Assembly (NCBI GenBank): GCA_002869855.2
Contig: NEWQ02000015.1
Location: 94,458-158,457 of the forward strand
Reading direction: 5' to 3'
Length of the DNA: 64,000 nt
Source of the DNA: Nitrospira sp. CG24D
Lineage (GTDB): Bacteria; Nitrospirota; Nitrospiria; Nitrospirales; Nitrospiraceae
Both the position numbers and the translations under genes were made by a program. The notes under the pieces are model-generated. The model searched no databases. It was not told the origin of the DNA and worked only from the letters and a program-made list of their open reading frames with translations. Below are positions 1 through 64,000 of the stretch, piece after piece. Each line of letters starts with the position of its first letter. The first letter of the stretch is position 1.

Positions 1-1
1 C

Positions 2-625
2 CAAGTTATGGCAGCACATGGGGGGCTCTGTCGGCTGCAGTTCTTTCAAAACGGCGAAATCGGGTATACCCCGCTGGTCATGAAGCCCGAACGGCTGTCC
101 GCATTCCAAGACCACCTACTCCTGTATTTCACCGGGTTTTCACGAACCGCCTCGGAAATTGCCAAAGAGCAAATCGCGAAGACCAAGCAGCGGCGGGTTG
201 AGCTCTTTGCCATGCTGCAAATGGTGCAGGAGGGCGTCTCCATCTTGTCCGGAGATCGGGACCTCGCGGACTTCGGCGAGCTGCTCCATGAAGCCTGGAT
301 GGTCAAACGCAGCCTCACGTCGAAAATCACCACACCGATGATCGATGACATCTATGAGGCGGCAAGGGGAGCCGGGGCCCTCGGCGGCAAACTGTTGGGA
401 GCGGGCGGGGGCGGATTCATGCTCTTCTTTGCACGGCCGGAGACGCATGCCCAAATACGAGCGGCCCTGCCGGGGCTGCTGGAAGTCCCCTTTCGCTTTG
501 AAGGTCTCGGCAGCCAGATCGTGTTTTACCAGCAGGAAAGCCCGATCATTCGCGACGTGTCGTGGGGCGAGGAGAGACACACCGTCGACATTCACGCCTC
601 AACGCCGTTCGGAAAGGTGGCATGA
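2..625 (+). CDS. hddA: D-glycero-D-manno-heptose 7-phosphate kinase-like GHMP kinase, 3' part
   Basis: The reading frame is open at the left edge, so this is the C-terminal part (about 207 residues) of a GHMP-family sugar kinase. The glycine-rich GHMP motif 3 is visible as KLLGAGGGGFMLFF, roughly nt 385-430. The C-terminal half matches the layout of HddA-type kinases, which phosphorylate D-glycero-D-manno-heptose 7-phosphate at C1 in the GDP-heptose pathway. The next gene, overlapping by ATGA, is a sugar-1-phosphate guanylyltransferase of HddC type, which supports a heptose pathway. The ATP-binding N-terminus lies outside the window. Another GHMP sugar kinase (for example a fucokinase-like enzyme) is the alternative. 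Confidence 0.8.
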   Translation, partial: QVMAAHGGLCRLQFFQNGEIGYTPLVMKPERLSAFQDHLLLYFTGFSRTASEIAKEQIAKTKQRRVELFAMLQMVQEGVSILSGDRDLADFGELLHEAWMVKRSLTSKITTPMIDDIYEAARGAGALGGKLLGAGGGGFMLFFARPETHAQIRAALPGLLEVPFRFEGLGSQIVFYQQESPIIRDVSWGEERHTVDIHASTPFGKVA

Positions 626-1395
626 CCGGCACAGCACTCCAGAGCTGCGACCTCCTCGTGCTATGCGGGGGCCAAGGCACCAGACTTCGGTCAGTGGTCC
701 ACGATCGCCCTAAACCCATGGCTCCGGTCGGCGATCGCCCCTTTCTCGAGTTTGTCATTGCCCCGTTGGTAGCACAGGGCATTCGGCGTGTCATTCTCTG
801 CACCGGATACATGAGCCGGCAGGTAGAGCAATGGTTTCTCGCACAGGAGCATGACTACGAACTGTTGTTTTCCCGTGAGGCCCGTCCAATGGGAACCGCC
901 GGAGCTCTTGCACAAGCCGCACATCTCGTACAGAGCAACGCGTTGATCGTCGTCAATGGCGATTCAGTTTGTGACGTGCATTTGGCCGGGCTGTGGGATC
1001 ATCACCGCGCGACCGGCGCATGCGCGACGGTCACATTGACTCCGGCCACAGCTCGAACTGACGCAGGGTGTGTTGAGATGAACGCGGACACTCGGCTGAC
1101 AGGCTTTCAGGAAAAAGGTTCCGCTCAGCGAGGCTCCTTCCATAACGCCGGTATCTATGTCTTCGACCGGTCCGTCCTGAACCGGATCCCGGCCGAACGC
1201 CCCTCTTCCATTGAAACGGATCTCCTTCCCGCGTTGCTTTATCAGGGTGTGTATGGATTTGTAACCGATGCCCCATTATTTGATATCGGTACACCGGAGC
1301 GGTTATCCCAGTTTCGCACTCATGTCGAATCGCTTACCCCGGCCGCCATGGCCGGAGCATCGGCCTCGCCGGACCGGAGGCGGCCTCGATCATGA
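622..1395 (+). CDS. hddC: D-glycero-D-manno-heptose 1-phosphate guanylyltransferase-like nucleotidyltransferase
   Basis: This 257-residue protein is a nucleotidyltransferase of the NTP_transferase fold. The N-terminal signature LCGGQGTRLRSV followed by DRPKPMAPVGDRPFLEF is the nucleotide-binding loop, VVNGDS is the metal-binding aspartate strand, and the C-terminal FDIGTPE is typical of small sugar-1-P nucleotidyltransferases. In HddC enzymes it joins heptose-1-P to GTP to give GDP-heptose. ATG at 622 overlaps the kinase stop (ATGA), so translation is probably coupled; an upstream start at 562 would lie inside the kinase and is rejected. Nucleotide specificity cannot be read from sequence alone. 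Confidence 0.82.
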   Translation: MTGTALQSCDLLVLCGGQGTRLRSVVHDRPKPMAPVGDRPFLEFVIAPLVAQGIRRVILCTGYMSRQVEQWFLAQEHDYELLFSREARPMGTAGALAQAAHLVQSNALIVVNGDSVCDVHLAGLWDHHRATGACATVTLTPATARTDAGCVEMNADTRLTGFQEKGSAQRGSFHNAGIYVFDRSVLNRIPAERPSSIETDLLPALLYQGVYGFVTDAPLFDIGTPERLSQFRTHVESLTPAAMAGASASPDRRRPRS

Positions 1396-2597
1396 CGACG
1401 CCACAGATTGTCAGCACCCTGCCTTTTTCACAACGCGGTGATCGACTGATCGGCCAGGAAATGTTTAAAGTCATGGACCGCGCCCAAGCGCTCGAGCGCC
1501 AAGGTCATCGAGTCTGCCATCTTGAACTCGGCAATCCCCGGATTGCTCCGCCTCAGGAGATCATTGAGGCGACAGTGGCCGCCATCGAGGCCAAGCAACT
1601 CGGCTATGCCCCGATGGCAGGACTTCTGGAACTGCGCACGGCGCTGGCGGATCGCTATGCACGCATCGCCAATCGCGCGATCGACGAGCATCAGGTCGTG
1701 ATCAGCCCGGCCAATCTAATCATCAGCCAGTTTCTCGACCTGACCTGCAACGCTGGAGACCGCATCGCGCTGTTCACGCCGACCTTTCCTTCCTACTGGG
1801 CGGCGGCGGCGCATATCGGACTCGAGGTCATCCCGGTCCCTCTGAGCCAGGACAATGGATTCCACTTGGCCGAGTCGCATATTGAGGCAGCGTTGGCCCT
1901 CCATCCCAGAGCCATCATCGTCAACTCGGCCAATAACCCGACGGGAGCTGTCTATACCCAACTTATGTTGGAGCGGTTAGCCCGGCGGTGCGAAGAGGAA
2001 CAGGTCTGGCTCCTGAGCGACGAAACCTACGGCGATCTGTCTTTCGGCTGGCCGTTTTTCAGCCTGGCCTCTTGTGCCTCTCCGCAACTGGTTGTGATGT
2101 CGTCATTTTCAAAAGTGTTTTCCATCCCGGGCTATCGCGTCGGCTATGCCATTGCCCATCCGTCTGTGGCTGACAAACTGGCGCTTTCGACATCCACACT
2201 GATTTCCTGTCTGCCGGCCTTTACGCAACTCGGTTGCCTGGCCGGCCTCTCCGTCCTTGATCGCTATGCCACCCATGTGCGGTCGCATTGCAACCGGGTG
2301 ACCAGTACCTGCGCATCGATGATCAATCGATCGGGCGTGCTGCGGTGCGTCTCGCCCGAATCTGGATTCTATCTCTTCGTGGATATACAACAGACCGGGC
2401 TCACCGATACGTCCTTCAGCACCCACCTCCTCGATGAGCAGCATACGGCGGTCACGCCGGGAAGCAGTTTTGGGTCAGACTGCGCGTCGTTTATTCGCAT
2501 TGCGACCTGCGGACAGGAGGCGGATGTGTTGGACGGCGTTCAGCGAGTCATTCAATGTGCTCGGCAGCTGCGAGGAGCTCATGCCAAAGCCGCTTGA
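1392..2597 (+). CDS. class I/II PLP-dependent aminotransferase
   Basis: This 401-residue protein has the fold-type I aminotransferase pattern. NSANNPTGAVY is the conserved Asn-Pro-containing loop, LSDETYGDL carries the pyridine-N-binding Asp, and SSFSKVFSIPGYRVG holds the PLP lysine at about residue 241. The ATG overlaps the preceding stop (ATGA). Because the neighbours are heptose-nucleotide enzymes and radical SAM proteins, the substrate is probably a keto intermediate of the same glycan or side-chain pathway. The sequence itself does not rule out an amino-acid transaminase. Confidence 0.85.
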   Translation: MTTPQIVSTLPFSQRGDRLIGQEMFKVMDRAQALERQGHRVCHLELGNPRIAPPQEIIEATVAAIEAKQLGYAPMAGLLELRTALADRYARIANRAIDEHQVVISPANLIISQFLDLTCNAGDRIALFTPTFPSYWAAAAHIGLEVIPVPLSQDNGFHLAESHIEAALALHPRAIIVNSANNPTGAVYTQLMLERLARRCEEEQVWLLSDETYGDLSFGWPFFSLASCASPQLVVMSSFSKVFSIPGYRVGYAIAHPSVADKLALSTSTLISCLPAFTQLGCLAGLSVLDRYATHVRSHCNRVTSTCASMINRSGVLRCVSPESGFYLFVDIQQTGLTDTSFSTHLLDEQHTAVTPGSSFGSDCASFIRIATCGQEADVLDGVQRVIQCARQLRGAHAKAA

Positions 2598-4089
2598 TGT
2601 GTTATTCGTAACGCCCCCAAGCCGGGTCCAGGTTTACCAGGACCTGAGCCGTGATCTGGCGGCCATCGAACCGCCGGTGTGGTCGGGATTGTTGACGACC
2701 TTTATCCGGAACAACGGATACGAGGCGACCATCCTTGACGCGGAAGCTCAAGGTTTCAACCATCGACAGACGGCGGAAGCCATTGTCGCGGCCAATCCGC
2801 GGCTGGCCGTGTTTGTAATCTATGGGCAGCAACCCTCTGCCTCCACTCAATGTATGCCGGCCGGTCGCACAGTCTGCGATATACTGAACCGCCTGTCGGA
2901 TATTCCCTCGCTGGTCATGGGCACCCACGCCTCCGCGCTGCCGAAACGAACGCTCCTCGACGAGCCTTACACCTACGTCTGCCAGGGAGAAGGGCCGCAC
3001 ACGATTCTCGGCCTGCTCCGCGTCCTGAACGGTTCACAGTCCTCACTGGCGAGCGTACCAGGTCTCTGGTACCGGCAGGACGGACAAGCGGCTTCCAACC
3101 AGACGGCGCCACCGATTGGGGATCTCGATGCCGTGCTCCCGGAGCAGGCCTGGAATGTCCTCGATATGACCCGCTACCGCGCGCACAACTGGCATTGCTT
3201 CAATAATTTGGATGCGCGCCAGCCTTACGCATCACTGCAAACCAGCCTCGGCTGCCCCTTCAAATGTTCCTTCTGTTGCATCAATGCCCCATTTGAAGTG
3301 CCGATGCTGAGAACCTGGAGTCCCGACAATGTGATCAGCCAGATCGACCGGCTTGTCCGGGTCTACGGCGTGACCAATATCAAGATTCCCGACGAGATGT
3401 TCGTCCTGAATCGTCGCCATGTGATCGGCATTTGCGATCGCATCATCGAGCGCGGCTACCGTCTCAATATCTGGGCCTATGCGCGCGTCGATACCGTCCA
3501 GGATCACGTGCTCGAAAAACTCAAAGCGGCAGGGTTTCATTGGCTGGGTCTGGGTATCGAATCCGGCAGTCAGCATGTACGTGACGGCGTCGAGAAGGGA
3601 CGCTTCGGGGAGCCGGAGATCGTGAATACCGTCAAGAAAATCCAGGCGCACGGTATCCATGTCGCCGCCAACTACATCTTCGGCCTTCCAGACGACACAG
3701 TCGATAGCATGCAGGGAACACTGGATCTCGCGCTCGCCCTCAATACCGAATGGGCCAACTTTTATTGCGCCATGGCCTATCCGGGGTCGCCGTTGTATGC
3801 CCAGGCAAGAGAGAAAGGCTGGTCATTGCCGGACGATGCCGGCGGACCCGGCTGGATCGGCTACTCGCAGCACGCCTACGACACGCTTCCGCTCCCGACC
3901 GACAAGCTGGCAGCGACTCAGGTGTTAGATTTTAGAGACCGGGCATTCCAGCAGTATTTTCAGAACCCCGGCTATCTCTCGATGCTCGACCGGACCTTCG
4001 GACCTCGCGTCGTACAGCATGTCACGGACATGTGCGCGCACAACGTGCGCCGTCGCCACCACGATCTGGCGGCGGCCCCGGCAGCCTAA
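2581..4089 (+). CDS. B12-binding-type radical SAM protein
   Basis: This 502-residue protein begins with a cobalamin-binding-like Rossmann region (residues about 1-160, with VMGTHASALP in place of the usual GG..T motif). A radical SAM domain follows, with the [4Fe-4S] motif GCPFKCSFC (Cys at about 225, 229 and 232). The start is ATG 2581, preceded by GAGGAGCT and overlapping the aminotransferase by 17 nt; an upstream start at 2434 would read through that gene. Such enzymes often methylate unreactive carbons or rearrange sugars. It is one of two such enzymes flanking a ThDP enzyme. The substrate is unknown. Confidence 0.85.
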   Translation: MPKPLDVLFVTPPSRVQVYQDLSRDLAAIEPPVWSGLLTTFIRNNGYEATILDAEAQGFNHRQTAEAIVAANPRLAVFVIYGQQPSASTQCMPAGRTVCDILNRLSDIPSLVMGTHASALPKRTLLDEPYTYVCQGEGPHTILGLLRVLNGSQSSLASVPGLWYRQDGQAASNQTAPPIGDLDAVLPEQAWNVLDMTRYRAHNWHCFNNLDARQPYASLQTSLGCPFKCSFCCINAPFEVPMLRTWSPDNVISQIDRLVRVYGVTNIKIPDEMFVLNRRHVIGICDRIIERGYRLNIWAYARVDTVQDHVLEKLKAAGFHWLGLGIESGSQHVRDGVEKGRFGEPEIVNTVKKIQAHGIHVAANYIFGLPDDTVDSMQGTLDLALALNTEWANFYCAMAYPGSPLYAQAREKGWSLPDDAGGPGWIGYSQHAYDTLPLPTDKLAATQVLDFRDRAFQQYFQNPGYLSMLDRTFGPRVVQHVTDMCAHNVRRRHHDLAAAPAA

Positions 4090-4112
4090 CCACGATCCTA
4101 GGGAGAGAAGGC

Positions 4113-5942
4113 ATGATCAAAGTTGCGGATTACATCATCAATACACTGGCTGAGCGTGGCATCGATAAGATGTTTGTCGTGTATGGCGCCGCCAACGGCG
4201 ATTTGATCGACGCCTTCACACGAACGGCGGCCACCGAATACGTCGCCGTCATGCATGAACAGGCCGGGGGATTTGCCGCGGAAGCGTACGCCAAAGTCAA
4301 AGGTGTGCCGGGAGTCGCGATTGCCACCAGCGGGCCGGGAGGCATGAACCTGCTGACGGCGATGGGCAATTGTTTTTACGATTCCATTCCTTGTGTCTTT
4401 ATGACCGGGCAGATCAATTCGCGCTTCCTCCGTCCGGATCCGTCTATCCGCCAAATCGGGTTTCAAGAAACGGACATTGTGGCGATGGCGGCGCCGGTGA
4501 CGAAATACGCCAAGATGATTCTGAAACCGGAGGATGTCCGGTATGAACTGGAAAAAGCCTTGTGGCTTTGCCAGAACGGCCGTCCCGGTCCGGTGCTGCT
4601 CGATATTCCGCTGGATGTCCAGAAAACGACGATCGACGCGAAACAGCTGATCGGGTTCGAAGCGCCGGCGGCGGCCAGTTTTGATGTCGAAGTCGTGGAT
4701 TCACAGATTCAGCGCTTGCTGGCCGATCTGCGGTCGGCGGAGCGACCGGTCATGTTGATCGGAGGGGGTGTTCGACTCGCTGATGCGCAGGATGAAGTGC
4801 GCGAACTCGGCCGGCGCTTACACATGCCCTGCTTTCCCACCTGGAATGCGTTGGACGTCATTTCTTCCGACTACGAATATTACGGCGGCCGTGTCGGAAC
4901 CTATGGCGGCGCCGGACGCAATTTCGGCATCCAGAATAGCGACCTCTTGCTCTCGATCGGCAGCCGCATTTCAGGCCGCATCACCGGCGGGAATGTCCAG
5001 AGCTTTGCCCGCCACGCCAAGAAGTATCTCGTGGAAATCGATCCGGCCATGGTGCAGCGGAAATTCCAGCAGGTGCCGTTCGACGTCAATATTCTCTGCG
5101 ATGCCAAGGTGTTCACGCGCCGGCTGTTCGCCGCACTGGATCGCAGCAAGAAGGGGTGCGGCAACTGGGCGGGATGGACGGATCAAGTCATGGAGTGGAA
5201 GCAGAAGTACGATCCCGTCCGGCCGGAGTTCTTTGCCCAACGAGAGCGCGTTCACCCCTATGCCTTCATGCGGCGTCTGTCTGAAAAGATGGGTGCGACG
5301 GATATTCTTGTCGGCGATTGCGGAGGCAATATCGTCGTCAGCAACCATGCCTTCGAGACCAAGTATGGCCAACGGAACCTGACGAACAACGGCAATTCCC
5401 CCATGGGCTTCTCATTTGCCGGTGCCATGGGCGCCTGGTTTGCCGATCCGTCACGCCAAGTCGTCTGCACGATCGGCGATGGGGGGTTCAACATGAATCC
5501 TCAAGAACTGCAGACCTTCGTGAATTACGGAGTAAAGGTCAAAACCTTCATCCTGAATAATCATATTTACGGCATCACCAAAGCCTACCAGGAAACAAAT
5601 TTCCAGGGCCGCGCCGAGGCCTGCGGACCCAAGGGCTACCGGCCTCCGGACTTCATGAAACTCACGCAGGCCTATGGCATCAAGACCGTGACCATCGCCA
5701 ATCACGCCGAGATGGATGCCAAGATCGAAGAAGTGCTGCAATTCGATGGACCGGTCGTCTGCGATGTGGACATGCACGAGTATCACACCTATGAGCCGAG
5801 AATCTTCGGATGGAAGACACCCATCGAAGATATGTATCCCTATCTCCCGCGCGATGAGTTCCGCAAGAACATGACGATCGAACCGGCCGAGGGATGGATG
5901 AATCCGGAATATCCCGACGTCGTGAAAGCGCAGCAGCCGTGA
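4113..5942 (+). CDS. thiamine diphosphate-dependent enzyme, acetolactate-synthase-like
   Basis: This 609-residue protein has the three-domain acetohydroxyacid synthase/pyruvate oxidase layout: an N-terminal PYR domain with the catalytic Glu (MHEQAGGFAAEAYAK, E49), a central domain, and a C-terminal PP domain with GDGGFNMNPQEL leading to NN (the ThDP/Mg motif, G455-D456-G457). The start ATG 4113 follows GGGAGAGAAGG. The gene sits between two radical SAM genes inside a sugar-nucleotide cluster, so it probably makes a C-C bond or decarboxylates a 2-keto acid for a glycan component. Ordinary branched-chain synthesis is less likely because no small regulatory subunit (ilvH/ilvN) is adjacent. Confidence 0.83.
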   Translation: MIKVADYIINTLAERGIDKMFVVYGAANGDLIDAFTRTAATEYVAVMHEQAGGFAAEAYAKVKGVPGVAIATSGPGGMNLLTAMGNCFYDSIPCVFMTGQINSRFLRPDPSIRQIGFQETDIVAMAAPVTKYAKMILKPEDVRYELEKALWLCQNGRPGPVLLDIPLDVQKTTIDAKQLIGFEAPAAASFDVEVVDSQIQRLLADLRSAERPVMLIGGGVRLADAQDEVRELGRRLHMPCFPTWNALDVISSDYEYYGGRVGTYGGAGRNFGIQNSDLLLSIGSRISGRITGGNVQSFARHAKKYLVEIDPAMVQRKFQQVPFDVNILCDAKVFTRRLFAALDRSKKGCGNWAGWTDQVMEWKQKYDPVRPEFFAQRERVHPYAFMRRLSEKMGATDILVGDCGGNIVVSNHAFETKYGQRNLTNNGNSPMGFSFAGAMGAWFADPSRQVVCTIGDGGFNMNPQELQTFVNYGVKVKTFILNNHIYGITKAYQETNFQGRAEACGPKGYRPPDFMKLTQAYGIKTVTIANHAEMDAKIEEVLQFDGPVVCDVDMHEYHTYEPRIFGWKTPIEDMYPYLPRDEFRKNMTIEPAEGWMNPEYPDVVKAQQP

Positions 5943-5991
5943 TCAGAATGACGGTGATGACTATCCTAGCTGAACCGATGCGAGGTGCCCG

Positions 5992-7629
5992 ATGAAGGTG
6001 CTCTTACTCTACCCCTCCTGGACCGGTGTTTATGGGTTATTCGGTCACTTTGCGCGGCGTAATTCAACCTGGCCGCCGCTGAATCTTGCCTTACTGGCCG
6101 CGATTGCCGAACAGCATGGTCACGATGTGACGATCATGGACGGGGAGGCCGAGCAGATTACTCTGGACGCCATGGTCCAGCGTGCCGTGGCGCTGAAGCC
6201 TGATGTGATTGGATTCACCGCAACGAGCCCGTTCTTCCATATCAGCAAAGCCGTGGCCGAAGGCATCAAGCGTATCGCGCCTCAGATTCCTATCGTCGTC
6301 GGCGGGCCGCATATCACCATCATGAAGGAAGAAGCATTGCTCCCGGCATTCGATTACGCCTTTGTCGGCGAAGCCGAGGAGTCATGGCCGCAGTTTTTGA
6401 ACCAGCTCGGGCAGGGCGGGGATCTCTCGAACGTCGCCGGGATCATTTTCAGGCGAAACGGCGAACTGGTGTCGACCGGTCAACCGGCAGACATCACAGA
6501 CCTGGATGCCTTGCCGGCGCCGGCCCGGCATCGGCTGGACATGTCACGCTATAAACTCGGCACCTTGCGGGGACGCTTGCCGTTCACCTCTATCCAAACC
6601 ATGCGCGGCTGTCCGTGGAAATGCATCTTCTGTGCATCGGAAGCTCTGAAAACCACCGAGATGCGAGTCCGGTCGCCGCGCTCCGTCGTCAATGAGATGA
6701 AGCAGGTCGTTGAACAGTTCGGCACCCGCCACTTCTACATCGTCGACGATGTCATGACGTTGTGGAAGGAACACATTCTCGAAATTGCCGAGCTCATCAC
6801 CCAGGAGAAGCTGGAGATTACCTTTGAAGGAAGCACCAGAGCCAATCTAGTTGAGGCTGAGGTCATTGCCCGTCTGGTGAAGAGTGGATTGATCCGGCTG
6901 TCGTTCGGGTTGGAAACGGTCGATCCGGAAATCCGCAGGACGATGAAGAAGCAAGTACCGCTCGAACATTACGTCAAGGCAAATGGCATCTGTAATAAGT
7001 ACGGAGTCGAAGCGCTGAACTCCGTCATGATCGGCCTCCCGGGTGAAACGAGGGACACTGTCATGGCGACGTTAACCTTCTTGCGGAACGCGCGGGAAGT
7101 CAAACAAGCCAACTTTGCGATTGCCGTTCCCTATCCGGGCACTGAATTTCATGAACTCGCCGTGAAGGGTGACAAGGGCGTGAAGCTCATGACGAAAGAC
7201 TTCTCGGAATATCGCCGTTACGGGTCAGCCGTCACAACGGTCGGAGACCTCTCGCCCCGCGATCTTATTGATCTGCAGAACGAAGGGTTTGTGAGTATTT
7301 ACTCGGCCCCGTGGCGCTGGATTCCCATGCTGCAGAAGCATGGGGTTATCGGCGGAACGCTCATGCTGATTCGCGTCGCGCGGCTGCTTTCCCAAAAGCT
7401 GTTCAAACGATCTGGGAAACAGGTCGGGGAGCAGCTGGTCAGCCTCGGCGACGGCGGATTCAGCATCGTGGAGGGCCCGGAACTCACGACAGCCGCTGGA
7501 TTCTCAGGTTCGACCGGGTCAGGAGTCCAAGGAACGGCTGCAATGCCCTTGTTGCAGATTGCCTCACGATCGAGAACCACTCCGGCACCGGCCGGGCACT
7601 ACGGCACACCCGGCAGTCCTAATGGCTAG
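5992..7629 (+). CDS. B12-binding-type radical SAM protein
   Basis: This 545-residue protein opens with a cobalamin-binding-like domain (MKVLLLYPSW, then VVGGPHITIM at about residue 103). The radical SAM core has GCPWKCIFC (Cys at about 207, 211 and 214) and a downstream GLETVDPEIRRTMKK segment. It has the same architecture as the protein at 2581-4089, with a different C-terminal tail of about 90 residues rich in Gly/Ser/Thr. It lies 49 nt after the ThDP gene and is probably co-transcribed. Family members include methyltransferases acting on lipids, antibiotics and sugars; the substrate is not known. Confidence 0.85.
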   Translation: MKVLLLYPSWTGVYGLFGHFARRNSTWPPLNLALLAAIAEQHGHDVTIMDGEAEQITLDAMVQRAVALKPDVIGFTATSPFFHISKAVAEGIKRIAPQIPIVVGGPHITIMKEEALLPAFDYAFVGEAEESWPQFLNQLGQGGDLSNVAGIIFRRNGELVSTGQPADITDLDALPAPARHRLDMSRYKLGTLRGRLPFTSIQTMRGCPWKCIFCASEALKTTEMRVRSPRSVVNEMKQVVEQFGTRHFYIVDDVMTLWKEHILEIAELITQEKLEITFEGSTRANLVEAEVIARLVKSGLIRLSFGLETVDPEIRRTMKKQVPLEHYVKANGICNKYGVEALNSVMIGLPGETRDTVMATLTFLRNAREVKQANFAIAVPYPGTEFHELAVKGDKGVKLMTKDFSEYRRYGSAVTTVGDLSPRDLIDLQNEGFVSIYSAPWRWIPMLQKHGVIGGTLMLIRVARLLSQKLFKRSGKQVGEQLVSLGDGGFSIVEGPELTTAAGFSGSTGSGVQGTAAMPLLQIASRSRTTPAPAGHYGTPGSPNG

Positions 7630-7662
7630 CATTGTCTCAATAATATTGACGGAATAGACACC

Positions 7663-10600
7663 GTGACACGATCACAACCACACATCCTCCTCATTCAACT
7701 CGAATTTCCAGACTGGGCACAGGCTCGTGCCTGGACATACCCGGCCTGCTTCGGAGTCGCTGAAGGCTTGCGCGCCAACGGCGCCACCTGCACGACGATT
7801 CCGCTCATGGCCAACGCCTCGTTCTCGACAGAATCCTGGCTGACCCATGCAAGACAAGCCGTCGCCGGCCGGCAATTCGATCAAGTGTGGGTGTGGCTCG
7901 TCCATTCGCCGCTCGATCCCACAGTCCTTGAATGGATCACCGGCTTGGCACCCGTTCGCGTGGGCATTGTCATGGAGTCGCTCGTCTATGAAGAAGAGGA
8001 CTATGCCTGGGCCAGCCATCTTCGAACCAGGCAGGGTCTCGTAGACAAACAACTGCTGGCGTTTACGCACGCGCTGCTTCCTGACGAACGGGATGTGGAG
8101 AGTCTCGCCTCGCGCATGCCTATTCAGACGCTATGGTGGCCCACCATGGTGCCTACACGGTTCATCTCATCTCCTGAACGTCCCCCTGTGCACCGGCGCG
8201 GCGTGTTTCACGGGCAGCCCTATGGACCACGCAAGCAATGGGTGACTCATGATACCCTCCAGAAACACTTGAGCTTTGTCAGCCCGGCGTCGCCTCAGAC
8301 CCGTCCACAGCAACAGTTTGATCAGTTGCAAAGGACGATGTCCGAAAGGCTGTCCAGTCATAACCCCATCACGCGGGGACAGATGTCAGAGTATGCCGAT
8401 ACTTTAAGACTTATCCGCGAAACTGAGTTCACCCAGTGGATGGCTCAGCTCCCACAGTGGGCGGCCATTGTCAATTTACCGAGTCTGGCAAAGTTTTTCG
8501 GTGGTCGCGTCTATGAAGGGATGGCAGCAGGACGCCCTGTGTTGTCCTACGCCGTCCCGCACCACCCGCTGAATAACGCCCTGTTTACCGAAGGAGAAGA
8601 CATTCTATTCTTTTCTCCTGATAGTCCGGATTCCCTCAGAGACCTGCTCGACCGGGTTATCCACGACGATACATTCGCAGGCGCCATCGCGCGGAAGGCC
8701 CAACGGAAGCTCCGGGCATACCACACCAGTGAGCACCGGATGGCTCAGACTCTAAGCTGGATTGAGACGGGGCAACAGCCGGACTATGGCATCGGATACT
8801 CATCCGGAATGGGCGCGGCCCATTTCAAGAGAACCGCCGCCGGCGATTCCCCCTCCCAGCCGGAGATTCTCTCCGAGCCACTCAGCGGAGAGTCACGTTC
8901 TTCTTCCTCCACACCATCAACAACGGTATTCGTACTGACCGTAGACGACCCGGCCTTTCAATCATGCATGGAAGCACTCGACAAACAGGAAGGTCATCCA
9001 TTCAAGTTGGAGATTATCCGCAATGTGAGTCCCTTCAGTGCCGCCGCTCAGGAAATGATTACTCGCTGTATGACCCCCTTCTTCATTCAAGTCGATGAAG
9101 ACATGGTCCTGCATCCGGACGCGGTCAGCCGAATGGAACGCCAGATCGTCCAAGCGCCGCCTGAAGTCGGCATGATCTGTTTCCATCTGTTTGACGAGGA
9201 CCGGGAATGCCCGATCCAAGGCATCAAGATCTACCGGACCGAGTTGTTGAAGCGGGTGTCGTTCCAGGATCTGAAGGCCAGTGAAATGAACCTGCTGGAT
9301 CAAATGGGAGAGCAGGGGATTCGCTGGATCCTACATCCCGACATCCTTGGACGGCACGGCACCACGTACACGCCCGAAAGCATCTACCGCCGCTACAAAA
9401 CGATGTACGAAAAGGACATTCGGCAGTGGAATCTATTGACCTCGGATATTCACCGCAAAGCCGATAAGTTTCGCGAGACCGGCGACATTCTGCAATTATT
9501 TGCCCTCCTCGGAGCTGCGCATGGAATCATCGATGCCCCGAGGGTGCCAGACCGGGAAAAAGACGCACGTGCGTACAATTTGAAAGAGCTGGAGATCTTC
9601 GGGCGACTCTTCAAAAATACCCCGCCGGTGTCCCAAACTTATGATCCCGGCCTCACTGCAGCCCCGCTGCACAACCCGCCGATTCCTTTTGAGCAAGTCC
9701 GGTGGACTCGTGCGTCAGTGCCCGCCCAGCCCTCTGTAGCAGCACCGGCCGCTCGACAGCAGGGTCAGCCCCAAGCCAAGATGCCGCCGCAGCACCCCGA
9801 TTCACCAAGCCAGGTGCTGATCGTGACGCCATATTTCTGGCCGTCGGTCGGTGGCGTCGAAACGGTAGCGGAGGATCTGGGAGCGGGTTTGATTGCCGCA
9901 GGATTCCATGTGCAAGTCGCCTGCTATGAACAGACTGACCGAACGATGGATAGCTATCGGGGCATCGACATCATCCAGCTTGCCCCCTCGGAACAGATGA
10001 CGAACGGTATTCCTACCGCAGCCAACCAGGTGAAGCACCTGGTTGGGTCGAATCGCTACGACGCCTGTATCTTGCTGGGCTCCCCCATCAATGCGTTGTT
10101 CTACGCCATCCTAGAGCTACAGGACCTAAAGAACCGGCGCATCGTGTTCCAGCCCACCATCAACCAGGAGGGTTACGACTTTATCCAGCAACGCCCAGTC
10201 GTCGCCTCACTTTTAAAACAACTGATGGAACAGACGACGGCTATCATCGCACTCGGGCATGAGACGCTCGATGCCCGCTTCTGTCGGGAGACGGGGATTC
10301 CGGCCACCATCATCCCGAACGGCACAACCACGCTGAGGCCGTCTTTTGATTTTAGACAGAAATACCACATCGGAACAGATCGTTTCCTCATCGTGCACGT
10401 GGCCAATCTGTATCGAATCAAGAATCATCTTGGCCTGATCAACTCGCTTGAACAATTGCCGCCACGAACCATGTTGGTCGTCGTGGGCCATCCGACACAC
10501 GAAACCGACTATGTCGCAGAAGTACAACAGGCCTTCTCGACTCGACCGGACATCCTCTATATCCCAGGACTGAATCGGGAGGGAGTCGCCGCAGCATTGC

Positions 10601-13600
10601 AGGCAGCAGACCTTGTGGTCCTGTCATCCGATGCAGAAGTCTCACCGCTATGCCTCTTGGAAGCAATGAGCCTGCGGCGCCCCTGGCTCGCCACCCCCGG
10701 CTGTGGCACGGCCAAGGAGCAGGCGGGAGGTTTGATTCTTCCTCTGCAGGAGTTCCGGAAAGCCGTCGAAGTGTTGATGGCCCATCCGGAATATCGCGCA
10801 CAGTTAGCGCAGTCTGGCTACGACCACTGGAAAGCCTGCTACCAGTGGGAGTCGGTTCTGGCCGGGTGGGTAGAGTTGATTCGCAACGGACGCCTGACCA
10901 CATCCTTCGAGACTCCAGACGCGATTGCCCGTACACGCGACGCCCTGCGGGCCCGCTTCCGTTCGCTCATGGCCGCGGTATCGGCACCGTCGCTTCAGAG
11001 CAATGCCAACGCTTCGGCCTCATCACTACCGAATACACAGTCGGGCACCCCTTCTGACACACCACTCCCAATGCACACCCGTGCCACACCAGCACAAGAG
11101 GACCGAATGGATCAGGATCAGTTTTATGTGAACATGTTTGTCAAGAGCCAGGCGTGGTCAACGCCCGAACCCAATCAGGACGAAGCCGCACGGTGGTCGA
11201 AGATCGCCAGCTTCATGGAATACATCCTCCGTCGGTTCAAGACCGCTCATCCAGATGGGACCCTCCGCATACTGGAGGTCGGCTGCGGACGAGGATGGCT
11301 GAGCAATCTGGCATCACAATACGGGATCGTTGAGGGCGTAGAGCCGGTGGCAGGAGTCATCGATCATGCCCGCAAGATGTTCCCTCACATTCGCTTCGAG
11401 GCAGGCACAGCCGAGACGGTCCTCACGCGACCAGACTTTGCCCCTTATGATGTCGTGCTCTGCTCCGAGGTGATTGAACATGTGCCGGATCCACAGAAAC
11501 GGGCCTTTCTGAACGAGCTAAAACAACTGCTGACCCCGGAGGGGTATGTCATCCTCACCACTCCCCGGGGAGAAATGTGGGAACGATGGAAGACCATCTC
11601 GCCCCCTTGCCAGCCGGTCGAAGACTGGATTACTGAACAGCACCTCGAGGAACATTTTATAGCTCAGGGTCTGACTCCGTTGGGGCTGGAACGGATCTAC
11701 GTTGAGATCCCAAATCTTCGCTACATTCCAGCACCCACCCCGCATGATCTGAAGACGATGAACCTGCTGCCGATCTACCAGGTTTGGGTGGCGCAGCGGG
11801 AGGCGGAGGACTCGCTTGTCCAGCGCCAGGCGGTGAATCGCACGCCAAAGGTCAGCGTGATCATCCCCACGTACAATCGGCCTGATCGACTCCGGACTGC
11901 GCTGGCCAGTGTCCTCGCTCAGGATTTCAGAGACTTCCAGATCATTGTGGTCAACGACGGCGCCACGCCGGTGGAACCGGTCATCGCCGCATTCAATCAT
12001 GACGGACGCATCACACTGATCAATCATGATCGTAACCGAGGCCTGGCTGCCTCACGCAACACCGGCCTCCGCCACGCCACGGGTACGTATGTCTGCTACC
12101 TCGATGACGACGACCGCTTTCTTCCGGATCATCTCCGCACACTGGTCGCTCAATTAGAGACCGGTGATTGCAAAGTGGCCTACACCGATGCCTGGCGGGT
12201 CCATGAACAGATCGTCGGCGAGACAATCTCGGAAATCGCCCGTGACCAGCCCTATGCAGACGAATTTAATCCCCACCAGCTCCTCATCGGCAATTACATT
12301 CCCGTCCTCTGTGTCATGCATGCGCGGGCATGCCTGGATGAAGTCGGCTGTTTCGACGAGAGTCTCTTTGTGCATGAGGATTGGGATCTCTGGATCCGTA
12401 TGGCCACCCGCTATCCTTTTACTCATATTCCCAAGACCACGGCCAAATTCACGTGGCGCGTCGACGGCTCCTCGATGACCAGCCAATCGCGGGAAGCCTT
12501 TTTGAGAACCACTGAAATAATCTATCGCAAGTATGCGCCCTATGCAGCCAAATACCCCGCCGTGTTCGAAGGACAGCAGAACCGCCTCCGGGACCTCAAG
12601 CGTACCCAAGCCCCAAAACGCTTTACCTGTTCCATCATCATCCCCGTGTGGAATAAGGCCGAACTGACTCAGCAGTGTCTGGTCGCCCTTGGTCCGGCGA
12701 CGGAGGATGTTTCGTTTGAACTGATCGTCGTCGATAATCATTCGACCGACAGCACGCCTCAGCTTCTCTCGTCGTTGGGTGGCGATGTCCGGACCATCAC
12801 CAACAACGAGAACCTGGGTTTTGCCAAGGCCTGCAACCAGGGAGCGGCTATCGCCACAGGCGAGTATCTCGTGTTTCTGAACAACGATACGATTCCACTC
12901 GCAGGTTGGTTGAGCGCGTTAGTCGATGAGGTACGAACACACTCAGACGTCACCGTTGTCGGCAGCAAACTGCTGTATCAGGACGGCACAACACAGCATG
13001 CCGGCGTGGCAATCGACCGCAATAATCTCACGCCCTACCATATCTATAATGGCTTCGCGGCCGATCATCCAGCCGTGAATAAACGGCGAGAATTGAACGC
13101 CGTGACCGCTGCCTGTCTCCTGATCCGCCGCTCTGTCTTTGCTGAACTCGGCGGGTTCGATGAAGGCTTCCTGAATGGATTTGAAGATGTCGATCTCTGC
13201 CTGAGAGTACGGGAGAAACAAGGCCGCATTGTCTACCAGCCTCGCAGCGTCTTGTATCACCTGGAAAGTCAAACGCCGGGCCGCAAAGAACACGACCAGG
13301 CGAATGCACACCGCTTGCAGCAGCGTTGGGGGCACTGTTGGTGGCTGGTCGATGACGACAGCATCTACGCAGGGGACGGCTACAAAGCCGTCGGAGAGGA
13401 TCAGAATGGAATCACTTCGTATAAGCTCCATCTGATCGACAGCACTCAAGAGCGACAGGCCTGGGATCTCGTCTCATCCATGCAACGGGCGGCGCATGAC
13501 CAGGACTGGACAACAGTTGAGGCAGTACTGAAACGGTATGCGGAGTGGCCGGCCGACCCGTCCATTCTGCAATGGGCGGCATCTGTGGCAAAGGCCATGA

Positions 13601-14241
13601 AACTGCCACGCGTTGCCGAGGAGTATCGACGCCGGGTTGAAAGCCTGAATGATCCGGCATTTCGCGAGCTGGAGGAGATTCGTGCCGCACTAGCCGGCGG
13701 TCAACTCGCGATGGCTTCAAGCCGTGTTGATGCGTTGCTCAAGCAATATCCCACCCATGCTGAGGCACTGCTCCTTCGCGCTATTCTCCATATGCAGCGG
13801 GAACAATACCGCGAAGCTGAAATTGCCTTTACCACGGCGCTCAATCAGGGAGCCAATCGCAAGAAGTGCCTCATGGGAATTGGCATGGCGTCGATGGGAC
13901 GCGCCTATCCGCAGGGAGCATGGCAGACCTTCCTGCGGGTCCTCGCGGAAAACCCTGACGACGCCAACGTGATTCATTGGTTGCTGCGGGCGGGCACCGC
14001 ACAAAACCGCTGGCGTGAGTTAAGCGTTCAGCTTCACAACTATCTCGCGCGGAACCCCAGTGATTTGTCGGTCCGATTCGCTTACGCCGGAGTCTTACTG
14101 CGGGCTGATCAGGTGGACGCGTCGCGTCAGGAATATGACCAGCTACGCGCGTTGGCTCCCACGTACGAGGGATTGGTTGAACTAGGACAGGCCATAGCCG
14201 CCCAAGAGAGTGTGTTGGCGATGAATGTGTCCAACGCCTAG
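7663..14241 (+). CDS. giant multi-domain glycosyltransferase/methyltransferase with TPR tail (2192 aa)
   Basis: The GTG at 7663 is the only plausible start after the TAG at 7627. Domains in order are: a CgeB/GT1-like glycosyltransferase (about 1-370, with YEGMAAGRPVLSYAVP); a GT2-like domain (about 420-640, VDEDMVL near 477); a GT4 domain (about 717-1080, with PYFWPSVGGVE and SPLCLLEAMSLRRP); a class I SAM methyltransferase (about 1150-1366, ILEVGCGRGWL near 1202); a GT2 domain (about 1395-1626, VIIPTYNRPDR and DDDD at 1481-1484); a second GT2 domain (about 1654-1890, NND at 1740-1742); and TPR repeats (about 1985-2185). The order suggests assembly of a methylated oligosaccharide on one polypeptide. 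The TPR tail may bind an acceptor protein such as flagellin (inference). Confidence 0.88.
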   Translation: MTRSQPHILLIQLEFPDWAQARAWTYPACFGVAEGLRANGATCTTIPLMANASFSTESWLTHARQAVAGRQFDQVWVWLVHSPLDPTVLEWITGLAPVRVGIVMESLVYEEEDYAWASHLRTRQGLVDKQLLAFTHALLPDERDVESLASRMPIQTLWWPTMVPTRFISSPERPPVHRRGVFHGQPYGPRKQWVTHDTLQKHLSFVSPASPQTRPQQQFDQLQRTMSERLSSHNPITRGQMSEYADTLRLIRETEFTQWMAQLPQWAAIVNLPSLAKFFGGRVYEGMAAGRPVLSYAVPHHPLNNALFTEGEDILFFSPDSPDSLRDLLDRVIHDDTFAGAIARKAQRKLRAYHTSEHRMAQTLSWIETGQQPDYGIGYSSGMGAAHFKRTAAGDSPSQPEILSEPLSGESRSSSSTPSTTVFVLTVDDPAFQSCMEALDKQEGHPFKLEIIRNVSPFSAAAQEMITRCMTPFFIQVDEDMVLHPDAVSRMERQIVQAPPEVGMICFHLFDEDRECPIQGIKIYRTELLKRVSFQDLKASEMNLLDQMGEQGIRWILHPDILGRHGTTYTPESIYRRYKTMYEKDIRQWNLLTSDIHRKADKFRETGDILQLFALLGAAHGIIDAPRVPDREKDARAYNLKELEIFGRLFKNTPPVSQTYDPGLTAAPLHNPPIPFEQVRWTRASVPAQPSVAAPAARQQGQPQAKMPPQHPDSPSQVLIVTPYFWPSVGGVETVAEDLGAGLIAAGFHVQVACYEQTDRTMDSYRGIDIIQLAPSEQMTNGIPTAANQVKHLVGSNRYDACILLGSPINALFYAILELQDLKNRRIVFQPTINQEGYDFIQQRPVVASLLKQLMEQTTAIIALGHETLDARFCRETGIPATIIPNGTTTLRPSFDFRQKYHIGTDRFLIVHVANLYRIKNHLGLINSLEQLPPRTMLVVVGHPTHETDYVAEVQQAFSTRPDILYIPGLNREGVAAALQAADLVVLSSDAEVSPLCLLEAMSLRRPWLATPGCGTAKEQAGGLILPLQEFRKAVEVLMAHPEYRAQLAQSGYDHWKACYQWESVLAGWVELIRNGRLTTSFETPDAIARTRDALRARFRSLMAAVSAPSLQSNANASASSLPNTQSGTPSDTPLPMHTRATPAQEDRMDQDQFYVNMFVKSQAWSTPEPNQDEAARWSKIASFMEYILRRFKTAHPDGTLRILEVGCGRGWLSNLASQYGIVEGVEPVAGVIDHARKMFPHIRFEAGTAETVLTRPDFAPYDVVLCSEVIEHVPDPQKRAFLNELKQLLTPEGYVILTTPRGEMWERWKTISPPCQPVEDWITEQHLEEHFIAQGLTPLGLERIYVEIPNLRYIPAPTPHDLKTMNLLPIYQVWVAQREAEDSLVQRQAVNRTPKVSVIIPTYNRPDRLRTALASVLAQDFRDFQIIVVNDGATPVEPVIAAFNHDGRITLINHDRNRGLAASRNTGLRHATGTYVCYLDDDDRFLPDHLRTLVAQLETGDCKVAYTDAWRVHEQIVGETISEIARDQPYADEFNPHQLLIGNYIPVLCVMHARACLDEVGCFDESLFVHEDWDLWIRMATRYPFTHIPKTTAKFTWRVDGSSMTSQSREAFLRTTEIIYRKYAPYAAKYPAVFEGQQNRLRDLKRTQAPKRFTCSIIIPVWNKAELTQQCLVALGPATEDVSFELIVVDNHSTDSTPQLLSSLGGDVRTITNNENLGFAKACNQGAAIATGEYLVFLNNDTIPLAGWLSALVDEVRTHSDVTVVGSKLLYQDGTTQHAGVAIDRNNLTPYHIYNGFAADHPAVNKRRELNAVTAACLLIRRSVFAELGGFDEGFLNGFEDVDLCLRVREKQGRIVYQPRSVLYHLESQTPGRKEHDQANAHRLQQRWGHCWWLVDDDSIYAGDGYKAVGEDQNGITSYKLHLIDSTQERQAWDLVSSMQRAAHDQDWTTVEAVLKRYAEWPADPSILQWAASVAKAMKLPRVAEEYRRRVESLNDPAFRELEEIRAALAGGQLAMASSRVDALLKQYPTHAEALLLRAILHMQREQYREAEIAFTTALNQGANRKKCLMGIGMASMGRAYPQGAWQTFLRVLAENPDDANVIHWLLRAGTAQNRWRELSVQLHNYLARNPSDLSVRFAYAGVLLRADQVDASRQEYDQLRALAPTYEGLVELGQAIAAQESVLAMNVSNA

Positions 14242-14247
14242 GAAAGT

Positions 14248-15423
14248 ATGTCCAGAACGCTTGTCATACAGCTGGCGCGACTCGGCGATCTCGTGCAAAC
14301 GATGCCGATGATTACCGCGTTGCGAAAGCAATCTCCTCGCGACACCATCGACCTTCTCTGTCCTGAGCCGCTTCGGGACCTTGGGACCCTGATTCCAGGG
14401 CTCGATCGAGTGATCGGATGGGACGGATCCCGATGGCATCGCTGGGCGGCTCGTGCCACACAAGGCATCCAGCCGGACCAGCGGGAAGAGATCGAACATG
14501 AGCTCGGCGCCCTCTGTCCTCACATCTACGATCGGGCGTTCGTTCTCAATCAGCACACCCGGGCCATCGTAGCTGGTGCGCTGCTGGCAAAAGAGTGTGT
14601 CGGACCGCTCGCCCAGGGACCGCTGAGTGAGCAGCTGACACCCTGGGCCGCCTATATCCGGGAGATTGCGCGGACTCGCCGATCAAATCGGATTCATTTA
14701 TCGGATGCGTTTTGCGGCATGTGCGGCCTCATCCCTCCGGGAACGCCTCCGCGCTGTTTGACGCCACTCGTCTCACCCTCGCGCAATCTGGAAGAAATCG
14801 GGCGAGGCGGCGGGCCATGGATTGGGATCATTGTCGGAGCAGGGGATCCGGCCCGCCTAGTACCTGTTGACGTCTGGCGTACATGGATTGTGCGGTTCCT
14901 GGCGGTGCTCCCAAGAGGACGTGTCGTCTTGATCGGCCACGGAGCGGAATGTGAGCGCGCGCGGGACATCCAGCAGACGCTACCACCATCGATTCTAGGG
15001 CGCATCTGGGACATCACCGGACAGACAACCATTCATGAGCTCGCGCAAACGCTCACCCGTTGTCATCACGTCATTGGTTCAGATACAGGGCCCGTGCACC
15101 TGGCCGCCGCGGTCGGCACGCCGACCCTTGGATGGTATTTCGCACAAGCCCGGGTGCACGAGACCGGCCCGTATGGCTCAGGCCACCGCATTTGGCAAGC
15201 CCAGAGCGAAGATGGTGGCCCCGTAGTCCCGACCACGTGGCCCATCGAGCCGACTCTGGATGTGCTCTTGAACGAGTCCCCTCGAACACAGACCCAATGG
15301 TCACAATGGACCAGTCACACCGATGAGTGGGGCACCTACTACAGCGAAGCCGGGGAATCCTCGGCACCGCCCCGGGAACGTGAAGCCCTGTGGCATGAGC
15401 TGTCGCACGCCATGCCGGTATGA
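14248..15423 (+). CDS. glycosyltransferase family 9 (heptosyltransferase-like)
   Basis: This 391-residue protein has the GT9 layout. The N-terminal VIQLARLGDLVQTMPM is the acceptor-side Rossmann start. The C-terminal GSDTGPVHLAAAVGTPTLGWY is the nucleotide-heptose binding motif, followed by ETGPYGSGH. It starts 6 nt after the giant glycosyltransferase. LPS heptosyltransferases and protein-O-heptosyltransferases share this fold, and the upstream GDP-heptose genes could supply the donor. It lacks the cysteine cluster seen in the second GT9 protein at 17245. The acceptor cannot be told from sequence. Confidence 0.85.
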   Translation: MSRTLVIQLARLGDLVQTMPMITALRKQSPRDTIDLLCPEPLRDLGTLIPGLDRVIGWDGSRWHRWAARATQGIQPDQREEIEHELGALCPHIYDRAFVLNQHTRAIVAGALLAKECVGPLAQGPLSEQLTPWAAYIREIARTRRSNRIHLSDAFCGMCGLIPPGTPPRCLTPLVSPSRNLEEIGRGGGPWIGIIVGAGDPARLVPVDVWRTWIVRFLAVLPRGRVVLIGHGAECERARDIQQTLPPSILGRIWDITGQTTIHELAQTLTRCHHVIGSDTGPVHLAAAVGTPTLGWYFAQARVHETGPYGSGHRIWQAQSEDGGPVVPTTWPIEPTLDVLLNESPRTQTQWSQWTSHTDEWGTYYSEAGESSAPPREREALWHELSHAMPV

Positions 15424-15430
15424 GGAGCGC

Positions 15431-17248
15431 ATGAATCTTCTACAGACACATCTCGACGGCATTCGAAAGACCTTCCCGGATCTGGTTTCGGCAGTGACAG
15501 AAAACGCTGGAGGGGTACTCACCATCGCACCGTCCCGAGAGGGCAGCCCGTCTGCCACGCAAGACGGACAATGGATTCACAGTGCCTACGACCCGAGAAA
15601 GGAAGCTCAGTCATGGGCCGCTTTGCAAGCCAAAGAATGGCACGCCGGAGAACTAGGCGTGGTGCTTGGCGTAGGACTGCTGTATCACGTCGAGGCCTTA
15701 GTCGCATCGAAGCCTGCTGGAGCGCGACTGGCCGTCGTGATCGCCGACATTGCGGCCTTCAAGGATGCACTGGCCGTCCGCCCTTTGGGTCCCTGGTTTA
15801 ACGCCATTGAATGGATTTGGGGCAGCGCCGATGAAATGGCGACGCAACTCGCGTCCAAATCAGCCCCGTTCCGCTTCTTCACCTATGCCCCGGCGGCGCG
15901 TCCCTATGCGGCACAACACCAGGCTCTCGATGTTGAACTGCGCCGGCTCCTGGCGACACGCCAGCATGGACGTCTGCATGTGGCTGTCGTAGGGCCGATC
16001 TATGGGGGCTCATTGCCGATCACGCAGTATGTCGTGCGGGCCCTTGAATCCCTCGGTCATCGGGTGAGTTGGGTGGACCACAGTATCCATCACGCCAGCT
16101 ATGAGCGCTTCAATACGTTCCGCGATCCCCGTCATCGTCTCTCGATGCAGAGCCGGTTTGCCGATGTGCTCAGCATGGGAACGCTGACTGAGCTCTCGGA
16201 GGATCCTCCGGATCTCGTCCTGGCTATGGCCCAAGCCCCCATGTCACTCGGGGCGCTGGAGCATCTGCGCCGGAAGAAGTTCATAACGGCCATGTGGTTC
16301 GTCGAAAACTATCGCCACTTGACGTACTGGCAGCAACTCGCTCCCGGATACGATTATTGGTTCACCATCCAACAGAAAGACTGTCACGAGGCCCTCCGGC
16401 GGGCCGGCGCGCCTCATGTCAGCTACCTGCCCATGGCCGCGGATCCGTCCGTCCATCGCCCTCTCACCTTGGCGACGAACGACCAACTGGAATTCGGATC
16501 GGATCTGTCATTTGTCGGGGCCGGATACGCCAATCGCCGAGCGGTACTCCCTCGTTGGATCAGCAAGGACTGGACATTCAAGGTGTGGGGGAATGAATGG
16601 GAGGGCGCCGATGCGATGGCGTCTGTCTTACAGCGAAACGGTGCGCGGATCGACACCGATACATGTCTCAAAGTGTTTAACGCCACGGCAATCAACTTGA
16701 ATCTCCACTCGAATACCGGTGATGGCCTGGACCCTGCGGCAGACTTTGTGAATCCCCGAACATTTGAACTAGCCGCGGCCGGCGCCTTCCAGCTCGTCGA
16801 TCAACGGGCACTTCTTCCCGAGTGCTTTACCGAAGACGAGATGGTCAGTTTCGAAGGCACCGACGAAGTGCCTTCCCTGATCAGGACCTGGCTTCGAGAT
16901 CCGGTTGGTCGCCGTACCATTGCCGACGCGGCTCGCCAGCGGGTCTTGCGGCAGCATACCTACGTACATCGCATGAAGGACCTGCTGGCCGAATTGGGCA
17001 TGCGGGAACCCGATCGATTGGGTTCGATCCTTCGAGGGGAGCGGACTGCGGAAGTTCTCGCCGCACAGACGACCACGCCGTCTGAACTGACGCCGATGCT
17101 GCGGCAATTCTCGCCCGATCAGCGGGTCGAGCTGAAGGATCTGGCCGCACAGATTCGCGCCCGCGGGCCTCGCACAGAACTCAGCCGTGAAGACCTGCTC
17201 ATTCTCATGCTGGAAAGTTATCGGACTGAAACCCGGGACATGGTATGA
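15431..17248 (+). CDS. CgeB-like glycosyltransferase
   Basis: This 605-residue protein has an N-terminal region of about 180 residues without a clear match. A CgeB/GT1-type domain follows: VVGPIYGGSLPITQYVVRAL, a DLVLAMAQAP strand, FVENYRHLTYW, and a C-terminal nucleotide-binding half with FVNPRTFELAAAGAFQLVDQ. The start ATG 15431 follows GAGGAGCGC; an upstream start at 15323 would overlap the GT9 gene and has no ribosome site. CgeB-type proteins are often found near flagellin genes and in glycan islands. The C-terminal 80 residues are charged and may form a helical tail. Confidence 0.75.
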   Translation: MNLLQTHLDGIRKTFPDLVSAVTENAGGVLTIAPSREGSPSATQDGQWIHSAYDPRKEAQSWAALQAKEWHAGELGVVLGVGLLYHVEALVASKPAGARLAVVIADIAAFKDALAVRPLGPWFNAIEWIWGSADEMATQLASKSAPFRFFTYAPAARPYAAQHQALDVELRRLLATRQHGRLHVAVVGPIYGGSLPITQYVVRALESLGHRVSWVDHSIHHASYERFNTFRDPRHRLSMQSRFADVLSMGTLTELSEDPPDLVLAMAQAPMSLGALEHLRRKKFITAMWFVENYRHLTYWQQLAPGYDYWFTIQQKDCHEALRRAGAPHVSYLPMAADPSVHRPLTLATNDQLEFGSDLSFVGAGYANRRAVLPRWISKDWTFKVWGNEWEGADAMASVLQRNGARIDTDTCLKVFNATAINLNLHSNTGDGLDPAADFVNPRTFELAAAGAFQLVDQRALLPECFTEDEMVSFEGTDEVPSLIRTWLRDPVGRRTIADAARQRVLRQHTYVHRMKDLLAELGMREPDRLGSILRGERTAEVLAAQTTTPSELTPMLRQFSPDQRVELKDLAAQIRARGPRTELSREDLLILMLESYRTETRDMV

Positions 17249-18921
17249 ACCGTCAGGTGTTGATCCTAAATATCACGCGGATGGGCGACCTGGTCCAAAT
17301 GGGGACCTTGCTGTCCCGGCTGCAAGAAGAATGGCCGGGCGTCGCGGTCGATGTGATCATAGATCGCCGGTTTGCCGCCGTCGCGTCCTTGCTGCCTGGG
17401 CTCCGGGACATTATCACCTACGACTTCCATGCCCTGATTGATGACAGCCGCGCGGCCGTCAAAAGTGTCACCGCGCTCTATGCCGACCTCGCCGCCTGGG
17501 CTCGCCCATTGGTGGACAGACGCTACAATCGCATCATCAACCTCACCTTCAATCGTCCGAGCGCGTTGTTGGCTTCGTACATCGGCGCGCCGGATATCCG
17601 CGGGGCCCGATGCGCCTGGGACGGGGAGAGCGTGATCGAGAATCCCTGGATGGCGTATTTCACCGACATGCATCATTTCCGCGCCATGAATCGATTCAAC
17701 CTTGTCGATGTCTATGCCTTGGGAGGAAGCGGGCCGGGAACCTATGCGCCATTGTCGGTGCAAGTGACGACCGCCACTCGTGAATGGGCGCAACGCTTCC
17801 TCGCCGCTGCGCCGGAAACGTCTCAAGAGTGGATTGCGGTGCAAGCCGGAGCGAGTGACGTCATGAAAGCCTGGCGGCCCGAGCATTTCGGGCGCACGCT
17901 GGCACACCTGAGCGCACGATGGAAGGGCGGAATCGTCCTCGTTGGAACACCGGCCGAACAAGACACGATCGCACAGGTCGTACGAGTCTATCGGGAGGCC
18001 GGAGGACTCAATCCCGTCCTGAATGCGGCAGGACTCACGACACTGGAGCAGTTGGTGGGTTTGCTCGCGGAGTGCCGTCTTCTGCTAACCAACGACACAG
18101 GGCCGATGCATCTGGCCGTCGGTGTTCAGGTGCCGGTGATTGATCTCTCCGTCGGTCACGTGGATTTTCGAGAGACCGGTCCCTATGGAGCAGGGCATTG
18201 GGTCGTGCAGCCGGAGCTTGAATGCGCCCCCTGCGGATTTGACCAGGTGTGCGCCCATCAAAGCTGTAAGGATCGTCTTCCAGTAACCATGGTGGCGGAT
18301 TTGCTCTTGCATGTGCTGGACAATGGAGAGTGCCCCTCGGCGGCGCCCGGCTACCGGCTTTATCGCTCGTCCGTCGACGAAGATCAGTTGGGCGGCTATT
18401 GCGCGGTAGGAACCGAAGAGTCCTCAGACCTCGACTGGTACAGCCGGTATTGGAGACGTTACTGGTATGAAACCCTGACCCATACCGCCAGCCGCATCCC
18501 GGTGGACTCGACCGTGCCTCAGAATGCCGCCGCTGCGGCACGACACCTGGCAGGCATGATGCCGGACATAGACCGACTCTGCCGCCAAGCAGATGCCATT
18601 GTGCAGGCAGCCACACAGGTTGCTCAATCACCCGGTTCGCTGCAGGCTCTTCAACGGGAGCAAACCGCGCTGCGTGAACGCGTCGTACACCTGGGAATGG
18701 CCCATGTCGCCAGTTCCCCGGTGACGACCTCGTTCGTGCGCTCCATTCACCATGATCATGTCAGGGGACTCGATCGTATGGCCCGGCATCATGCCTTGGC
18801 GTACCGGCAATGGAGGCGGCATCTCACAGAAATACATCGATATCTGACTCAGAGTCCCTCGAAGTCCACACCGAGGCGATTAGCAATGTTCACTGATTCG
18901 CCAGTTGCCCATTCAGGATAG
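17245..18921 (+). CDS. glycosyltransferase family 9 with Cys cluster and C-terminal helical extension
   Basis: This 558-residue protein overlaps the previous gene by ATGA. The GT9 core (residues about 1-350) has LILNITRMGDLVQMG, the donor motif TNDTGPMHLAVGVQVPVID and ETGPYGAGH. Then comes the cysteine cluster CAPCGFDQVCAHQSC, a pattern also common in GT9 enzymes and reminiscent of the iron-finger of bacterial autotransporter heptosyltransferases. Residues about 400-558 form an extra, helix-rich domain with no recognised family. With the heptose genes upstream and flagellin downstream, protein or LPS heptosylation is likely; which one is not settled. Confidence 0.82.
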   Translation: MNRQVLILNITRMGDLVQMGTLLSRLQEEWPGVAVDVIIDRRFAAVASLLPGLRDIITYDFHALIDDSRAAVKSVTALYADLAAWARPLVDRRYNRIINLTFNRPSALLASYIGAPDIRGARCAWDGESVIENPWMAYFTDMHHFRAMNRFNLVDVYALGGSGPGTYAPLSVQVTTATREWAQRFLAAAPETSQEWIAVQAGASDVMKAWRPEHFGRTLAHLSARWKGGIVLVGTPAEQDTIAQVVRVYREAGGLNPVLNAAGLTTLEQLVGLLAECRLLLTNDTGPMHLAVGVQVPVIDLSVGHVDFRETGPYGAGHWVVQPELECAPCGFDQVCAHQSCKDRLPVTMVADLLLHVLDNGECPSAAPGYRLYRSSVDEDQLGGYCAVGTEESSDLDWYSRYWRRYWYETLTHTASRIPVDSTVPQNAAAAARHLAGMMPDIDRLCRQADAIVQAATQVAQSPGSLQALQREQTALRERVVHLGMAHVASSPVTTSFVRSIHHDHVRGLDRMARHHALAYRQWRRHLTEIHRYLTQSPSKSTPRRLAMFTDSPVAHSG

Positions 18922-18970
18922 TGGCCGGATTGCTCCAGCCTATCTCGTGTAGTCAAGAAGGAGAGACGTT

Positions 18971-19489
18971 ATGCATGTCATGCTCGATCAAGACCAGTGG
19001 GAAGTCGTCAAAGCACTCAGCCTTGGCGACGTGTTGGCAGATATCAGCGAAAAAGCTCATGCCCGCTCACGCCTGATCACGTCCTTGACCGTAGATCAGC
19101 GCACAATTACAGATCGCGATTTGGATTCGGTCTTCTTAGGTGAGCCGATCGCGCGCTTTACACACCTCCAAGCCATTTCCCAAACCATGGATGAGGTGAT
19201 GCGCGGTGCCGCGTCAACCATTCAGCACTACGCTAAGCTCCTCCGCAATGAGGCACAGGAGCTTGCCTCGCATATCCGCATGGGAGACGAACGGCTCACG
19301 TCATTGGATGCTTGGCTTGGCAAACTCGCGGACTATCTCGAACTGGTGGAATCCAAGCCAGCACAAACGCATCCTGATCGTGCCATGACCCCCTGGGTGC
19401 AGGCTTTATTGGATGCGCGAGCCCAACGAGACCTCATTCGCGTGGCCGATCTCCTTGAATATGAACTCGCGCCCAGGTTGGAGTCTTAG
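18971..19489 (+). CDS. hypothetical protein between glycan island and flagellin gene
   Basis: This 172-residue soluble, mostly helical protein has no family I recognise. The ATG at 18971 is preceded by GAAGGAGAG at good spacing. It has no signal peptide or membrane segment. It lies between the last glycosyltransferase and the flagellin promoter on the same strand, so it may be the end of the glycan operon. Many acidic and Leu residues in the range 60-140 suggest a helical bundle. A role in flagellin modification or export is only a guess from position. Confidence 0.65.
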   Translation: MHVMLDQDQWEVVKALSLGDVLADISEKAHARSRLITSLTVDQRTITDRDLDSVFLGEPIARFTHLQAISQTMDEVMRGAASTIQHYAKLLRNEAQELASHIRMGDERLTSLDAWLGKLADYLELVESKPAQTHPDRAMTPWVQALLDARAQRDLIRVADLLEYELAPRLES

Positions 19490-19559
19490 GATGATCGATG
19501 TGTTCATTACGTTCGGTTTCTGTCGACGCGTGGTGTTCACCGCAGTTGCTTCGGGCCTC

Positions 19560-19586
19560 TCAAGTCTTAGGGGTATCCTCCGATAA
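19560..19586 (+). promoter_or_regulatory. sigma-28 (FliA) promoter of the flagellin gene
   Basis: TCAAGTCT, 11 nt, then TCCGATAA. Against the FliA consensus TAAAGTTT-N11-GCCGATAA this matches 6 of 8 and 7 of 8 positions with the exact spacer. It lies about 100 nt upstream of the flagellin ATG and is the only such match found by eye in the flagellar region. Confidence 0.78.
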
Positions 19587-19686
19587 GGGATGCAACCGCT
19601 CTCTAGGCGTAGAGGGGTAAGACGCTTCTGCACGGACGCGGAAGCGAGGCACGTACAGCACAGCAGTCGGCAAGGAGGAAGCATCC

Positions 19687-20514
19687 ATGGCACTAATTAT
19701 CAACAACAACCCGGCATCAATTTCCGCCCAGCGGAATTTGTCGGTCAGCACCAACCAATTGGGACGCTCGGTCGAGCGTCTCTCATCCGGCCTTCGGATT
19801 ACGCGAGCCGCGGACGATGCCGCCGGCCTCGGACTGTCCGAATCCTTGCGGGCGCAGATCCGCAGCATCAACCAATCCGTCCGGAACTCCTCGGACGGTA
19901 TCAGCTTGACGCAGATCGCCGACGGCGCCGCCTCGACCATCGGAAACCTCCTGTCTCGGCTTCGGGAATTATCCTCTCAGTCGGCCAGCGGTACGGTCGG
20001 CAACACGGAGCGGTCGTATATCGATCAGGAATTCGTGGCGTTGCGGTCGGAAATCGACCGTATCGCGCAGGTCACCGAATTCAACGGTCAGGCCCTGACC
20101 AGCGGCAGCACCATCAGCTTCTCGATCGCCATTGGGTTCAGAAGCGGATCAGGCAACACGCTCAGCCTCGATCTCAATGACATCACCACCTCGTCATTGG
20201 GGATCAGCTCAGTGAACGTGTCCACGTCAGCCAATGCCACGAGCGCGCTGGCCAACATCGATAACGCGATCAGCGCCATCGCAACCGCCCGCGCCGAATA
20301 CGGTTCAATTCAGAACCGCTTCGAGGCGACCATTGCGAACCTGCAGGTGACGAGCGAAAACCTCACCGCCGCCGAGTCGCGCATCCGCGATGCGGATATC
20401 GCCCATGAAACGTCGGTATTCACCAAGAACCAGATCCTGGTGCAAACCGGCATCTCGGTTTTGGCGCAGGCCAACAACCTCCCGCAACAGGCCTTGGCCT
20501 TGCTGCAGAGGTAG
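19687..20514 (+). CDS. fliC: flagellin
   Basis: This 275-residue protein is the filament subunit. The N-terminal D0/D1 helices (INNNPASISAQRNL, LSSGLRITRAADDAAGLGLS) and the C-terminal D1/D0 helices (AESRIRDADIAHET, QANNLPQQALALLQR) are fully typical. Only a small central segment (about residues 110-180) separates them, so the variable outer domains are short. AAGGAGGA precedes the ATG. The leader of about 100 nt and the sigma-28 promoter mark it as a late flagellar gene. The central part is rich in Ser/Thr, giving possible O-glycosylation sites for the upstream glycosyltransferases. Confidence 0.97.
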   Translation: MALIINNNPASISAQRNLSVSTNQLGRSVERLSSGLRITRAADDAAGLGLSESLRAQIRSINQSVRNSSDGISLTQIADGAASTIGNLLSRLRELSSQSASGTVGNTERSYIDQEFVALRSEIDRIAQVTEFNGQALTSGSTISFSIAIGFRSGSGNTLSLDLNDITTSSLGISSVNVSTSANATSALANIDNAISAIATARAEYGSIQNRFEATIANLQVTSENLTAAESRIRDADIAHETSVFTKNQILVQTGISVLAQANNLPQQALALLQR

Positions 20515-20522
20515 TAATCGCC

Positions 20523-20555
20523 GGGGGCGGCCGCTCCTCATGAGCGGCCGCCCCC
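20523..20555 (+). terminator. strong hairpin after flagellin
   Basis: A perfect 14-bp G+C-rich stem (20523-20536 with 20542-20555) has a 5-nt loop and begins 8 nt after the flagellin stop. No T-run follows, so it may act as a partial terminator or a 3' stabiliser that raises flagellin mRNA over the downstream flaG-fliD genes. Confidence 0.7.
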
Positions 20556-20580
20556 ACCCTAGGTTCACACGGAGGCTGCC

Positions 20581-20943
20581 ATGATTACATCAGTAACCGG
20601 CAAAGCAGATCTCCTGACCACACCCGCCCGCGGGGGTGAACCGGATCATGCAGCGGCCAAACAGCCGACTGCCGCACGGACGCAATCTGATACCGACAAC
20701 CAGTCAACCGCCCCGATCGATCGGACGACCCTCGAACAGGCGGTGGCTAAGGTCAGTGAAGATATCCAGGCACACGATACGAATCTGAAGTTTGAAATCG
20801 ATGAGTCGACTGATCGGGTGATCGTCAAAGTCATCGAAAAAGATTCCGGAGAAGTCATCCGCCAGTTCCCGCCGAAAGAAGTGCTTGAACTGGCGAAATT
20901 CTTCAACAGCTCAAAGGGCATCCTGCTCAAGGAGCAGGCCTGA
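20581..20943 (+). CDS. flaG: FlaG family protein
   Basis: This 120-residue protein has a low-complexity N-terminus of about 45 residues. The conserved FlaG domain follows: LKFEIDESTDRVIVKVIEKD, then GEVIRQFPPKEVLEL. FlaG influences filament length in several bacteria. It has a good ribosome site (CGGAGG) and lies between flagellin and fliD, the usual place. Probably cytoplasmic or co-exported; the exact role is not known. Confidence 0.92.
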   Translation: MITSVTGKADLLTTPARGGEPDHAAAKQPTAARTQSDTDNQSTAPIDRTTLEQAVAKVSEDIQAHDTNLKFEIDESTDRVIVKVIEKDSGEVIRQFPPKEVLELAKFFNSSKGILLKEQA

Positions 20944-20963
20944 GCCTGTGAGGGACACGAGAC

Positions 20964-22361
20964 ATGGCGACCATCAGCTTCGGCGGGCTGGGGAATGGGC
21001 TTGATTTCGGGAAAGTGGTTGAACAACTGGTCAAGGTCGCACACCTGCCGGTTGACAGCCTGACCGAAAAAAAAGGCGCCCTCGGCTCAAAGTCGACCGA
21101 TTACGCGACGCTGAGCACCAAACTGATCGGCCTCCAGAGCGCCGCGGATAAGCTGCGGCTCTCGACCTCGTTTGACCGGACGACGACGAGCGTGTCCGAT
21201 ACCAGTGCGTTGAGCGCCGTCGGCTCCTCCACTGCCACATCGGGCACGTACTCGCTCAAGATCACCCAACTCGCGCAGTCCAATCAAATCACGAACAAAG
21301 CCGCCAAAACCGTCGCCACGACGACGACCGATATCGTCGGAGGGGCGTCAGGTACCTTTACATTCAAAGTCGGCAGCGGAGCCGACCAAACGGTGACACT
21401 CAGCGACACGGCGACACTGGAAGACCTCAAAAGTTCGATTAATGACCTCGGCGCCGGCGCGACGGCATCGCTTATCAATACCGGAACGGATACCACTCCG
21501 GCCTATCGGCTCGTCCTCACGTCCTCGACCACCGGAGCCTCCAACGGCATCACCCTCGTGGCCGACAATACGACTCTGGATTTCATCAATGGCAGCGGAA
21601 CCGGCGGCATCGATACGCTGCAAGCCGCTCAAGATGCCATTGCCATTATCGGAGACCCTGCGCTGAACCCCGTCACGGTGACACGAAGCACCAATGCCAT
21701 CTCCGACGCCATCGCCGGCGTCACCCTCACCTTGCTGGAGACAACCGGGACGTCAACCGTTCAAGTCAATGTCAGCCGTGATGTGACCGCGGTGAAAGAG
21801 AATATCAAAGGGCTGGCGACCGCCTATAACGAAGTCCTGAAGTATATCAACGAGCGGACGACGTACGATGTAGCGACAAAAAAGGGCGGCAACTTTTTTG
21901 GAGAACCCACCGCTCGCGGCGTCATCTCCCAGATTCGTACGGCCTTGTCTTCCTCTATAGCCGGTGCGGGCTCCCTGAATACCCTCGGAGCACTGGGATT
22001 CAAGACGGACCGAGAGGGGACTGTCACCGTTGATGAAGCGAAGCTGGATACCGCCTTGAGTGCGAGTTACAGCAATGTCCGAACCCTCTTTATCAATCAG
22101 ACCGGGAGTGCCGGGATCGCGCAGTTGCTCAATACAGCGGTGGACTCGTTGACCAATGTCGCATCCGGTCAATTGACATTGCGTAAAAATGGACTCGCCA
22201 AGCAAATTACCAGTCTGTCCGCAGACATACTGAGAAAAGAAGATGCCGTCACCAAATACGAAGACCGGCTCAAGGCACAATATGCGGCGCTGGATGGTCT
22301 CCTCAGACGTCTCCAGAGCCAAAGCAGTTCACTCCAATCCAATTCCTCGAGTGGGAACTGA
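20964..22361 (+). CDS. fliD: flagellar hook-associated protein 2 (filament cap)
   Basis: This 465-residue protein has the FliD N-terminal domain (FGGLGNGLDFGKVVEQLVK, then LTEKKGALGSK) and the C-terminal domain ending in a coiled coil (KYEDRLKAQYAALDGLLRRL), with a Ser-rich tail. FliD caps the growing filament and promotes flagellin folding. The central region is Ser/Thr-rich, as in many FliDs. It is 20 nt from flaG and in the same operon. Confidence 0.95.
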   Translation: MATISFGGLGNGLDFGKVVEQLVKVAHLPVDSLTEKKGALGSKSTDYATLSTKLIGLQSAADKLRLSTSFDRTTTSVSDTSALSAVGSSTATSGTYSLKITQLAQSNQITNKAAKTVATTTTDIVGGASGTFTFKVGSGADQTVTLSDTATLEDLKSSINDLGAGATASLINTGTDTTPAYRLVLTSSTTGASNGITLVADNTTLDFINGSGTGGIDTLQAAQDAIAIIGDPALNPVTVTRSTNAISDAIAGVTLTLLETTGTSTVQVNVSRDVTAVKENIKGLATAYNEVLKYINERTTYDVATKKGGNFFGEPTARGVISQIRTALSSSIAGAGSLNTLGALGFKTDREGTVTVDEAKLDTALSASYSNVRTLFINQTGSAGIAQLLNTAVDSLTNVASGQLTLRKNGLAKQITSLSADILRKEDAVTKYEDRLKAQYAALDGLLRRLQSQSSSLQSNSSSGN

Positions 22362-22392
22362 GCTCATCACGCAGTAGGGGATACACACACCT

Positions 22393-22788
22393 ATGGTCGC
22401 ACAATACGCCCAGCAGTATCAGCAAACCCAGATCCTCACCTCTTCACGGGTACAGATCGTGGTCTTACTCTATGATGCCGCCATCCAATCTATCGAATTG
22501 ACGCGTCGCGCCATTGAAACCAACAACTTGTCGGACAAAGCGCGATTCATAGGCCGGGCTATCTCAATTATTGGGGAGCTCGACAGCGTGTTGGATTACG
22601 AGCAGGGGGGAGACATTGCAAAGTCGTTGCATCGCCTCTACGACTACATGCTAAGCGAGCTTGTCGAAGCCAATGCCAAACATATGAGCACTCGGCTCGA
22701 TGGGCCCGCGCGTTGTCTCACAACCCTGCGGGAAGCCTGGAGAGAGGTCGCAGCGCAACAGCAGGCCCCATTGGCGTTGGCCCGTTAA
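22393..22788 (+). CDS. fliS: flagellar export chaperone FliS
   Basis: This 131-residue all-helical protein has the FliS pattern: an N-terminal AQYAQQYQQTQ, then VQIVVLLYDAAIQSIELTRRA and the DYMLSELVEANA helix. FliS binds the C-terminus of flagellin and prevents premature polymerisation. It lies directly after fliD, as expected. Confidence 0.94.
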   Translation: MVAQYAQQYQQTQILTSSRVQIVVLLYDAAIQSIELTRRAIETNNLSDKARFIGRAISIIGELDSVLDYEQGGDIAKSLHRLYDYMLSELVEANAKHMSTRLDGPARCLTTLREAWREVAAQQQAPLALAR

Positions 22789-22792
22789 TCAC

Positions 22793-23119
22793 ATGGAACC
22801 AGCCTCCGACAAGGATCTGCATACGATCAAGGCTGTCACCGAGGCGGCGGGATTGGCAGCAACGCGAGGGGAATGGAATAGGGTGGAGCACTACCTTCAA
22901 TTACGAGAGCATCTCCTCTCCCAAGAAGCCCTCTCCCCCGAGCATAGGACATATGTGCTGACAGTCGATCGCACGATTGCAGAACAGATTACGGTAGCCC
23001 AGGCAGGCTTGGCTTCACTGCTTGATGAAGCCGCCAAGACACGCCAACGGCTACAAGGATTGCGCCGATGGAATGGCGCGTTCTCCTCGGACTCAGGGAC
23101 GATTGAGCGGCACATCTAA
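22793..23119 (+). CDS. FliT-like flagellar protein
   Basis: This 108-residue helical protein starts at ATG 22793, 5 nt after fliS. Position (fliD-fliS-fliT order), size and the heptad-like EHLLSQEALSPEHR..LTVDRTIAEQITVAQ pattern fit FliT, the chaperone for FliD. Sequence conservation in this family is weak, so the assignment rests mainly on context. A longer reading from 22700 overlaps fliS and is rejected. Confidence 0.6.
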   Translation: MEPASDKDLHTIKAVTEAAGLAATRGEWNRVEHYLQLREHLLSQEALSPEHRTYVLTVDRTIAEQITVAQAGLASLLDEAAKTRQRLQGLRRWNGAFSSDSGTIERHI

Positions 23120-23142
23120 CCAATCGCGCCCGGGAGACTCAT

Positions 23143-23343
23143 ATGGGAATCGCAGTCCATCAGATACATAACCTGGTCCGGACGTATCAACGAGCGCTGC
23201 AGCCGGCCTCATCGGATACATCTCCCGCACCAAGCACCCGCCAAGCCGACCGCGTCTCTGTATCAGCGAAAGCTCGTGAACTGCATGAGCAAGTCGCCGC
23301 ACTTCCAGAACATGACCGCGACAACACAAAGAGGTCCAGGTGA
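23143..23343 (+). CDS. short FlgM-like protein lacking the sigma-binding half
   Basis: This 66-residue protein has a disordered N-terminus followed by ADRVSVSAKARELHEQ, which resembles the central DxVxxSxxAxEL segment of the anti-sigma-28 factor FlgM. The C-terminal helices of FlgM that bind sigma-28 are missing; the protein ends in a charged NTKRSR tail. GGGAGA precedes the ATG. The stop overlaps the GTG of the next gene (GTGA). It may be a FlgM relative with another partner, or a small flagellar protein of unknown role. Confidence 0.55.
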   Translation: MGIAVHQIHNLVRTYQRALQPASSDTSPAPSTRQADRVSVSAKARELHEQVAALPEHDRDNTKRSR

Positions 23344-24869
23344 GCACACAACCGCACGACGGTCTTTCGCGCATTCTTCTCGTCGGAACCCAGGTTCTCC
23401 ATCGGGATATGCGCTGGATTCAACTCGCGCGACATGGATTTACATTTGTGCCCGTCGCAAAACGACATTGCACACTCGACACCGACAGCACCGCAGACAT
23501 CCAAGCCATCATCTATCAGGTGGGTACCCGAACGACGGACACTCTGGCTTTTCTCGAAACCGTCGCAAACCGACAGAGCGACCTGTGTATCATTCTCGTC
23601 GGACAGAACCAAAAACCAGACACGGTCGCACAGTATCTCCGCAAGGGCGCCTTCGACTATGTGAATTGGCCCTGTTCCCTGTCACGTCTGACCGACTCTC
23701 TGATCAGCGGACTCAACAACCGCCAGACTTTCTTGGAAGTCCGCAACCTCTCCGGCGATCTGGCCACTGCCAATCAGTCCCTCGCCCATGAGCGAGATAC
23801 GCTCAAGCAATTCAATCAGCGCTTGGCCGGCCTCAATCAGTTGACGCAGGCGCTGGCCAGATCACTGAAGCCTGAGGATGTCGTTCAAGCCCTCTTCACC
23901 GGTGTTCCATCACTCACCGGGGCCGAGCTCATTGGCTTAGTTCGCACAACTCCTGAGCAAGTCTGGACCTGGTCGAAAGCGGGACACCAGGAACGGGAAA
24001 ATACGCTGAAGGCACAACTCCTCGGACGGCTCGGACGATCGCCGCAGCGAATCACATCAGGAGCGACCACCTTACGCTTGGTCGGCGCCCGCTCCATACC
24101 GCTGATGAGAAGTGAAGACGCGATACCCGCGCACCCACAGCAAGAAGCTCATGCGATGCACGATATTCCGCTGGCGATCGGACCTCACGCCATTGGGGTT
24201 CTCCACGTTCAACGAGATAAGTCTCAGCCCTTCACAGAAGACGAACAGCAGTTGCTGGCCACCATTGGCACATCGCTGTCACTCACGTTACGGAATGCCG
24301 ACGCCCACCAAGATCTCCACAACATGGCATTGCGGGACCCTCTGACCGGCGTATTCAACCGCCGCGCCCTTGATGAACCACTCAGGCGTGAATTGAAGGC
24401 CGGCCTCCGCTACGGGGCACCGGCCTGCTTGATGATCCTGGACCTCGACTACTTTAAAACCGTGAATGACCGTTTGGGACACACGGCCGGCGATCTCGTT
24501 TTGCGAGACCTCGCCTCGCTGATGACGGACACCGTGCGCGATGTCGATACCGTCGGACGGTATGGGGGAGAGGAGTTTGCCATCATTCTGCCGCACACGT
24601 CGATCGAGCAGGCCCAGCCCTTAGCCGAACGCCTCCGCAGCCTGATTGAAACCCATGCGTTTGATGTCGAGGATGGCACCGTTCGACTGACGGCCAGCAT
24701 CGGGATCGCCGAGGTGTGCAATCCTGCCATAGCTTCGGTCGAGGATTGGGTGAATGCGGCCGATACAGCACTCTACGACGCGAAAGCGCAGGGGCGTAAT
24801 CGCGTGGTCGTGCATGCGCCGATTCCACTGGCTCCGGTTCTGGCGGCCACGCTCTGCGTCGCCGCCTAG
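23340..24869 (+). CDS. diguanylate cyclase with degenerate receiver and GAF-like domain
   Basis: This 509-residue protein starts at GTG 23340 (AAGAGG upstream). Residues about 1-125 look like a response-regulator receiver but lack the acidic pocket and phospho-Asp (AIIYQVG strand). A coiled segment (about 135-165) and a GAF-like domain (about 170-330) follow. The GGDEF domain (about 345-495) has the active GGEEF at 409-413 and an inhibitory RxxD site, R400-D403, five residues upstream. It should make c-di-GMP with product feedback. A PilZ effector is encoded next, and the flagellar operon precedes it, so motility control is likely. Confidence 0.9.
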   Translation: MSTQPHDGLSRILLVGTQVLHRDMRWIQLARHGFTFVPVAKRHCTLDTDSTADIQAIIYQVGTRTTDTLAFLETVANRQSDLCIILVGQNQKPDTVAQYLRKGAFDYVNWPCSLSRLTDSLISGLNNRQTFLEVRNLSGDLATANQSLAHERDTLKQFNQRLAGLNQLTQALARSLKPEDVVQALFTGVPSLTGAELIGLVRTTPEQVWTWSKAGHQERENTLKAQLLGRLGRSPQRITSGATTLRLVGARSIPLMRSEDAIPAHPQQEAHAMHDIPLAIGPHAIGVLHVQRDKSQPFTEDEQQLLATIGTSLSLTLRNADAHQDLHNMALRDPLTGVFNRRALDEPLRRELKAGLRYGAPACLMILDLDYFKTVNDRLGHTAGDLVLRDLASLMTDTVRDVDTVGRYGGEEFAIILPHTSIEQAQPLAERLRSLIETHAFDVEDGTVRLTASIGIAEVCNPAIASVEDWVNAADTALYDAKAQGRNRVVVHAPIPLAPVLAATLCVAA

Positions 24870-24896
24870 GGCAAGCAAGAAAGAGTCAGGCCTACG

Positions 24897-25496
24897 ATGA
24901 GTCAGATACAGCCGCTTCGAGAATCTTCCATCGCCGTCGATGAACGCCGGGAGTGGATCCGTGTCGATGATCACCTTCTGATGGAGTATCGCCTGACGAG
25001 CGAGTCAGCCGACACTCCCCAGCCTGGCATGCCGCCGCTGACCGATGAGATGATAGAGGCCGCCGTCGGCAAACCGACCGCCGATCTGCTTGCGCGCTCC
25101 GGTGATACGCTGGCGACGTCCCCCTTCCTTCCTTGGATTATGAAAGTCGATTGGTTGATGGAGGTGCTGCTGCGAGGCATGGCGCATATTCAGCCGGAGA
25201 GTATCACCATCGCGCGACTGACCGAGGTCAATATCAGCGGGGGAGGAATCAGTTTCGTCTCACCGCGTCCCTTTCAAGCATCAGAATTGTTGACGCTGAA
25301 ACTGATTCTTCCGCCCTTTACTCCCGTCAACACCACCGCGAAGGTCATTCGCACGTCACCGTTGACCGGCGCGCCAGGCTATCTCATCGCGACACAGTAC
25401 GTCGAGCTGTCTCCGGATGATCAAGAGCACATTATCCGCCATATTATTCAGACACAGGCAGAACGCCTCCGGGCCAGACGTAATACCGGAGGGTGA
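24897..25496 (+). CDS. PilZ domain protein with long internal insertion
   Basis: This 199-residue protein is a c-di-GMP receptor candidate. The RxxxR motif is RREWIR (R18, R22) and the D/NxSxxG motif is NISGGG (N112). In most PilZ domains these lie much closer; here about 85 residues are inserted, partly predicted helical (LTDEMIEAAVGKPTADLLAR and PWIMKVDWLMEVLL). It lies 27 nt after a diguanylate cyclase, suggesting a local c-di-GMP source-and-receptor pair acting on flagellar function. Confidence 0.85.
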   Translation: MSQIQPLRESSIAVDERREWIRVDDHLLMEYRLTSESADTPQPGMPPLTDEMIEAAVGKPTADLLARSGDTLATSPFLPWIMKVDWLMEVLLRGMAHIQPESITIARLTEVNISGGGISFVSPRPFQASELLTLKLILPPFTPVNTTAKVIRTSPLTGAPGYLIATQYVELSPDDQEHIIRHIIQTQAERLRARRNTGG

Positions 25497-25514
25497 CCAG
25501 AACAATCTCTGGTC
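25495..25514 (+). terminator. small hairpin between convergent genes
   Basis: GACCAGA (25495-25501) pairs with TCTGGTC (25508-25514) around a 6-nt loop, just at the PilZ stop. It lies between convergent genes (PilZ and the MinD-like ATPase). No T-run follows, so termination is uncertain. Confidence 0.3.
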
Positions 25515-25593
25515 ATCGCCCCTCTCAAGCAACGCCTCTCACCCAGAACTTTCACGCTTTTCGGGCTACGCTTCACACGAGACGAACTGCGGA

Positions 25594-26493
25594 CTATGCG
25601 GCTTGCGCTGGAGAACCAGCAATCCGCTGGAGGAGAGTGTCGGCAATGTGTCCGAGCGCCACCGCGGCTGGAGCCGTTGGCTCCAGCTCGGTCACCGGCA
25701 GATACCTGCGCACAGCCCGTTCCATGGCAGGGTCGTCAGGAATTTCCCCCAGGAGAGTCAGGTCTCCGCCGACATATTCCTTCAAGAGTTTCCGAAGCTG
25801 CAACACATTGACGCGTGAGCGGCCGGCGACGCGATTGAGGATCAACGCGGGTTGAAACGTGCGCAGCGATGTCTCGGCGATCCCGCGTCCCGCTTCATCA
25901 GTCTTTCCTGCGACATCCAATACTTCTTCGACACTACTGAAGTCGCGGTCCGACAACGCCTCAGCCATCGCGTCACGGGCAAGAAATGAGGAGAGCACGC
26001 GGCGGATCGCCGCCAGCTTGATGAAGCGATAGAGATCCAAGACTGAGGTGGGGTCCGGTGTGGCCACGGCGACATGGTGATCCGCCATGAGGAAGAAATC
26101 GAGAGCATGATAGCTGGTCCCGGCGCCGATATCCGCGACAATGATGTCGGTGTCCAACTCCTGAAAATTGCGGATGAGCCGTTTTTTCTTAGAATAGGAC
26201 ATGTTGGCCGTCGCCAGCGTATCACCGGTGCCCGGAATAATGCGCAGATTCTTATGAACAGATAAGGGTTGGGCTATCTCCGATAGCGTCGCCACGCGGC
26301 GATTCAGAAAATCGGTCAACGTCAGCGGAGGATTTAACAGACCGAAGAGAATATGACTATCCGCGCCGCCCACATCGAGGTCGGCCAGCACTACGCGTTG
26401 CCCGCGCTTGGCCATTAAGAGAGCGAGGTTCGCCGACACCACACTCTTACCGACTCCTCCCTTTCCCGACGCGATCGAGATGATCGTGGTCAT
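25594..26493 (-). CDS. MinD/ParA-like P-loop ATPase
   Basis: This 299-residue protein starts at ATG 26493 (MTTIISIASGKGGVGKS); the longer reading to 26790 runs through an intergenic region on the opposite side and is rejected. It has the deviant Walker A GKGGVGKS with the signature lysine, a switch region LADLDVGGADSH, and DIIVADIGAG as Walker B. Related proteins position flagella (FlhG) or regulate cell-envelope machinery. It lacks the FlhG N-terminal FlhF-activating DQA motif. It lies next to the chemotaxis operon and divergent from an HTH gene. Confidence 0.85.
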   Translation of the reverse strand: MTTIISIASGKGGVGKSVVSANLALLMAKRGQRVVLADLDVGGADSHILFGLLNPPLTLTDFLNRRVATLSEIAQPLSVHKNLRIIPGTGDTLATANMSYSKKKRLIRNFQELDTDIIVADIGAGTSYHALDFFLMADHHVAVATPDPTSVLDLYRFIKLAAIRRVLSSFLARDAMAEALSDRDFSSVEEVLDVAGKTDEAGRGIAETSLRTFQPALILNRVAGRSRVNVLQLRKLLKEYVGGDLTLLGEIPDDPAMERAVRRYLPVTELEPTAPAAVALGHIADTLLQRIAGSPAQAA

Positions 26494-26683
26494 TGCGCAA
26501 AGTTCCTGATGGTTGGCGATGGATATCGAGTACTTCATCGGCTGTAGAGCCACCAAACCTAAGCGCGACCGGGTTCGAAGACTCATCACCCGCACCAGCC
26601 GACACCGCCGAGAATCTCCTTGCGCTATTCGACGCCAGTGCGCCCTCAAGTTTTCTATCGGGCACACCGATAACTCACTCACT

Positions 26684-26905
26684 ATGAATAATCCTATGAC
26701 CGCATCAATCGTGACCCAGGCAAACACAACGGATGGCGAGATCTTGACGGTCCAGGAAGTGGCGCGGTTTCTCCGCGTACCCAAGTCCACCGTCTATAAG
26801 CTCGCGCGTGTCGGCGAATTGCCGGCCTCGAAAATCGGAAAGCATTGGCGCTTTCTCCGACGCGACATCCATGACTGGATGCACAGCCGCTCGCAAGCCG
26901 CGTAG
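26684..26905 (+). CDS. excisionase-type helix-turn-helix DNA-binding protein
   Basis: This 73-residue protein has the AlpA/Xis-like HTH pattern ILTVQEVARFLRVPKSTVYK followed by the wing GKHWRFLRRDIHDWM. Starts at ATG 26684 or 26696 are both possible. No phage or integrase gene is near, so despite the family name it is more likely a small transcription regulator. It is divergent from the MinD-like gene and upstream of cheR; it could control either. Confidence 0.78.
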   Translation: MNNPMTASIVTQANTTDGEILTVQEVARFLRVPKSTVYKLARVGELPASKIGKHWRFLRRDIHDWMHSRSQAA

Positions 26906-27016
26906 ATCGCCCCCGGCTCGCTGGTCGGTTGAAAAGAGTACTGACACTCGAGGCGCGCGACGCGCAGACGAGCGTCACGATATTGTCCGGAACCCGCTCG
27001 CGGGCAAAGGAGTTTC

Positions 27017-27880
27017 ATGGGCAGTCCCGTCACAAAAGCAGAAGCAGAACAGACCAAGCGAGGCATGGATGCCGAGACCTTCAAGCTCCTGCGAGAGTTT
27101 ATCTACGAGCAGACGGGGATCACATTCCAGGAGAATCAGAAATATCTCCTGGAGAGCCGGCTCGTGTCACGTCTCAAGGAACACAAACTCGCGACCTATG
27201 CCGACTACGTCAACTATCTCCGCTTCGATACCTTTCGCGACAGGGAACTCGTCTCGCTGTATGGACTGATCACAACGAACGAGACCTATTTCTATCGGGA
27301 TCAACCACAGCTCGACTCCTTCATCAATACTGTCATTCCGGCCGTCATGGAAGCCAACAAAGCTACCCGCCAGATACGGATCTGGAGCGCCGCCTGCTCA
27401 TCGGGTGATGAGCCCTATACCCTGGCGCTCATACTGTCCGACTACGCGCCGCTGGTGAACTGGAACATTGAAATCCTGGCCACAGACATCAGCGAACCGA
27501 TCCTGAAGTTAGCGAAGGCCGGAGCCTACACCGCCCACGCCTTGCGCCATGTCCCCCCTCACCTCAAGACCAGACATTTCAATGCGCAAGGGGAGAAGTT
27601 CGCGATCTCCTCGACGATCAAAAGCCGGGTCAAGTTCATGAACCTGAATCTCTACGACCGCCCGCGCCTGAAGCTGGTTCGAGGCATCGACATCGTCTTT
27701 TGCCGAAACTGCCTGATCTATTTCGACGACAAAGCGAAGCATCAAATTGTGACCGATCTCGCAGGCGCATTAAAGCCCAACGGCTACCTCATCATCGGCT
27801 TCTCAGAGTCCCTGACCAAGATGAGCGATGTGCTTCGATCGCAACACGTAGGCCGATCAGTCGTGTACCAGAAACTGTAA
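27017..27880 (+). CDS. cheR: chemotaxis protein methyltransferase CheR
   Basis: This 287-residue protein has the CheR N-terminal helical domain (LREFIYEQTGITF, YLLESRL) and the SAM-dependent methyltransferase domain (IRIWSAACSSGDEPYTLAL, then IDIVFCRNCLIYFD). It methylates glutamates of chemoreceptors. AAAGGAG precedes the ATG. It heads the che operon, 19 nt before cheY. Confidence 0.96.
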   Translation: MGSPVTKAEAEQTKRGMDAETFKLLREFIYEQTGITFQENQKYLLESRLVSRLKEHKLATYADYVNYLRFDTFRDRELVSLYGLITTNETYFYRDQPQLDSFINTVIPAVMEANKATRQIRIWSAACSSGDEPYTLALILSDYAPLVNWNIEILATDISEPILKLAKAGAYTAHALRHVPPHLKTRHFNAQGEKFAISSTIKSRVKFMNLNLYDRPRLKLVRGIDIVFCRNCLIYFDDKAKHQIVTDLAGALKPNGYLIIGFSESLTKMSDVLRSQHVGRSVVYQKL

Positions 27881-27898
27881 GACACCAGAGGAGGACCC

Positions 27899-28282
27899 AT
27901 GCCAGCAGATCTCAATATGAAGATTCTCGTCGTCGATGACATGTCCACCATGCGCCGCATCGTGAAGAACATTCTCAAGCAACTCGGCTTCTCTAATATG
28001 GAAGAAGCCGAGAACGGCCAGGAAGCGTTGCAGAAACTCAAGGCGGATACATACGGGTTCGTCGTGTCCGATTGGAACATGCCGGTCATGCCCGGCATCG
28101 AAATGCTCCGCGCCATCCGGGCCGATGAAAAGCTGAAACATATCCCGGTGCTCATGGTGACAGCCGAAGCCCAGAAAGAGAATCTGATCGAAGCCATCCA
28201 GGCGGGCGTGAACAGCTATGTCGTCAAGCCGTTCACCGCTGAAACCATGCAGGAGAAGATCAACAAGATCTTCAATAAATAG
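27899..28282 (+). CDS. cheY: chemotaxis response regulator CheY
   Basis: This 127-residue single receiver domain has LVVDDM (acidic pair), [13 protein letters not shown] (phospho-Asp), MVTAEA (Thr switch) and VVKPF (conserved Lys). It is very close to the proteobacterial CheY type. When phosphorylated it binds the flagellar motor switch. It has a strong ribosome site, AGAGGAGG. CheZ follows, consistent with CheY-P hydrolysis. Confidence 0.97.
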
Positions 28283-28296
28283 GAAGGACCTGAGTC

Positions 28297-28935
28297 ATGA
28301 TTTCAGGAGCCAACGTGAGTGCCAGCGCTTCCTCGAAGGGCCTGGACGACGATATTGACGCCGAGAATCCCGATACCGCTCTCTATGAGAAGCTCGGTGA
28401 ACTGACCCGTTTCATCGACAAGACGATCAAGACCATCTCACAGTTCAGCGCCCCAATGAGCGCGACGTCCGAACAGCTGCCTGACGCAACCGCGCATCTA
28501 CGCGACCTACGCAAGCTGACAGAAGACGGCACGCATAAAGTCATGCAGCTCGTCGAAACGGTAGAGGACAATCACAAGCGCGTCTTCGCTCAACTGGATG
28601 CCCTTGCCCAGCATCTGACCGGCGATGAGGCGGCAGCCCTTGCATCCATCCGCGCCGGATTGAAGAAAGACGATAAGCCGCTCATCGATATCATCACCGC
28701 CTTGTCGTTCCAAGACCTCGTGGCGCAACGCGTCAACAAGCTCGTGACCATCGTCGAGGAGGTCGAGCACAAGCTGCTCGAACTGGTCGTCGTCTTCGGC
28801 CCCTACACCAAAGGAGCGGGAAAAGAAGAGGCCGGGAAGGCCTCGGAAATGCTGAAGCAGTTGGAAGCGTCGAAGAATACTTCGATGAATCAGGATGTAG
28901 CCGATGAAATCCTGAAACAGTTCGGCTTTAACTGA
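28297..28935 (+). CDS. cheZ: CheY-P phosphatase CheZ
   Basis: This 212-residue protein has the CheZ long helical hairpin with the catalytic segment ALSFQDLVAQRVNKL and the C-terminal CheY-binding peptide ADEILKQFGF, which matches the end of E. coli CheZ. It dephosphorylates CheY-P. It lies between cheY and cheA. The first of the unusual repeat-armed hairpins begins 3 nt after its stop. Confidence 0.95.
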   Translation: MISGANVSASASSKGLDDDIDAENPDTALYEKLGELTRFIDKTIKTISQFSAPMSATSEQLPDATAHLRDLRKLTEDGTHKVMQLVETVEDNHKRVFAQLDALAQHLTGDEAAALASIRAGLKKDDKPLIDIITALSFQDLVAQRVNKLVTIVEEVEHKLLELVVVFGPYTKGAGKEEAGKASEMLKQLEASKNTSMNQDVADEILKQFGFN

Positions 28936-28937
28936 TC

Positions 28938-29012
28938 GAGTGATCGGTGAAGAGTGATGAGTGAGCTGCGGGTCCTCCAATACGCATCACTAATCACTCA
29001 TCACACATCACG
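28938..29012. repeat. intergenic hairpin with heptad-repeat arms (element 1)
   Basis: The left arm (28938-28965) is four degenerate 7-mers of GAGTGAT type. The right arm (28985-29012) is four 7-mers of CATCACT type, the reverse complement. A core of 11 bp is perfect (28954-28964 with 28994-29004). The loop is 19 nt. The element fills the cheZ-cheA gap and ends just before the cheA ribosome site. Confidence 0.85.
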
Positions 29013-29032
29013 CGTTCCATCCGGAGGGTGCC

Positions 29033-30910
29033 ATGGACGATGAGACTCAGGAAATCCTCAACGACTTTCTGACCGAAACGACGGAAATGATCGACGGACT
29101 CGATCAGAAGTTCGTCGAGCTGGAAACGCAGCCGGACAATAAAGATCTCCTCAATGAGATCTTCCGGGCCATGCACAGCATGAAAGGCTCGGCCGGCTTC
29201 CTGGGATTCAATCATCTCGTCGATGTCACCCATCGAGCCGAAAGCATTCTAAATAAGCTTCGGCAAGGAGAAATGGCGGTCGTTCCGGAAATCATCACGG
29301 TCATTCTGGAAACCGTCGATACCGTCAAGCTCATCATGACCGAGATTCGGGCGTCCGGGACTGACGTGAAAATTCCCGTCGAGGCCATGTCCCAGAAACT
29401 CGACGATATTCTCGCAGGTAAACTCAGTGGGACAGCAACCGCACCGAAGCCTCCTGTCACACCAGCGCCCGTCGCCACGCCAGAACTCTCACAGCCCACC
29501 GCTCCGCCGCCTCCCCAGTTGGGAGAAATTCTCGTCAACGAGGGGCTTGCGACCAAGGAGCAGGTCTTCGATGCCTTGACGGAACAATCCAAACAGTCTG
29601 ACCCCAAACAACCGCTCGGGGAATTGCTCATTCAGGCGAAAGCCATCTCAGAAAAAGCGCTCGATCAAGCCTTACAGAAGCAAGAAAAGCATCCCAAGGC
29701 CGAAGAGGATGCCACCATCCGAGTGGAAACGAGACGACTCGACTCCGTCATGAATCTCGTCGGTGAATTGGTCCTCGGGAGAAACCGCCTGATAAAGATC
29801 GGCGGGGTACTTGAGCAAACCCACGAAACGGACCCTCAGGTCCGTGCGCTCAGCGAAACACTCACACAGCTGAATCTCGTGACGACAGACCTGCAACTCG
29901 CCGTCATGAAGACCCGCATGCTGCCAATCAAAAAAGTGATGGCCAAGTTGCCCCGCATGGTGCGAGACCTGTCTTCGAAGCTTGGCAAGCAGGTCAGATT
30001 GGAAACCCATGGAGAAGAAACGGAGCTCGATAAGTCGGTAGCCGACGAAATCGGCGATCCGCTCGTGCACCTGGTCCGCAATGCCATCGATCACGGCATC
30101 GAAATGCCGACGGAGCGGCATGCAGCCAGAAAACCCAGCGAGGGCCTGCTGCGCATAGCCGCCAGCCAGGAAGGCAACAGCATCGTCATCCGCATCCAGG
30201 ACGACGGAAAAGGCATCGCACTCAGCAAGATCAAAGCCAAAGCTCTGCAGAAGGGACTCATCAGCGAGGCGGAGTTGGCTGGCCTGGAACCGCGCGAAGT
30301 GGTCAATCTGATCTTCCTGCCGGGCTTCAGCACGGCCGAGAAAGTCACGGATGTCTCAGGCCGCGGAGTCGGCATGGATGTCGTCCGAACCAACATCCGC
30401 AAGATGAACGGGACGGTGGAGATAGAATCCGAAGAAGGCAAGGGCAGTCTCATCACGATCAAGCTGCCGCTGACCATCGCCATCATTCAGGCGCTCATGG
30501 TTGAAGTGGAACGGGCGACCTTTGCCATTCCCTTGAGTTCGGTCATCGAGGCGGTGCGTATTTCTAAATCTGAAATCAAGACCATCAATGGACGGGAGGT
30601 CTTGCACCTCCGCGATCGGGTCCTCCCGTTGCTGCGTCTGGCAAAAGAGTTTGCAATTCCGACAGACAAGGAACGGGACCGGTTCTACGTGGTGGTCGCA
30701 GCACTCGGGGATCGGCGCATCGGCGTCGTCGTCGATGAATTACGGTCGCAGGAAGAAGTCGTCATCAAGTCCATTTGGGAGTACCTGGACAGCATCAAGG
30801 GCATTTCCGGCGCCACGATTACCGGCGAAGGAAAGGTGGTGCTCATTCTGGATATTTCAGAACTCGTAGAGAACGCCCAAGCCTGGCATGCCTCCGCCAT
30901 GGTGGCCTAG
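29033..30910 (+). CDS. cheA: chemotaxis histidine kinase CheA
   Basis: This 625-residue protein has an HPt domain (about 1-105) with phosphorylated H48 in AMHSMKGSAGF. A Pro-rich linker follows. Then come two copies of a short motif (GEILVNEGLATKEQVF at about 163, PLGELLIQAKAISEKAL at about 198) resembling the MshEN-type repeat. The dimerisation domain (from about 227), the HATPase (N box VRNAIDHG, G boxes DDGKGI and GRGVGM) and a C-terminal CheW-like domain (about 480-620) complete it. The usual P2 CheY-binding domain is not seen between HPt and P3. It is the central kinase of the operon. Confidence 0.96.
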   Translation: MDDETQEILNDFLTETTEMIDGLDQKFVELETQPDNKDLLNEIFRAMHSMKGSAGFLGFNHLVDVTHRAESILNKLRQGEMAVVPEIITVILETVDTVKLIMTEIRASGTDVKIPVEAMSQKLDDILAGKLSGTATAPKPPVTPAPVATPELSQPTAPPPPQLGEILVNEGLATKEQVFDALTEQSKQSDPKQPLGELLIQAKAISEKALDQALQKQEKHPKAEEDATIRVETRRLDSVMNLVGELVLGRNRLIKIGGVLEQTHETDPQVRALSETLTQLNLVTTDLQLAVMKTRMLPIKKVMAKLPRMVRDLSSKLGKQVRLETHGEETELDKSVADEIGDPLVHLVRNAIDHGIEMPTERHAARKPSEGLLRIAASQEGNSIVIRIQDDGKGIALSKIKAKALQKGLISEAELAGLEPREVVNLIFLPGFSTAEKVTDVSGRGVGMDVVRTNIRKMNGTVEIESEEGKGSLITIKLPLTIAIIQALMVEVERATFAIPLSSVIEAVRISKSEIKTINGREVLHLRDRVLPLLRLAKEFAIPTDKERDRFYVVVAALGDRRIGVVVDELRSQEEVVIKSIWEYLDSIKGISGATITGEGKVVLILDISELVENAQAWHASAMVA

Positions 30911-30943
30911 GACTACGGGCAGGGGTCGTAAAGGAGTTCGCAG

Positions 30944-31897
30944 ATGTCTACGCTGATTAATGAAATCGATGCGCGCACGAGATTGGCCGGCGCCAATCAG
31001 ATGGAGCTCCTCCTGTTCCACCTTGGAACCGGCGAGGTCTTTGGCATCAACGTCTTTAAAGTCCGGGAGGTGATGAAATTACCTTCCCTGACCAGAGTAC
31101 CGGAGGCCGATAGCCGTGTTCTGGGCATGGCCAATATCAGAGGCACGATGGTGCCGGTCATTGCCCTGCGACGAGCCCTCGGACTGGGCGAGCAGGATGT
31201 CGATCTCGCAAAGCCTGAGTGCAAGGAAAACGGCATTCTAATCATCACCGAATACAACGCGAGCTTGCAGGCCTTTCACGTCGCGGCGGTAGACCGCATC
31301 ATTCGGACCTCCTGGTCCCAAATTAAAACGCCGCCCGCCCTGGTTCGTGAAAACAACAAGGGGGCCGTCACCGCCGTCACCATGCTCAATGATAGCCGCA
31401 TGGTGTTGATCCTGGATGTCGAGAAGGTGTTAAGCGATATTTGCCCAAGACCAGACGATGAAGTCTATGCCGGCCTAGATGTGCGGCCTGAGCTGAAGTC
31501 GAAATGCATCCTCTTCGCCGACGATTCTTCTGTGGCCCGAACGCAAATTCGCAAGGCCCTCGAAAAACTGGGCATTGCCTATATTCAAACAACCACCGGC
31601 AAGGAAGCCTGGGACTACCTCACGGAACTGGCCGAAGAAGCGGTCAAGCAGGGGTTGCCGCAGGTCAATCGCATTCAGCTGATCCTCAGTGACATTGAAA
31701 TGCCGGACATGGATGGCTTTACCCTGACCAAACACATTCGGTCCGACCCGAGACTGGCGCATCTTCCCGTCGTGCTTCACTCCTCCTTGACGGGCTCCTG
31801 CAATCAGGAAAAAGGCGCGCAGGTCGGCGCCACCGATTACGTGACGAAATTCGACCCGAAGGAGTTTTCTCAGAAATTGACCCGCTATATCCTCTAG
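30944..31897 (+). CDS. cheV: chemotaxis coupling protein CheV (CheW-receiver fusion)
   Basis: This 317-residue protein has a CheW domain (about 15-165; VFKVREVMKLPSLTRVP, LGMANIRGTMVPVIAL) followed by a receiver domain (about 185-315) with FADDSS, LILSDIEMPDMDG and a TKFDP segment in place of the usual KP. It couples receptors to CheA and may act in adaptation. AAAGGAG precedes the ATG. Confidence 0.95.
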   Translation: MSTLINEIDARTRLAGANQMELLLFHLGTGEVFGINVFKVREVMKLPSLTRVPEADSRVLGMANIRGTMVPVIALRRALGLGEQDVDLAKPECKENGILIITEYNASLQAFHVAAVDRIIRTSWSQIKTPPALVRENNKGAVTAVTMLNDSRMVLILDVEKVLSDICPRPDDEVYAGLDVRPELKSKCILFADDSSVARTQIRKALEKLGIAYIQTTTGKEAWDYLTELAEEAVKQGLPQVNRIQLILSDIEMPDMDGFTLTKHIRSDPRLAHLPVVLHSSLTGSCNQEKGAQVGATDYVTKFDPKEFSQKLTRYIL

Positions 31898-31945
31898 GGG
31901 TTGGTGCAACCTGCTGTAGCGAGACCAAGAAGGGCGTACCTAGTT

Positions 31946-33016
31946 ATGGCCAAAACCATCCAAGTCCTTGTTGTCGATGACTCGACCTTCATGAGAAAGA
32001 GTCTGTCCGCGATGCTGACTAGCGACTCCCGCATTACGGTCGCCGGTATGGCGCGGAACGGTGAGGAAGCGATTCAACAGGTCAAGGCCTTGAAGCCTGA
32101 CGTCCTGACCATGGACGTGGAAATGCCCGGCATGAATGGCATTGAGGCGGTCAGGCGCATCATGGCGGAATGCCCCGTCCCGATCGTGATGGTCAGTTCC
32201 CTCACGACGGAAGGCGCCAACGATACGCTGAAAGCCCTGGAGTATGGGGCGGTCGACTACATTCCCAAGCAGCTTGGCGATGTCGTCATTAGAATTTTCG
32301 ATATCAGAACCGAATTGGTCGCCAAGATCATTACCGCCAGCCAGGCGACTGGCAAATTAGCCATCCGCCGGCTCAGCCAACCCATGGCCCCGATCGTGAA
32401 GCCCGTTGGCGGCGCATTGTCTGCTTATTCGGTCAGTGTCACACGCAGCAATCGCATCGTGGCAATCGGCTGCTCGACGGGGGGGCCACAGGCACTCATG
32501 GAAGTCTTGCCGATGCTGCCGGCCGACTTTCCCGCCGGCATTGTCATCGTCCAGCATATGCCGAAGTCGTTCACCAAGCCCTTTGCCGATCGTATGAATC
32601 AGATTTGTTCCCTGGAAGTAAAGGAAGCGGTCGAAGGAGATGAGGTCAAAGCCGGCCGCGTGCTGATCGCGCCGGGTGGTCTGCAGTTCAGAGTCAAGAA
32701 GAAGTCCATCACCACCAATGTAGTGTCGCTCAGCCCGAACTATGAAAACCACCTGCATGCGCCGGCCGCCGACATCATGTTGCAATCCGTCGCTGCCCTC
32801 TACGGAGAACGCGGCATCGGCGTGATCCTCACCGGCATGGGCCATGACGGGTTGGAGGGAATGAAAGCGATAAAGGCCTCTAAGGGCCGAACCATCGTTC
32901 AGGACGAGAAGACCTGCATCGTCTATGGGATGCCAAAGGCCATAGTGGAAGCGGGTTGTGCCGACAAAGTGGTGCCCTTGCCCCACATCGTCGGTGAAAT
33001 CTTGAACATGGTGTAG
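31946..33016 (+). CDS. cheB: protein-glutamate methylesterase CheB
   Basis: This 356-residue protein has an N-terminal receiver (LVVDDSTFMRKSL, LTMDVEMPGMNG) and a C-terminal methylesterase domain with the nucleophile in GCSTGGPQ (S177) and the VILTGMGHDG loop. The start ATG 31946 is chosen because the first 15 codons upstream (from a TTG) lack receiver-like sequence. It removes methyl groups from receptors and partners CheR. Confidence 0.95.
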   Translation: MAKTIQVLVVDDSTFMRKSLSAMLTSDSRITVAGMARNGEEAIQQVKALKPDVLTMDVEMPGMNGIEAVRRIMAECPVPIVMVSSLTTEGANDTLKALEYGAVDYIPKQLGDVVIRIFDIRTELVAKIITASQATGKLAIRRLSQPMAPIVKPVGGALSAYSVSVTRSNRIVAIGCSTGGPQALMEVLPMLPADFPAGIVIVQHMPKSFTKPFADRMNQICSLEVKEAVEGDEVKAGRVLIAPGGLQFRVKKKSITTNVVSLSPNYENHLHAPAADIMLQSVAALYGERGIGVILTGMGHDGLEGMKAIKASKGRTIVQDEKTCIVYGMPKAIVEAGCADKVVPLPHIVGEILNMV

Positions 33017-33081
33017 AGAAGCTCAACGCAACGGACAGGGCACAGCAATAGATTAATCACAAAGGAGCGCTAGGAGAAACT

Positions 33082-34767
33082 ATGAACCAGCTGACGAAGA
33101 ACATGAATATCGGGCCTAAATTCGCACTCGCTATCAGCCTTGCCGCTATGATCGTCATGGCAGGGGGATATGTCATTCTTAGCCAGAAGGCTGATGCCAA
33201 CTTGGATGAACTGTTGTCCCAGCGCCTGAAGCAGATCGAGGCGGTGGTGCAGACATCCCGGGCCTACATCGCCACCAACTACGTTGCGAAGATTAAGAAA
33301 AGCAAGGCCGGCAGCGAGATTGTGACGTCGAAGGAACATGCTAATAATCCAGACGCCATTCCCTTTCCCGCCACAGCGGCGCGTGAAATCGGCGAAGAGC
33401 TGATGAAAAGCGGGACGATGAACTTCAGGTATGTCTCGCAGAGCCCCATCAACTCAGGCAATCTTCCCAAGGACGGTTTTGAAACTGAGGCGATCAAGGC
33501 GCTCTCGGCCGGAGCGGACAGCTTTAGTCGCCGCGAAGACATGAACGGCACATTGACATTCCGTCGGGCCGTTCCGGACAAGGCCACGTCTGCTGCTTGC
33601 ATCAGCTGCCACACAGAAAAGCAAGTGGGAGACACCCTGGGCGTACTGGTCATTAACAGTCGGATGTCCATCGCAAAGGAGAACTCAGATAAGACCTTGA
33701 TGCAGACCGTCGGCCTGATGGCGGGCATGGTCCTGCTCATCGTCGGGCTGACGTATGCACTTCTCCGTGCCATCGTACTGAAACCTATCAATGAGATGGC
33801 AGCCATCTCGAAAGATATTGCGCAGGGCGAAGGCGACTTGACGAAGCGTGTACCGATGCACGGCACTGATGAAATCGCCACGCTCGGCGGCTACTTCAAT
33901 CAATTCATCGAAAAACTGCAAGGCATGATCAGCAAAGTGGCTCACGTGACCGACAAAGTTGCTTCCGCCTCAGTGGAGTTGTCCGCAACAGCCGAAGAAA
34001 TTTCCAAAGGCACCGATACCCTTACGTCCCGCGCGTCACAAACAGCGGCGGCGGTGGAAGAGATGAACGCCACGGTCAGCCAGGTGGCCCAGAACTCCGG
34101 CAAGGCCGCAACCCTCGCCCAGGAGACGGTCAAGACCGCCAAGGACGGCGGTTCAGTAGTGTCCGACACGATCTCAGGGATGCAGCAGCTCTCCGACGCC
34201 GTGTCCAGCTCGGCCACGATCATCTCGGAACTCGGCAAGTCGTCCGATCAGATCGGCGAAATCGTCCGGGTCATCGAAGACATCGCCGACCAGACCAATT
34301 TGCTGGCCTTGAACGCCGCCATCGAAGCGGCTCGGGCCGGTGAGCAGGGAAGGGGATTCGCGGTTGTCGCCGATGAAGTCAGAAAGCTGGCCGAACGGAC
34401 GACGAAAGCTACCAAGGAAATCGGCGACATGATCCGCCAGATCCAACAGGATACCCGCGGCGCCGTCGAGTCGATGCAGCAGGGGACCGTCAAGGTCACG
34501 AGCGGCGTCGATCTGGTGAACAAGACCGGCGAAGCCTTGGCGCGCATCGTCGAAATGGTGTCCGAGAGCGCCGACATGATTCGACAGATTGCCGTCGCTT
34601 CAGAAGAACAATCGGTCGCGACTCAGCAAATCGCCAACGACATCGAAAATGTCGCGAAGGTCACCAAAGAATCGGCCTCCGGCGCGAACGAGTCGGCAAA
34701 GGCCAGTCATGACCTGAGCCAGTTGGCCACCGAACTCCAAGGCATTGTCGGGTCCTTTAAGCTCTAA
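33082..34767 (+). CDS. methyl-accepting chemotaxis protein with c-type heme motif
   Basis: This 561-residue receptor has TM1 (about 14-34), an extracytoplasmic DUF3365/Tll0287-like domain (about 40-200) carrying a CISCH heme-c site (C173, C176, H177), TM2 (about 206-232), a HAMP domain ([21 protein letters not shown]) and a signalling domain with the hairpin tip [22 protein letters not shown] split around residue 400. Covalent heme in the sensor points to gas or redox sensing (O2, NO or similar). It is the only receptor in the che operon. AGGAGAAACT precedes the ATG. Confidence 0.93.
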
Positions 34768-34791
34768 GGAAGAGCAGGAAAGGAGTCGCTG

Positions 34792-35319
34792 ATGATTGTC
34801 GAAGAGAAAGTGCCGGGCCAGGTTCAGCAGGGAGCCGGGCCCAGCGGCACCGGCAAGAGCGGGGACGACCTGGTGCAATTCGTCACCTGCCGGATCGCCC
34901 ATGAAGAATTCGCGCTCGACGTGCTGAGCGTGCAGGAAATCAACCGGATGGTGGAGGTCACGCGCGTTCCCAAAGCGCCGTACTTCGTCGAAGGAGTCAT
35001 CAATTTGCGCGGCCGGATCATTCCCGTGCTGGATCTCCGTCGGCGTTTCGGGCTCTCGGCCATCGAACGGACGGACGACTCCCGCATCATGGTCGTCCTC
35101 GTCCGTCAGCGGATGGTGGGCTTGATCGTGGATGAAGTGGTGGAAGTCTTACGGCTTCCGAAAGTGATGATCGAGCCGCCGCCGTCGGTCGGGAGTACGG
35201 CCGGAGCCGAGTTCACCCAGGGAGTCGGACGCATCGACGATCGGCTCTTGATCGTCCTGGACTTGAACCGGTTGCTGCTCCCTCATGAACAGAATGCAAT
35301 GGAGGCGGCCACCCGCTAA
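34792..35319 (+). CDS. cheW: chemotaxis coupling protein CheW
   Basis: This 175-residue CheW domain (VQFVTCRIAHEEFALDV, VINLRGRIIPVLDLRRRFG, RLLIVLDLNRLL) has a disordered N-terminal extension of about 25 residues. It links receptors to CheA. It closes the plus-strand che operon and is followed by a convergent small gene. Confidence 0.95.
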   Translation: MIVEEKVPGQVQQGAGPSGTGKSGDDLVQFVTCRIAHEEFALDVLSVQEINRMVEVTRVPKAPYFVEGVINLRGRIIPVLDLRRRFGLSAIERTDDSRIMVVLVRQRMVGLIVDEVVEVLRLPKVMIEPPPSVGSTAGAEFTQGVGRIDDRLLIVLDLNRLLLPHEQNAMEAATR

Positions 35320-35552
35320 GAAAGGGAGTTATTCGGGGGATTCTCCGGAGGGCTTTGGCGATGTGTCTCAAGGACGCGCTCAAGCAGGTTGAGGGAGTCG
35401 CTCAGCAGATCGGACGCGCAATGCATCGTGGTCTGGAACTGCTGCATAGCCTCGGCCCACTTGCCTTCCTTCTGGAGCGCCTGAAACCGGCGGTGCTGTT
35501 CCTCCAGGATGGCTTGTTTAGCATCAAGCATCAAACTGTCCGACGAATCCAT
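35316..35552 (-). CDS. small hypothetical helical protein
   Basis: A 78-residue reading starts at ATG 35552, preceded by AAGGAG at 8 nt. A longer reading of 103 residues from 35627 has AGGTGA at 7 nt and is also possible. It is very Gln/Glu/Leu-rich and helical with a disordered Pro/Ser tail, size and style like a small flagellar chaperone, but no family is recognised. It overlaps the cheW stop by 4 nt convergently and is divergent from motA. Confidence 0.5.
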   Translation of the reverse strand: MDSSDSLMLDAKQAILEEQHRRFQALQKEGKWAEAMQQFQTTMHCASDLLSDSLNLLERVLETHRQSPPENPPNNSLS

Positions 35553-35684
35553 GCGCAGGCTCCTTCTGTTGGGTAGCGCACCGTAACAGACGCGGATTTC
35601 CTGGCGCAATAGTTCAAAAGTAGGCATCAGTTATCACCTGATGCATGTCAGACAAGCCTGTTCGTTGTAAGGGAATATTGACTC

Positions 35685-36455
35685 GTGGATATAGCGACCA
35701 TACTCGGAATCGTACTCTCAATCGGATCGATCATCGGCGGGCAGGCCCTGGAAGGCGGCCACTTGAGCTCCATCATGCAGCTCACGGCCTTCATCATCGT
35801 GGCCGGAGGCACGATCGGCGCCTGTTGCGTACAAAATCCGCTGTCGGTCGTGCTCAAGTCCATCGGATCGCTCGGCTTGGTGTTCGGCAATACCCCCATC
35901 GATACCAAAAGCACAATCAAGTTGATTCTGGATCTGGCCACCGTGTCGCGCAAACAGGGATTACTGGCGCTGGAAGGCAAACTCAAGGAAATCAAGGATC
36001 CGTTCTTCAAGAAGGGCGTGCAGCTCATCGTGGACGGGACCGACCCGAAAGCCGTGCACGAAATCCTTGAAATCGAAGTCGAGCATCACGAGGAGGCCGG
36101 CGTCAAGGCGGCCAAGGTATGGGAAGCCGCGGGCGGCTACGCTCCGACCGTCGGCATCTTGGGCGCGGTCTTGGGACTGATCCACGTGATGGAAAATCTG
36201 GCGGACCCCTCCAAGCTGGGCGGCGGTATCGCGGTGGCCTTCGTCGCCACGGTGTACGGCGTCGGTCTCGCGAACCTGTTTTTCCTGCCCTTCGCGAACA
36301 AGATCAAGATGAAGCTGAAGGAAGAGTCCGGGGCGCGCAACATCATCATCATGGGGCTGGTCGGCCTGGCCCAAGGCGAGAATCCCCGGTTGCTTCAGGA
36401 AAAACTGGAAAGCTTCCTGCCCCACGAGGAACGCTCGAAGGAGGCAAAGAAGTGA
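35685..36455 (+). CDS. motA: flagellar motor stator protein MotA
   Basis: This 256-residue membrane protein has four TM segments: TM1-2 at residues about 2-50, TM3-4 at about 150-205. The large cytoplasmic loop has IEVEHHEEAGVKAAKVWE, and GGYAPTVGILGAVLGLIHVM with GGGIAVAFVATVYGVGLAN are typical. The start is GTG 35685. With MotB it forms the ion-conducting stator. Its stop codon lies inside the left arm of the second repeat-armed hairpin. Confidence 0.95.
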   Translation: MDIATILGIVLSIGSIIGGQALEGGHLSSIMQLTAFIIVAGGTIGACCVQNPLSVVLKSIGSLGLVFGNTPIDTKSTIKLILDLATVSRKQGLLALEGKLKEIKDPFFKKGVQLIVDGTDPKAVHEILEIEVEHHEEAGVKAAKVWEAAGGYAPTVGILGAVLGLIHVMENLADPSKLGGGIAVAFVATVYGVGLANLFFLPFANKIKMKLKEESGARNIIIMGLVGLAQGENPRLLQEKLESFLPHEERSKEAKK

Positions 36456-36522
36456 AGCGTCCTTCGTGAAGCGTATCTCGTTCTGAACTCGGACGCTTCA
36501 CGTTTCGCGCTTCACCCTTCAC
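36452..36522. repeat. intergenic hairpin with heptad-repeat arms (element 2)
   Basis: The left arm (36452-36479) has GTGAAGC twice with a 14-nt period (two heptads). The right arm (36493-36522) holds heptads of ACGCTTC and GCGCTTC type. An 11-bp stretch is perfectly complementary (36452-36462 with 36491-36501). It lies between motA and motB and contains the motA stop codon. The architecture matches the cheZ-cheA element, but the word is different. Confidence 0.85.
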
Positions 36523-36530
36523 GGATTTAA

Positions 36531-37334
36531 ATGGCCAAACATAAACACGAAGAACACGAGAATCATGAACGCTGGCTGGTGTCGTACGCCGACTTCATCA
36601 CGTTGCTGTTTGCCTTTTTCGTCGTGATGTACTCGGTGTCATCCGTAAATGAGGGTAAGTACCGCACAGTCAGCGATTCGATCAAGGCCGCCTTGCACCC
36701 CATTTCCGCTCCTCCGGCCTCATCCATGGCGTTTACCCTCGGGCAACAGCGGCCCACATTGATGACGCAAAACCTCCCCGGCAACAAAGAGGTCGCGATC
36801 AGAAAGATGCGCGAGCTGGTCAAGAACATGAAGGCGAACTCCCAGTTCGACTTCATGCATCTGCAGGAAAAACTGAACGGGGACATCGTTATTACCATTC
36901 CGGATCAAGTCCTGTTTAATAGCGGAGAAGCGGCGGTTCGGCCCGAAGCCCTCCCGTTTCTTCAGGGGCTCTCCCAAGCCATGATCGAACTCAACCGGCA
37001 TGTGCGCGTCGAAGGCCACACGGACAATGTGCCGATTCGCACTGCGCTGTTTCCGTCGAATTGGGAACTCTCGGCCACCCGCGCCGTCATTGTCGTCCGG
37101 GTCTTATCGGAACTCTATTCGGTCCCGCCCGAGCACCTGGCGGCGCTCGGGTATGCCGATTCCAGACCGCTGGTCGAAAATCTCACACTCGAACAGCGCG
37201 CCAAAAACCGCCGGGTTGAAGTGGTAATTCTTGAACATGCGCCGGTCCGACCGGAGCAACAAGATAATGCGTTCCCTTCCGCCCCATTAGATGACATACC
37301 GGCAGATCCGCAACTTCCAGGGCCGATACAATAA
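36531..37334 (+). CDS. motB: flagellar motor stator protein MotB
   Basis: This 267-residue protein has one N-terminal TM with the ion-binding Asp (WLVSYADFITLLFAFF, D21) and a C-terminal OmpA-like peptidoglycan-binding domain (VRVEGHTDNVPI, NWELSATRAVIVVRVL, LEQRAKNRRVEVVIL). It anchors the stator to the wall. No strong Shine-Dalgarno is seen; translation may depend on motA and on the intervening hairpin. Confidence 0.95.
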   Translation: MAKHKHEEHENHERWLVSYADFITLLFAFFVVMYSVSSVNEGKYRTVSDSIKAALHPISAPPASSMAFTLGQQRPTLMTQNLPGNKEVAIRKMRELVKNMKANSQFDFMHLQEKLNGDIVITIPDQVLFNSGEAAVRPEALPFLQGLSQAMIELNRHVRVEGHTDNVPIRTALFPSNWELSATRAVIVVRVLSELYSVPPEHLAALGYADSRPLVENLTLEQRAKNRRVEVVILEHAPVRPEQQDNAFPSAPLDDIPADPQLPGPIQ

Positions 37335-37696
37335 TACATACCTATGCTTTGGATTCCCGACAGGAGACTCAATGACAAGCCCGATGTATCTGGCACCCAT
37401 GGCGACTTGACGATTTGTGAAATCAGCCACTTCAAAGTCCAGCCGCAGGGGGTGATCGCGCAGGCCGAACAGGCGATCCTTGACTTGGGCCAACACATCA
37501 GTTCCACGATGATGTCGAGGAATTCTAGACGCTGAGTCAGCGGGGTGGGCAATTTGTGCCACCCCGCGCACGCCCTCCGTCTCTTTACCCTGACTGATTC
37601 CTACCCGCATCAATCGGCCCCTCAAGAATCAGCACGAACCGACCGATACACTGACGGACCCATATGCGCTTGTTCACCCTGAACTGAGAGTATTGT
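37335..37696. other. 362-nt gap after motB, no convincing gene
   Basis: Short frames on both strands (37344-37535 plus, 37287-37625 minus) lack ribosome sites and family features. The minus strand has two short segments in different frames that look codon-like, so a decayed small gene is possible. The gap contains the hairpin at 37540-37567. Confidence 0.5.
37540..37567 (+). terminator. hairpin downstream of motB
   Basis: GCGGGGTGG (37540-37548) pairs with CCACCCCGC (37559-37567) around a 10-nt loop. It lies about 200 nt after motB. A pyrimidine-rich stretch follows but no clean T-run. Probably the end of the motAB unit. Confidence 0.5.
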
Positions 37697-38158
37697 ATGG
37701 ACCTCAAATCAATCCTTTGGTATGTCGTGCTGACCAGCATCACCGGCGCCTATTTTGTCGCGTTAGCCGGCGTTCGCTCTGCCAAAGTGCATGATGTTTC
37801 GCATCACGCTCGACGGATGAGCATTGCCTGCACAGTAGTCGGGATCTGGTTGATCGCTTACATACTCAAACAATTGGTTTTTGGGGGGGAGCAGTTCGGC
37901 GGAACCCCTCAGCAGTACTGGACGACGTATCTCCCTATATTTGCAGCACACATGTTGTTCGCCCTGACCACGATCGGTCTGGGAGGCTACAACCTCTACA
38001 TGGGCTTGCATCGCTTGCGCTATGGCAGTGTCGGCGCCATGGCTGCAGGTATGACCATGCATCGAAGACTCGGCCATCTCCTCATTTGGACATTCTCCGG
38101 CACAATCGGGACCGCTTATCTGGTCTATATGATGCTTTTCGTCTGGCACAAGGCATAA
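37697..38158 (+). CDS. DUF420-like membrane protein
   Basis: This 153-residue protein has four predicted TM segments (about 7-26, 42-62, 80-100 and 125-148) with several conserved His residues (HHARRMSIAC, MHRRLGHLLIW). This matches the DUF420 family, some of whose members (CtaM) help assemble heme-copper oxidases. No oxidase gene is close by. The relation to the flanking motility and signalling genes is unclear. Confidence 0.7.
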   Translation: MDLKSILWYVVLTSITGAYFVALAGVRSAKVHDVSHHARRMSIACTVVGIWLIAYILKQLVFGGEQFGGTPQQYWTTYLPIFAAHMLFALTTIGLGGYNLYMGLHRLRYGSVGAMAAGMTMHRRLGHLLIWTFSGTIGTAYLVYMMLFVWHKA

Positions 38159-38162
38159 TCAT

Positions 38163-38303
38163 ATGGATTACAAGATTACCGAACAGAAATGCGGCCGGAT
38201 CCGCACCCTCTTCGATGATGAAACATACCATCGCACAGGACGAAGCGAGTTGTGTCGTCTTCTGAATGTCAAAGGAAACTATCAAGTTAGGCTGTGTGGA
38301 TAA
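38163..38303 (+). CDS. possible 46-residue small protein
   Basis: ATG 38163 opens a 46-codon frame with Cys at residues 10, 31 and 45, starting 4 nt after the DUF420 stop. It is charged and soluble. There is no clear ribosome site and no known family. It may be a real small coupled gene or chance. Confidence 0.3.
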   Translation: MDYKITEQKCGRIRTLFDDETYHRTGRSELCRLLNVKGNYQVRLCG

Positions 38304-38380
38304 TCTCCTCCCTCTGGGAGACAGCGCCAGGGCCGTGCTGACTCATGTGTCTCATCATTCTTAACCTTTGGAGGTTTCTC

Positions 38381-38719
38381 ATGCAAATCGCGCATCGTTC
38401 CCATCGCGATGCCGACGTCATCGATATCACCGGTCAATTCAATTTCGGGACCCGAAAAGACTTCTCTACTGCGCTGGAGAAGGTCAAGCAAGCGGGGAGC
38501 ACGCATGTCATTCTGAATTTCAAGGGTGTGACATTTGTCGATAGCGCTGCCATCGGGCTGCTCGCGCTGGCCGCGCAACAATTCAAAAGCACCAACCGCA
38601 AGTTGTCTTTGGTCGGCGTCCAGGGAACTGTGAAGCAGATATTGAACCTCGCTCATATCGAGCAAATGATTCCGACCTTCGCGAGTGAAGACAGTGCCAT
38701 CGGCGCAAAAGCCGCCTGA
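38381..38719 (+). CDS. STAS-domain anti-sigma-factor antagonist-like protein
   Basis: This 112-residue single STAS domain has the phosphorylatable serine in VTFVDSAAIGLLAL (S55). Such proteins bind a HATPase kinase when unphosphorylated. The start ATG 38381 follows TTGGAGG. It is a close paralogue of the next gene. With the REC-SpoIIE phosphatase and REC-HATPase downstream it forms a partner-switching module. Confidence 0.9.
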   Translation: MQIAHRSHRDADVIDITGQFNFGTRKDFSTALEKVKQAGSTHVILNFKGVTFVDSAAIGLLALAAQQFKSTNRKLSLVGVQGTVKQILNLAHIEQMIPTFASEDSAIGAKAA

Positions 38720-38772
38720 TCGCAGGGTCACAATATTATCGTTCGAATCACCCAAACGAAAGGAAGTCCGTG

Positions 38773-39117
38773 ATGCAAATTAAAGAACGACCGATCCCCA
38801 ATGCCGTGATCCTCGACCTGAACGGGGATCTGACCTATGCCCACCGCGACGTCTTTAAATCCGCCGTTGAAACATTGCGCCAGAAAGGCTGCCGCCATGT
38901 CATTTTGAATATGGCCGATGTGCGGTTCGTCGATAGCTCAGGGCTGGGCCTGTTGGCGCTAGTCTCCCAAAACTTCAAGCTGAATCAGGGCAAAGTTAGC
39001 ATGCTCCGCCCCCAAAGCTATGTACGGGAAATTCTTGGACTGGCCAATATCACAAAGCTGATTCCGGTGTTTGACAACGAACAGGATGCGGTGAACGGGA
39101 ACGCCCAGGCCGCGTAG
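38773..39117 (+). CDS. STAS-domain anti-sigma-factor antagonist-like protein
   Basis: This 114-residue STAS protein has VRFVDSSGLGLLALV (S55, same position as in its neighbour). GTG 38770 and ATG 38773 are both possible starts; AAAGGAAG lies upstream. Having two STAS proteins suggests either two outputs or competition for one kinase. Confidence 0.9.
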   Translation: MQIKERPIPNAVILDLNGDLTYAHRDVFKSAVETLRQKGCRHVILNMADVRFVDSSGLGLLALVSQNFKLNQGKVSMLRPQSYVREILGLANITKLIPVFDNEQDAVNGNAQAA

Positions 39118-39130
39118 CAATTGAGCCACC

Positions 39131-40330
39131 ATGAATCCTGATACCCTTTCGAAACCCGCTGTGTCTCCGGCTGTCGCCACCGTGCTCCTGGTAGATGACG
39201 AGCCGGTCAGCCGTTTGAGTATGGCCGCACGCCTGAAGAGGATGGGACTTCGCGTCCTCGAAGCCGGCAATGGAAAGGAGGGGCTCGCCATTCTTCGGCG
39301 TGAGCGTCCGGATCTGACGATCCTGGACTGGGTCATGCCGGAAATGGATGGACCCACGGTCTGCGAGCAGGTCCGGCAAGACCCCGACATCCTCTCCAGT
39401 CAGCTCATTCTCATGACCTCCCAGGACCAACCCGAACAAATCGCCGAAGGTCTGGCGCGCGGTGCCGACGACTTCCTCAGCAAAGCCGCCAGTAAGCAGG
39501 AGATCCTGGCCCGCGTGCAGTCCAGTCTCCGCGCCGCCTCGCTGGTCCGCAGCATTGAAAGCGCGCGTGATGAGCTTCGCGCCAAGCAGGACGAGCTGGA
39601 GCGCGAACTCCGGTCAGCCGCAGACTACATCCACTCCCTGCTTCCGGCAGTCGGCAACGCCACGCCCGGTATCCGCATGTCCTGGATCTATCGCCCCTCG
39701 CTGGCCTTGGGAGGAGACCTCTTTAACTTTTCCACATGGGACGATCAGTCGGCCTACTTTTACATCCTGGATGCCTCCGGTCACGGCGTATCTCCCGCGT
39801 TGCGCGCCGCCTCCTTCGCCACGTTCCTGAGAGCCGAAAATCTCCGGCATTGCATCACGCAGAACGATCCAGCGGCGATGCTGGTTGAAGCCAATCGACG
39901 GTATCCCCTGACCGAAGACGGCAGCTACTTTACGATCTGGATCGGATCCTTCGATCGAACCACCCATCAGCTGCGCTATGCGACGGCCGGTCATGGCGGC
40001 GCGCTCATTCAACGTCGGGACGGCAGCATCGAATGGCTGACCCACGCCCACCTTCCCCTGGGATTTGAACCGGACAGCACCTACGAGCTCACAACCGTCC
40101 AGATTGCGGATGGAGATCGCGTGATTCTGATGAGCGACGGGATCTACGAAGCGCCTGCGCCTACGGGAGAACTCTGGGGAACCACGCGTTTGGAGACCAC
40201 TCTTATGGCACATCGGTCCGCACCACTCGGGGAGGCGCTGCCGGCGCTCATGGCGGAAGCCGAACGCTGGCATGGGTCTCCGGTCTTTCCCGACGATGCC
40301 GCGTTGCTGGGATTGGAGTTCCGGCTATGA
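39131..40330 (+). CDS. REC-SpoIIE (PP2C-type) phosphatase
   Basis: This 399-residue protein has an N-terminal receiver (VLLVDDEPVSRLSMAAR, LTILDWVMPEMDG), a coiled linker (about 130-165) and a SpoIIE/RsbU-type phosphatase (about 185-398) with the metal-binding LGGDLFNF, ILDASGHGVSPAL and VILMSDGIYEA. It should dephosphorylate the STAS proteins when its receiver is phosphorylated. Its stop overlaps the HPt gene (ATGA). Confidence 0.93.
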   Translation: MNPDTLSKPAVSPAVATVLLVDDEPVSRLSMAARLKRMGLRVLEAGNGKEGLAILRRERPDLTILDWVMPEMDGPTVCEQVRQDPDILSSQLILMTSQDQPEQIAEGLARGADDFLSKAASKQEILARVQSSLRAASLVRSIESARDELRAKQDELERELRSAADYIHSLLPAVGNATPGIRMSWIYRPSLALGGDLFNFSTWDDQSAYFYILDASGHGVSPALRAASFATFLRAENLRHCITQNDPAAMLVEANRRYPLTEDGSYFTIWIGSFDRTTHQLRYATAGHGGALIQRRDGSIEWLTHAHLPLGFEPDSTYELTTVQIADGDRVILMSDGIYEAPAPTGELWGTTRLETTLMAHRSAPLGEALPALMAEAERWHGSPVFPDDAALLGLEFRL

Positions 40331-40686
40331 GCGCCGACGTCGTATTTAATCTTGCCGAAGCGCTCACGCGGGTCGATGAGGACGAAGATTTGTTTCACAC
40401 ACTGGCTGAATTGTTCGTCGAGCAGGCACCCATAGATATGGCTGCTACACAGGCCGCGCTCGATGCCGGGGATGCCGAGGCCTTGGCTCGCGCCGCGCAC
40501 CGGATGAAAGGCGCCATTTTGCAATTTTCCGCTCCCCGTGTGTTCGAGGCGACCAAAGAGCTGGAAGCCCTCGGGAAAGCCGGTACCTTGGACCGCGCCG
40601 CGACGGTGTGCGCCCAAGTCGATCGGGAACTCCAACAACTTATTGCGGCGCTGCGCGCGTACGTGGCGAACGGATCTGCATCATGA
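40327..40686 (+). CDS. histidine phosphotransfer (HPt) protein
   Basis: This 119-residue HPt domain has the phosphorylatable His in AAHRMKGAILQF (H58). It overlaps its neighbours on both sides by ATGA. It probably relays phosphate to the receivers of the adjacent REC-SpoIIE and REC-HATPase proteins. The sensor kinase is not in this cluster; CheA or an orphan hybrid kinase are candidates. Confidence 0.9.
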   Translation: MSADVVFNLAEALTRVDEDEDLFHTLAELFVEQAPIDMAATQAALDAGDAEALARAAHRMKGAILQFSAPRVFEATKELEALGKAGTLDRAATVCAQVDRELQQLIAALRAYVANGSAS

Positions 40687-41582
40687 ATACTCCACTCGCG
40701 TCCTGCACTGTCCTGGTGGTCGATTCCTGCCGGGAGACGCAAGCCCAGATTTTTGGGCACTTGCAAAATCGTGGATTTTCCGTGATCACGGCGGCTGATC
40801 CGACGGCCGCGCTCGCCACGATCGAACTGACGGCCCCGGATATCGTGCTGACCGATTCGTTTCTCCCCGAAGGATCCGGGCTGACCTTGATCAAGACGCT
40901 CCGATCCAGACATGTGCCGTGTCCGGTCATCATGATGGCCGAGCATCGATCCGAACAGACCGTGCTCCTTGCACTGCGCGCCGGAGCCGTGGATTACTTA
41001 CACAAGCCGGTCGGCGTGGAAGAGTTGGCGCATGCGCTTCAACGGGCACGCTATCTGCTTCCGGCCGATATGGCAGATACACCAGGCCTTGTGCTCTCCG
41101 ACTACACCCTGACGACTGATTCTGATCCGGAACATATTCCCGGCATGGTATCCTGGCTGCTCAGAGCCACGGCCGGGTCATTGTCGGAAACGACTCAGCT
41201 CCATCTCCGCGGCACGCTTCAAGAGTTGCTGCTGAACTCGGTTGAGCACGGCAACTTGGAGATTTCCTACCAGGTCAAACAGCGGGCGCTCGATCAGAAT
41301 CGCTTCAGCCAACTGGTGCAGGAGCGCCTGGCCCAACCGCGCCTGGCCCAGCGCACTGTGACCATCCATGTGCATTGCGACCGCCGGGCCGGACTGCTGG
41401 AGTATCGAATTGTCGATCAGGGCAAAGGATTTCAATGGAAATCCCTGCTGCATCGCGCCACCGCGCCCTGCAACGCCGAAGATGCCAGCGGACGGGGGAT
41501 TTTCCTGGCCCGGTCGTTCTTTCCCAATCTCCGTTATAACGATCGCGGAAACGAAGTGACCGTGCCGGTGCCCATCGTCTGA
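40683..41582 (+). CDS. receiver-HATPase protein (RsbW-like)
   Basis: This 299-residue protein has an N-terminal receiver (VLVVDSCRETQ, IVLTDSFLPEGSG, VDYLHKPVG) and a C-terminal HATPase of RsbW type (about 155-298) with the N box LQELLLNSVEHGN, VDQGKGF and GRGIFLARSFF. No dimerisation/phospho-His region lies between them, consistent with a serine kinase/anti-sigma role. It probably phosphorylates the STAS proteins. ATG 40683 overlaps the HPt stop. Confidence 0.88.
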   Translation: MNTPLASCTVLVVDSCRETQAQIFGHLQNRGFSVITAADPTAALATIELTAPDIVLTDSFLPEGSGLTLIKTLRSRHVPCPVIMMAEHRSEQTVLLALRAGAVDYLHKPVGVEELAHALQRARYLLPADMADTPGLVLSDYTLTTDSDPEHIPGMVSWLLRATAGSLSETTQLHLRGTLQELLLNSVEHGNLEISYQVKQRALDQNRFSQLVQERLAQPRLAQRTVTIHVHCDRRAGLLEYRIVDQGKGFQWKSLLHRATAPCNAEDASGRGIFLARSFFPNLRYNDRGNEVTVPVPIV

Positions 41583-41600
41583 CAACCTCAAGAAGGCTCG

Positions 41601-41693
41601 TCTGGTCGGTCTGGTCTATCTCGTCTGTCTGGCCGGTCTGGTCGAACCGGATAGACCGAACAGACCAGACAGACCGAACAGACCAGGTAGACC
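41601..41693. repeat. intergenic hairpin with nonamer-repeat arms (element 3)
   Basis: The left arm (41601-41645) is five degenerate 9-mers of TCTGGTCGG type. The right arm (41649-41693) is five 9-mers of GAACAGACC type, largely complementary to the left. The arms are separated by about 3 nt, so a very long hairpin can form. It follows the partner-switching operon by about 20 nt. The style is the same as the two 7-mer elements, with a 9-nt period. Confidence 0.85.
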
Positions 41694-41776
41694 GCAACTG
41701 TCCCGCGCAGGCTTGACGCCGGCCCCTCACAGGCTCTATCTTCCGGCATCATCCGTCCGCCACCGGGAGGTTTTGC

Positions 41777-42013
41777 ATGACCAGTCGGCTCATCTTCTCA
41801 TCGCTTCTTCTCTCAGGGCTCCTCGCCGGTTGTGGAGGCAGCAATTGGGTGCATCCGAATAAGCCCTCATCTGAATTTACGAACGAATATAACCGCTGCC
41901 AAAATCTCATTATGCGGGACCCCAAGCTTCAACAGGGCAGCCAGTTGCTGATCCTCAACGCCACCGAGCGCTGCCTGCAGCGGGAGGGATGGCGCCTCGT
42001 GGAAAACGAATAG
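41777..42013 (+). CDS. small lipoprotein
   Basis: This 78-residue protein has a lipoprotein signal (residues 1-19, lipobox LLAGC) and a mature part of about 60 residues with two further Cys (NRCQN and ERCLQ) that could form a disulfide. GGGAGG precedes the ATG. No family is recognised. Probably anchored in the outer membrane. Confidence 0.75.
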   Translation: MTSRLIFSSLLLSGLLAGCGGSNWVHPNKPSSEFTNEYNRCQNLIMRDPKLQQGSQLLILNATERCLQREGWRLVENE

Positions 42014-42296
42014 TCTCTGGTTTCACACTCCTACGCAGGAAGCCACGGCTGCCCGTCCTCCGCAGTAGTCCGCTACGGAGGGTGGATAAAGCCGTGGGGC
42101 TGCACACATTCTGATACGCTCGCCGGCTCAGCCATTCCGGGGATATCTCTGTCTGCGTTTCCACAATCTTTGCAAAATCACTTTAATCCTGTGAGTTAAC
42201 CAAGAGTTAACCCGTCGGTGATCCCGCTGGAATAACCGGGCGGTACAGTTTGCCCATACAAGGAGCCAATATCAGGCGCTCCAGGAAAGGCGAACT
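42014..42296. other. intergenic region with nested hairpin and Pho-type repeats
   Basis: About 280 nt without a gene. It holds a nested inverted repeat (outer arms 42043-42049 and 42091-42097; inner CCTCCG at 42057-42062 with CGGAGG at 42076-42081), possibly ending the lipoprotein transcript, and the two direct repeats annotated as a Pho box. Confidence 0.5.
42195..42211 (+). promoter_or_regulatory. candidate Pho box upstream of the PsiE-like cluster
   Basis: GTTAAC occurs at 42195 and again at 42206, an exact 11-nt period, inside the larger repeat GAGTTAACC. This fits the direct-repeat operators of PhoB-type regulators, especially the TTAAC type known from cyanobacteria. The same hexamer and period occur upstream of pstS. 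Confidence 0.65.
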
Positions 42297-42524
42297 ATGA
42301 CGCAGGATGCCGGTCTCTTCATTGGATTACTCTCCCTCTGCCTCGCAGTGCCTCTCGCCTATGCCGGCCATACGCTGCTGGGTCTGCGGGGGAAAACCTG
42401 TATCCCGCTGCTTCGCACACGCGATGCAGCCGGCATCTCCCATCTCGTCATCCGGGCGATTCCATCGCTCTCACAATCATCCGTCCAAAGGAGGTTTCTA
42501 TGGTCACCGTCAGTCACGTCATGA
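42297..42524 (+). CDS. possible small membrane protein
   Basis: This 75-residue frame starts at ATG 42297 after AGGAAAGG. The N-terminal 30 residues are hydrophobic (one TM or signal). The second half is basic and Ser-rich and overlaps the start of the CBS gene by 25 nt. It is first in the cluster behind the Pho box. No family is known; it might be a leader for the next gene. Confidence 0.45.
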   Translation: MTQDAGLFIGLLSLCLAVPLAYAGHTLLGLRGKTCIPLLRTRDAAGISHLVIRAIPSLSQSSVQRRFLWSPSVTS

Positions 42525-42883
42525 CCCCTCGTGTCGTCCACATCGAAGCTGGCACCTCGGCGATCGAAGCCGCGAAACTCATGACCAGGCACAAGATCGG
42601 CAGCGTCTTCGTCAGGCAGGATAACCACTTCATCGGCATCGTCACCGAGCCGGACATCGTCCGGAAGGTGGTCGGAGCGGAACGCGTGCCTTACTACATT
42701 CCGGTCGAAGAGATCATGAGCAGTCCCATCCTCGGGATCGATGAAGAGCGGCCCATCACGGAAGCCGCCGACCTCATGGAACTCCATGGGACCCGCCATC
42801 TGGCGGTGTTCAAGAGCGGCGCAATCGTCGGGATTCTCTCCGTCCGGGATTTGCTCCACCCGGTCTCCATCGACGAGTTTTAA
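42500..42883 (+). CDS. tandem CBS-domain protein
   Basis: This 127-residue protein is a pair of CBS domains (VMTPRVVHIEAGTSAIEA; IMSSPILGIDEERPITEA). Each ends in a GIVTEPDIV- or GILSVRDLL-type motif. CBS pairs bind adenine nucleotides and act as sensors. It has a strong ribosome site, AAAGGAGG. It lies in the phosphate-starvation cluster; a second stand-alone CBS protein is encoded at 51147. Confidence 0.88.
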   Translation: MVTVSHVMTPRVVHIEAGTSAIEAAKLMTRHKIGSVFVRQDNHFIGIVTEPDIVRKVVGAERVPYYIPVEEIMSSPILGIDEERPITEAADLMELHGTRHLAVFKSGAIVGILSVRDLLHPVSIDEF

Positions 42884-42901
42884 CGCAGGAGGATAACTGC
42901 C

Positions 42902-42922
42902 ATGAACTGGAGAACACATTGA
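42902..42922 (+). CDS. possible 6-codon leader peptide
   Basis: ATG 42902 follows GGAGGATAACTGCC, a good ribosome site, and encodes MNWRTH before a TGA that overlaps the next ATG (42922). It may couple translation into the 43-residue membrane peptide. Only the sequence layout supports it. Confidence 0.35.
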   Translation: MNWRTH

Positions 42923-43053
42923 TGCTGTCGCAAGTAATCGGGGAGGCCCTGATCGTCGGCTTCCAGGTCCTGGTGGTCCTGGGGCTGATTCTTTTCCTTC
43001 ATTCGCTCTGGCGCGATCTGGCCGTCCTCTTGTCTGGAAAGGAGAGTCTATGA
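42922..43053 (+). CDS. 43-residue single-span membrane peptide
   Basis: The ATG at 42922 overlaps the stop of the short leader frame, and its own TGA overlaps the next start (ATGA at 43050). One TM segment covers about residues 8-30, followed by a short basic/polar tail. The double overlap with its neighbours supports a real gene. No known family. Confidence 0.6.
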   Translation: MLSQVIGEALIVGFQVLVVLGLILFLHSLWRDLAVLLSGKESL

Positions 43054-43571
43054 TCGGAAGCCTGGCATCGGTTGAGACACGTCTCCGTCTGCCCCGGCTC
43101 TGGCAGATCTTCACGTCACCCGATCTGACCATGCTCTGGGACAAAGGGACCCAGGCAGTCCTGAGCCTGCTCATCGTCACCATCCTGGTCGGATTGGCGG
43201 GCGGGGTCATCAAGACCTTTATCGGCCTGCGGCTGCTCTTGACCGCCGACATCGATCTCGGCCTGCGTCATCTCATCGTCAACACGCTCATGTTGCTCGC
43301 AGTGGTGGAAGTCCTGAAAACCACGCTGGCGTATTTTTCTGATGGCCGCGTGCGCGTCACCTTTATCGTCGACACCGTCCTCGTGGTGATGTTGACGGAA
43401 GTGATTTCCCAATGGTTCACCGGCGGGGACTGGCAGAAACTGGCCACCCTGGCAGTGATTCTCATGACACTCGGACTCATCCGGGTGATGGCCGTCCGGT
43501 TCAGTCCGGCGCAACCGGCTCATTCCGCGCCATCACAAACCATGGCCCCGATATTTTCATCACCACACTAG
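43050..43571 (+). CDS. PsiE-like phosphate-starvation membrane protein
   Basis: This 173-residue protein has about four TM segments (residues about 37-60, 70-95, 105-120 and 130-150) with the PsiE-family pattern of conserved acidic residues in and between TMs (VVEVLKTTLAYFSDGRV, LTEVISQWF). AAAGGAGAG precedes the ATG. The family name refers to phosphate-starvation induction in E. coli, which agrees with the upstream Pho box and neighbouring pst operon. Confidence 0.75.
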   Translation: MIGSLASVETRLRLPRLWQIFTSPDLTMLWDKGTQAVLSLLIVTILVGLAGGVIKTFIGLRLLLTADIDLGLRHLIVNTLMLLAVVEVLKTTLAYFSDGRVRVTFIVDTVLVVMLTEVISQWFTGGDWQKLATLAVILMTLGLIRVMAVRFSPAQPAHSAPSQTMAPIFSSPH

Positions 43572-43580
43572 GAGGATCCT

Positions 43581-43829
43581 ATGTCTATTCATGCACTCCT
43601 CGACGCACCAACTCCCGGCCGGATAGGGACCGAGTCACTCGAATCCGCCATTCTCGGCCATCTCGAAGAACAGGCCGTGATCGGGCTGGATGCGCTCGTC
43701 ATTCTTCTGCCCCAGTACAGCTGGAACCAGATCTTCCACGCCGTCGACCGCCTGGCTCGCTGCGGGGGAATCACGTTGCGCCGGCACCGCTCCGAATACA
43801 CGCTCTTCTCCACGCACTACGCCGCCTAG
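43581..43829 (+). CDS. small winged-helix-like protein
   Basis: This 82-residue protein has the pattern of a short winged helix: IGLDALVILLPQYSWNQIFHAVDRLARCGGITLRRH, split here as helix-turn-helix plus wing. AGGAGGATCC precedes the ATG. It is last in the PsiE-like cluster and convergent with phoU. It may be a local regulator. Confidence 0.62.
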   Translation: MSIHALLDAPTPGRIGTESLESAILGHLEEQAVIGLDALVILLPQYSWNQIFHAVDRLARCGGITLRRHRSEYTLFSTHYAA

Positions 43830-43887
43830 CCGCCCTTCCGCCGCCTTTCTCCTTTTCCCCTCTGTTCACTTAGAAAGCTGTCAAGAA

Positions 43888-43908
43888 AGAGGGGAGCCTC
43901 ACCCCTCT
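43888..43908 (-). terminator. rho-independent terminator after phoU
   Basis: AGAGGGG and CCCCTCT pair around a 7-nt loop. On the minus strand the hairpin is followed by TTTCTT, so it should end the pst-phoU transcript. It may also serve the convergent plus-strand cluster. Confidence 0.65.
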
Positions 43909-43937
43909 GCCTGCGTCCTGTGGCGGTCGTCCCGATG

Positions 43938-44615
43938 CTATGCGGTTGGGGAAGCGGCTGGCGGAGTCATGTGTCGCACGATTTTGCCTTCCACCATATA
44001 GATGACCAATTCACTGACATTGGTGGCGTGATCCGCGATCCGTTCGATATATTTGCCGATAAAGGTGAGGCGGATGGCCCGCGTAATAGTGGCGGGATTT
44101 TCGATCATGAAGGAGACGAGTTCCCGAAACAGTTGATGCGTCAGATTATCGACAAAGTCATCATCCGCGCAGACTTTTCGAGCCAGAGCCGCATCCTGTT
44201 GGACAAAGGCATCCAGCGCTTCACGCACCATCTTCATCGTCCAGGCGGCCATGCGCGGAAGATCGATATAGGGTTTCAGCTGGGGCTCTTCATTCAACTC
44301 GATGACCCGCTCGCAGATATTCTCGGCAAGATCGCTCATGCGTTCGAGTTCTGTGGAAATTTTCATCGCCGTCGTGACAAACCGTAGGTCTTTTGCCGCC
44401 GGCGCCTGCAAGGCCAACAGGCGGATGCAGGTTTCGTCGATCTCCACATCGTAGCGATTGACCAGCGTATCCCGCTCGATGACTTGCCCCGCCAGCACGG
44501 CATCGCGTTCAATCATGGCCGTAATCGCGCGCTCGATCTGCTCTTCGACCAGCGACCCCATCTGGAGCAAGCGGTCTTTCAAGTCACCGAGTTCCTGATC
44601 GATATGTCGTTGCAT
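43938..44615 (-). CDS. phoU: phosphate transport system regulator PhoU
   Basis: This 225-residue protein has two PhoU helical bundles with metal-binding-type motifs (ISTELERMSDLAENICE at about 90-106; GKYIERIADHATNVSE at about 190-205). It represses the Pho response when phosphate is ample, acting with PstB and the sensor kinase. It ends the pst operon, 17 nt after pstB. Confidence 0.96.
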   Translation of the reverse strand: MQRHIDQELGDLKDRLLQMGSLVEEQIERAITAMIERDAVLAGQVIERDTLVNRYDVEIDETCIRLLALQAPAAKDLRFVTTAMKISTELERMSDLAENICERVIELNEEPQLKPYIDLPRMAAWTMKMVREALDAFVQQDAALARKVCADDDFVDNLTHQLFRELVSFMIENPATITRAIRLTFIGKYIERIADHATNVSELVIYMVEGKIVRHMTPPAASPTA

Positions 44616-44632
44616 GCTGTGAACTCCGATTA

Positions 44633-45418
44633 TTACCCGAAACGACCGGTGACATAGTCTTCCGTCAGTTTGACCGACGGGTTTGTAAACATCTTCTCCG
44701 TACGATCGAACTCCACCAACCGCCCCTCGTACATGAAGGCCGTGTGGTCAGAGACTCGCGCCGCCTGCTGCATATTGTGCGTCACGATGACGATCGCCAC
44801 CTTCTGCTTCAGTTCCGTGACCAGCTCTTCGATGCGCGAGGTGGCCGTCGGATCGAGCGCAGAGGTCGGCTCATCGAACAAAAGGAGTTCCGGACTGGTC
44901 GCCAGAGCCCGGGCAATACACAAACGCTGCTGTTGCCCGCCTGAAAGATTCATCGCGGATGCCTGGAGCCGGTCTTTGACTTCTCCCCATAAGGCCGCTT
45001 CTTGCAGCGCCCGCTCGACCACCATATCCAGATCGGCTTTCGATGACACGCCTCTGATCCGCATCCCATACGCCACATTTTCATAGATGGACTTGGGGAA
45101 CGGGTTGGGCTTTTGAAACACCATCCCGATGCGCATCCGCACCTCAATCGGATCGACCTCAGCCCCCACGATATTCACCCGATCCGGATACAGAATGACA
45201 GCCCCTTCGTAGCGATTTCCTGGATACAAGTCATGCATGCGATTGAAACAGCGCAAATAGGTGGTTTTCCCGCAGCCGGATGGACCGATCAGCGCCGTCA
45301 CACAGCGGTCGTAGACCGGGAGGGTCAGGCCATGAAGCGCCTGCGCCACGCCATAGAAAAAGTTGAGCCCCCGTGACTCCGCTTTTAACACCGTTTGCGA
45401 TACATCCAAGGCTTTCAT
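44633..45418 (-). CDS. pstB: phosphate ABC transporter ATP-binding protein PstB
   Basis: This 261-residue ABC ATPase has Walker [10 protein letters not shown], the signature LSGGQQQR, Walker [13 protein letters not shown] and the H-loop [13 protein letters not shown]. The start ATG 45418 lies 4 nt after the pstA stop; the longer reading to 45475 is inside pstA. It powers high-affinity phosphate import. Confidence 0.97.
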
Positions 45419-45422
45419 GGCA

Positions 45423-46367
45423 TCACCAGTGGATCCGTTTTCTGAACCGCGCCCGAATGACGATCGCCACCGCATTCATGGCCAGACTCATGGCCAGCAG
45501 GATCAGACCGGCCGCCGCCGCATTGACGTGAAACTCCTCTTGCGGCCGGGACACCCAATTGAACATTTGAATCGGCATCACGGTAAAGGGATCGAACAGC
45601 CATTCGAAAGAGACAAAGGGGAACGTTCCCTGCCAGGGCGGGTGGGGGAGGAAGGCAATGAACGACAAGGCCCCGACGGTGATTAGGGGGGCCGTCTCGC
45701 CGACGGCGCGCGAGAGCGCCAGGATCATCCCGGTCAGAATGCCACCCATCGAGTAGGGCAGGACATGATCCCGAACGGTCTGCCACTTGGTGGCGCCGAG
45801 CGCATAGGCCGCTTCGCGCACGGCAGGGGGCACCGAACGAATCGCCTCGCGCGTCGCGATAATGACCATCGGGAGAATCAACATACCCAGGGTCAGCCCG
45901 GCCGTCAGAAAGCTTTGCCCCAGATGCAGTTCGTAGACCAGCAGCCCGAGGGCCATAAGCCCGTAGACGATCGACGGCACGCCCGCCAGATTGGCGATAT
46001 TGATTTCGATCACCTCGGTCAGCCAGCTTTTCGCGGCATATTCTTCCAGATAAATGGCAGCTCCGATCCCCAATGGAATGGCCGTCAGCGCCGTCAGCAG
46101 CATGACCAGGAGAGTGCCGATCCAGGCGGTCAGAATGCCGGCTTGCGCCGGGAATCGCGACGGGAAGGAGGTGAGGAATTGCCAGGACAACCGGCCCGCC
46201 CCATCAGCCGCGAGTTGCCCCACGAGGGCGAACAAGACGAGCAGGGCGACGCCCATCACGAACAGTCCTTCGAAAGCAAAGAAGCGATCGAGGCCCTTGC
46301 GCCGCATGATGCGACGTTGCAAGGCGGTTGACTTAATATACTTGGCGATACCGTTTTTTAAGCGCAT
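45423..46367 (-). CDS. pstA: phosphate ABC transporter permease PstA
   Basis: This 314-residue membrane protein has six TM segments and the EAA-type loop [26 protein letters not shown] 46367 is preferred over the TTG at 46376; either overlaps pstC by about 40 nt, suggesting coupled translation. It pairs with PstC to form the channel. Confidence 0.95.
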
Positions 46368-47277
46368 GGCCTGCAATGTTAAACAAAAGGGTGATCAATA
46401 AGAGCATGAGACCCGTCGCAAAGATTGTCTGATAGCCCACGCTCCCGTGCGGCAGGTCGCCTAAACTGACCTGTACAATGTACGCGGTCATCGTCGCCGC
46501 CGGTTCCAGCGGATTCAGCGTCAGCGTCGGTTGCATCCCCGCGGCAATGGCCACCACCATCGTTTCTCCGATGGCCCGGGAGACGCCCAGGACATAGGCG
46601 GCCGTGATGCCGGACAGAGCCGAGGGAAAGACGACGCGCAGTGCCGTTTGCATGCGGGTGGCGCCCAAGGCAAAGGCGCCTTCGCGCAGATAGACCGGAA
46701 CCGCGCGCATGGCATCCTCGCTCACGGAGCTGACATAGGGAACAATCATGAAGCCGATGACGAGTCCGGCGCTCAGCATGTTGAAGCCAGGAAGATCGGA
46801 CCAGATCTGTTTCAAGGCCGGCGTCACAAACAACAGCGCAAAGTATCCATACACGACGGTCGGCACGGCGCTGAGCAGCTCCAGCACCGGCTTCACGAAT
46901 TCACGCAACGACCGCGAGGCATATTCGCTCAAATAGATGGCGATCAGGCTCCCCATCGGAATGGCCACGAGTAAGGCCACCGCCGTCGTGACGAGCGTCC
47001 CGGATACGAGGGAGAGAATCCCGTAATGCGCGTCGGCAAACAACGGCGTCCATTGGCGGTCCGTCAGAAAATCCACCACGGAGACCTGCTGAAAGAAGTG
47101 GAAGGATTCGTACGCCAGGACGCCGACAATCCCGAGCGTAATCGCCACCGAGGTGAAAGCCGCCAACTGCAAGAGCAGTTCGATCGCTTTCTCCTTGAGA
47201 CGGGGTACAAGGCGAGGAGAGAGACTCGTGCGGATGGCCTGCTTCTCGACTGGAATCTCGGCGATGTGAGCCTCCAT
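46333..47277 (-). CDS. pstC: phosphate ABC transporter permease PstC
   Basis: This 314-residue membrane protein has six TM segments and the loop AMRAVPVYLREGAFALGATR. ATG 47277 has AAAGGA at 8-9 nt; an ATG at 47286 lies too close to that site. It lies 20 nt after pstS in the same operon. Confidence 0.95.
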   Translation of the reverse strand: MEAHIAEIPVEKQAIRTSLSPRLVPRLKEKAIELLLQLAAFTSVAITLGIVGVLAYESFHFFQQVSVVDFLTDRQWTPLFADAHYGILSLVSGTLVTTAVALLVAIPMGSLIAIYLSEYASRSLREFVKPVLELLSAVPTVVYGYFALLFVTPALKQIWSDLPGFNMLSAGLVIGFMIVPYVSSVSEDAMRAVPVYLREGAFALGATRMQTALRVVFPSALSGITAAYVLGVSRAIGETMVVAIAAGMQPTLTLNPLEPAATMTAYIVQVSLGDLPHGSVGYQTIFATGLMLLLITLLFNIAGHALKKRYRQVY

Positions 47278-47297
47278 GGTGTCCATCCTTTTGCCTC

Positions 47298-48329
47298 TTA
47301 GAGTTTCGCTTCGCGCCGGAGCAGTTCTTCGATCTTCATCCCGATCGTCGAGGCTCCTTGAAACGCCGTCCCGTGCCGTCCATTCTTAAAATGCTCACCG
47401 GCCAGCGCATAGGCTTGCGGCGGCAGCGGCACATATTTCACTTGCGGCGCCAGCACCGGCACCTGCGCCAGGTAAAACTCGACAAACCGTTTCACTTCAG
47501 GCCTGGCCGCGGACTTCGTGCTCACGTAGATAAACAAGGGACGCGACAGCGGCTGGTAGGAACCGTTTTCGACTGTCTCGCGCGACGGACTCACCGGCCC
47601 GTGCCCGCTGTCGATGGAGACCGCTTTCAATCGCTTCTTGTTCGGTTCGTAATAGGCGAAAGGAATGTAGCCGAGCGCCTGTTTGTCGTTCGCGATGCCC
47701 TGGACCAGCGTATTGTCGTCTTCACTGGCCGTAAAATCCCCGCGGCTCGCTTTGGCTTTCCCGACCACGGCTTCCGTGAAGTAATCGAAGGTCCCGGAGT
47801 CGGATCCCGCGCCGAACAGTTTCAACGGCTGATCCGGCCAGGTCGAACGGATCTGATTCCACTTAGTCACCCGACCTTGCGCAGAGGGCTCCCACATGGT
47901 TTTCAATTCTGCCACCGTAATCGAATCCACCCAGGTGGCTTGCGGGCTCACGGCAATGGTCAGGGCATCGAAAGCGATCGGCAGCTCAACATATTGCACC
48001 CCGCCGGCTCGGCAGGCCTCCATTTCGCTGCTGGAAATAGGCCGGGAAGCATCCTGCACGTCGATCTCGCCGCGGCAGAACTTTTTGAAGCCGCCGCCGG
48101 TTCCTGAGATGCCGACCGTCACACGGACCGCGCCTCTCGTTTCCTTCTGGAACTCTTCAGCGACCGCTTCCGTAATAGGGAACACGGTGCTCGAGCCGTC
48201 GGCTTTGATTAATGTCGCGGATGCGGAATAGGCTTGTTCGAGAAGCCATCCTTCGATCGCCCCTCCTGTGACACTGACAGCAAGAACAAGGACCACAACA
48301 TTGAATCTGAGTGATGAGTGTTTTGGCAT
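47298..48329 (-). CDS. pstS: phosphate-binding protein PstS
   Basis: This 343-residue periplasmic protein has an N-terminal signal (about 1-36), then the phosphate-binding motifs KADGSSTVFPI, ISGTGGGFKKFCRGEIDVQDASRPIS (split) and GSDSGTFDYF. It leads the pst operon. The upstream region has three GTTAAC-like repeats (48418-48445), so PhoB control is very likely. Confidence 0.96.
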   Translation of the reverse strand: MPKHSSLRFNVVVLVLAVSVTGGAIEGWLLEQAYSASATLIKADGSSTVFPITEAVAEEFQKETRGAVRVTVGISGTGGGFKKFCRGEIDVQDASRPISSSEMEACRAGGVQYVELPIAFDALTIAVSPQATWVDSITVAELKTMWEPSAQGRVTKWNQIRSTWPDQPLKLFGAGSDSGTFDYFTEAVVGKAKASRGDFTASEDDNTLVQGIANDKQALGYIPFAYYEPNKKRLKAVSIDSGHGPVSPSRETVENGSYQPLSRPLFIYVSTKSAARPEVKRFVEFYLAQVPVLAPQVKYVPLPPQAYALAGEHFKNGRHGTAFQGASTIGMKIEELLRREAKL

Positions 48330-48417
48330 GGATGGTTTCTCTCTCTGTCACTGTGAGATCCAGCGCACTGTCTGCCCTTCATGAGTGAATACCGTACGCC
48401 TCAACATTACTCTTGAG

Positions 48418-48445
48418 GTTACAACCATGTTAAAACTGCGTTAAC
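48418..48445 (-). promoter_or_regulatory. Pho box of the pst operon
   Basis: On the plus strand GTTACA (48418), GTTAAA (48429) and GTTAAC (48440) repeat with an exact 11-nt period, about 90 nt upstream of pstS. This is the direct-repeat layout of PhoB-type operators, closest to the TTAAC type. The consensus is shared with 42195-42211. Confidence 0.8.
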
Positions 48446-48654
48446 TTCGATCCACCTCGACCGATCACTATTTCTTTCATCCGGGACGGAGGGAAGAAGG
48501 CCCTGCGGACTCTTCATAGTCCCGAGATAGGCCGTCACGTGCGACGCGATGAAGAATGAGGCGGAGGGTTACACACCGCCCTGATAGGGAATGAAGTTAG
48601 GGGCAGTCTCGATAACTGGACCTACAAGACAGGCCGGGCGATGCGCGCCGGGAT

Positions 48655-49341
48655 TCACGGCACGGCGCGGGGAGCCGGTGACCGCATATCCCGCCCCAGT
48701 TGAACAAGATCGATCACCACCACACGACCTTGATCGATGTACGGCCAGACCCATCGCTCATCTTCCGGCACGATGGAGGTCGCAGGCACAAAGGTGGCTC
48801 GAAATGCGGTACGACTGATCGGGAGCAGCGGACTGTCAACCGGATCGATTTCAGAGACGATACTCTGACTCATCCCCTCGGACGGCTTTGTACGATTGTT
48901 GGCCAGGATCACATACAGATGCCGGCCATGCACAAAAAGACCGCCTGAGGTGATCGCCAGCCCGACAGCCGAAGTGGAAATCCGTCGATAGAACGTCACC
49001 AATTCATCCGGCTTGGCCTCCGCCAACGCCTGGCTTAGATGGGGCCCTAGGAAGTCCTGTTCATCTTTCGAAAACGCGGCACCCAGAGACGCTTCGCCGG
49101 TAAGGATCGACGGAACGAAGGAACTCCTCGACTGGACCCGCATCCCCTGGAGTATAAGCCGGATTGCATCGGGACTGACCGTCGCAGGATGACCGTGGCC
49201 TTGGCCTGCCTTGCTATCGGACTGAATCCTGATAATCGTGGCAGAATCCTGATAGACCGCGCGAGGGGGCGGACCCGTCGCGCATCCGCTCATGAGCGAG
49301 ACCAGAAGAAGAATGACCGCGAATTTCATCCCTGTCGGCAT
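48655..49341 (-). CDS. lipoprotein of unknown function, linked to second PstS
   Basis: This 228-residue protein has a lipoprotein signal with lipobox LMSGC (Cys at about residue 19). The start ATG 49341 follows GAGGAGAGACT; an upstream start at 49425 would abut the pstS-like gene. The mature part has no recognised domain. It lies 85 nt downstream of the second phosphate-binding protein and may be co-transcribed. Confidence 0.72.
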   Translation of the reverse strand: MPTGMKFAVILLLVSLMSGCATGPPPRAVYQDSATIIRIQSDSKAGQGHGHPATVSPDAIRLILQGMRVQSRSSFVPSILTGEASLGAAFSKDEQDFLGPHLSQALAEAKPDELVTFYRRISTSAVGLAITSGGLFVHGRHLYVILANNRTKPSEGMSQSIVSEIDPVDSPLLPISRTAFRATFVPATSIVPEDERWVWPYIDQGRVVVIDLVQLGRDMRSPAPRAVP

Positions 49342-49426
49342 AGTCTCTCCTCGGCTCATGACACGCGCTACGGCCTGCTGCATGCGATGCAGCAGGCCGC
49401 ACGATAACAGAACGGCAGGGGTCATG

Positions 49427-50548
49427 TCAGCGTACGGGGACTTGCGCGGTGAGCAGATTATGTCCTAGGAGTTCAAGATTCTTGGAGATCTGCGCGGCGG
49501 TCAAGGGATAGAAATTGGCGCGAGCCACGGTTTCCTGCCCTTGGCGGCTGTTCACAAATTTCAGAAATTCACCCACCACCGGGTCAAGCTTTCCATCAGG
49601 ATTCTTGTTCACATAGAGATACAACGGCCTCGCGAGCGGATACTGCCCGTTGGACACCGTCTCTGCGCTCGGCAGGATCGCCGGGTCAGTGGGACCGGAA
49701 GCGAGCGGAACAATGCGAACCATGGAGCTGTGGAATCCCACTCCGGCATAACCGACGGCAAGAGGGTCTTGGGAAATCGCGAGGATTTCCGACGCCGATC
49801 CCGGTTGTTCCTGCACGTCGTCATGGAGCTCTCCATCCACCAGCGCCACATGCCTGAAGAATTCACGGGTGCCGGATTTCTTGTTGCGCCCATACAGATG
49901 AATCGGCTGCTGGCTCCAACGATCCGTGAGCCCCACCTGCCCCCAAGTGGTGAAGTGTTCACCTGTCGCCCGTTTCAGGCTGGAGCTGAACAAGGCATCC
50001 ACTTGTTCAAGCGTCAAACTGCGGATCGGGTTGTCGTTATGCACATACATCGCGACCGCATCCATGGCGATGGGAATGCCGATCGGCTCATACCCGTGAT
50101 GGCTGACAAACCCCTTCACTTCCTGATCGGTCAGCGGCCGAGAAGAAGCCAACAGGCTGGCACTGCTGGTGCCCTCTGTGCCCCTCCCGATGGCCTTATC
50201 GCCGCGGCGTTGAAATGACAGGTCCAGCATGAACTCCCGGATAGCCTGGCTGGATCCCAGCCCTTCGACGCCGAATTTCGCTTTGGGTTGAAAGGCCGTA
50301 AACGAGGCGGCGAGTTTCGCCATAAGCGGCTGCATCGTATCGGATCCCGCAATCGTGACCCGTCCGCCGATGCCTGGAGCAGGCTGGTACTGCTCGGCAA
50401 TGGTTTCGCCGTTCGATTGGACCAATACGTTCGCCTGTTCCGCTAGAACGCGTTCGCCCTCCAGCCCCCATGACGTGAGGGCAAGCACCATGAAAACAAC
50501 ACAGGGCACTCTCCTTAAACGACTCATCTCTTTCTTCTGTTCGATCAT
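49427..50548 (-). CDS. second PstS-like phosphate-binding protein
   Basis: This 373-residue secreted protein has a signal sequence (about 1-36) and PstS-type ligand motifs (VTIAGSDTMQPL, LASSRPLTDQE, NKKSGTREFF). It differs clearly from the PstS of the main operon and has no transporter genes of its own. AGAGGA precedes the ATG. It may capture phosphate at another affinity or sense it; no Pho box was seen in its 120-nt upstream gap. Confidence 0.88.
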   Translation of the reverse strand: MIEQKKEMSRLRRVPCVVFMVLALTSWGLEGERVLAEQANVLVQSNGETIAEQYQPAPGIGGRVTIAGSDTMQPLMAKLAASFTAFQPKAKFGVEGLGSSQAIREFMLDLSFQRRGDKAIGRGTEGTSSASLLASSRPLTDQEVKGFVSHHGYEPIGIPIAMDAVAMYVHNDNPIRSLTLEQVDALFSSSLKRATGEHFTTWGQVGLTDRWSQQPIHLYGRNKKSGTREFFRHVALVDGELHDDVQEQPGSASEILAISQDPLAVGYAGVGFHSSMVRIVPLASGPTDPAILPSAETVSNGQYPLARPLYLYVNKNPDGKLDPVVGEFLKFVNSRQGQETVARANFYPLTAAQISKNLELLGHNLLTAQVPVR

Positions 50549-50670
50549 AGGTTCCTCTCTTTTCCCTTGTAGTGAATGGCGTTTGGTGTGGTGCCATACG
50601 GCAGCGGCCGGGCGCGATGCGAGCGGTGGTTTCTTCGAACGGAGTGGTGCGGCATAACAGGAGGGCTTAG

Positions 50671-51126
50671 ATGAACGACCAAGACACGCAACGGGCGGTT
50701 GGGATTCTCAACAAGATTATGGAGCATGAGCTGGCGGGCGTCGTCCGCTATATGCATTATTCTCTTATGGTCTATGGCTATAACCGCATTCCAATCGTGT
50801 CGTGGCTGAAGGGGAATGCCGACGAGAGCCTGGCTCATGCGCATAAGGCCGGGGAGTTGGTCACGTTATTGGGCGGGCACCCGTCGCTGAAAATCGGGAC
50901 GCTCCTGGAGACCGAGAAGCATGATGTGGGGGATATCCTGCGGGAAAGTCTGGAGCACGAAAAGGGCGCTGTCGCCGCTTATTACGAACTGCTGAAAGTT
51001 GCCGAAGGCAAGTCCGTCTTGTTGGAAGAATATGCGCGGGAGATGATCGTTGGCGAAGAGCTGCATCTTGACGAGGTGAATAAGATGTTACGCAAGTCAG
51101 GCGACACACAGCCGTTTCGTTCCTAA
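50671..51126 (+). CDS. ferritin-like protein (bacterioferritin type)
   Basis: This 151-residue four-helix protein has ferroxidase-type motifs: an N-terminal MEHELAGVVRYMHYS, SLAHAHKAGELV, SLEHEKGAVAAYY and EEYAREMIVGEELHLDEV. This fits a bacterioferritin/Dps-like iron store. No heme-binding Met is obvious. GGAGGG precedes the ATG. It is divergent from the second pstS. Confidence 0.82.
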   Translation: MNDQDTQRAVGILNKIMEHELAGVVRYMHYSLMVYGYNRIPIVSWLKGNADESLAHAHKAGELVTLLGGHPSLKIGTLLETEKHDVGDILRESLEHEKGAVAAYYELLKVAEGKSVLLEEYAREMIVGEELHLDEVNKMLRKSGDTQPFRS

Positions 51127-51146
51127 CGGTCCACGGAGCGGGAACG

Positions 51147-51599
51147 TTATAGGCTGGGCTGAAGCGAAGCGGCCAAAGCTTTGAGGATGTCTCGCCAGCT
51201 CAGGATGCCTTCCAGGCGATGCTCGTCCGAGGTGACGGGCAGACAGGAGACTTTCTTCTCCAGCATGAGCGTGGCGGCGGCGGCGAGCGGTGTGGTGGGG
51301 CGCACGGAGACTGGGTCGCGCGTCATGATTTGATGCGCGCGTTTGTTGAGGGTGGCTCGATCGCGATCTGTTTCGGACATCGTGCCGATGTTCGGGCTGA
51401 GGGCTTTCAACAGGTCGCGATCGGAAATGACGCCGACGAGCGCGCGGTCTTCGACGACCAGCAGGTGATGGAAGCGGTGTTCCTTGAAGAGTTGCTGGAC
51501 GGTGGCCAGGGTGTCGTCCATTGTGACGGTTACGAGGCGCCGGGACATGATCGCGCCGGCGGCCGGCTGGTTCGTGGAGGGTTGTACGTTCGGTTCCAT
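51147..51599 (-). CDS. CBS-domain protein
   Basis: This 150-residue protein has two CBS domains (IMSRRLVTVTMDDTLATV; IMTRDPVSVRPTTPLAAA) ending in GVISDRDLLKA and GILSWRDILKA. It has a disordered N-terminus of about 15 residues. It is convergent with the ferritin-like gene. No effector domain is attached. Confidence 0.86.
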   Translation of the reverse strand: MEPNVQPSTNQPAAGAIMSRRLVTVTMDDTLATVQQLFKEHRFHHLLVVEDRALVGVISDRDLLKALSPNIGTMSETDRDRATLNKRAHQIMTRDPVSVRPTTPLAAAATLMLEKKVSCLPVTSDEHRLEGILSWRDILKALAASLQPSL

Positions 51600-52019
51600 C
51601 GTTTGTCGTGCCTGGTTGTCTCAGTTGCTGTGGCGTGTGCGGTGTTTGCCCTTTTATCGGTAGAACGGGCGGGATTCTGAAGCTGCCGTTGCGCCGGGCG
51701 GCGTGCGGCGGCGCTCCGAAGTGCTCCTTCGTTGACAACGCGGTTTACCGGCAGTAGCCTTCCGCGCATGAGCAAAGCTCACGCGAAACAATCGTCACAA
51801 TTCCACCTTCCTTCTCCACTCGCGTTCTGTACATGCATTGACCTTACCGCCTGTGAACTTCTCGCAAGGACCGCAGTCTCTATTCTGTCGTCTCAGGTGT
51901 GCAGTTTGGGTCAGTTTCCATCCATGCGAAGGTCCAACATTGATACATAGCTTAGGGTTATCGGTCGATCGTCGGCTGGATGCGAACGGCCGTTACCCGT
52001 GATCATCGTGGAGCGTTCA
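51600..52019. other. 420-nt intergenic region with promoter-like motif
   Basis: No convincing gene; a 72-codon frame at 51732-51950 has no ribosome site or family. The region contains TTGACA at 51732 with TAGCCT 17 nt downstream, a motif repeated almost exactly at 57949-57977. Confidence 0.5.
51732..51760 (+). promoter_or_regulatory. promoter-like motif, copy 1
   Basis: TTGACA (51732-51737), 17 nt, TAGCCT (51755-51760), then CCGCG. The -35 element is perfect; the -10 is weak. The same elements and spacing recur at 57949-57977. It lies about 260 nt upstream of the pterin dehydratase gene. Confidence 0.45.
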
Positions 52020-52364
52020 ATGAAACTGATCGAGAAGAAGTGCAGCGATAGTGCCATTGTGCCGAAGTTGAAGGCCACCCGCGCGAGGGAGCTGTTGAAG
52101 CAGCTTCCCGGGAATTGGAAGATCAACGGGAAAGGGCATTTGGAGCGGCTCTACACCTTCGAGGACTTTGCGCAGGCGCTGGCGTTTGTGAAGAAAGTAG
52201 GGGCGGTCGCCGAAGCCCAGGACCATCATCCCGATGTCTATCTGGCCTGGGGGAAGTGCAAGGTTGAAATCTGGTCGCACAAGAGTAAGGGGCTGACCGA
52301 GAGCGATTTTATCTTGGCCGCTAAAGCCGAACAGAAGTTCAAACCGTTTCGGGCGCCGGTATGA
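52020..52364 (+). CDS. pterin-4a-carbinolamine dehydratase-like protein
   Basis: This 114-residue protein has the catalytic pattern QDHHPDVYLAWGKCKVEIW followed by SKGLTESDF, as in PCD/DCoH enzymes that recycle oxidised tetrahydropterin. The start ATG 52020 has GTGGAG upstream. No aromatic amino-acid hydroxylase is near; members without one may act in molybdopterin or other pterin metabolism. Confidence 0.88.
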   Translation: MKLIEKKCSDSAIVPKLKATRARELLKQLPGNWKINGKGHLERLYTFEDFAQALAFVKKVGAVAEAQDHHPDVYLAWGKCKVEIWSHKSKGLTESDFILAAKAEQKFKPFRAPV

Positions 52365-52445
52365 CCGAGCCGAATTCAGGCCCGTAGTACTCACAACAGG
52401 TCCGTGTGAATTGCCTACAGGATGCGAGAGGCGTACCCTCGTAAG

Positions 52446-52904
52446 ATGACGCTCGAGCTCAAGATTCCCCCGGTGGCGGTCGCCCTGATTACTGCCATCT
52501 GTATGTGGCTTGCAGCGCGGGCTGTTCCGGGTATTGAAGTTCCCTTTCCCGGGCATGATGTCGTTACCGGCATGATGGCGGTGTCGGGTGGGTTCATTGC
52601 TCTGTTGGGTGTGGTCGCATTCAGCCGGGCAGGCACGACCGTCAATCCCATGAACCCAGGGTCATCGTCTTCTTTAGTTGTGACCGGAATCTATTCCGTC
52701 ACACGCAATCCGATGTATCTGGGGTTGCTCCTGGTATTGCTCGCCTGGGCGATCTATTTGGCCAATGTCCTGAGCGTCCTCCTTCTCCCGGCATTCGTTT
52801 GGTATATGGCCCGGTATCAGATCGAACCGGAAGAAAAAGCGCTGACCGCATTGTTCGGGCCGGAGTTCACCGCCTATGCCGCCCGGGTGCGCCGATGGAT
52901 ATGA
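52446..52904 (+). CDS. isoprenylcysteine methyltransferase-family membrane protein
   Basis: This 152-residue membrane protein has about four TM segments and the C-terminal family motif RNPMYLGLLLVLLAW followed by EEKALTALFGPEFTAY. Starts at ATG 52422 (160 aa) or 52446 are possible; the latter has an AG-rich site in front. It probably methylates a small lipid or thiol; the substrate is unknown. Confidence 0.8.
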   Translation: MTLELKIPPVAVALITAICMWLAARAVPGIEVPFPGHDVVTGMMAVSGGFIALLGVVAFSRAGTTVNPMNPGSSSSLVVTGIYSVTRNPMYLGLLLVLLAWAIYLANVLSVLLLPAFVWYMARYQIEPEEKALTALFGPEFTAYAARVRRWI

Positions 52905-52992
52905 CACACCTCAATGCGGTTGCGGTGTGAAGTAAGCACGAACGTGAAGGATATGGAATCCGGTTGGTAATTCCTTAACTACAGGAGGTCCC

Positions 52993-53418
52993 ATGCAACG
53001 CAAAGGCTCGGCTATCTGGCAAGGCGACTTGAAGTCCGGCAAAGGCACGGTGTCGACGGACAGCGGAGTGTTGTCGCAGACGCAATACTCCTTTTCGACG
53101 AGATTCGAAAGCGGCAAGGGCACCAATCCGGAAGAGCTGATCGCCGCCGCGCATGCTGGCTGCTTCACGATGGCGCTGTCCGGGCAATTGGGCGCTGCCG
53201 GTCTGGTGGCTGAGAAACTGGAGACGACGGCCACGGTGACGTTCGAGAAGCTTGAAGCCGGATGGACCGTGACGGGCATCTTGTTGGACGTCAAAGGCAC
53301 AGTGCCCAAGGCGGATCAGGCCGCGTGGGAGAAGGCCACGCAGGCGGCCAAAGCCGGCTGCCCGATCTCGCGCCTGCTCAACACGACGATCACGATGCAA
53401 GCCAGGCTGGAAGGATAA
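52993..53418 (+). CDS. osmC: OsmC-family peroxiredoxin-like protein
   Basis: This 141-residue protein has the OsmC reactive cysteines in AAHAGCFTMAL and AGCPISRLL. OsmC reduces organic hydroperoxides with a cysteine pair. The ribosome site ACAGGAGG is excellent. It stands alone in the region, consistent with a stress gene. Confidence 0.93.
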   Translation: MQRKGSAIWQGDLKSGKGTVSTDSGVLSQTQYSFSTRFESGKGTNPEELIAAAHAGCFTMALSGQLGAAGLVAEKLETTATVTFEKLEAGWTVTGILLDVKGTVPKADQAAWEKATQAAKAGCPISRLLNTTITMQARLEG

Positions 53419-53443
53419 TACAGAGGTGATCGGCTCCTAGGAG

Positions 53444-53551
53444 ATGATGGAACAAGCTCAGGCGGAGATCTGGCAGAAGCTGAAGCGCGGGCTGCTCGTC
53501 GCACTCATCTTTGCTGCAGCCGCGGCGTACTTCTTCTTTCAGGGGCGGTAA
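53444..53551 (+). CDS. small membrane peptide, copy A
   Basis: A 35-residue peptide has an amphipathic basic N-terminus (EQAQAEIWQKLKRG), one TM (LLVALIFAAAAAYFFF) and the tail QGR. ATGs at 53444 and 53447 are possible. It is about 87% identical over 107 nt, without indels, to copy B at 54080-54186. Conserved codons suggest selection on the peptide. Confidence 0.6.
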   Translation: MMEQAQAEIWQKLKRGLLVALIFAAAAAYFFFQGR

Positions 53552-53631
53552 GCGAGCTAACGTTGGCTGAGGCTTGCTGGATCTTGCATTTTGACCGAGC
53601 CGGGCATAGCCTATCGGTCGGAGGATGGCAT

Positions 53632-53853
53632 ATGGCAAAGCCTGGTCAGTTCACCATTGAGTTAGAGCAGGAAGATGATGGCCGCTGGATCGGTGATGTG
53701 CCGACCCTGCCCGGGGTGATGGCCTACGGCCGGACTCGGGCGGAAGCCCTCGCGGCGGTGCAAGCCCTGGCGCTTCGTGCGATGGCGGATCGCCTTGAAC
53801 ATGGAGAAGCCCTTCCTGACGAGTTCTTGAGCGTCTCCTTTATCGCTGCATGA
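53632..53853 (+). CDS. hicB: HicB-family antitoxin-like protein
   Basis: This 73-residue protein has the HicB fold pattern (FTIELEQEDDGRWIGDVPTL, PGVMAYGRTRAEAL, ALALRAMADRLEHGE). The start ATG 53632 follows CGGAGG; the upstream frame to 53563 lacks a site. There is no C-terminal DNA-binding domain, so it is the short type. Its stop overlaps the start of a hicA-like frame (ATGA) that is interrupted by TGA. Confidence 0.8.
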   Translation: MAKPGQFTIELEQEDDGRWIGDVPTLPGVMAYGRTRAEALAAVQALALRAMADRLEHGEALPDEFLSVSFIAA

Positions 53854-54062
53854 GCCGGTGGCCTTCCACCAGCGCTTCTCGCGTTCTTTCCGCTCTCCTT
53901 CGCATCGGCTGGACGGTCAAATGAACTACTGGTTCTCACCGAGTACTGGCACGGGCCGGCTGGCCTGACGTCGTGTTCGCCTTTCATGATCGTAATGAAA
54001 TCGGGCCCAAAATGCTTGCGCGTCTGGCGAAGGCGACATGGCTTATTCCTGACGACCTCTAG
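53850..54062 (+). pseudogene. hicA: hicA-like toxin gene with in-frame TGA
   Basis: A frame starting at ATG 53850 (overlapping hicB by ATGA) reads a HicA-like protein of 70 codons: ALLRIGWTVK, then TGA at 53922-53924, then TTGSHRVLARAGWPDVVFA, the GSH motif and HDRNEIGPKMLARLAK. Everything stays in one frame around a single stop where HicA proteins usually have a polar residue (a CGA to TGA change would suffice). The toxin is probably inactivated, leaving an orphan antitoxin. A sequencing error is the alternative. Confidence 0.7.
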
Positions 54063-54067
54063 GTGAG

Positions 54068-54181
54068 GTGTGGAACGTAGAGCAGGCTCAAGCGGAGATG
54101 CTGCAGAAGGTGAAGCGGGGGCTGCTCGTCGCATTCATCTTTGCTGCAGCCGCGGTGTATTTCTTCTTCCAGAGCCGGTAA
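54068..54181 (+). CDS. small membrane peptide, copy B
   Basis: A 37-residue frame starts at GTG 54068 and contains VEQAQAEMLQKVKRG, a TM (LLVAFIFAAAAVYFFF) and the tail QSR. It is a near copy of the peptide at 53444. Start choice is uncertain, and no clear ribosome site is seen. The two copies bracket hicB and the broken hicA. Confidence 0.5.
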   Translation: MWNVEQAQAEMLQKVKRGLLVAFIFAAAAVYFFFQSR

Positions 54182-54329
54182 GCGAGTTGAAGAACGCTCA
54201 CGAAGTCACGAAGCCGTCTCTTCATTTAGACCTGTGCGCTCCGGACCTGCTTCCCCTACAGTGCGGTCCGCTTCCGGTGATCCCATAAGTGGGCCTGAGT
54301 GATCGTCATGCCATGTGTCTCACATCCGA

Positions 54330-54584
54330 TCAGTTCTGCGGGTTCTCTGTCTCCGGGGGTTCCCAGATATCCAGATGTTTGCCCTCGACTTGGAAGACCT
54401 GCTGCGCTCCGAAGACGTGCTCCACGTCCTCGGGAGAGGACATTTGCACCACCCCGACGAAAAACCCTCGCGCATCCCGTAGGACTTGTACTGATTCCAC
54501 CTTCCCGAAGGGGACGAAGATTTGGCGGAGCTGTCCCTGGGTATACGAGGGCGGGAACCCGCTGATGTAGATTTTTGACGCCAT
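54330..54584 (-). CDS. RRM-type RNA-binding protein
   Basis: This 84-residue protein has a single RNA recognition motif: RNP2 IYISGF near the N-terminus and RNP1 RGFFVGVV at about residues 40-47. The start ATG 54584 has GGAGGTGA in front; the upstream frame to 54665 is rejected. Bacterial single-RRM proteins bind RNA and often respond to cold or stress. Confidence 0.88.
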   Translation of the reverse strand: MASKIYISGFPPSYTQGQLRQIFVPFGKVESVQVLRDARGFFVGVVQMSSPEDVEHVFGAQQVFQVEGKHLDIWEPPETENPQN

Positions 54585-54901
54585 GCCGTCACCTCCTTGT
54601 GAGAGGTAGGCATTGTCTTGGTGAGCAACGAGCCGAACAACAAGCCCAAGAGGGAAGCCTGACACAGGGCGTGTTACCAGCTCTTACGCAAGGCAATGTC
54701 TGCCTTCTGTTTGACTACGTAGTTTTAGTGTACCAGCCAGATTGCAGATGCGCCACTAGGTGAATCCCTTGGTGCAGGCTTTTGATCGGAACACGTCGGG
54801 CTCTTTCTTGTTCTCATTCCCATCCTCCGCCGCCTCGGAAATGAAATAGGCGTGAGTGACTGGATCGGAATCGATTGCCCCACCTGCTCAAGTTGCTGGC
54901 T
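54585..54901. other. 317-nt gap, nothing clear
   Basis: No gene is supported. AAGGCA (54691-54696) and TGCCTT (54702-54707) form a 6-bp hairpin followed by CTGTTT, possibly a weak terminator for the minus-strand DUF3365 gene, but it lies almost 200 nt away. Confidence 0.4.
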
Positions 54902-55477
54902 TTATCGTCCCATCGGAATTTCGATCACGAGGCCTCCCATGGCCTCATTCAACTTGAAATCTTTCTTGGCGCTCTGGGGGTGGGTGTTGTGGCATCCCAC
55001 GCAGGACTGACTCACGGCACGGTCGGCATAGATGGCTTGAAAGTAGGTCTCGCTTCCCTGGGTGACTGTTCCGGTCACGACCCGTTCGGGGTGTGTGCGC
55101 AGTGACTCCAGGCCCGCTTTCTCTGTGGCATTCCGTGGCACATTGAGCGGATTGATCGGCCAGAGACTAATGAGCCGGTAGCGGACCGGTGTGCCGGTCA
55201 TCGCTGAGAGTGCGCTGGATTCCATGAGGAACTGGGCCGGCAGGGGGAGGGTATTCTTTTTGGCCCGCCAATCCTCGGCTGCCGCCACGCCTCCGCCTTT
55301 TTGCATCCGTTCGACCACGTGGATGGTGTAGAACGTCCGATCCGCTTCGATCACTGCATGGAGGTAGTTCGCGACGGTTTCCGGCGGGATGCCGCTCTGT
55401 TCGCCGGCCCGTGCCAGGTTCTGGAGCGGCAGGCCCAGGGACAGAATCACGAGGGCGAGGGACGTGATGCCTCTCAT
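54902..55477 (-). CDS. periplasmic DUF3365 protein with c-type heme motif
   Basis: This 191-residue secreted protein has a signal peptide (about 1-24) and a Tll0287-like DUF3365 domain with CVGCH (C159, C162, H163). ATG 55477 follows GAAGGAGG. The domain is the same type as the sensor part of the chemoreceptor at 33082, here free-standing. It probably carries one covalent heme and may act in redox or gas sensing or electron transfer. Confidence 0.85.
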   Translation of the reverse strand: MRGITSLALVILSLGLPLQNLARAGEQSGIPPETVANYLHAVIEADRTFYTIHVVERMQKGGGVAAAEDWRAKKNTLPLPAQFLMESSALSAMTGTPVRYRLISLWPINPLNVPRNATEKAGLESLRTHPERVVTGTVTQGSETYFQAIYADRAVSQSCVGCHNTHPQSAKKDFKLNEAMGGLVIEIPMGR

Positions 55478-55642
55478 GGCGGGACCTCCTTCATGAAGGT
55501 TGGGACCGGCCGTACGTCTCAGCATAATCCTCTCGCCAGGATCTTACAAATCTGCTGCCGCGGATTGACTTACCACCCACGCCGGGTTCGCCTGTGGTGC
55601 GTCGATCAAAGTCCTGCAGGATGTGTTGAACGTTTGATGTGA

Positions 55643-56665
55643 TCACCCGTTGCTTTCCGGCCGCCATTGAAGGCCCAGGGTGATGATCTGCTGGAGCAGG
55701 TCCGTGTACGGCATGCCTGCCTGTTTGGCCGATTCGGCGAAATCTTCGTCCTGCGCGATCTGGGGATTCGGGTTCGCCTCCAGCACGTAGATCTTTCCGT
55801 CTTTATCCAGCCGTAGATCGATCCGCGCATACCCGCTCAATTCCAACGACCGGTAGACGCGTTTACAGAGATGCCGGATGCGGTCGCCGGCGCCATCGGG
55901 CGCGTCTTTGAGTTCCGCCGTCTGGATGCCGTATTTCTCCTGGTACTTGGGGTTCCATTTCACCCGCTCCGTGGCGATGCGATGCACGTCGTCCGGCATC
56001 TTCGTAAATTGCATCTCCCAGACTGGAAAGACCCGCAGTCGTTGATTGCCCATCACGCCGACGTAGAGCTCCCGGCCGTCGATGAATTGCTCGACAAGGG
56101 CATCCGTGCAGATGCTCTCATGGATGAAGGCGATCCGCTCCCGCAACTTCTGCTCATCTTCGACGACCGACGCCTGGGAGATCCCGACCGAGGCTTCCTC
56201 CGTTAGCGATTTGACGATCATAGGGAAGGTCAGGGCCTTCGGCACGCGGATCTTCTGCCCTCTCCGGAAGACGGCGAACTCCGGCATGGGAATGCGATGG
56301 TACGCCATGAGCTTTTTGGAGATTCCCTTATCCTTGGCGAGCAGCAGGCCCCGCGGGTTACAGCCGGTATAGGGAATTTTCAGCAACTCCAGGTAGCTCA
56401 CGACGTTCGGTTCGAAGATGGCGACGTTGTGAAACGCTTCAAGCATGTTGAAGACAATGTGAGGCTTAAAGGCATCGATGGCGCTGCGGATGATGCCCAG
56501 ATCTGTTTCCACTCCCAACGGCTCGACCTCATGGCCGATCTTCCGCAGCGTCGTCACCACGTCAAACTCCGTCTTCCAATCGGCTTTCTGCGTATCGATC
56601 CCGGAGGTATCTTCAGGCGGCACCAACTGCTTGTGCATGAGCACCAGGATTTTGAGCGTTTTCAT
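55643..56665 (-). CDS. ATP-grasp ligase, D-Ala-D-Ala-ligase-like
   Basis: This 340-residue protein has the ATP-grasp pattern: an N-terminal Rossmann-like region, TFPMIVKSLTEEASVGIS (ATP-binding Lys and loop), EQFIDGRELYVGV, and RIDLRLDKDGKIYVLEANPNP (metal ligands). It probably forms an amide bond using ATP. It overlaps the start region of, and follows, a metallopeptidase gene on the same strand. It is too divergent to be the housekeeping Ddl. Confidence 0.88.
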   Translation of the reverse strand: MKTLKILVLMHKQLVPPEDTSGIDTQKADWKTEFDVVTTLRKIGHEVEPLGVETDLGIIRSAIDAFKPHIVFNMLEAFHNVAIFEPNVVSYLELLKIPYTGCNPRGLLLAKDKGISKKLMAYHRIPMPEFAVFRRGQKIRVPKALTFPMIVKSLTEEASVGISQASVVEDEQKLRERIAFIHESICTDALVEQFIDGRELYVGVMGNQRLRVFPVWEMQFTKMPDDVHRIATERVKWNPKYQEKYGIQTAELKDAPDGAGDRIRHLCKRVYRSLELSGYARIDLRLDKDGKIYVLEANPNPQIAQDEDFAESAKQAGMPYTDLLQQIITLGLQWRPESNG

Positions 56666-57735
56666 AGCGCCACCCGCCGGCCGCCGGTGTAGACGTAGTT
56701 CATCGCCTGGACCGTCAGGAAGACGGTAAATTCCTGTTTCGCCTGCTCTTCCGGAACCGCCAGGCGAAGGTTGAGCGGACGGCAGTGCGCGATCAGATCT
56801 TCGAAGACCTGATCGATCGTGTATTGATACACACCCGTCCAGCCGGCGACGAGGCGGCGAACCGGCTTCCGGATCTTCATGAGGAACCGGACGGCCGTCA
56901 TGTGGCCGGCGTGCTCCACCGCATCGGAGAAGAACTGCCGCAGATCACGGCGGTTGAAATCCGGATGATCGACACCGTAATGCCGGCGCTTCTTCTTGTA
57001 ATGCCGGCGCAGGGTGGTGCGCAGCCGCCGGAGCGGATCGATTTCTTCGGTGGAGAGGTTCAGCGGACGCTGACCGACCAGGCTCTGCATGAGCTGATCG
57101 ACGTATCGAAGTTTCTTGAGCGCCGGCCATCCGGCATAGCGTGTCTCCCACTGCGCGTTCGGTGTCAGCCACACGGCGAAGGTTTCGGCGAAGTCCTCAT
57201 CGGGATGGCTTTGCGCGTACCACGAGTCGAGATGCAGCACAAAGCTCTTGCTGTACGGCTTGGGAGAATAGTCGTCGGGATACGGCTCGGAGCTGTTTCC
57301 GAAGAGCTGCTGCCGATGCCGCCGCCGCCGCAGTTTGAAGGCGTTCTCAATGGCATGGCCGGCCTCATGCCGCAGGATGCGCATGCACCAGTCAGGATCG
57401 CCCCCTTCCACTTCCAGCATCTGGGTCAATTCGAGCCTGGCGAGGCGGGGGTGGGCCAGATAGAACGGGATTGCGATGCCGGGCACATCATCCGGGCAGA
57501 ACCATTCATCCGACAGCCAGAAATGGGGATGAAAGTGAAGGCCTCGGGCATCGAGTTCGTGGTACAGCTGCGCAATGCGATCTTCAAGATTGCTGCCCGC
57601 AATTTTGAGATCGAGGTCACACAGCCGGGCATCCAGCAACTTCTCATCCGGCCACGTCGTCCAATCGGTGAGCTCGCTCCGGATTGCATCGGGGGATGCA
57701 TCTTGTACCGGCTCGTTCTTGTCTTGAGTTGTCAT
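56662..57735 (-). CDS. putative zinc metallopeptidase (HEAGH)
   Basis: This 357-residue protein has a zinc-binding HEAGH (H123-H127) and a downstream HPDEDFAETFAVWL that may supply further ligands. The C-terminal half is basic (HYKKKRRHYG) and helical. It has no signal peptide, so is probably cytoplasmic. Its stop overlaps the start of the ATP-grasp gene (ATGA). The pair suggests a system that makes and trims a peptide tag or small peptide; this is inference. Confidence 0.8.
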   Translation of the reverse strand: MTTQDKNEPVQDASPDAIRSELTDWTTWPDEKLLDARLCDLDLKIAGSNLEDRIAQLYHELDARGLHFHPHFWLSDEWFCPDDVPGIAIPFYLAHPRLARLELTQMLEVEGGDPDWCMRILRHEAGHAIENAFKLRRRRHRQQLFGNSSEPYPDDYSPKPYSKSFVLHLDSWYAQSHPDEDFAETFAVWLTPNAQWETRYAGWPALKKLRYVDQLMQSLVGQRPLNLSTEEIDPLRRLRTTLRRHYKKKRRHYGVDHPDFNRRDLRQFFSDAVEHAGHMTAVRFLMKIRKPVRRLVAGWTGVYQYTIDQVFEDLIAHCRPLNLRLAVPEEQAKQEFTVFLTVQAMNYVYTGGRRVAL

Positions 57736-58054
57736 CGTTCAGGTCAACGTACCATGGCTGAAGAAACAGGGACATTGTACGTTTTGCAAGGCAGTCCAGT
57801 CGATCCCCACGTCGGGATAAGTAGAGGGTGGCAGGAAGCCTCTTGATCTGAACCGAGACCGGTGCGATGTCAAAGTATCTGCACGACCGGGAGGTCGGTG
57901 ACCCGGCGCTGATGAGCGGGCCGAATCCCGGCGGAGTGCGCTCCCTCGTTGACAGGTTCCGCTACTCGCAGTAGCCTGCCGCGTGTGAGGAAATCCTGAA
58001 CGGGTTTTCTTTCGCCCTCTCCGCCCGGTATCCGGCGTGGTCTGGGGAGGACCT
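57736..58054. other. 319-nt divergent intergenic region
   Basis: It separates the minus-strand metallopeptidase gene from the plus-strand monooxygenase gene. It carries the second copy of the TTGACA-N17-TAGCCT motif. No gene is supported. Confidence 0.5.
57949..57977 (+). promoter_or_regulatory. promoter-like motif, copy 2
   Basis: TTGACA (57949-57954), 17 nt, TAGCCT (57972-57977), then GCCGCG. It matches copy 1 at 51732 at the elements, the last bases of the spacer and the following CCGCG. It lies about 75 nt upstream of the monooxygenase start and is well placed to be its promoter. Confidence 0.5.
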
Positions 58055-59275
58055 ATGACAGGCAGGGTCTCAGTGCAATGCTGCATCGCCGGTGGCGGTC
58101 CAGCGGGCATGATGCTCGGGCTGCTGCTGGCGCGCGCCGGGGTCAACGTGCTGGTGCTGGAGAAACACGCCGATTTTTTGCGCGACTTCCGCGGTGACAC
58201 GATTCATCCCTCCACTCTGGAAATCATCCATGAACTCGGACTGCTGGAGCAGCTCTTGGCCTTGCCGCATCAGAAAGCGCCGGGGATCAACGCCCAGTTC
58301 GGCGATCTGGCCCTGACGGTGGTGGATTTCTCTACCTTGCCGACCCGCTGCGGATTCATTGCCTTCATGCCCCAATGGGATTTTCTGAACTTTCTGGCCG
58401 AGCAGGGCTCGCGCTATCCCACCTTTCGCGTTCTGATGGAAGCGGAGGTGACGGATCTCGTCAAGCTGGCGGGGACGATTGTGGGGATTCGGGCAACGAC
58501 GCCGAAGGGGCCGCTGGAGGTGCGCGCGGATCTCGTGGTGGGCGCGGACGGACGGCACTCGGTCGTCCGGGACAAGGCCGGCTTGGCGGTGGAGGAGCTC
58601 GGGGCACCGATGGATGTGCTGTGGTTCGGGCTCTCTCGTCGCGCGAAGGATCCGGAAATTCCGGTCGGCCGTTTTGACCGGGGCCGCATTTTCATCATGC
58701 TGAATCGCGGGGACTATTGGCAGTGCGGCTTTGTGATTTCCAAAGGGTCGCGCGCGCAACTGGAAGCGCAGGGCTTGCCGGCGTATCGCGAGACAGTCGG
58801 GAGACTGGCGCCTTTTCTAACGGATCGTGTCGACGAAATCCAAAGTTGGGAGCCGATCAAGCTCCTGACGGTATAGGTGGATCGTCTGCGGGACTGGTGC
58901 CGACCCGGGCTGCTCTGCATCGGCGATGCGGCCCATGCAATGTCGCCGATCGGCGGTGTCGGAATCAATCTGGCGATTCAGGATGCCGTGGCTGCGGCGA
59001 ATCTGCTGGCAGGCCAGCTACGGCGAGGGGCGGTGACGCCTGCGGATCTCCGGCTGGTGCAGGAGCGGCGCGCCTGGCCGACGCACATGACGCAGCGGAT
59101 GCAGCTCCTCCTTCAAGATAGAGTGATCAAGACTGTCCTCGCCGGCGACGGCCCGCTCGTGCCGCCTTGGCCGCTCCGGCTCATCGCCCGCTTTCCCATT
59201 CTCCGACGCATTCCCGCCCGCCTGATCGGCATGGGCTTTCGCCCGGAACATGTCCGGACCTCAGCGGTGCGGTAG
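58055..59275 (+). pseudogene. FAD-dependent monooxygenase interrupted by an amber codon
   Basis: The frame from ATG 58055 (GGAGG upstream) has the FAD-binding start CCIAGGGPAGMMLGLLLARAG and the middle motif VVGADGRHSVVRD. It is stopped by TAG at 58874-58876 in LLTV-stop-VDRL. The same frame continues without shift to 59275 and contains the second FAD motif LLCIGDAAHAMSPIGGVGIN. Related hydroxylases usually have a Gln at the stop position, so CAG to TAG would explain it. The protein is probably inactive, or two fragments are made (GTG 58877 could restart). Confidence 0.85.
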
Positions 59276-59493
59276 ATCCGGCTACTCAGAGCCAGAAAAG
59301 AGACGCCTGCTCATTTTTGAATCGCCGCACCCTCGTCGACAGGCTTCCCTCAAATCGTACCCACTCGTGCAGAGATATGATCCGCTGGAGTCGCGGTTTG
59401 AGCCGTGCGGGGAAATAAGAGGAAGCGAGGGCCTCCTCTGCCAGGACCGGTCCATTCCGGAAGATGCTCGGGCCCCATGGCCCTGAGGCAGGA

Positions 59494-60237
59494 TCAGAGG
59501 ATTTTCGTGCCGAAAAAGATCGCCGCATCTGTGCGAGGGCTATTCGGCGCGGCCGTATAGAGTCGACGGGTGACCGTATCGAAGTAGGCGATTCCCTGGA
59601 ACGTGCTGCCCGCAAAAAAACAGGGCGCTCCTCCGAAGGTCACGCTCTGATCGAAGACGTTCCCGCGAGTTCGTGCCGTCGTTTTTCCCGTAAACGTGCA
59701 GCCGTTTTGCTCGGTTCCCGTAAATGTTCCGTCAGTGGCGGCCGTCACATTCGCTGTCTGCGCGCCTCCGGAGCTCCCGGCCTGGCCGGTGTAGACCCCT
59801 GCCAGACCGGCCACGCCCGGCGTCGTATCATACGCCGTGTTATAAGCGCTCGTGAAGGTTACCGTGCCCGCTCCCGAGTCTGTGAACGAGCCGTTCAGGA
59901 ACTGGCGCGCCGCATACGTGGCAGAGATGGTCGTATTCAGTACCGCGATGCCAATCCCGAAATCTTTCGTGTTTGAGGAAGTGAAGCTTCCCTTGTCCGA
60001 GGCCCCCAGACCCTGGAGGACCCCGGCGATCTGATTGGGATTGGCTGAGACAGAATAGAAAAAGTAGGAGGTGCCGTCGTCAAGGACGGCGGCTGTCAGC
60101 GTCCGGTTTGTGCTGGTGGTCCCGATCCAGAGCCCTTCTGCAGACGTTGCGGGGGTGACCACCGGTGCCTGCTCGCCACACCCGCTCGCGCTCAACGCGA
60201 TGGCAATTCCAAACACAGTGAGACGCTGTCGTAGCAT
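59494..60237 (-). CDS. lipoprotein with Gly/Thr-rich repeats
   Basis: This 247-residue protein has a lipoprotein signal (LSASGC). The mature part is rich in Gly, Thr, Ser and beta-strand-like segments (NGSFTDSGAGTVTFTSAYN, TDGTFTGTEQNGCTF). It looks like a beta-rich surface protein. Start ATG 60237 is preferred over the TTG at 60261. No family is recognised. Confidence 0.72.
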   Translation of the reverse strand: MLRQRLTVFGIAIALSASGCGEQAPVVTPATSAEGLWIGTTSTNRTLTAAVLDDGTSYFFYSVSANPNQIAGVLQGLGASDKGSFTSSNTKDFGIGIAVLNTTISATYAARQFLNGSFTDSGAGTVTFTSAYNTAYDTTPGVAGLAGVYTGQAGSSGGAQTANVTAATDGTFTGTEQNGCTFTGKTTARTRGNVFDQSVTFGGAPCFFAGSTFQGIAYFDTVTRRLYTAAPNSPRTDAAIFFGTKIL

Positions 60238-60544
60238 CGCAATTGTTTCCACCCTTTCCAATCACTCACATAGTAACAGCCGATCAGTGTGCGGGATTGT
60301 GACGAGGAGAAGCTACCCCTACGTTGGTTGGGATGGGCGGAAGACAATGTTTCTCCGGCACTCAGTTGCGGAAGCTGACGATCGGCAGAGCGCCGGCGAT
60401 GAGGCACGAGGCGGGACGTTGCTCGCGGCGGCTCATCAATCAACCCGGAGCCCAGTCGGACAAAGAACAGGGGGCGAGAGTCCGTAATTAACGGTTTCGT
60501 CCGCACGCGACCTGCTGAGCGGTGCTGTTTCGTTCGGGATCGCC
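60238..60544. other. 307-nt gap, nothing clear
   Basis: No gene, strong hairpin or promoter was recognised between the lipoprotein gene and the Anbu gene. Short frames here have no ribosome site. Confidence 0.4.
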
Positions 60545-61315
60545 TTAGGTTGAGGGCGTGCCGGAGTTGTTGGCAACGAATCGCTTGTCTTTCGGCAGGG
60601 ACTCGATCAGACGATCGGCCCATTTCGAAGGTAGTTTTTCCACTGACGCGTAAATGCTGGATTGCCACCAGGAGGAGATCTCGGCGAGGTCTTCTTTCTC
60701 GAACCGTTGCTCGATGATGTCGAAGGTGTCGTGCCGATACAGTACGATGTCGAGGGGATATTCCACGCTGGTCGAGCTGGTGCGGGTGGCGTCGAAGGCG
60801 AGGAACCCCACTTTCATGGCGAGGTCCATGCTGGAGCCGTACCGGAGGACGCGGTCGAGGAGCGGCTTCCCATAACCGGATTCGCCGATGATGCAGTAGG
60901 GCGTGCCTTCGCTCACCTCGACCCAGTTGCCTTGCGGATAGATGAGGTACAGCTTGTGTTCCCGGTCGTTCTCCAGCTGTCCGCCGACTAAGGCGTGGAG
61001 ATTGAAATGCAACCCGGCCCGATCAAGGGCGTCTTTATCCTCCTGCGCGACCCGCCGAATTTGTGTCGCGAAGACGTTGACGGCTTTGAAGAGCTTGTCG
61101 AAGGTCTGATCGCCTTCGCTGATGGCTTCGTCGAAGTAAGTCACGGCCTTGTCCCGCACCGAGCGCAATCCCGAGGTCATCAGGAACATCGAGTGCCGCC
61201 CGTGTTGATGAATGGACACTTTTCGCGCGGTGATGAATTCCATCCCGGTGGTGACCCGGGTGTCGGCGATGCCGATCAACCCGTCTTCGACTTTCATGCC
61301 CAGGCAAAACGTCAT
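60545..61315 (-). CDS. Anbu (proteasome-like peptidase)
   Basis: This 256-residue protein has the proteasome beta fold: MTFCLGMKVEDGLIGIADTR puts Thr2 as the likely N-terminal nucleophile after Met removal, with D18 and K32 as active-site partners. The family is the ancestral beta-subunit Anbu (BPH). Its ATG overlaps the alpha-E stop. It is the last gene of the known cpATP-grasp/alpha-E/Anbu operon. Confidence 0.92.
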   Translation of the reverse strand: MTFCLGMKVEDGLIGIADTRVTTGMEFITARKVSIHQHGRHSMFLMTSGLRSVRDKAVTYFDEAISEGDQTFDKLFKAVNVFATQIRRVAQEDKDALDRAGLHFNLHALVGGQLENDREHKLYLIYPQGNWVEVSEGTPYCIIGESGYGKPLLDRVLRYGSSMDLAMKVGFLAFDATRTSSTSVEYPLDIVLYRHDTFDIIEQRFEKEDLAEISSWWQSSIYASVEKLPSKWADRLIESLPKDKRFVANNSGTPST

Positions 61316-62292
61316 TGTGACTCCGATGCGGGAATTGTATTGTGAATCGGTCGCGGCGCAAAGAACGTTTCAAAAATCACTTCCCCGACGCCGTTCAGCT
61401 TCCCTTGGAAGCGGTCGAGGAATTCGTGGAGCCCGTCGGCGACATAGTCCTCATGATCGCCGAAATCGAGCTGTGCGCGCAACCGGCCCAGCTGTTTCTC
61501 GGCCTGGTTCCGGTAGGACCCGTGCTCGGATCCGGAAATCGCATGGAGCGAGTTTTCGCTCTTGATGAGGCAGTAGCGGATGGCGCGCGGAAAGGTGGCG
61601 TCGAGAATCAGGAACGTACTCACGTCGTCTGGTGCGATGCGGCCGAAGCGCTTGTAGTACATTTCGAGCGCGCTGGCGGACTTCAGGAGCGCGGACCATT
61701 GAATGATATCGAACGGGGTGCCGACTTCGGCGACGGTCGGGAGAAGCATGAAATATTTCACGTCGAGAATCCGGGAGGTCTTATCCGCACGTTCGAGCAG
61801 GCGGCCTAATCTGGCAAAATGCCAGCCCTCTCCGTGCGACATGGTCGCGTCGGTAATGCCGAGAAACAGATGGCTGTTGGCTTTGACGTCGGTGAGGAAC
61901 ACATGGAGGTTCTGGGTGGAGAGCCCGCGGGAGACGGCCTCTCTGACCTGGAGGTGAAACCGGTTGACCTGTTCCCACATGTCAGTGGAAATGACCTCCC
62001 TGACCGAGCGCGCATTCTCCCGCGCGGCGGCCAGACAGGAGAGAATCGAACTGGGATTGGCGGCGTCGGTGGCAAGGAACTGGATGACGGTTTCTTTGGT
62101 GGCTTTCCCATAGCGCGCGAGAAAGGCCTCGTGGTCGCCGGTGGTGGCGACCAGGGGCTCCCACTGTTCCGTGGTCCCTCTGGGCAGGTCGAGCGAGAGG
62201 TTGAGATTGACCTCGATGAAGCGGGCATAGTTTTCGGCTCGTTCGATATAGCGGTTCAGCCAGAAAATGGAACTCGCCACGCGGCTTAGCAT
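61312..62292 (-). CDS. alpha-E domain protein
   Basis: This 326-residue all-helical protein opens with MLSRVASSIFWLNRYIERAE, the hallmark of the alpha-E family, and has WEQVNRFHLQVREAVSRG and RLGRLLERADKTSRILDVKY. It is always found with circularly permuted ATP-grasp proteins and is thought to be a helper or ligase subunit. It lies 73 nt after the ATP-grasp gene. Confidence 0.93.
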   Translation of the reverse strand: MLSRVASSIFWLNRYIERAENYARFIEVNLNLSLDLPRGTTEQWEPLVATTGDHEAFLARYGKATKETVIQFLATDAANPSSILSCLAAARENARSVREVISTDMWEQVNRFHLQVREAVSRGLSTQNLHVFLTDVKANSHLFLGITDATMSHGEGWHFARLGRLLERADKTSRILDVKYFMLLPTVAEVGTPFDIIQWSALLKSASALEMYYKRFGRIAPDDVSTFLILDATFPRAIRYCLIKSENSLHAISGSEHGSYRNQAEKQLGRLRAQLDFGDHEDYVADGLHEFLDRFQGKLNGVGEVIFETFFAPRPIHNTIPASESQ

Positions 62293-62365
62293 CGGTCACC
62301 GGATTGTGCGAACGCGGTCATGTTCACGATGGCCTTTATGTGTATCCTCAGCGGGGATGTGGGAC

Positions 62366-63790
62366 TCATGAGAGGACCCAGGTGTCTTTGTTGCCGCCTC
62401 CTTGAGAGGAATTCACCACCAGCGAACCTTTTCTCAGCGCCACCCTGGTCATGCCTCCCGGCAACACGTAGATCTCCCGGCCGTAGAGCACGTAGGGGCG
62501 CAAATCGACATGCCGCCCTTCGAGATGATCGTCCACGAGCGTAGGAACGCGTGAGAGCGCCAGCGTGGGTTGAGCGATATAGTTGCGCGGGTCGGCCTCG
62601 ATGCGCGTGGCGTACTCGTCGCGTTCCTGTTTCGAGGATTGTGGGCCGATGAGCATTCCATAGCCCCCGGCCTCATTCGTCGCCTTCACCACCAGTTGGT
62701 CCAAATGTTCCAGGACATAGGCCCGGTCCTGCCGTTCCGAACAGAGGTAGGTCTGAACATTGGGGAGTATCGGTTCTTCCGCCAGGTAGTAATTGATGAT
62801 CTTGGGGACGTAGGCATAGATCGCCTTGTCGTCCGCGACCCCGGTGCCGGGGGCGTTGACGAGCGCCACGCGGCCTTTCTGGTAGACATCCATCAAGCCT
62901 GGGACGCCGAGCGTGGAATCGGGGCGGAAGGCGAGCGGGTCGAGGTAGTTATCGTTGATGCGCCGGTAGATGACATCCACGCGCTGAGAGCCTTTGGTGG
63001 TGCGCATGTGAACGTATCCATCGATGACGGCAAGATCGTTGGCTTCGACCAGTTCCACGCCCATCTTCTGCGCAAGCAAGGAATGTTCGTAATAGGCCGA
63101 ATTGAACATGCCGGGGGTGAGCATCACGACGGTGGGGTCGGGAAGGTCCGACAGGTAGCGGAGTGTGTCCTGGAGATGGCTTGGGTAGTCATCGACCGGC
63201 CGCACGCGATAGGCGTCGAAGAGTTCCGGGAATGTGCGCTTCATGACCTGCCGGGCTTCCAGAACGTAGGCGACGCCGGACGGGCATCGCATGTTGTCTT
63301 CCAGGACATAGTAGCGCCCGTCACCGATGCGGACGAGGTCGATTCCTGCGATATGGCACCAGATACCGCGTGGGGGCTTGAGGCCCCAACAGGCGTTCAG
63401 AAACCCTTTGCTTGAGTAGATGAGTTCGCTGGGGATGACGCCGTCCTTGAGGATCTTTTGCTCGTGGTACACATCGTCGATAAAAAGATTGAGCGCGCGG
63501 AGCCGCTGCCGGAGGCCTGATTCGATATGGGTCCAATCCGGGGGCTCGACAATGCGCGGCACAATGTCGAAGGGGAAAATCTGTTCGTGGCCGTCGTTGC
63601 TGCCGTAGACGCCGAACGTCATGCCCATATTAAGAATCACGCGCTCGGCGGCTTGCTGGCGTTTCTTGAGTTCCCCTTCCGGGAGTGAGGCAAACTTCCG
63701 CAGCAAGAGCTTGCTCCCAGGCCGCGGTTGTCCGGTCCCCTCGTAGAGTTCGTCGTAGAATTGGCCGGGGTCGTACTGGGAGAATTTCAT
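62366..63790 (-). CDS. circularly permuted ATP-grasp protein
   Basis: This 474-residue protein has the CP-ATP-grasp type 2 pattern: [20 protein letters not shown], then [35 protein letters not shown] and [13 protein letters not shown]. The family is predicted to form amide bonds. ATG 63790 follows AAGGAG; the upstream frame to 63844 is rejected. It leads the Anbu operon, with a perfect palindrome about 45 nt upstream. Confidence 0.93.
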
Positions 63791-63835
63791 GAAGACTCCT
63801 TGCGACAAGGTCGCCACCCTAACAAAACACCAGTA

Positions 63836-63847
63836 CTTGTACAAGTG
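63836..63847. promoter_or_regulatory. perfect 12-bp palindrome upstream of the Anbu operon
   Basis: ACTTGTACAAGT is a perfect palindrome in the divergent region between the Anbu operon and the next plus-strand gene, about 45 nt from the operon start. It could be an operator for a dimeric repressor. No promoter element was firmly recognised beside it. Confidence 0.45.
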
Positions 63848-63976
63848 AGAGGGGGAGCCGTGTCACGGTGCCCTCGGCGCAGCGGAATAGGCGGTCTGCT
63901 TCCCCAGTTGCGAGTGTGTTTGTGGGAACGTATGATATGCGTATCCGCTCAACATCTATCTAGAGGGAGGTTGGTG

Positions 63977-64000
63977 ATGGCACTTTTTCTCGCACTCTAT
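63977..64000 (+). CDS. start of a gene cut by the window end
   Basis: ATG 63977 follows GGGAGG at 6 nt. Eight codons (MALFLALY) are visible before the edge. The product cannot be named. It is divergent from the Anbu operon. Confidence 0.4.

Follow-up and report, generated by a model that had tools for sequence, protein, structure and literature searches.

The gap between cheZ and cheA in this Nitrospira genome is occupied by a hairpin whose two arms are arrays of degenerate heptads, and at the same gene junction in relatives the 7-nt period, the fold-back, and the position between the stop codon and the Shine-Dalgarno (SD) site outlive the sequence itself, which is unusual for a repeat. The explanation that we favor, and to which we give about an even chance, is that this is a vertically inherited heptad palindrome maintained by DNA slippage and arm-to-arm template switching, and that its transcript forms a spacer hairpin, incidental or of slight use.

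The cheZ-cheA hairpin and its fold

The element was studied in the window, by which we mean the whole 64,000-nt stretch of DNA analyzed; it belongs to a Nitrospira genome (G000) of 3.41 Mb in 87 contigs, 90% complete. Gene calls came from a simple hexamer script rather than a published caller. The region is laid out as follows.

28297..28935, + strand: cheZ, 212 aa, the upstream gene; stop codon at 28933-28935 (H1 annotation CheZ/CheA/CheY)
28936..29032, + strand: cheZ-cheA intergenic gap, 97 nt, nearly all taken up by the hairpin element
28940..28967, + strand: 5' arm, GTGATCG GTGAAGA GTGATGA GTGAGCT, four degenerate in-phase heptads
28968..28985, + strand: loop, GCGGGTCCTCCAATACGC, whose length varies with the pairing register
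28986..29013, + strand: 3' arm, ATCACTA ATCACTC ATCACAC ATCACGC, invariant ATCAC plus two variable bases
29023..29027, + strand: GGAGG, putative Shine-Dalgarno-like site of cheA, judged by its position; outside the hairpin
29033..30910, + strand: cheA, 625 aa, the downstream gene, starting at 29033

The first heptad of the 5' arm begins 4 nt past the cheZ stop codon, and each arm consists of four 7-mers, with the consensus GTGAtNN on the left and ATCACNN on the right. The preliminary description of the gap as a heptad hairpin was confirmed, and both arms are picked up by Tandem Repeats Finder. When the gap itself was shuffled, its lag-7 score of 17/20 was matched in 0 of 20,000 shuffles and its inverted score of 14/16 in 3 of 3,000. 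Folded as RNA, the element has a minimum free energy (MFE) of -35.7 kcal/mol (z = -3.6; 1 of 200 shuffles was equally good), and among the gapless hairpins of three genomes (1,422-odd intergenic gaps) it is the 7th strongest. The periodicity of the arms lets them pair in alternative registers. The 11-bp perfect core described earlier is present (GTGATGAGTGA/TCACTCATCAC), but it does not go with the 19-nt loop assigned to it, since in that register the arms stand 29 nt apart. One heptad away lies the MFE register, with 7 + 5 bp, a single mismatch, and a shorter loop; core and MFE fold being different registers, the 11-bp core and the 19-nt loop never coexist.

Period-7 hairpins in Nitrospira gaps

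That such an element would represent a class, not a one-off, was borne out, with more lag-7 arrays than in shuffles and a tendency of these arrays to coincide with inverted repeats. The survey sample comprised 0.84 Mb of the same genome, 1.2 Mb of G022, and 0.4 Mb each of G025 and G024, plus named loci. In the 843 kb of the window's own genome that were scanned (N-runs left out), 20-nt windows repeating themselves at lag 7 were present in 8 gaps, versus 0.5 in shuffles, and the same scan returned no such windows at lags 6 and 8. When every MFE stem of 14 bp or more was tested for periodicity, no lag-7 signal emerged, since loose stems swamp it; the period was retested with strict gapless stems and then with direct plus inverted windows. 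Strict hairpins with a score of at least 13 numbered 75 in three genomes, compared to 7 in shuffles, and their arms displayed an excess of lag-7 self-matches (z = +3.1 and +3.8 for the two highest score classes), with lag-8 self-matches below expectation. Lag-7 arrays and inverted repeats occurred together in 10 gaps versus 3.0 expected (Fisher p = 3e-4). With five samples pooled, period-7 arrays were detected in 29 of 1,775 Nitrospira gaps, against ~0.5 in shuffles. Outside Nitrospira they were few, both in Bacillaceae (2 versus 0.5 in shuffles) and in mixed other phyla (2 versus 1); Lysobacteraceae had some (5 versus 1.5 in shuffles), which fits the known Xanthomonas repeats. The Lysobacteraceae loci, L054-L114 from Stenotrophomonas-type genomes, carry GTGATTG/AATCACC heptad arrays and one AATCCCC array, and the GTGATTG/AATCACC core is close to the GTGAT word of Nitrospira.

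The position of the arrays is biased as well. Among 36 heptad gaps, 30 separate co-directional genes, 4 convergent genes, and 2 divergent genes. Arrays were found in 18 of 410 co-directional gaps of 60-130 nt (4.4%), versus 1-2% elsewhere, and were rare between divergent genes (2/279). We considered whether the 7-nt step could place stop codons in all frames. The arrays are TGA rich (3.1-fold over column-permuted arrays), yet they are poor in TAG, and arrays at orthologous sites do not count as independent; this reading is therefore not claimed. A strict unit of five fixed and two variable bases fits the 3' arm of the cheZ-cheA element and received weak support as a general rule, in that the two unit positions with the lowest conservation lie side by side more often than by chance (0.44 versus 0.33, p = 0.011).

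Two further elements had been reported within 13 kb. Both are real, but the identical 7-nt plan holds only for the first of them; the second has a 9-nt period.

36452..36522, + strand: sibling element in the motA-motB gap, GTGAAGC/GCTTCAC heptads, beginning on the motA stop codon
41600..41694, + strand: element of related plan with 9-nt units, GGTCTGTCT / AGACAGACC

The latter is a near-perfect 90-nt palindrome built of 9-nt units (GGTCTGTCT). A second copy of this word lies elsewhere in the genome (C18:27418-27498), and the 9-nt array is absent from the orthologous gaps of G022 and G025. A lag-13 signal seen in the survey derives largely from a separate, dispersed palindrome of ~125 bp (GCAGGCTGCTCAAAAAGGCCGTCCAGCAAGGCCGCAGC...GTACG...), which has a MITE- or REP-like look and many copies in G000, G022, and G025, including these.

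G000: C7:10575-10700; C87:55525-55763; C10:88732-89183
G022: C1:588633-588755; 717226-717350

Plan and words at the same site in relatives

The cheZ-cheA element is present across the clade, fresh or decayed. A strong GTGATGA hairpin occupies the gap in N. moscoviensis (L041) and G030, and an equally regular hairpin spelled GCGAGGG GCTAGAG / CTCGCCT CGCACCT occupies it in Nitrospiraceae nzgw274 (L039); G025, G022, G026, G033, and others carry decayed, longer forms, and in L040/L042 the gap is only 17 nt. In some thirty species, the motA-motB gap holds words of the types GTGAAGC, GTGATGA, GGTCATT, GAAACCT, and GAGGTT, together with one 8-nt version and one unrelated hairpin. The gap is merely 18 and 21 nt in L038 and G022, with no hairpin; these short gaps and the 17-nt cheZ-cheA gap indicate that the hairpin is dispensable. 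In L015 (G017), a long non-heptad hairpin (GAGGGGGTCAGGAACTATTTG...CAAATTGTTCCTGACCCC) replaces the heptad element at motA-motB, as if the site attracted hairpins of any kind.

Where the words differ between species, the two arms have changed together. At motA-motB, the arms of one species fold with -28.5 kcal/mol, versus -19.6 kcal/mol when arms are swapped between species (p = 1.6e-5); at cheZ-cheA, the values are -37.0 and -31.7 kcal/mol (p = 0.005). Each center was picked to maximize own pairing, which is covered in part by the control on shuffled gaps, where the difference was only -1 to -3. The number of units shifts in exact 7-nt steps: the left arm of G012 has one unit more than that of G001, and the element measures 72 nt in G030 versus 65 nt in G000. 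These are the steps that expansion or contraction would give, and the "self-expanding" character proposed for the element is plausible. The ortholog of a heptad gap was itself a heptad gap in 2 of 7 comparisons, both at the che/mot sites; for other gaps the count was 0 of 209. Vertical inheritance at the che site is supported by the series of orthologs.

The words themselves form dialects. Across 59 Nitrospira genomes, we counted perfect matches to three consecutive units; reverse-pattern controls were near zero, and match counts exceed the number of sites because matches overlap within long arrays. GTGATNN had 124 matches in G077 and 53 in G060, and 0-2 in most genomes. GAAACNN reached 37 in G081, 34 in G023, 32 in G011, and 31 in G006, with 0 in G077; CTGAGNN reached 49 in G080 and 23 in G024, and GTGAANC had moderate counts in many genomes. 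On the cheZ tree, genomes with the GAAAC dialect group together, with 3 changes where shuffles give 7.1. Close pairs of opposite arrays in our place lists all run from GTGAT to ATCAC (12:0), that is, with GTGAT as the 5' arm. The window's own genome uses many different heptad words, and the cheZ-cheA element is its sole perfect GTGATNN x3 array. GTGATNN reappears patchily in other Nitrospirota. In some of these (G107, G267, and G292), the reverse control pattern TAGTGNNTAGTGNNTAGTG is itself frequent (10 + 26 in G107), which indicates that other heptad words are abundant there.

Known repeats and competing explanations

The preliminary description called the class undescribed, which is too strong, since inverted pairs of intergenic heptamer arrays have already been reported in Xanthomonas (PMC4692102). 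Those GGGAATC / GGGANTN heptamers are mostly intergenic and near the upstream open reading frame, in ~4 degenerate units; 70-75 convergent inverted pairs per genome are able to form stem-loops, length and sequence vary between species at the same gene pairs, and no function was found (PMC4692102). The same source lists a Nostoc heptamer repeat, GGGGA(C/T)T (PMC4692102). The Nitrospira elements share with the Xanthomonas type a 7-nt tandem unit beyond chance, co-directional intergenic position, and convergent inverted pairs. However, Xanthomonas uses one G-rich word per genome, with G-quadruplex potential, whereas Nitrospira words are mostly not G-quadruplex formers (a core test on the cheZ-cheA element found its GTGANNN units to be without a GGG tract) and differ by site and by species at the same gap while the fold-back plan persists. 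What is new relative to Xanthomonas is the use of different words at the same site, the species dialects, the fixed polarity, and the covariation of the arms. The TAACTGA repeats of Beggiatoaceae are likewise heptamer arrays in the intergenic DNA of many genes, but they are built from one word, occur almost exclusively as direct repeats for which no structure is predicted, and sit immediately ahead of start codons (PMC4679880). The cheZ-cheA element has another word, is inverted, and ends ~20 nt before cheA. The cyanobacterial STRR heptamers, attributed to Mazel (1990) and Vioque (1997), are reportedly degenerate 7-nt tandem repeats as well. At the cheZ-cheA element, Rfam 15 gave no match over the gathering score. 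The arms of template-switch quasipalindromes are likewise inverted repeats made alike (PMC7202029 and PMC8604942). The arms of the Nitrospira elements, too, change together between relatives, as the comparison of own with swapped pairing demonstrates. To our knowledge, none of the described template-switch quasipalindromes is built from tandem heptads, and a search of the literature, subscription journals aside, found no paper on such elements in Nitrospira.

Under the explanation that we favor, the cheZ-cheA palindrome of 7-nt tandem units would be one instance of a Nitrospira-wide class. Replication slippage would add and remove tandem units, and template switching across the hairpin would copy one arm into the other, so that the arms stay complementary; words would drift and be replaced jointly in both arms while the period and the fold-back plan persist. 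Such an element would be tolerated where a stop codon and the following ribosome-binding site leave a gap, and would presumably be transcribed as a stem-loop spacer, and any effect on cheZ/cheA dosage, itself hypothetical, would be a by-product or a mild advantage. Homogenization of inverted-repeat arms by template switching is described in PMC8604942 and PMC7202029, and a tie between heptamer slippage and the polymerase footprint was proposed by Mrazek in 2007, as quoted in PMC4679880 and PMC4692102. In 42 hairpins, a small sample, the mismatches comprised 27 G-U and 33 A-C (p = 0.52). This lack of G-U bias leaves selection at the RNA level unsupported, and the symmetry of the mismatches, the 7-nt steps, and the covariation of the arms together fit a DNA process of slippage and template switching. 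Two observations go against it: slippage at independent sites, taken alone, leaves the same word at dozens of sites (124 matches in G077) unexplained, and so does it leave the fixed 5' polarity of GTGAT. For the shared dialect and the polarity, either spread between sites or a constraint acting in trans would be needed in addition.

The other readings have to be weighed against the same data. It is conceivable, though rather unlikely, that selection keeps the transcribed stem-loop as a spacer within the operon, where it would protect the mRNA, take part in its processing, or uncouple translation, thereby setting the CheZ:CheA ratio. The strong fold, its place between the stop codon and the SD site, its presence, fresh or decayed, in the cheZ-cheA gaps of the clade, and the enrichment of heptad arrays in co-directional 60-130-nt gaps with their rarity between divergent genes would all suit such a role, and intergenic stem-loops govern operon mRNA processing in other systems (PMC10311766). 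However, G-U does not exceed A-C among the mismatches, several members of the clade have decayed hairpins, and the close relatives L038 and G022 lack the motA-motB hairpin. That the cheZ-cheA gap holds an intrinsic terminator or attenuator is extremely improbable: the stem-loop is stable and intergenic, but its loop is large, its stem has internal mismatches, no T-run follows the 3' arm, and a terminator scan found none at this gap.

If each dialect were a REP- or MITE-like family of copies that moved among intergenic sites, an unlikely reading, then the species-specific abundance against zero or near-zero reverse controls and the fixed polarity would be expected, and G019 and G027 do carry elements of the motA-motB type elsewhere, up to 90% identical. 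The cheZ-cheA element, by contrast, has no second full copy in its own genome, where the next matches are 14-26 nt; similarity between sites is mostly limited to the short unit, and the che site is vertically inherited. REP/RAYT elements are likewise short intergenic palindromes with many copies in some genomes, but the cheZ-cheA element differs from them in its periodic arms and in having no conserved dispersed copy. The Y1/RAYT transposase is the usual spreader of bacterial palindromes, and searches for the RAYT-type Y1 transposase (PF01797) found 0 in the 90% complete G000 and 0 in the complete G077, which has the most GTGAT arrays. We regard as quite improbable a dedicated trans-acting factor, either templated copying machinery or a nucleic-acid-binding protein with a 7-nt step, that writes or reads the dialects and whose shifts in specificity respell them genome-wide; the dialects would then amount to one short core per 7 nt, in fixed polarity and inverted pairs, at dozens of intergenic sites. 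Under the very doubtful reading of a binding array, a trans-acting protein would read five fixed bases every 7 nt, its species-specific specificity would give the dialects, and the inversion would serve dimers or hairpin recognition. The ATCAC-NN x4 structure of the 3' arm, the tendency of the two least conserved bases of the unit to be adjacent, the fixed polarity, and the clustering of the dialect on the cheZ tree are consistent with this; against it, neighboring elements of one genome are spelled differently, the 5+2 pattern is weak and missing from many arrays, and no candidate protein was found.

If the process is one of DNA, Nitrospira gaps would preserve a natural record, on the scale of evolution, of slippage and of template switching between arms, and would be of use in explaining why heptamers are in excess in bacteria; a factor that reads or writes the dialect, if there is one, would constitute a new genome-wide system. 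Whichever reading holds, heptad hairpins should not be annotated as terminators or REPs. The window also contains a perfect 14-bp hairpin of another kind (GGGGGCGGCCGCTC/GAGCGGCCGCCCCC) at 20523-20555, within a 66-nt gap; it is non-periodic and without a T-run, and the gap holds a strong hairpin in all relatives seen, with bases often changed on both sides.
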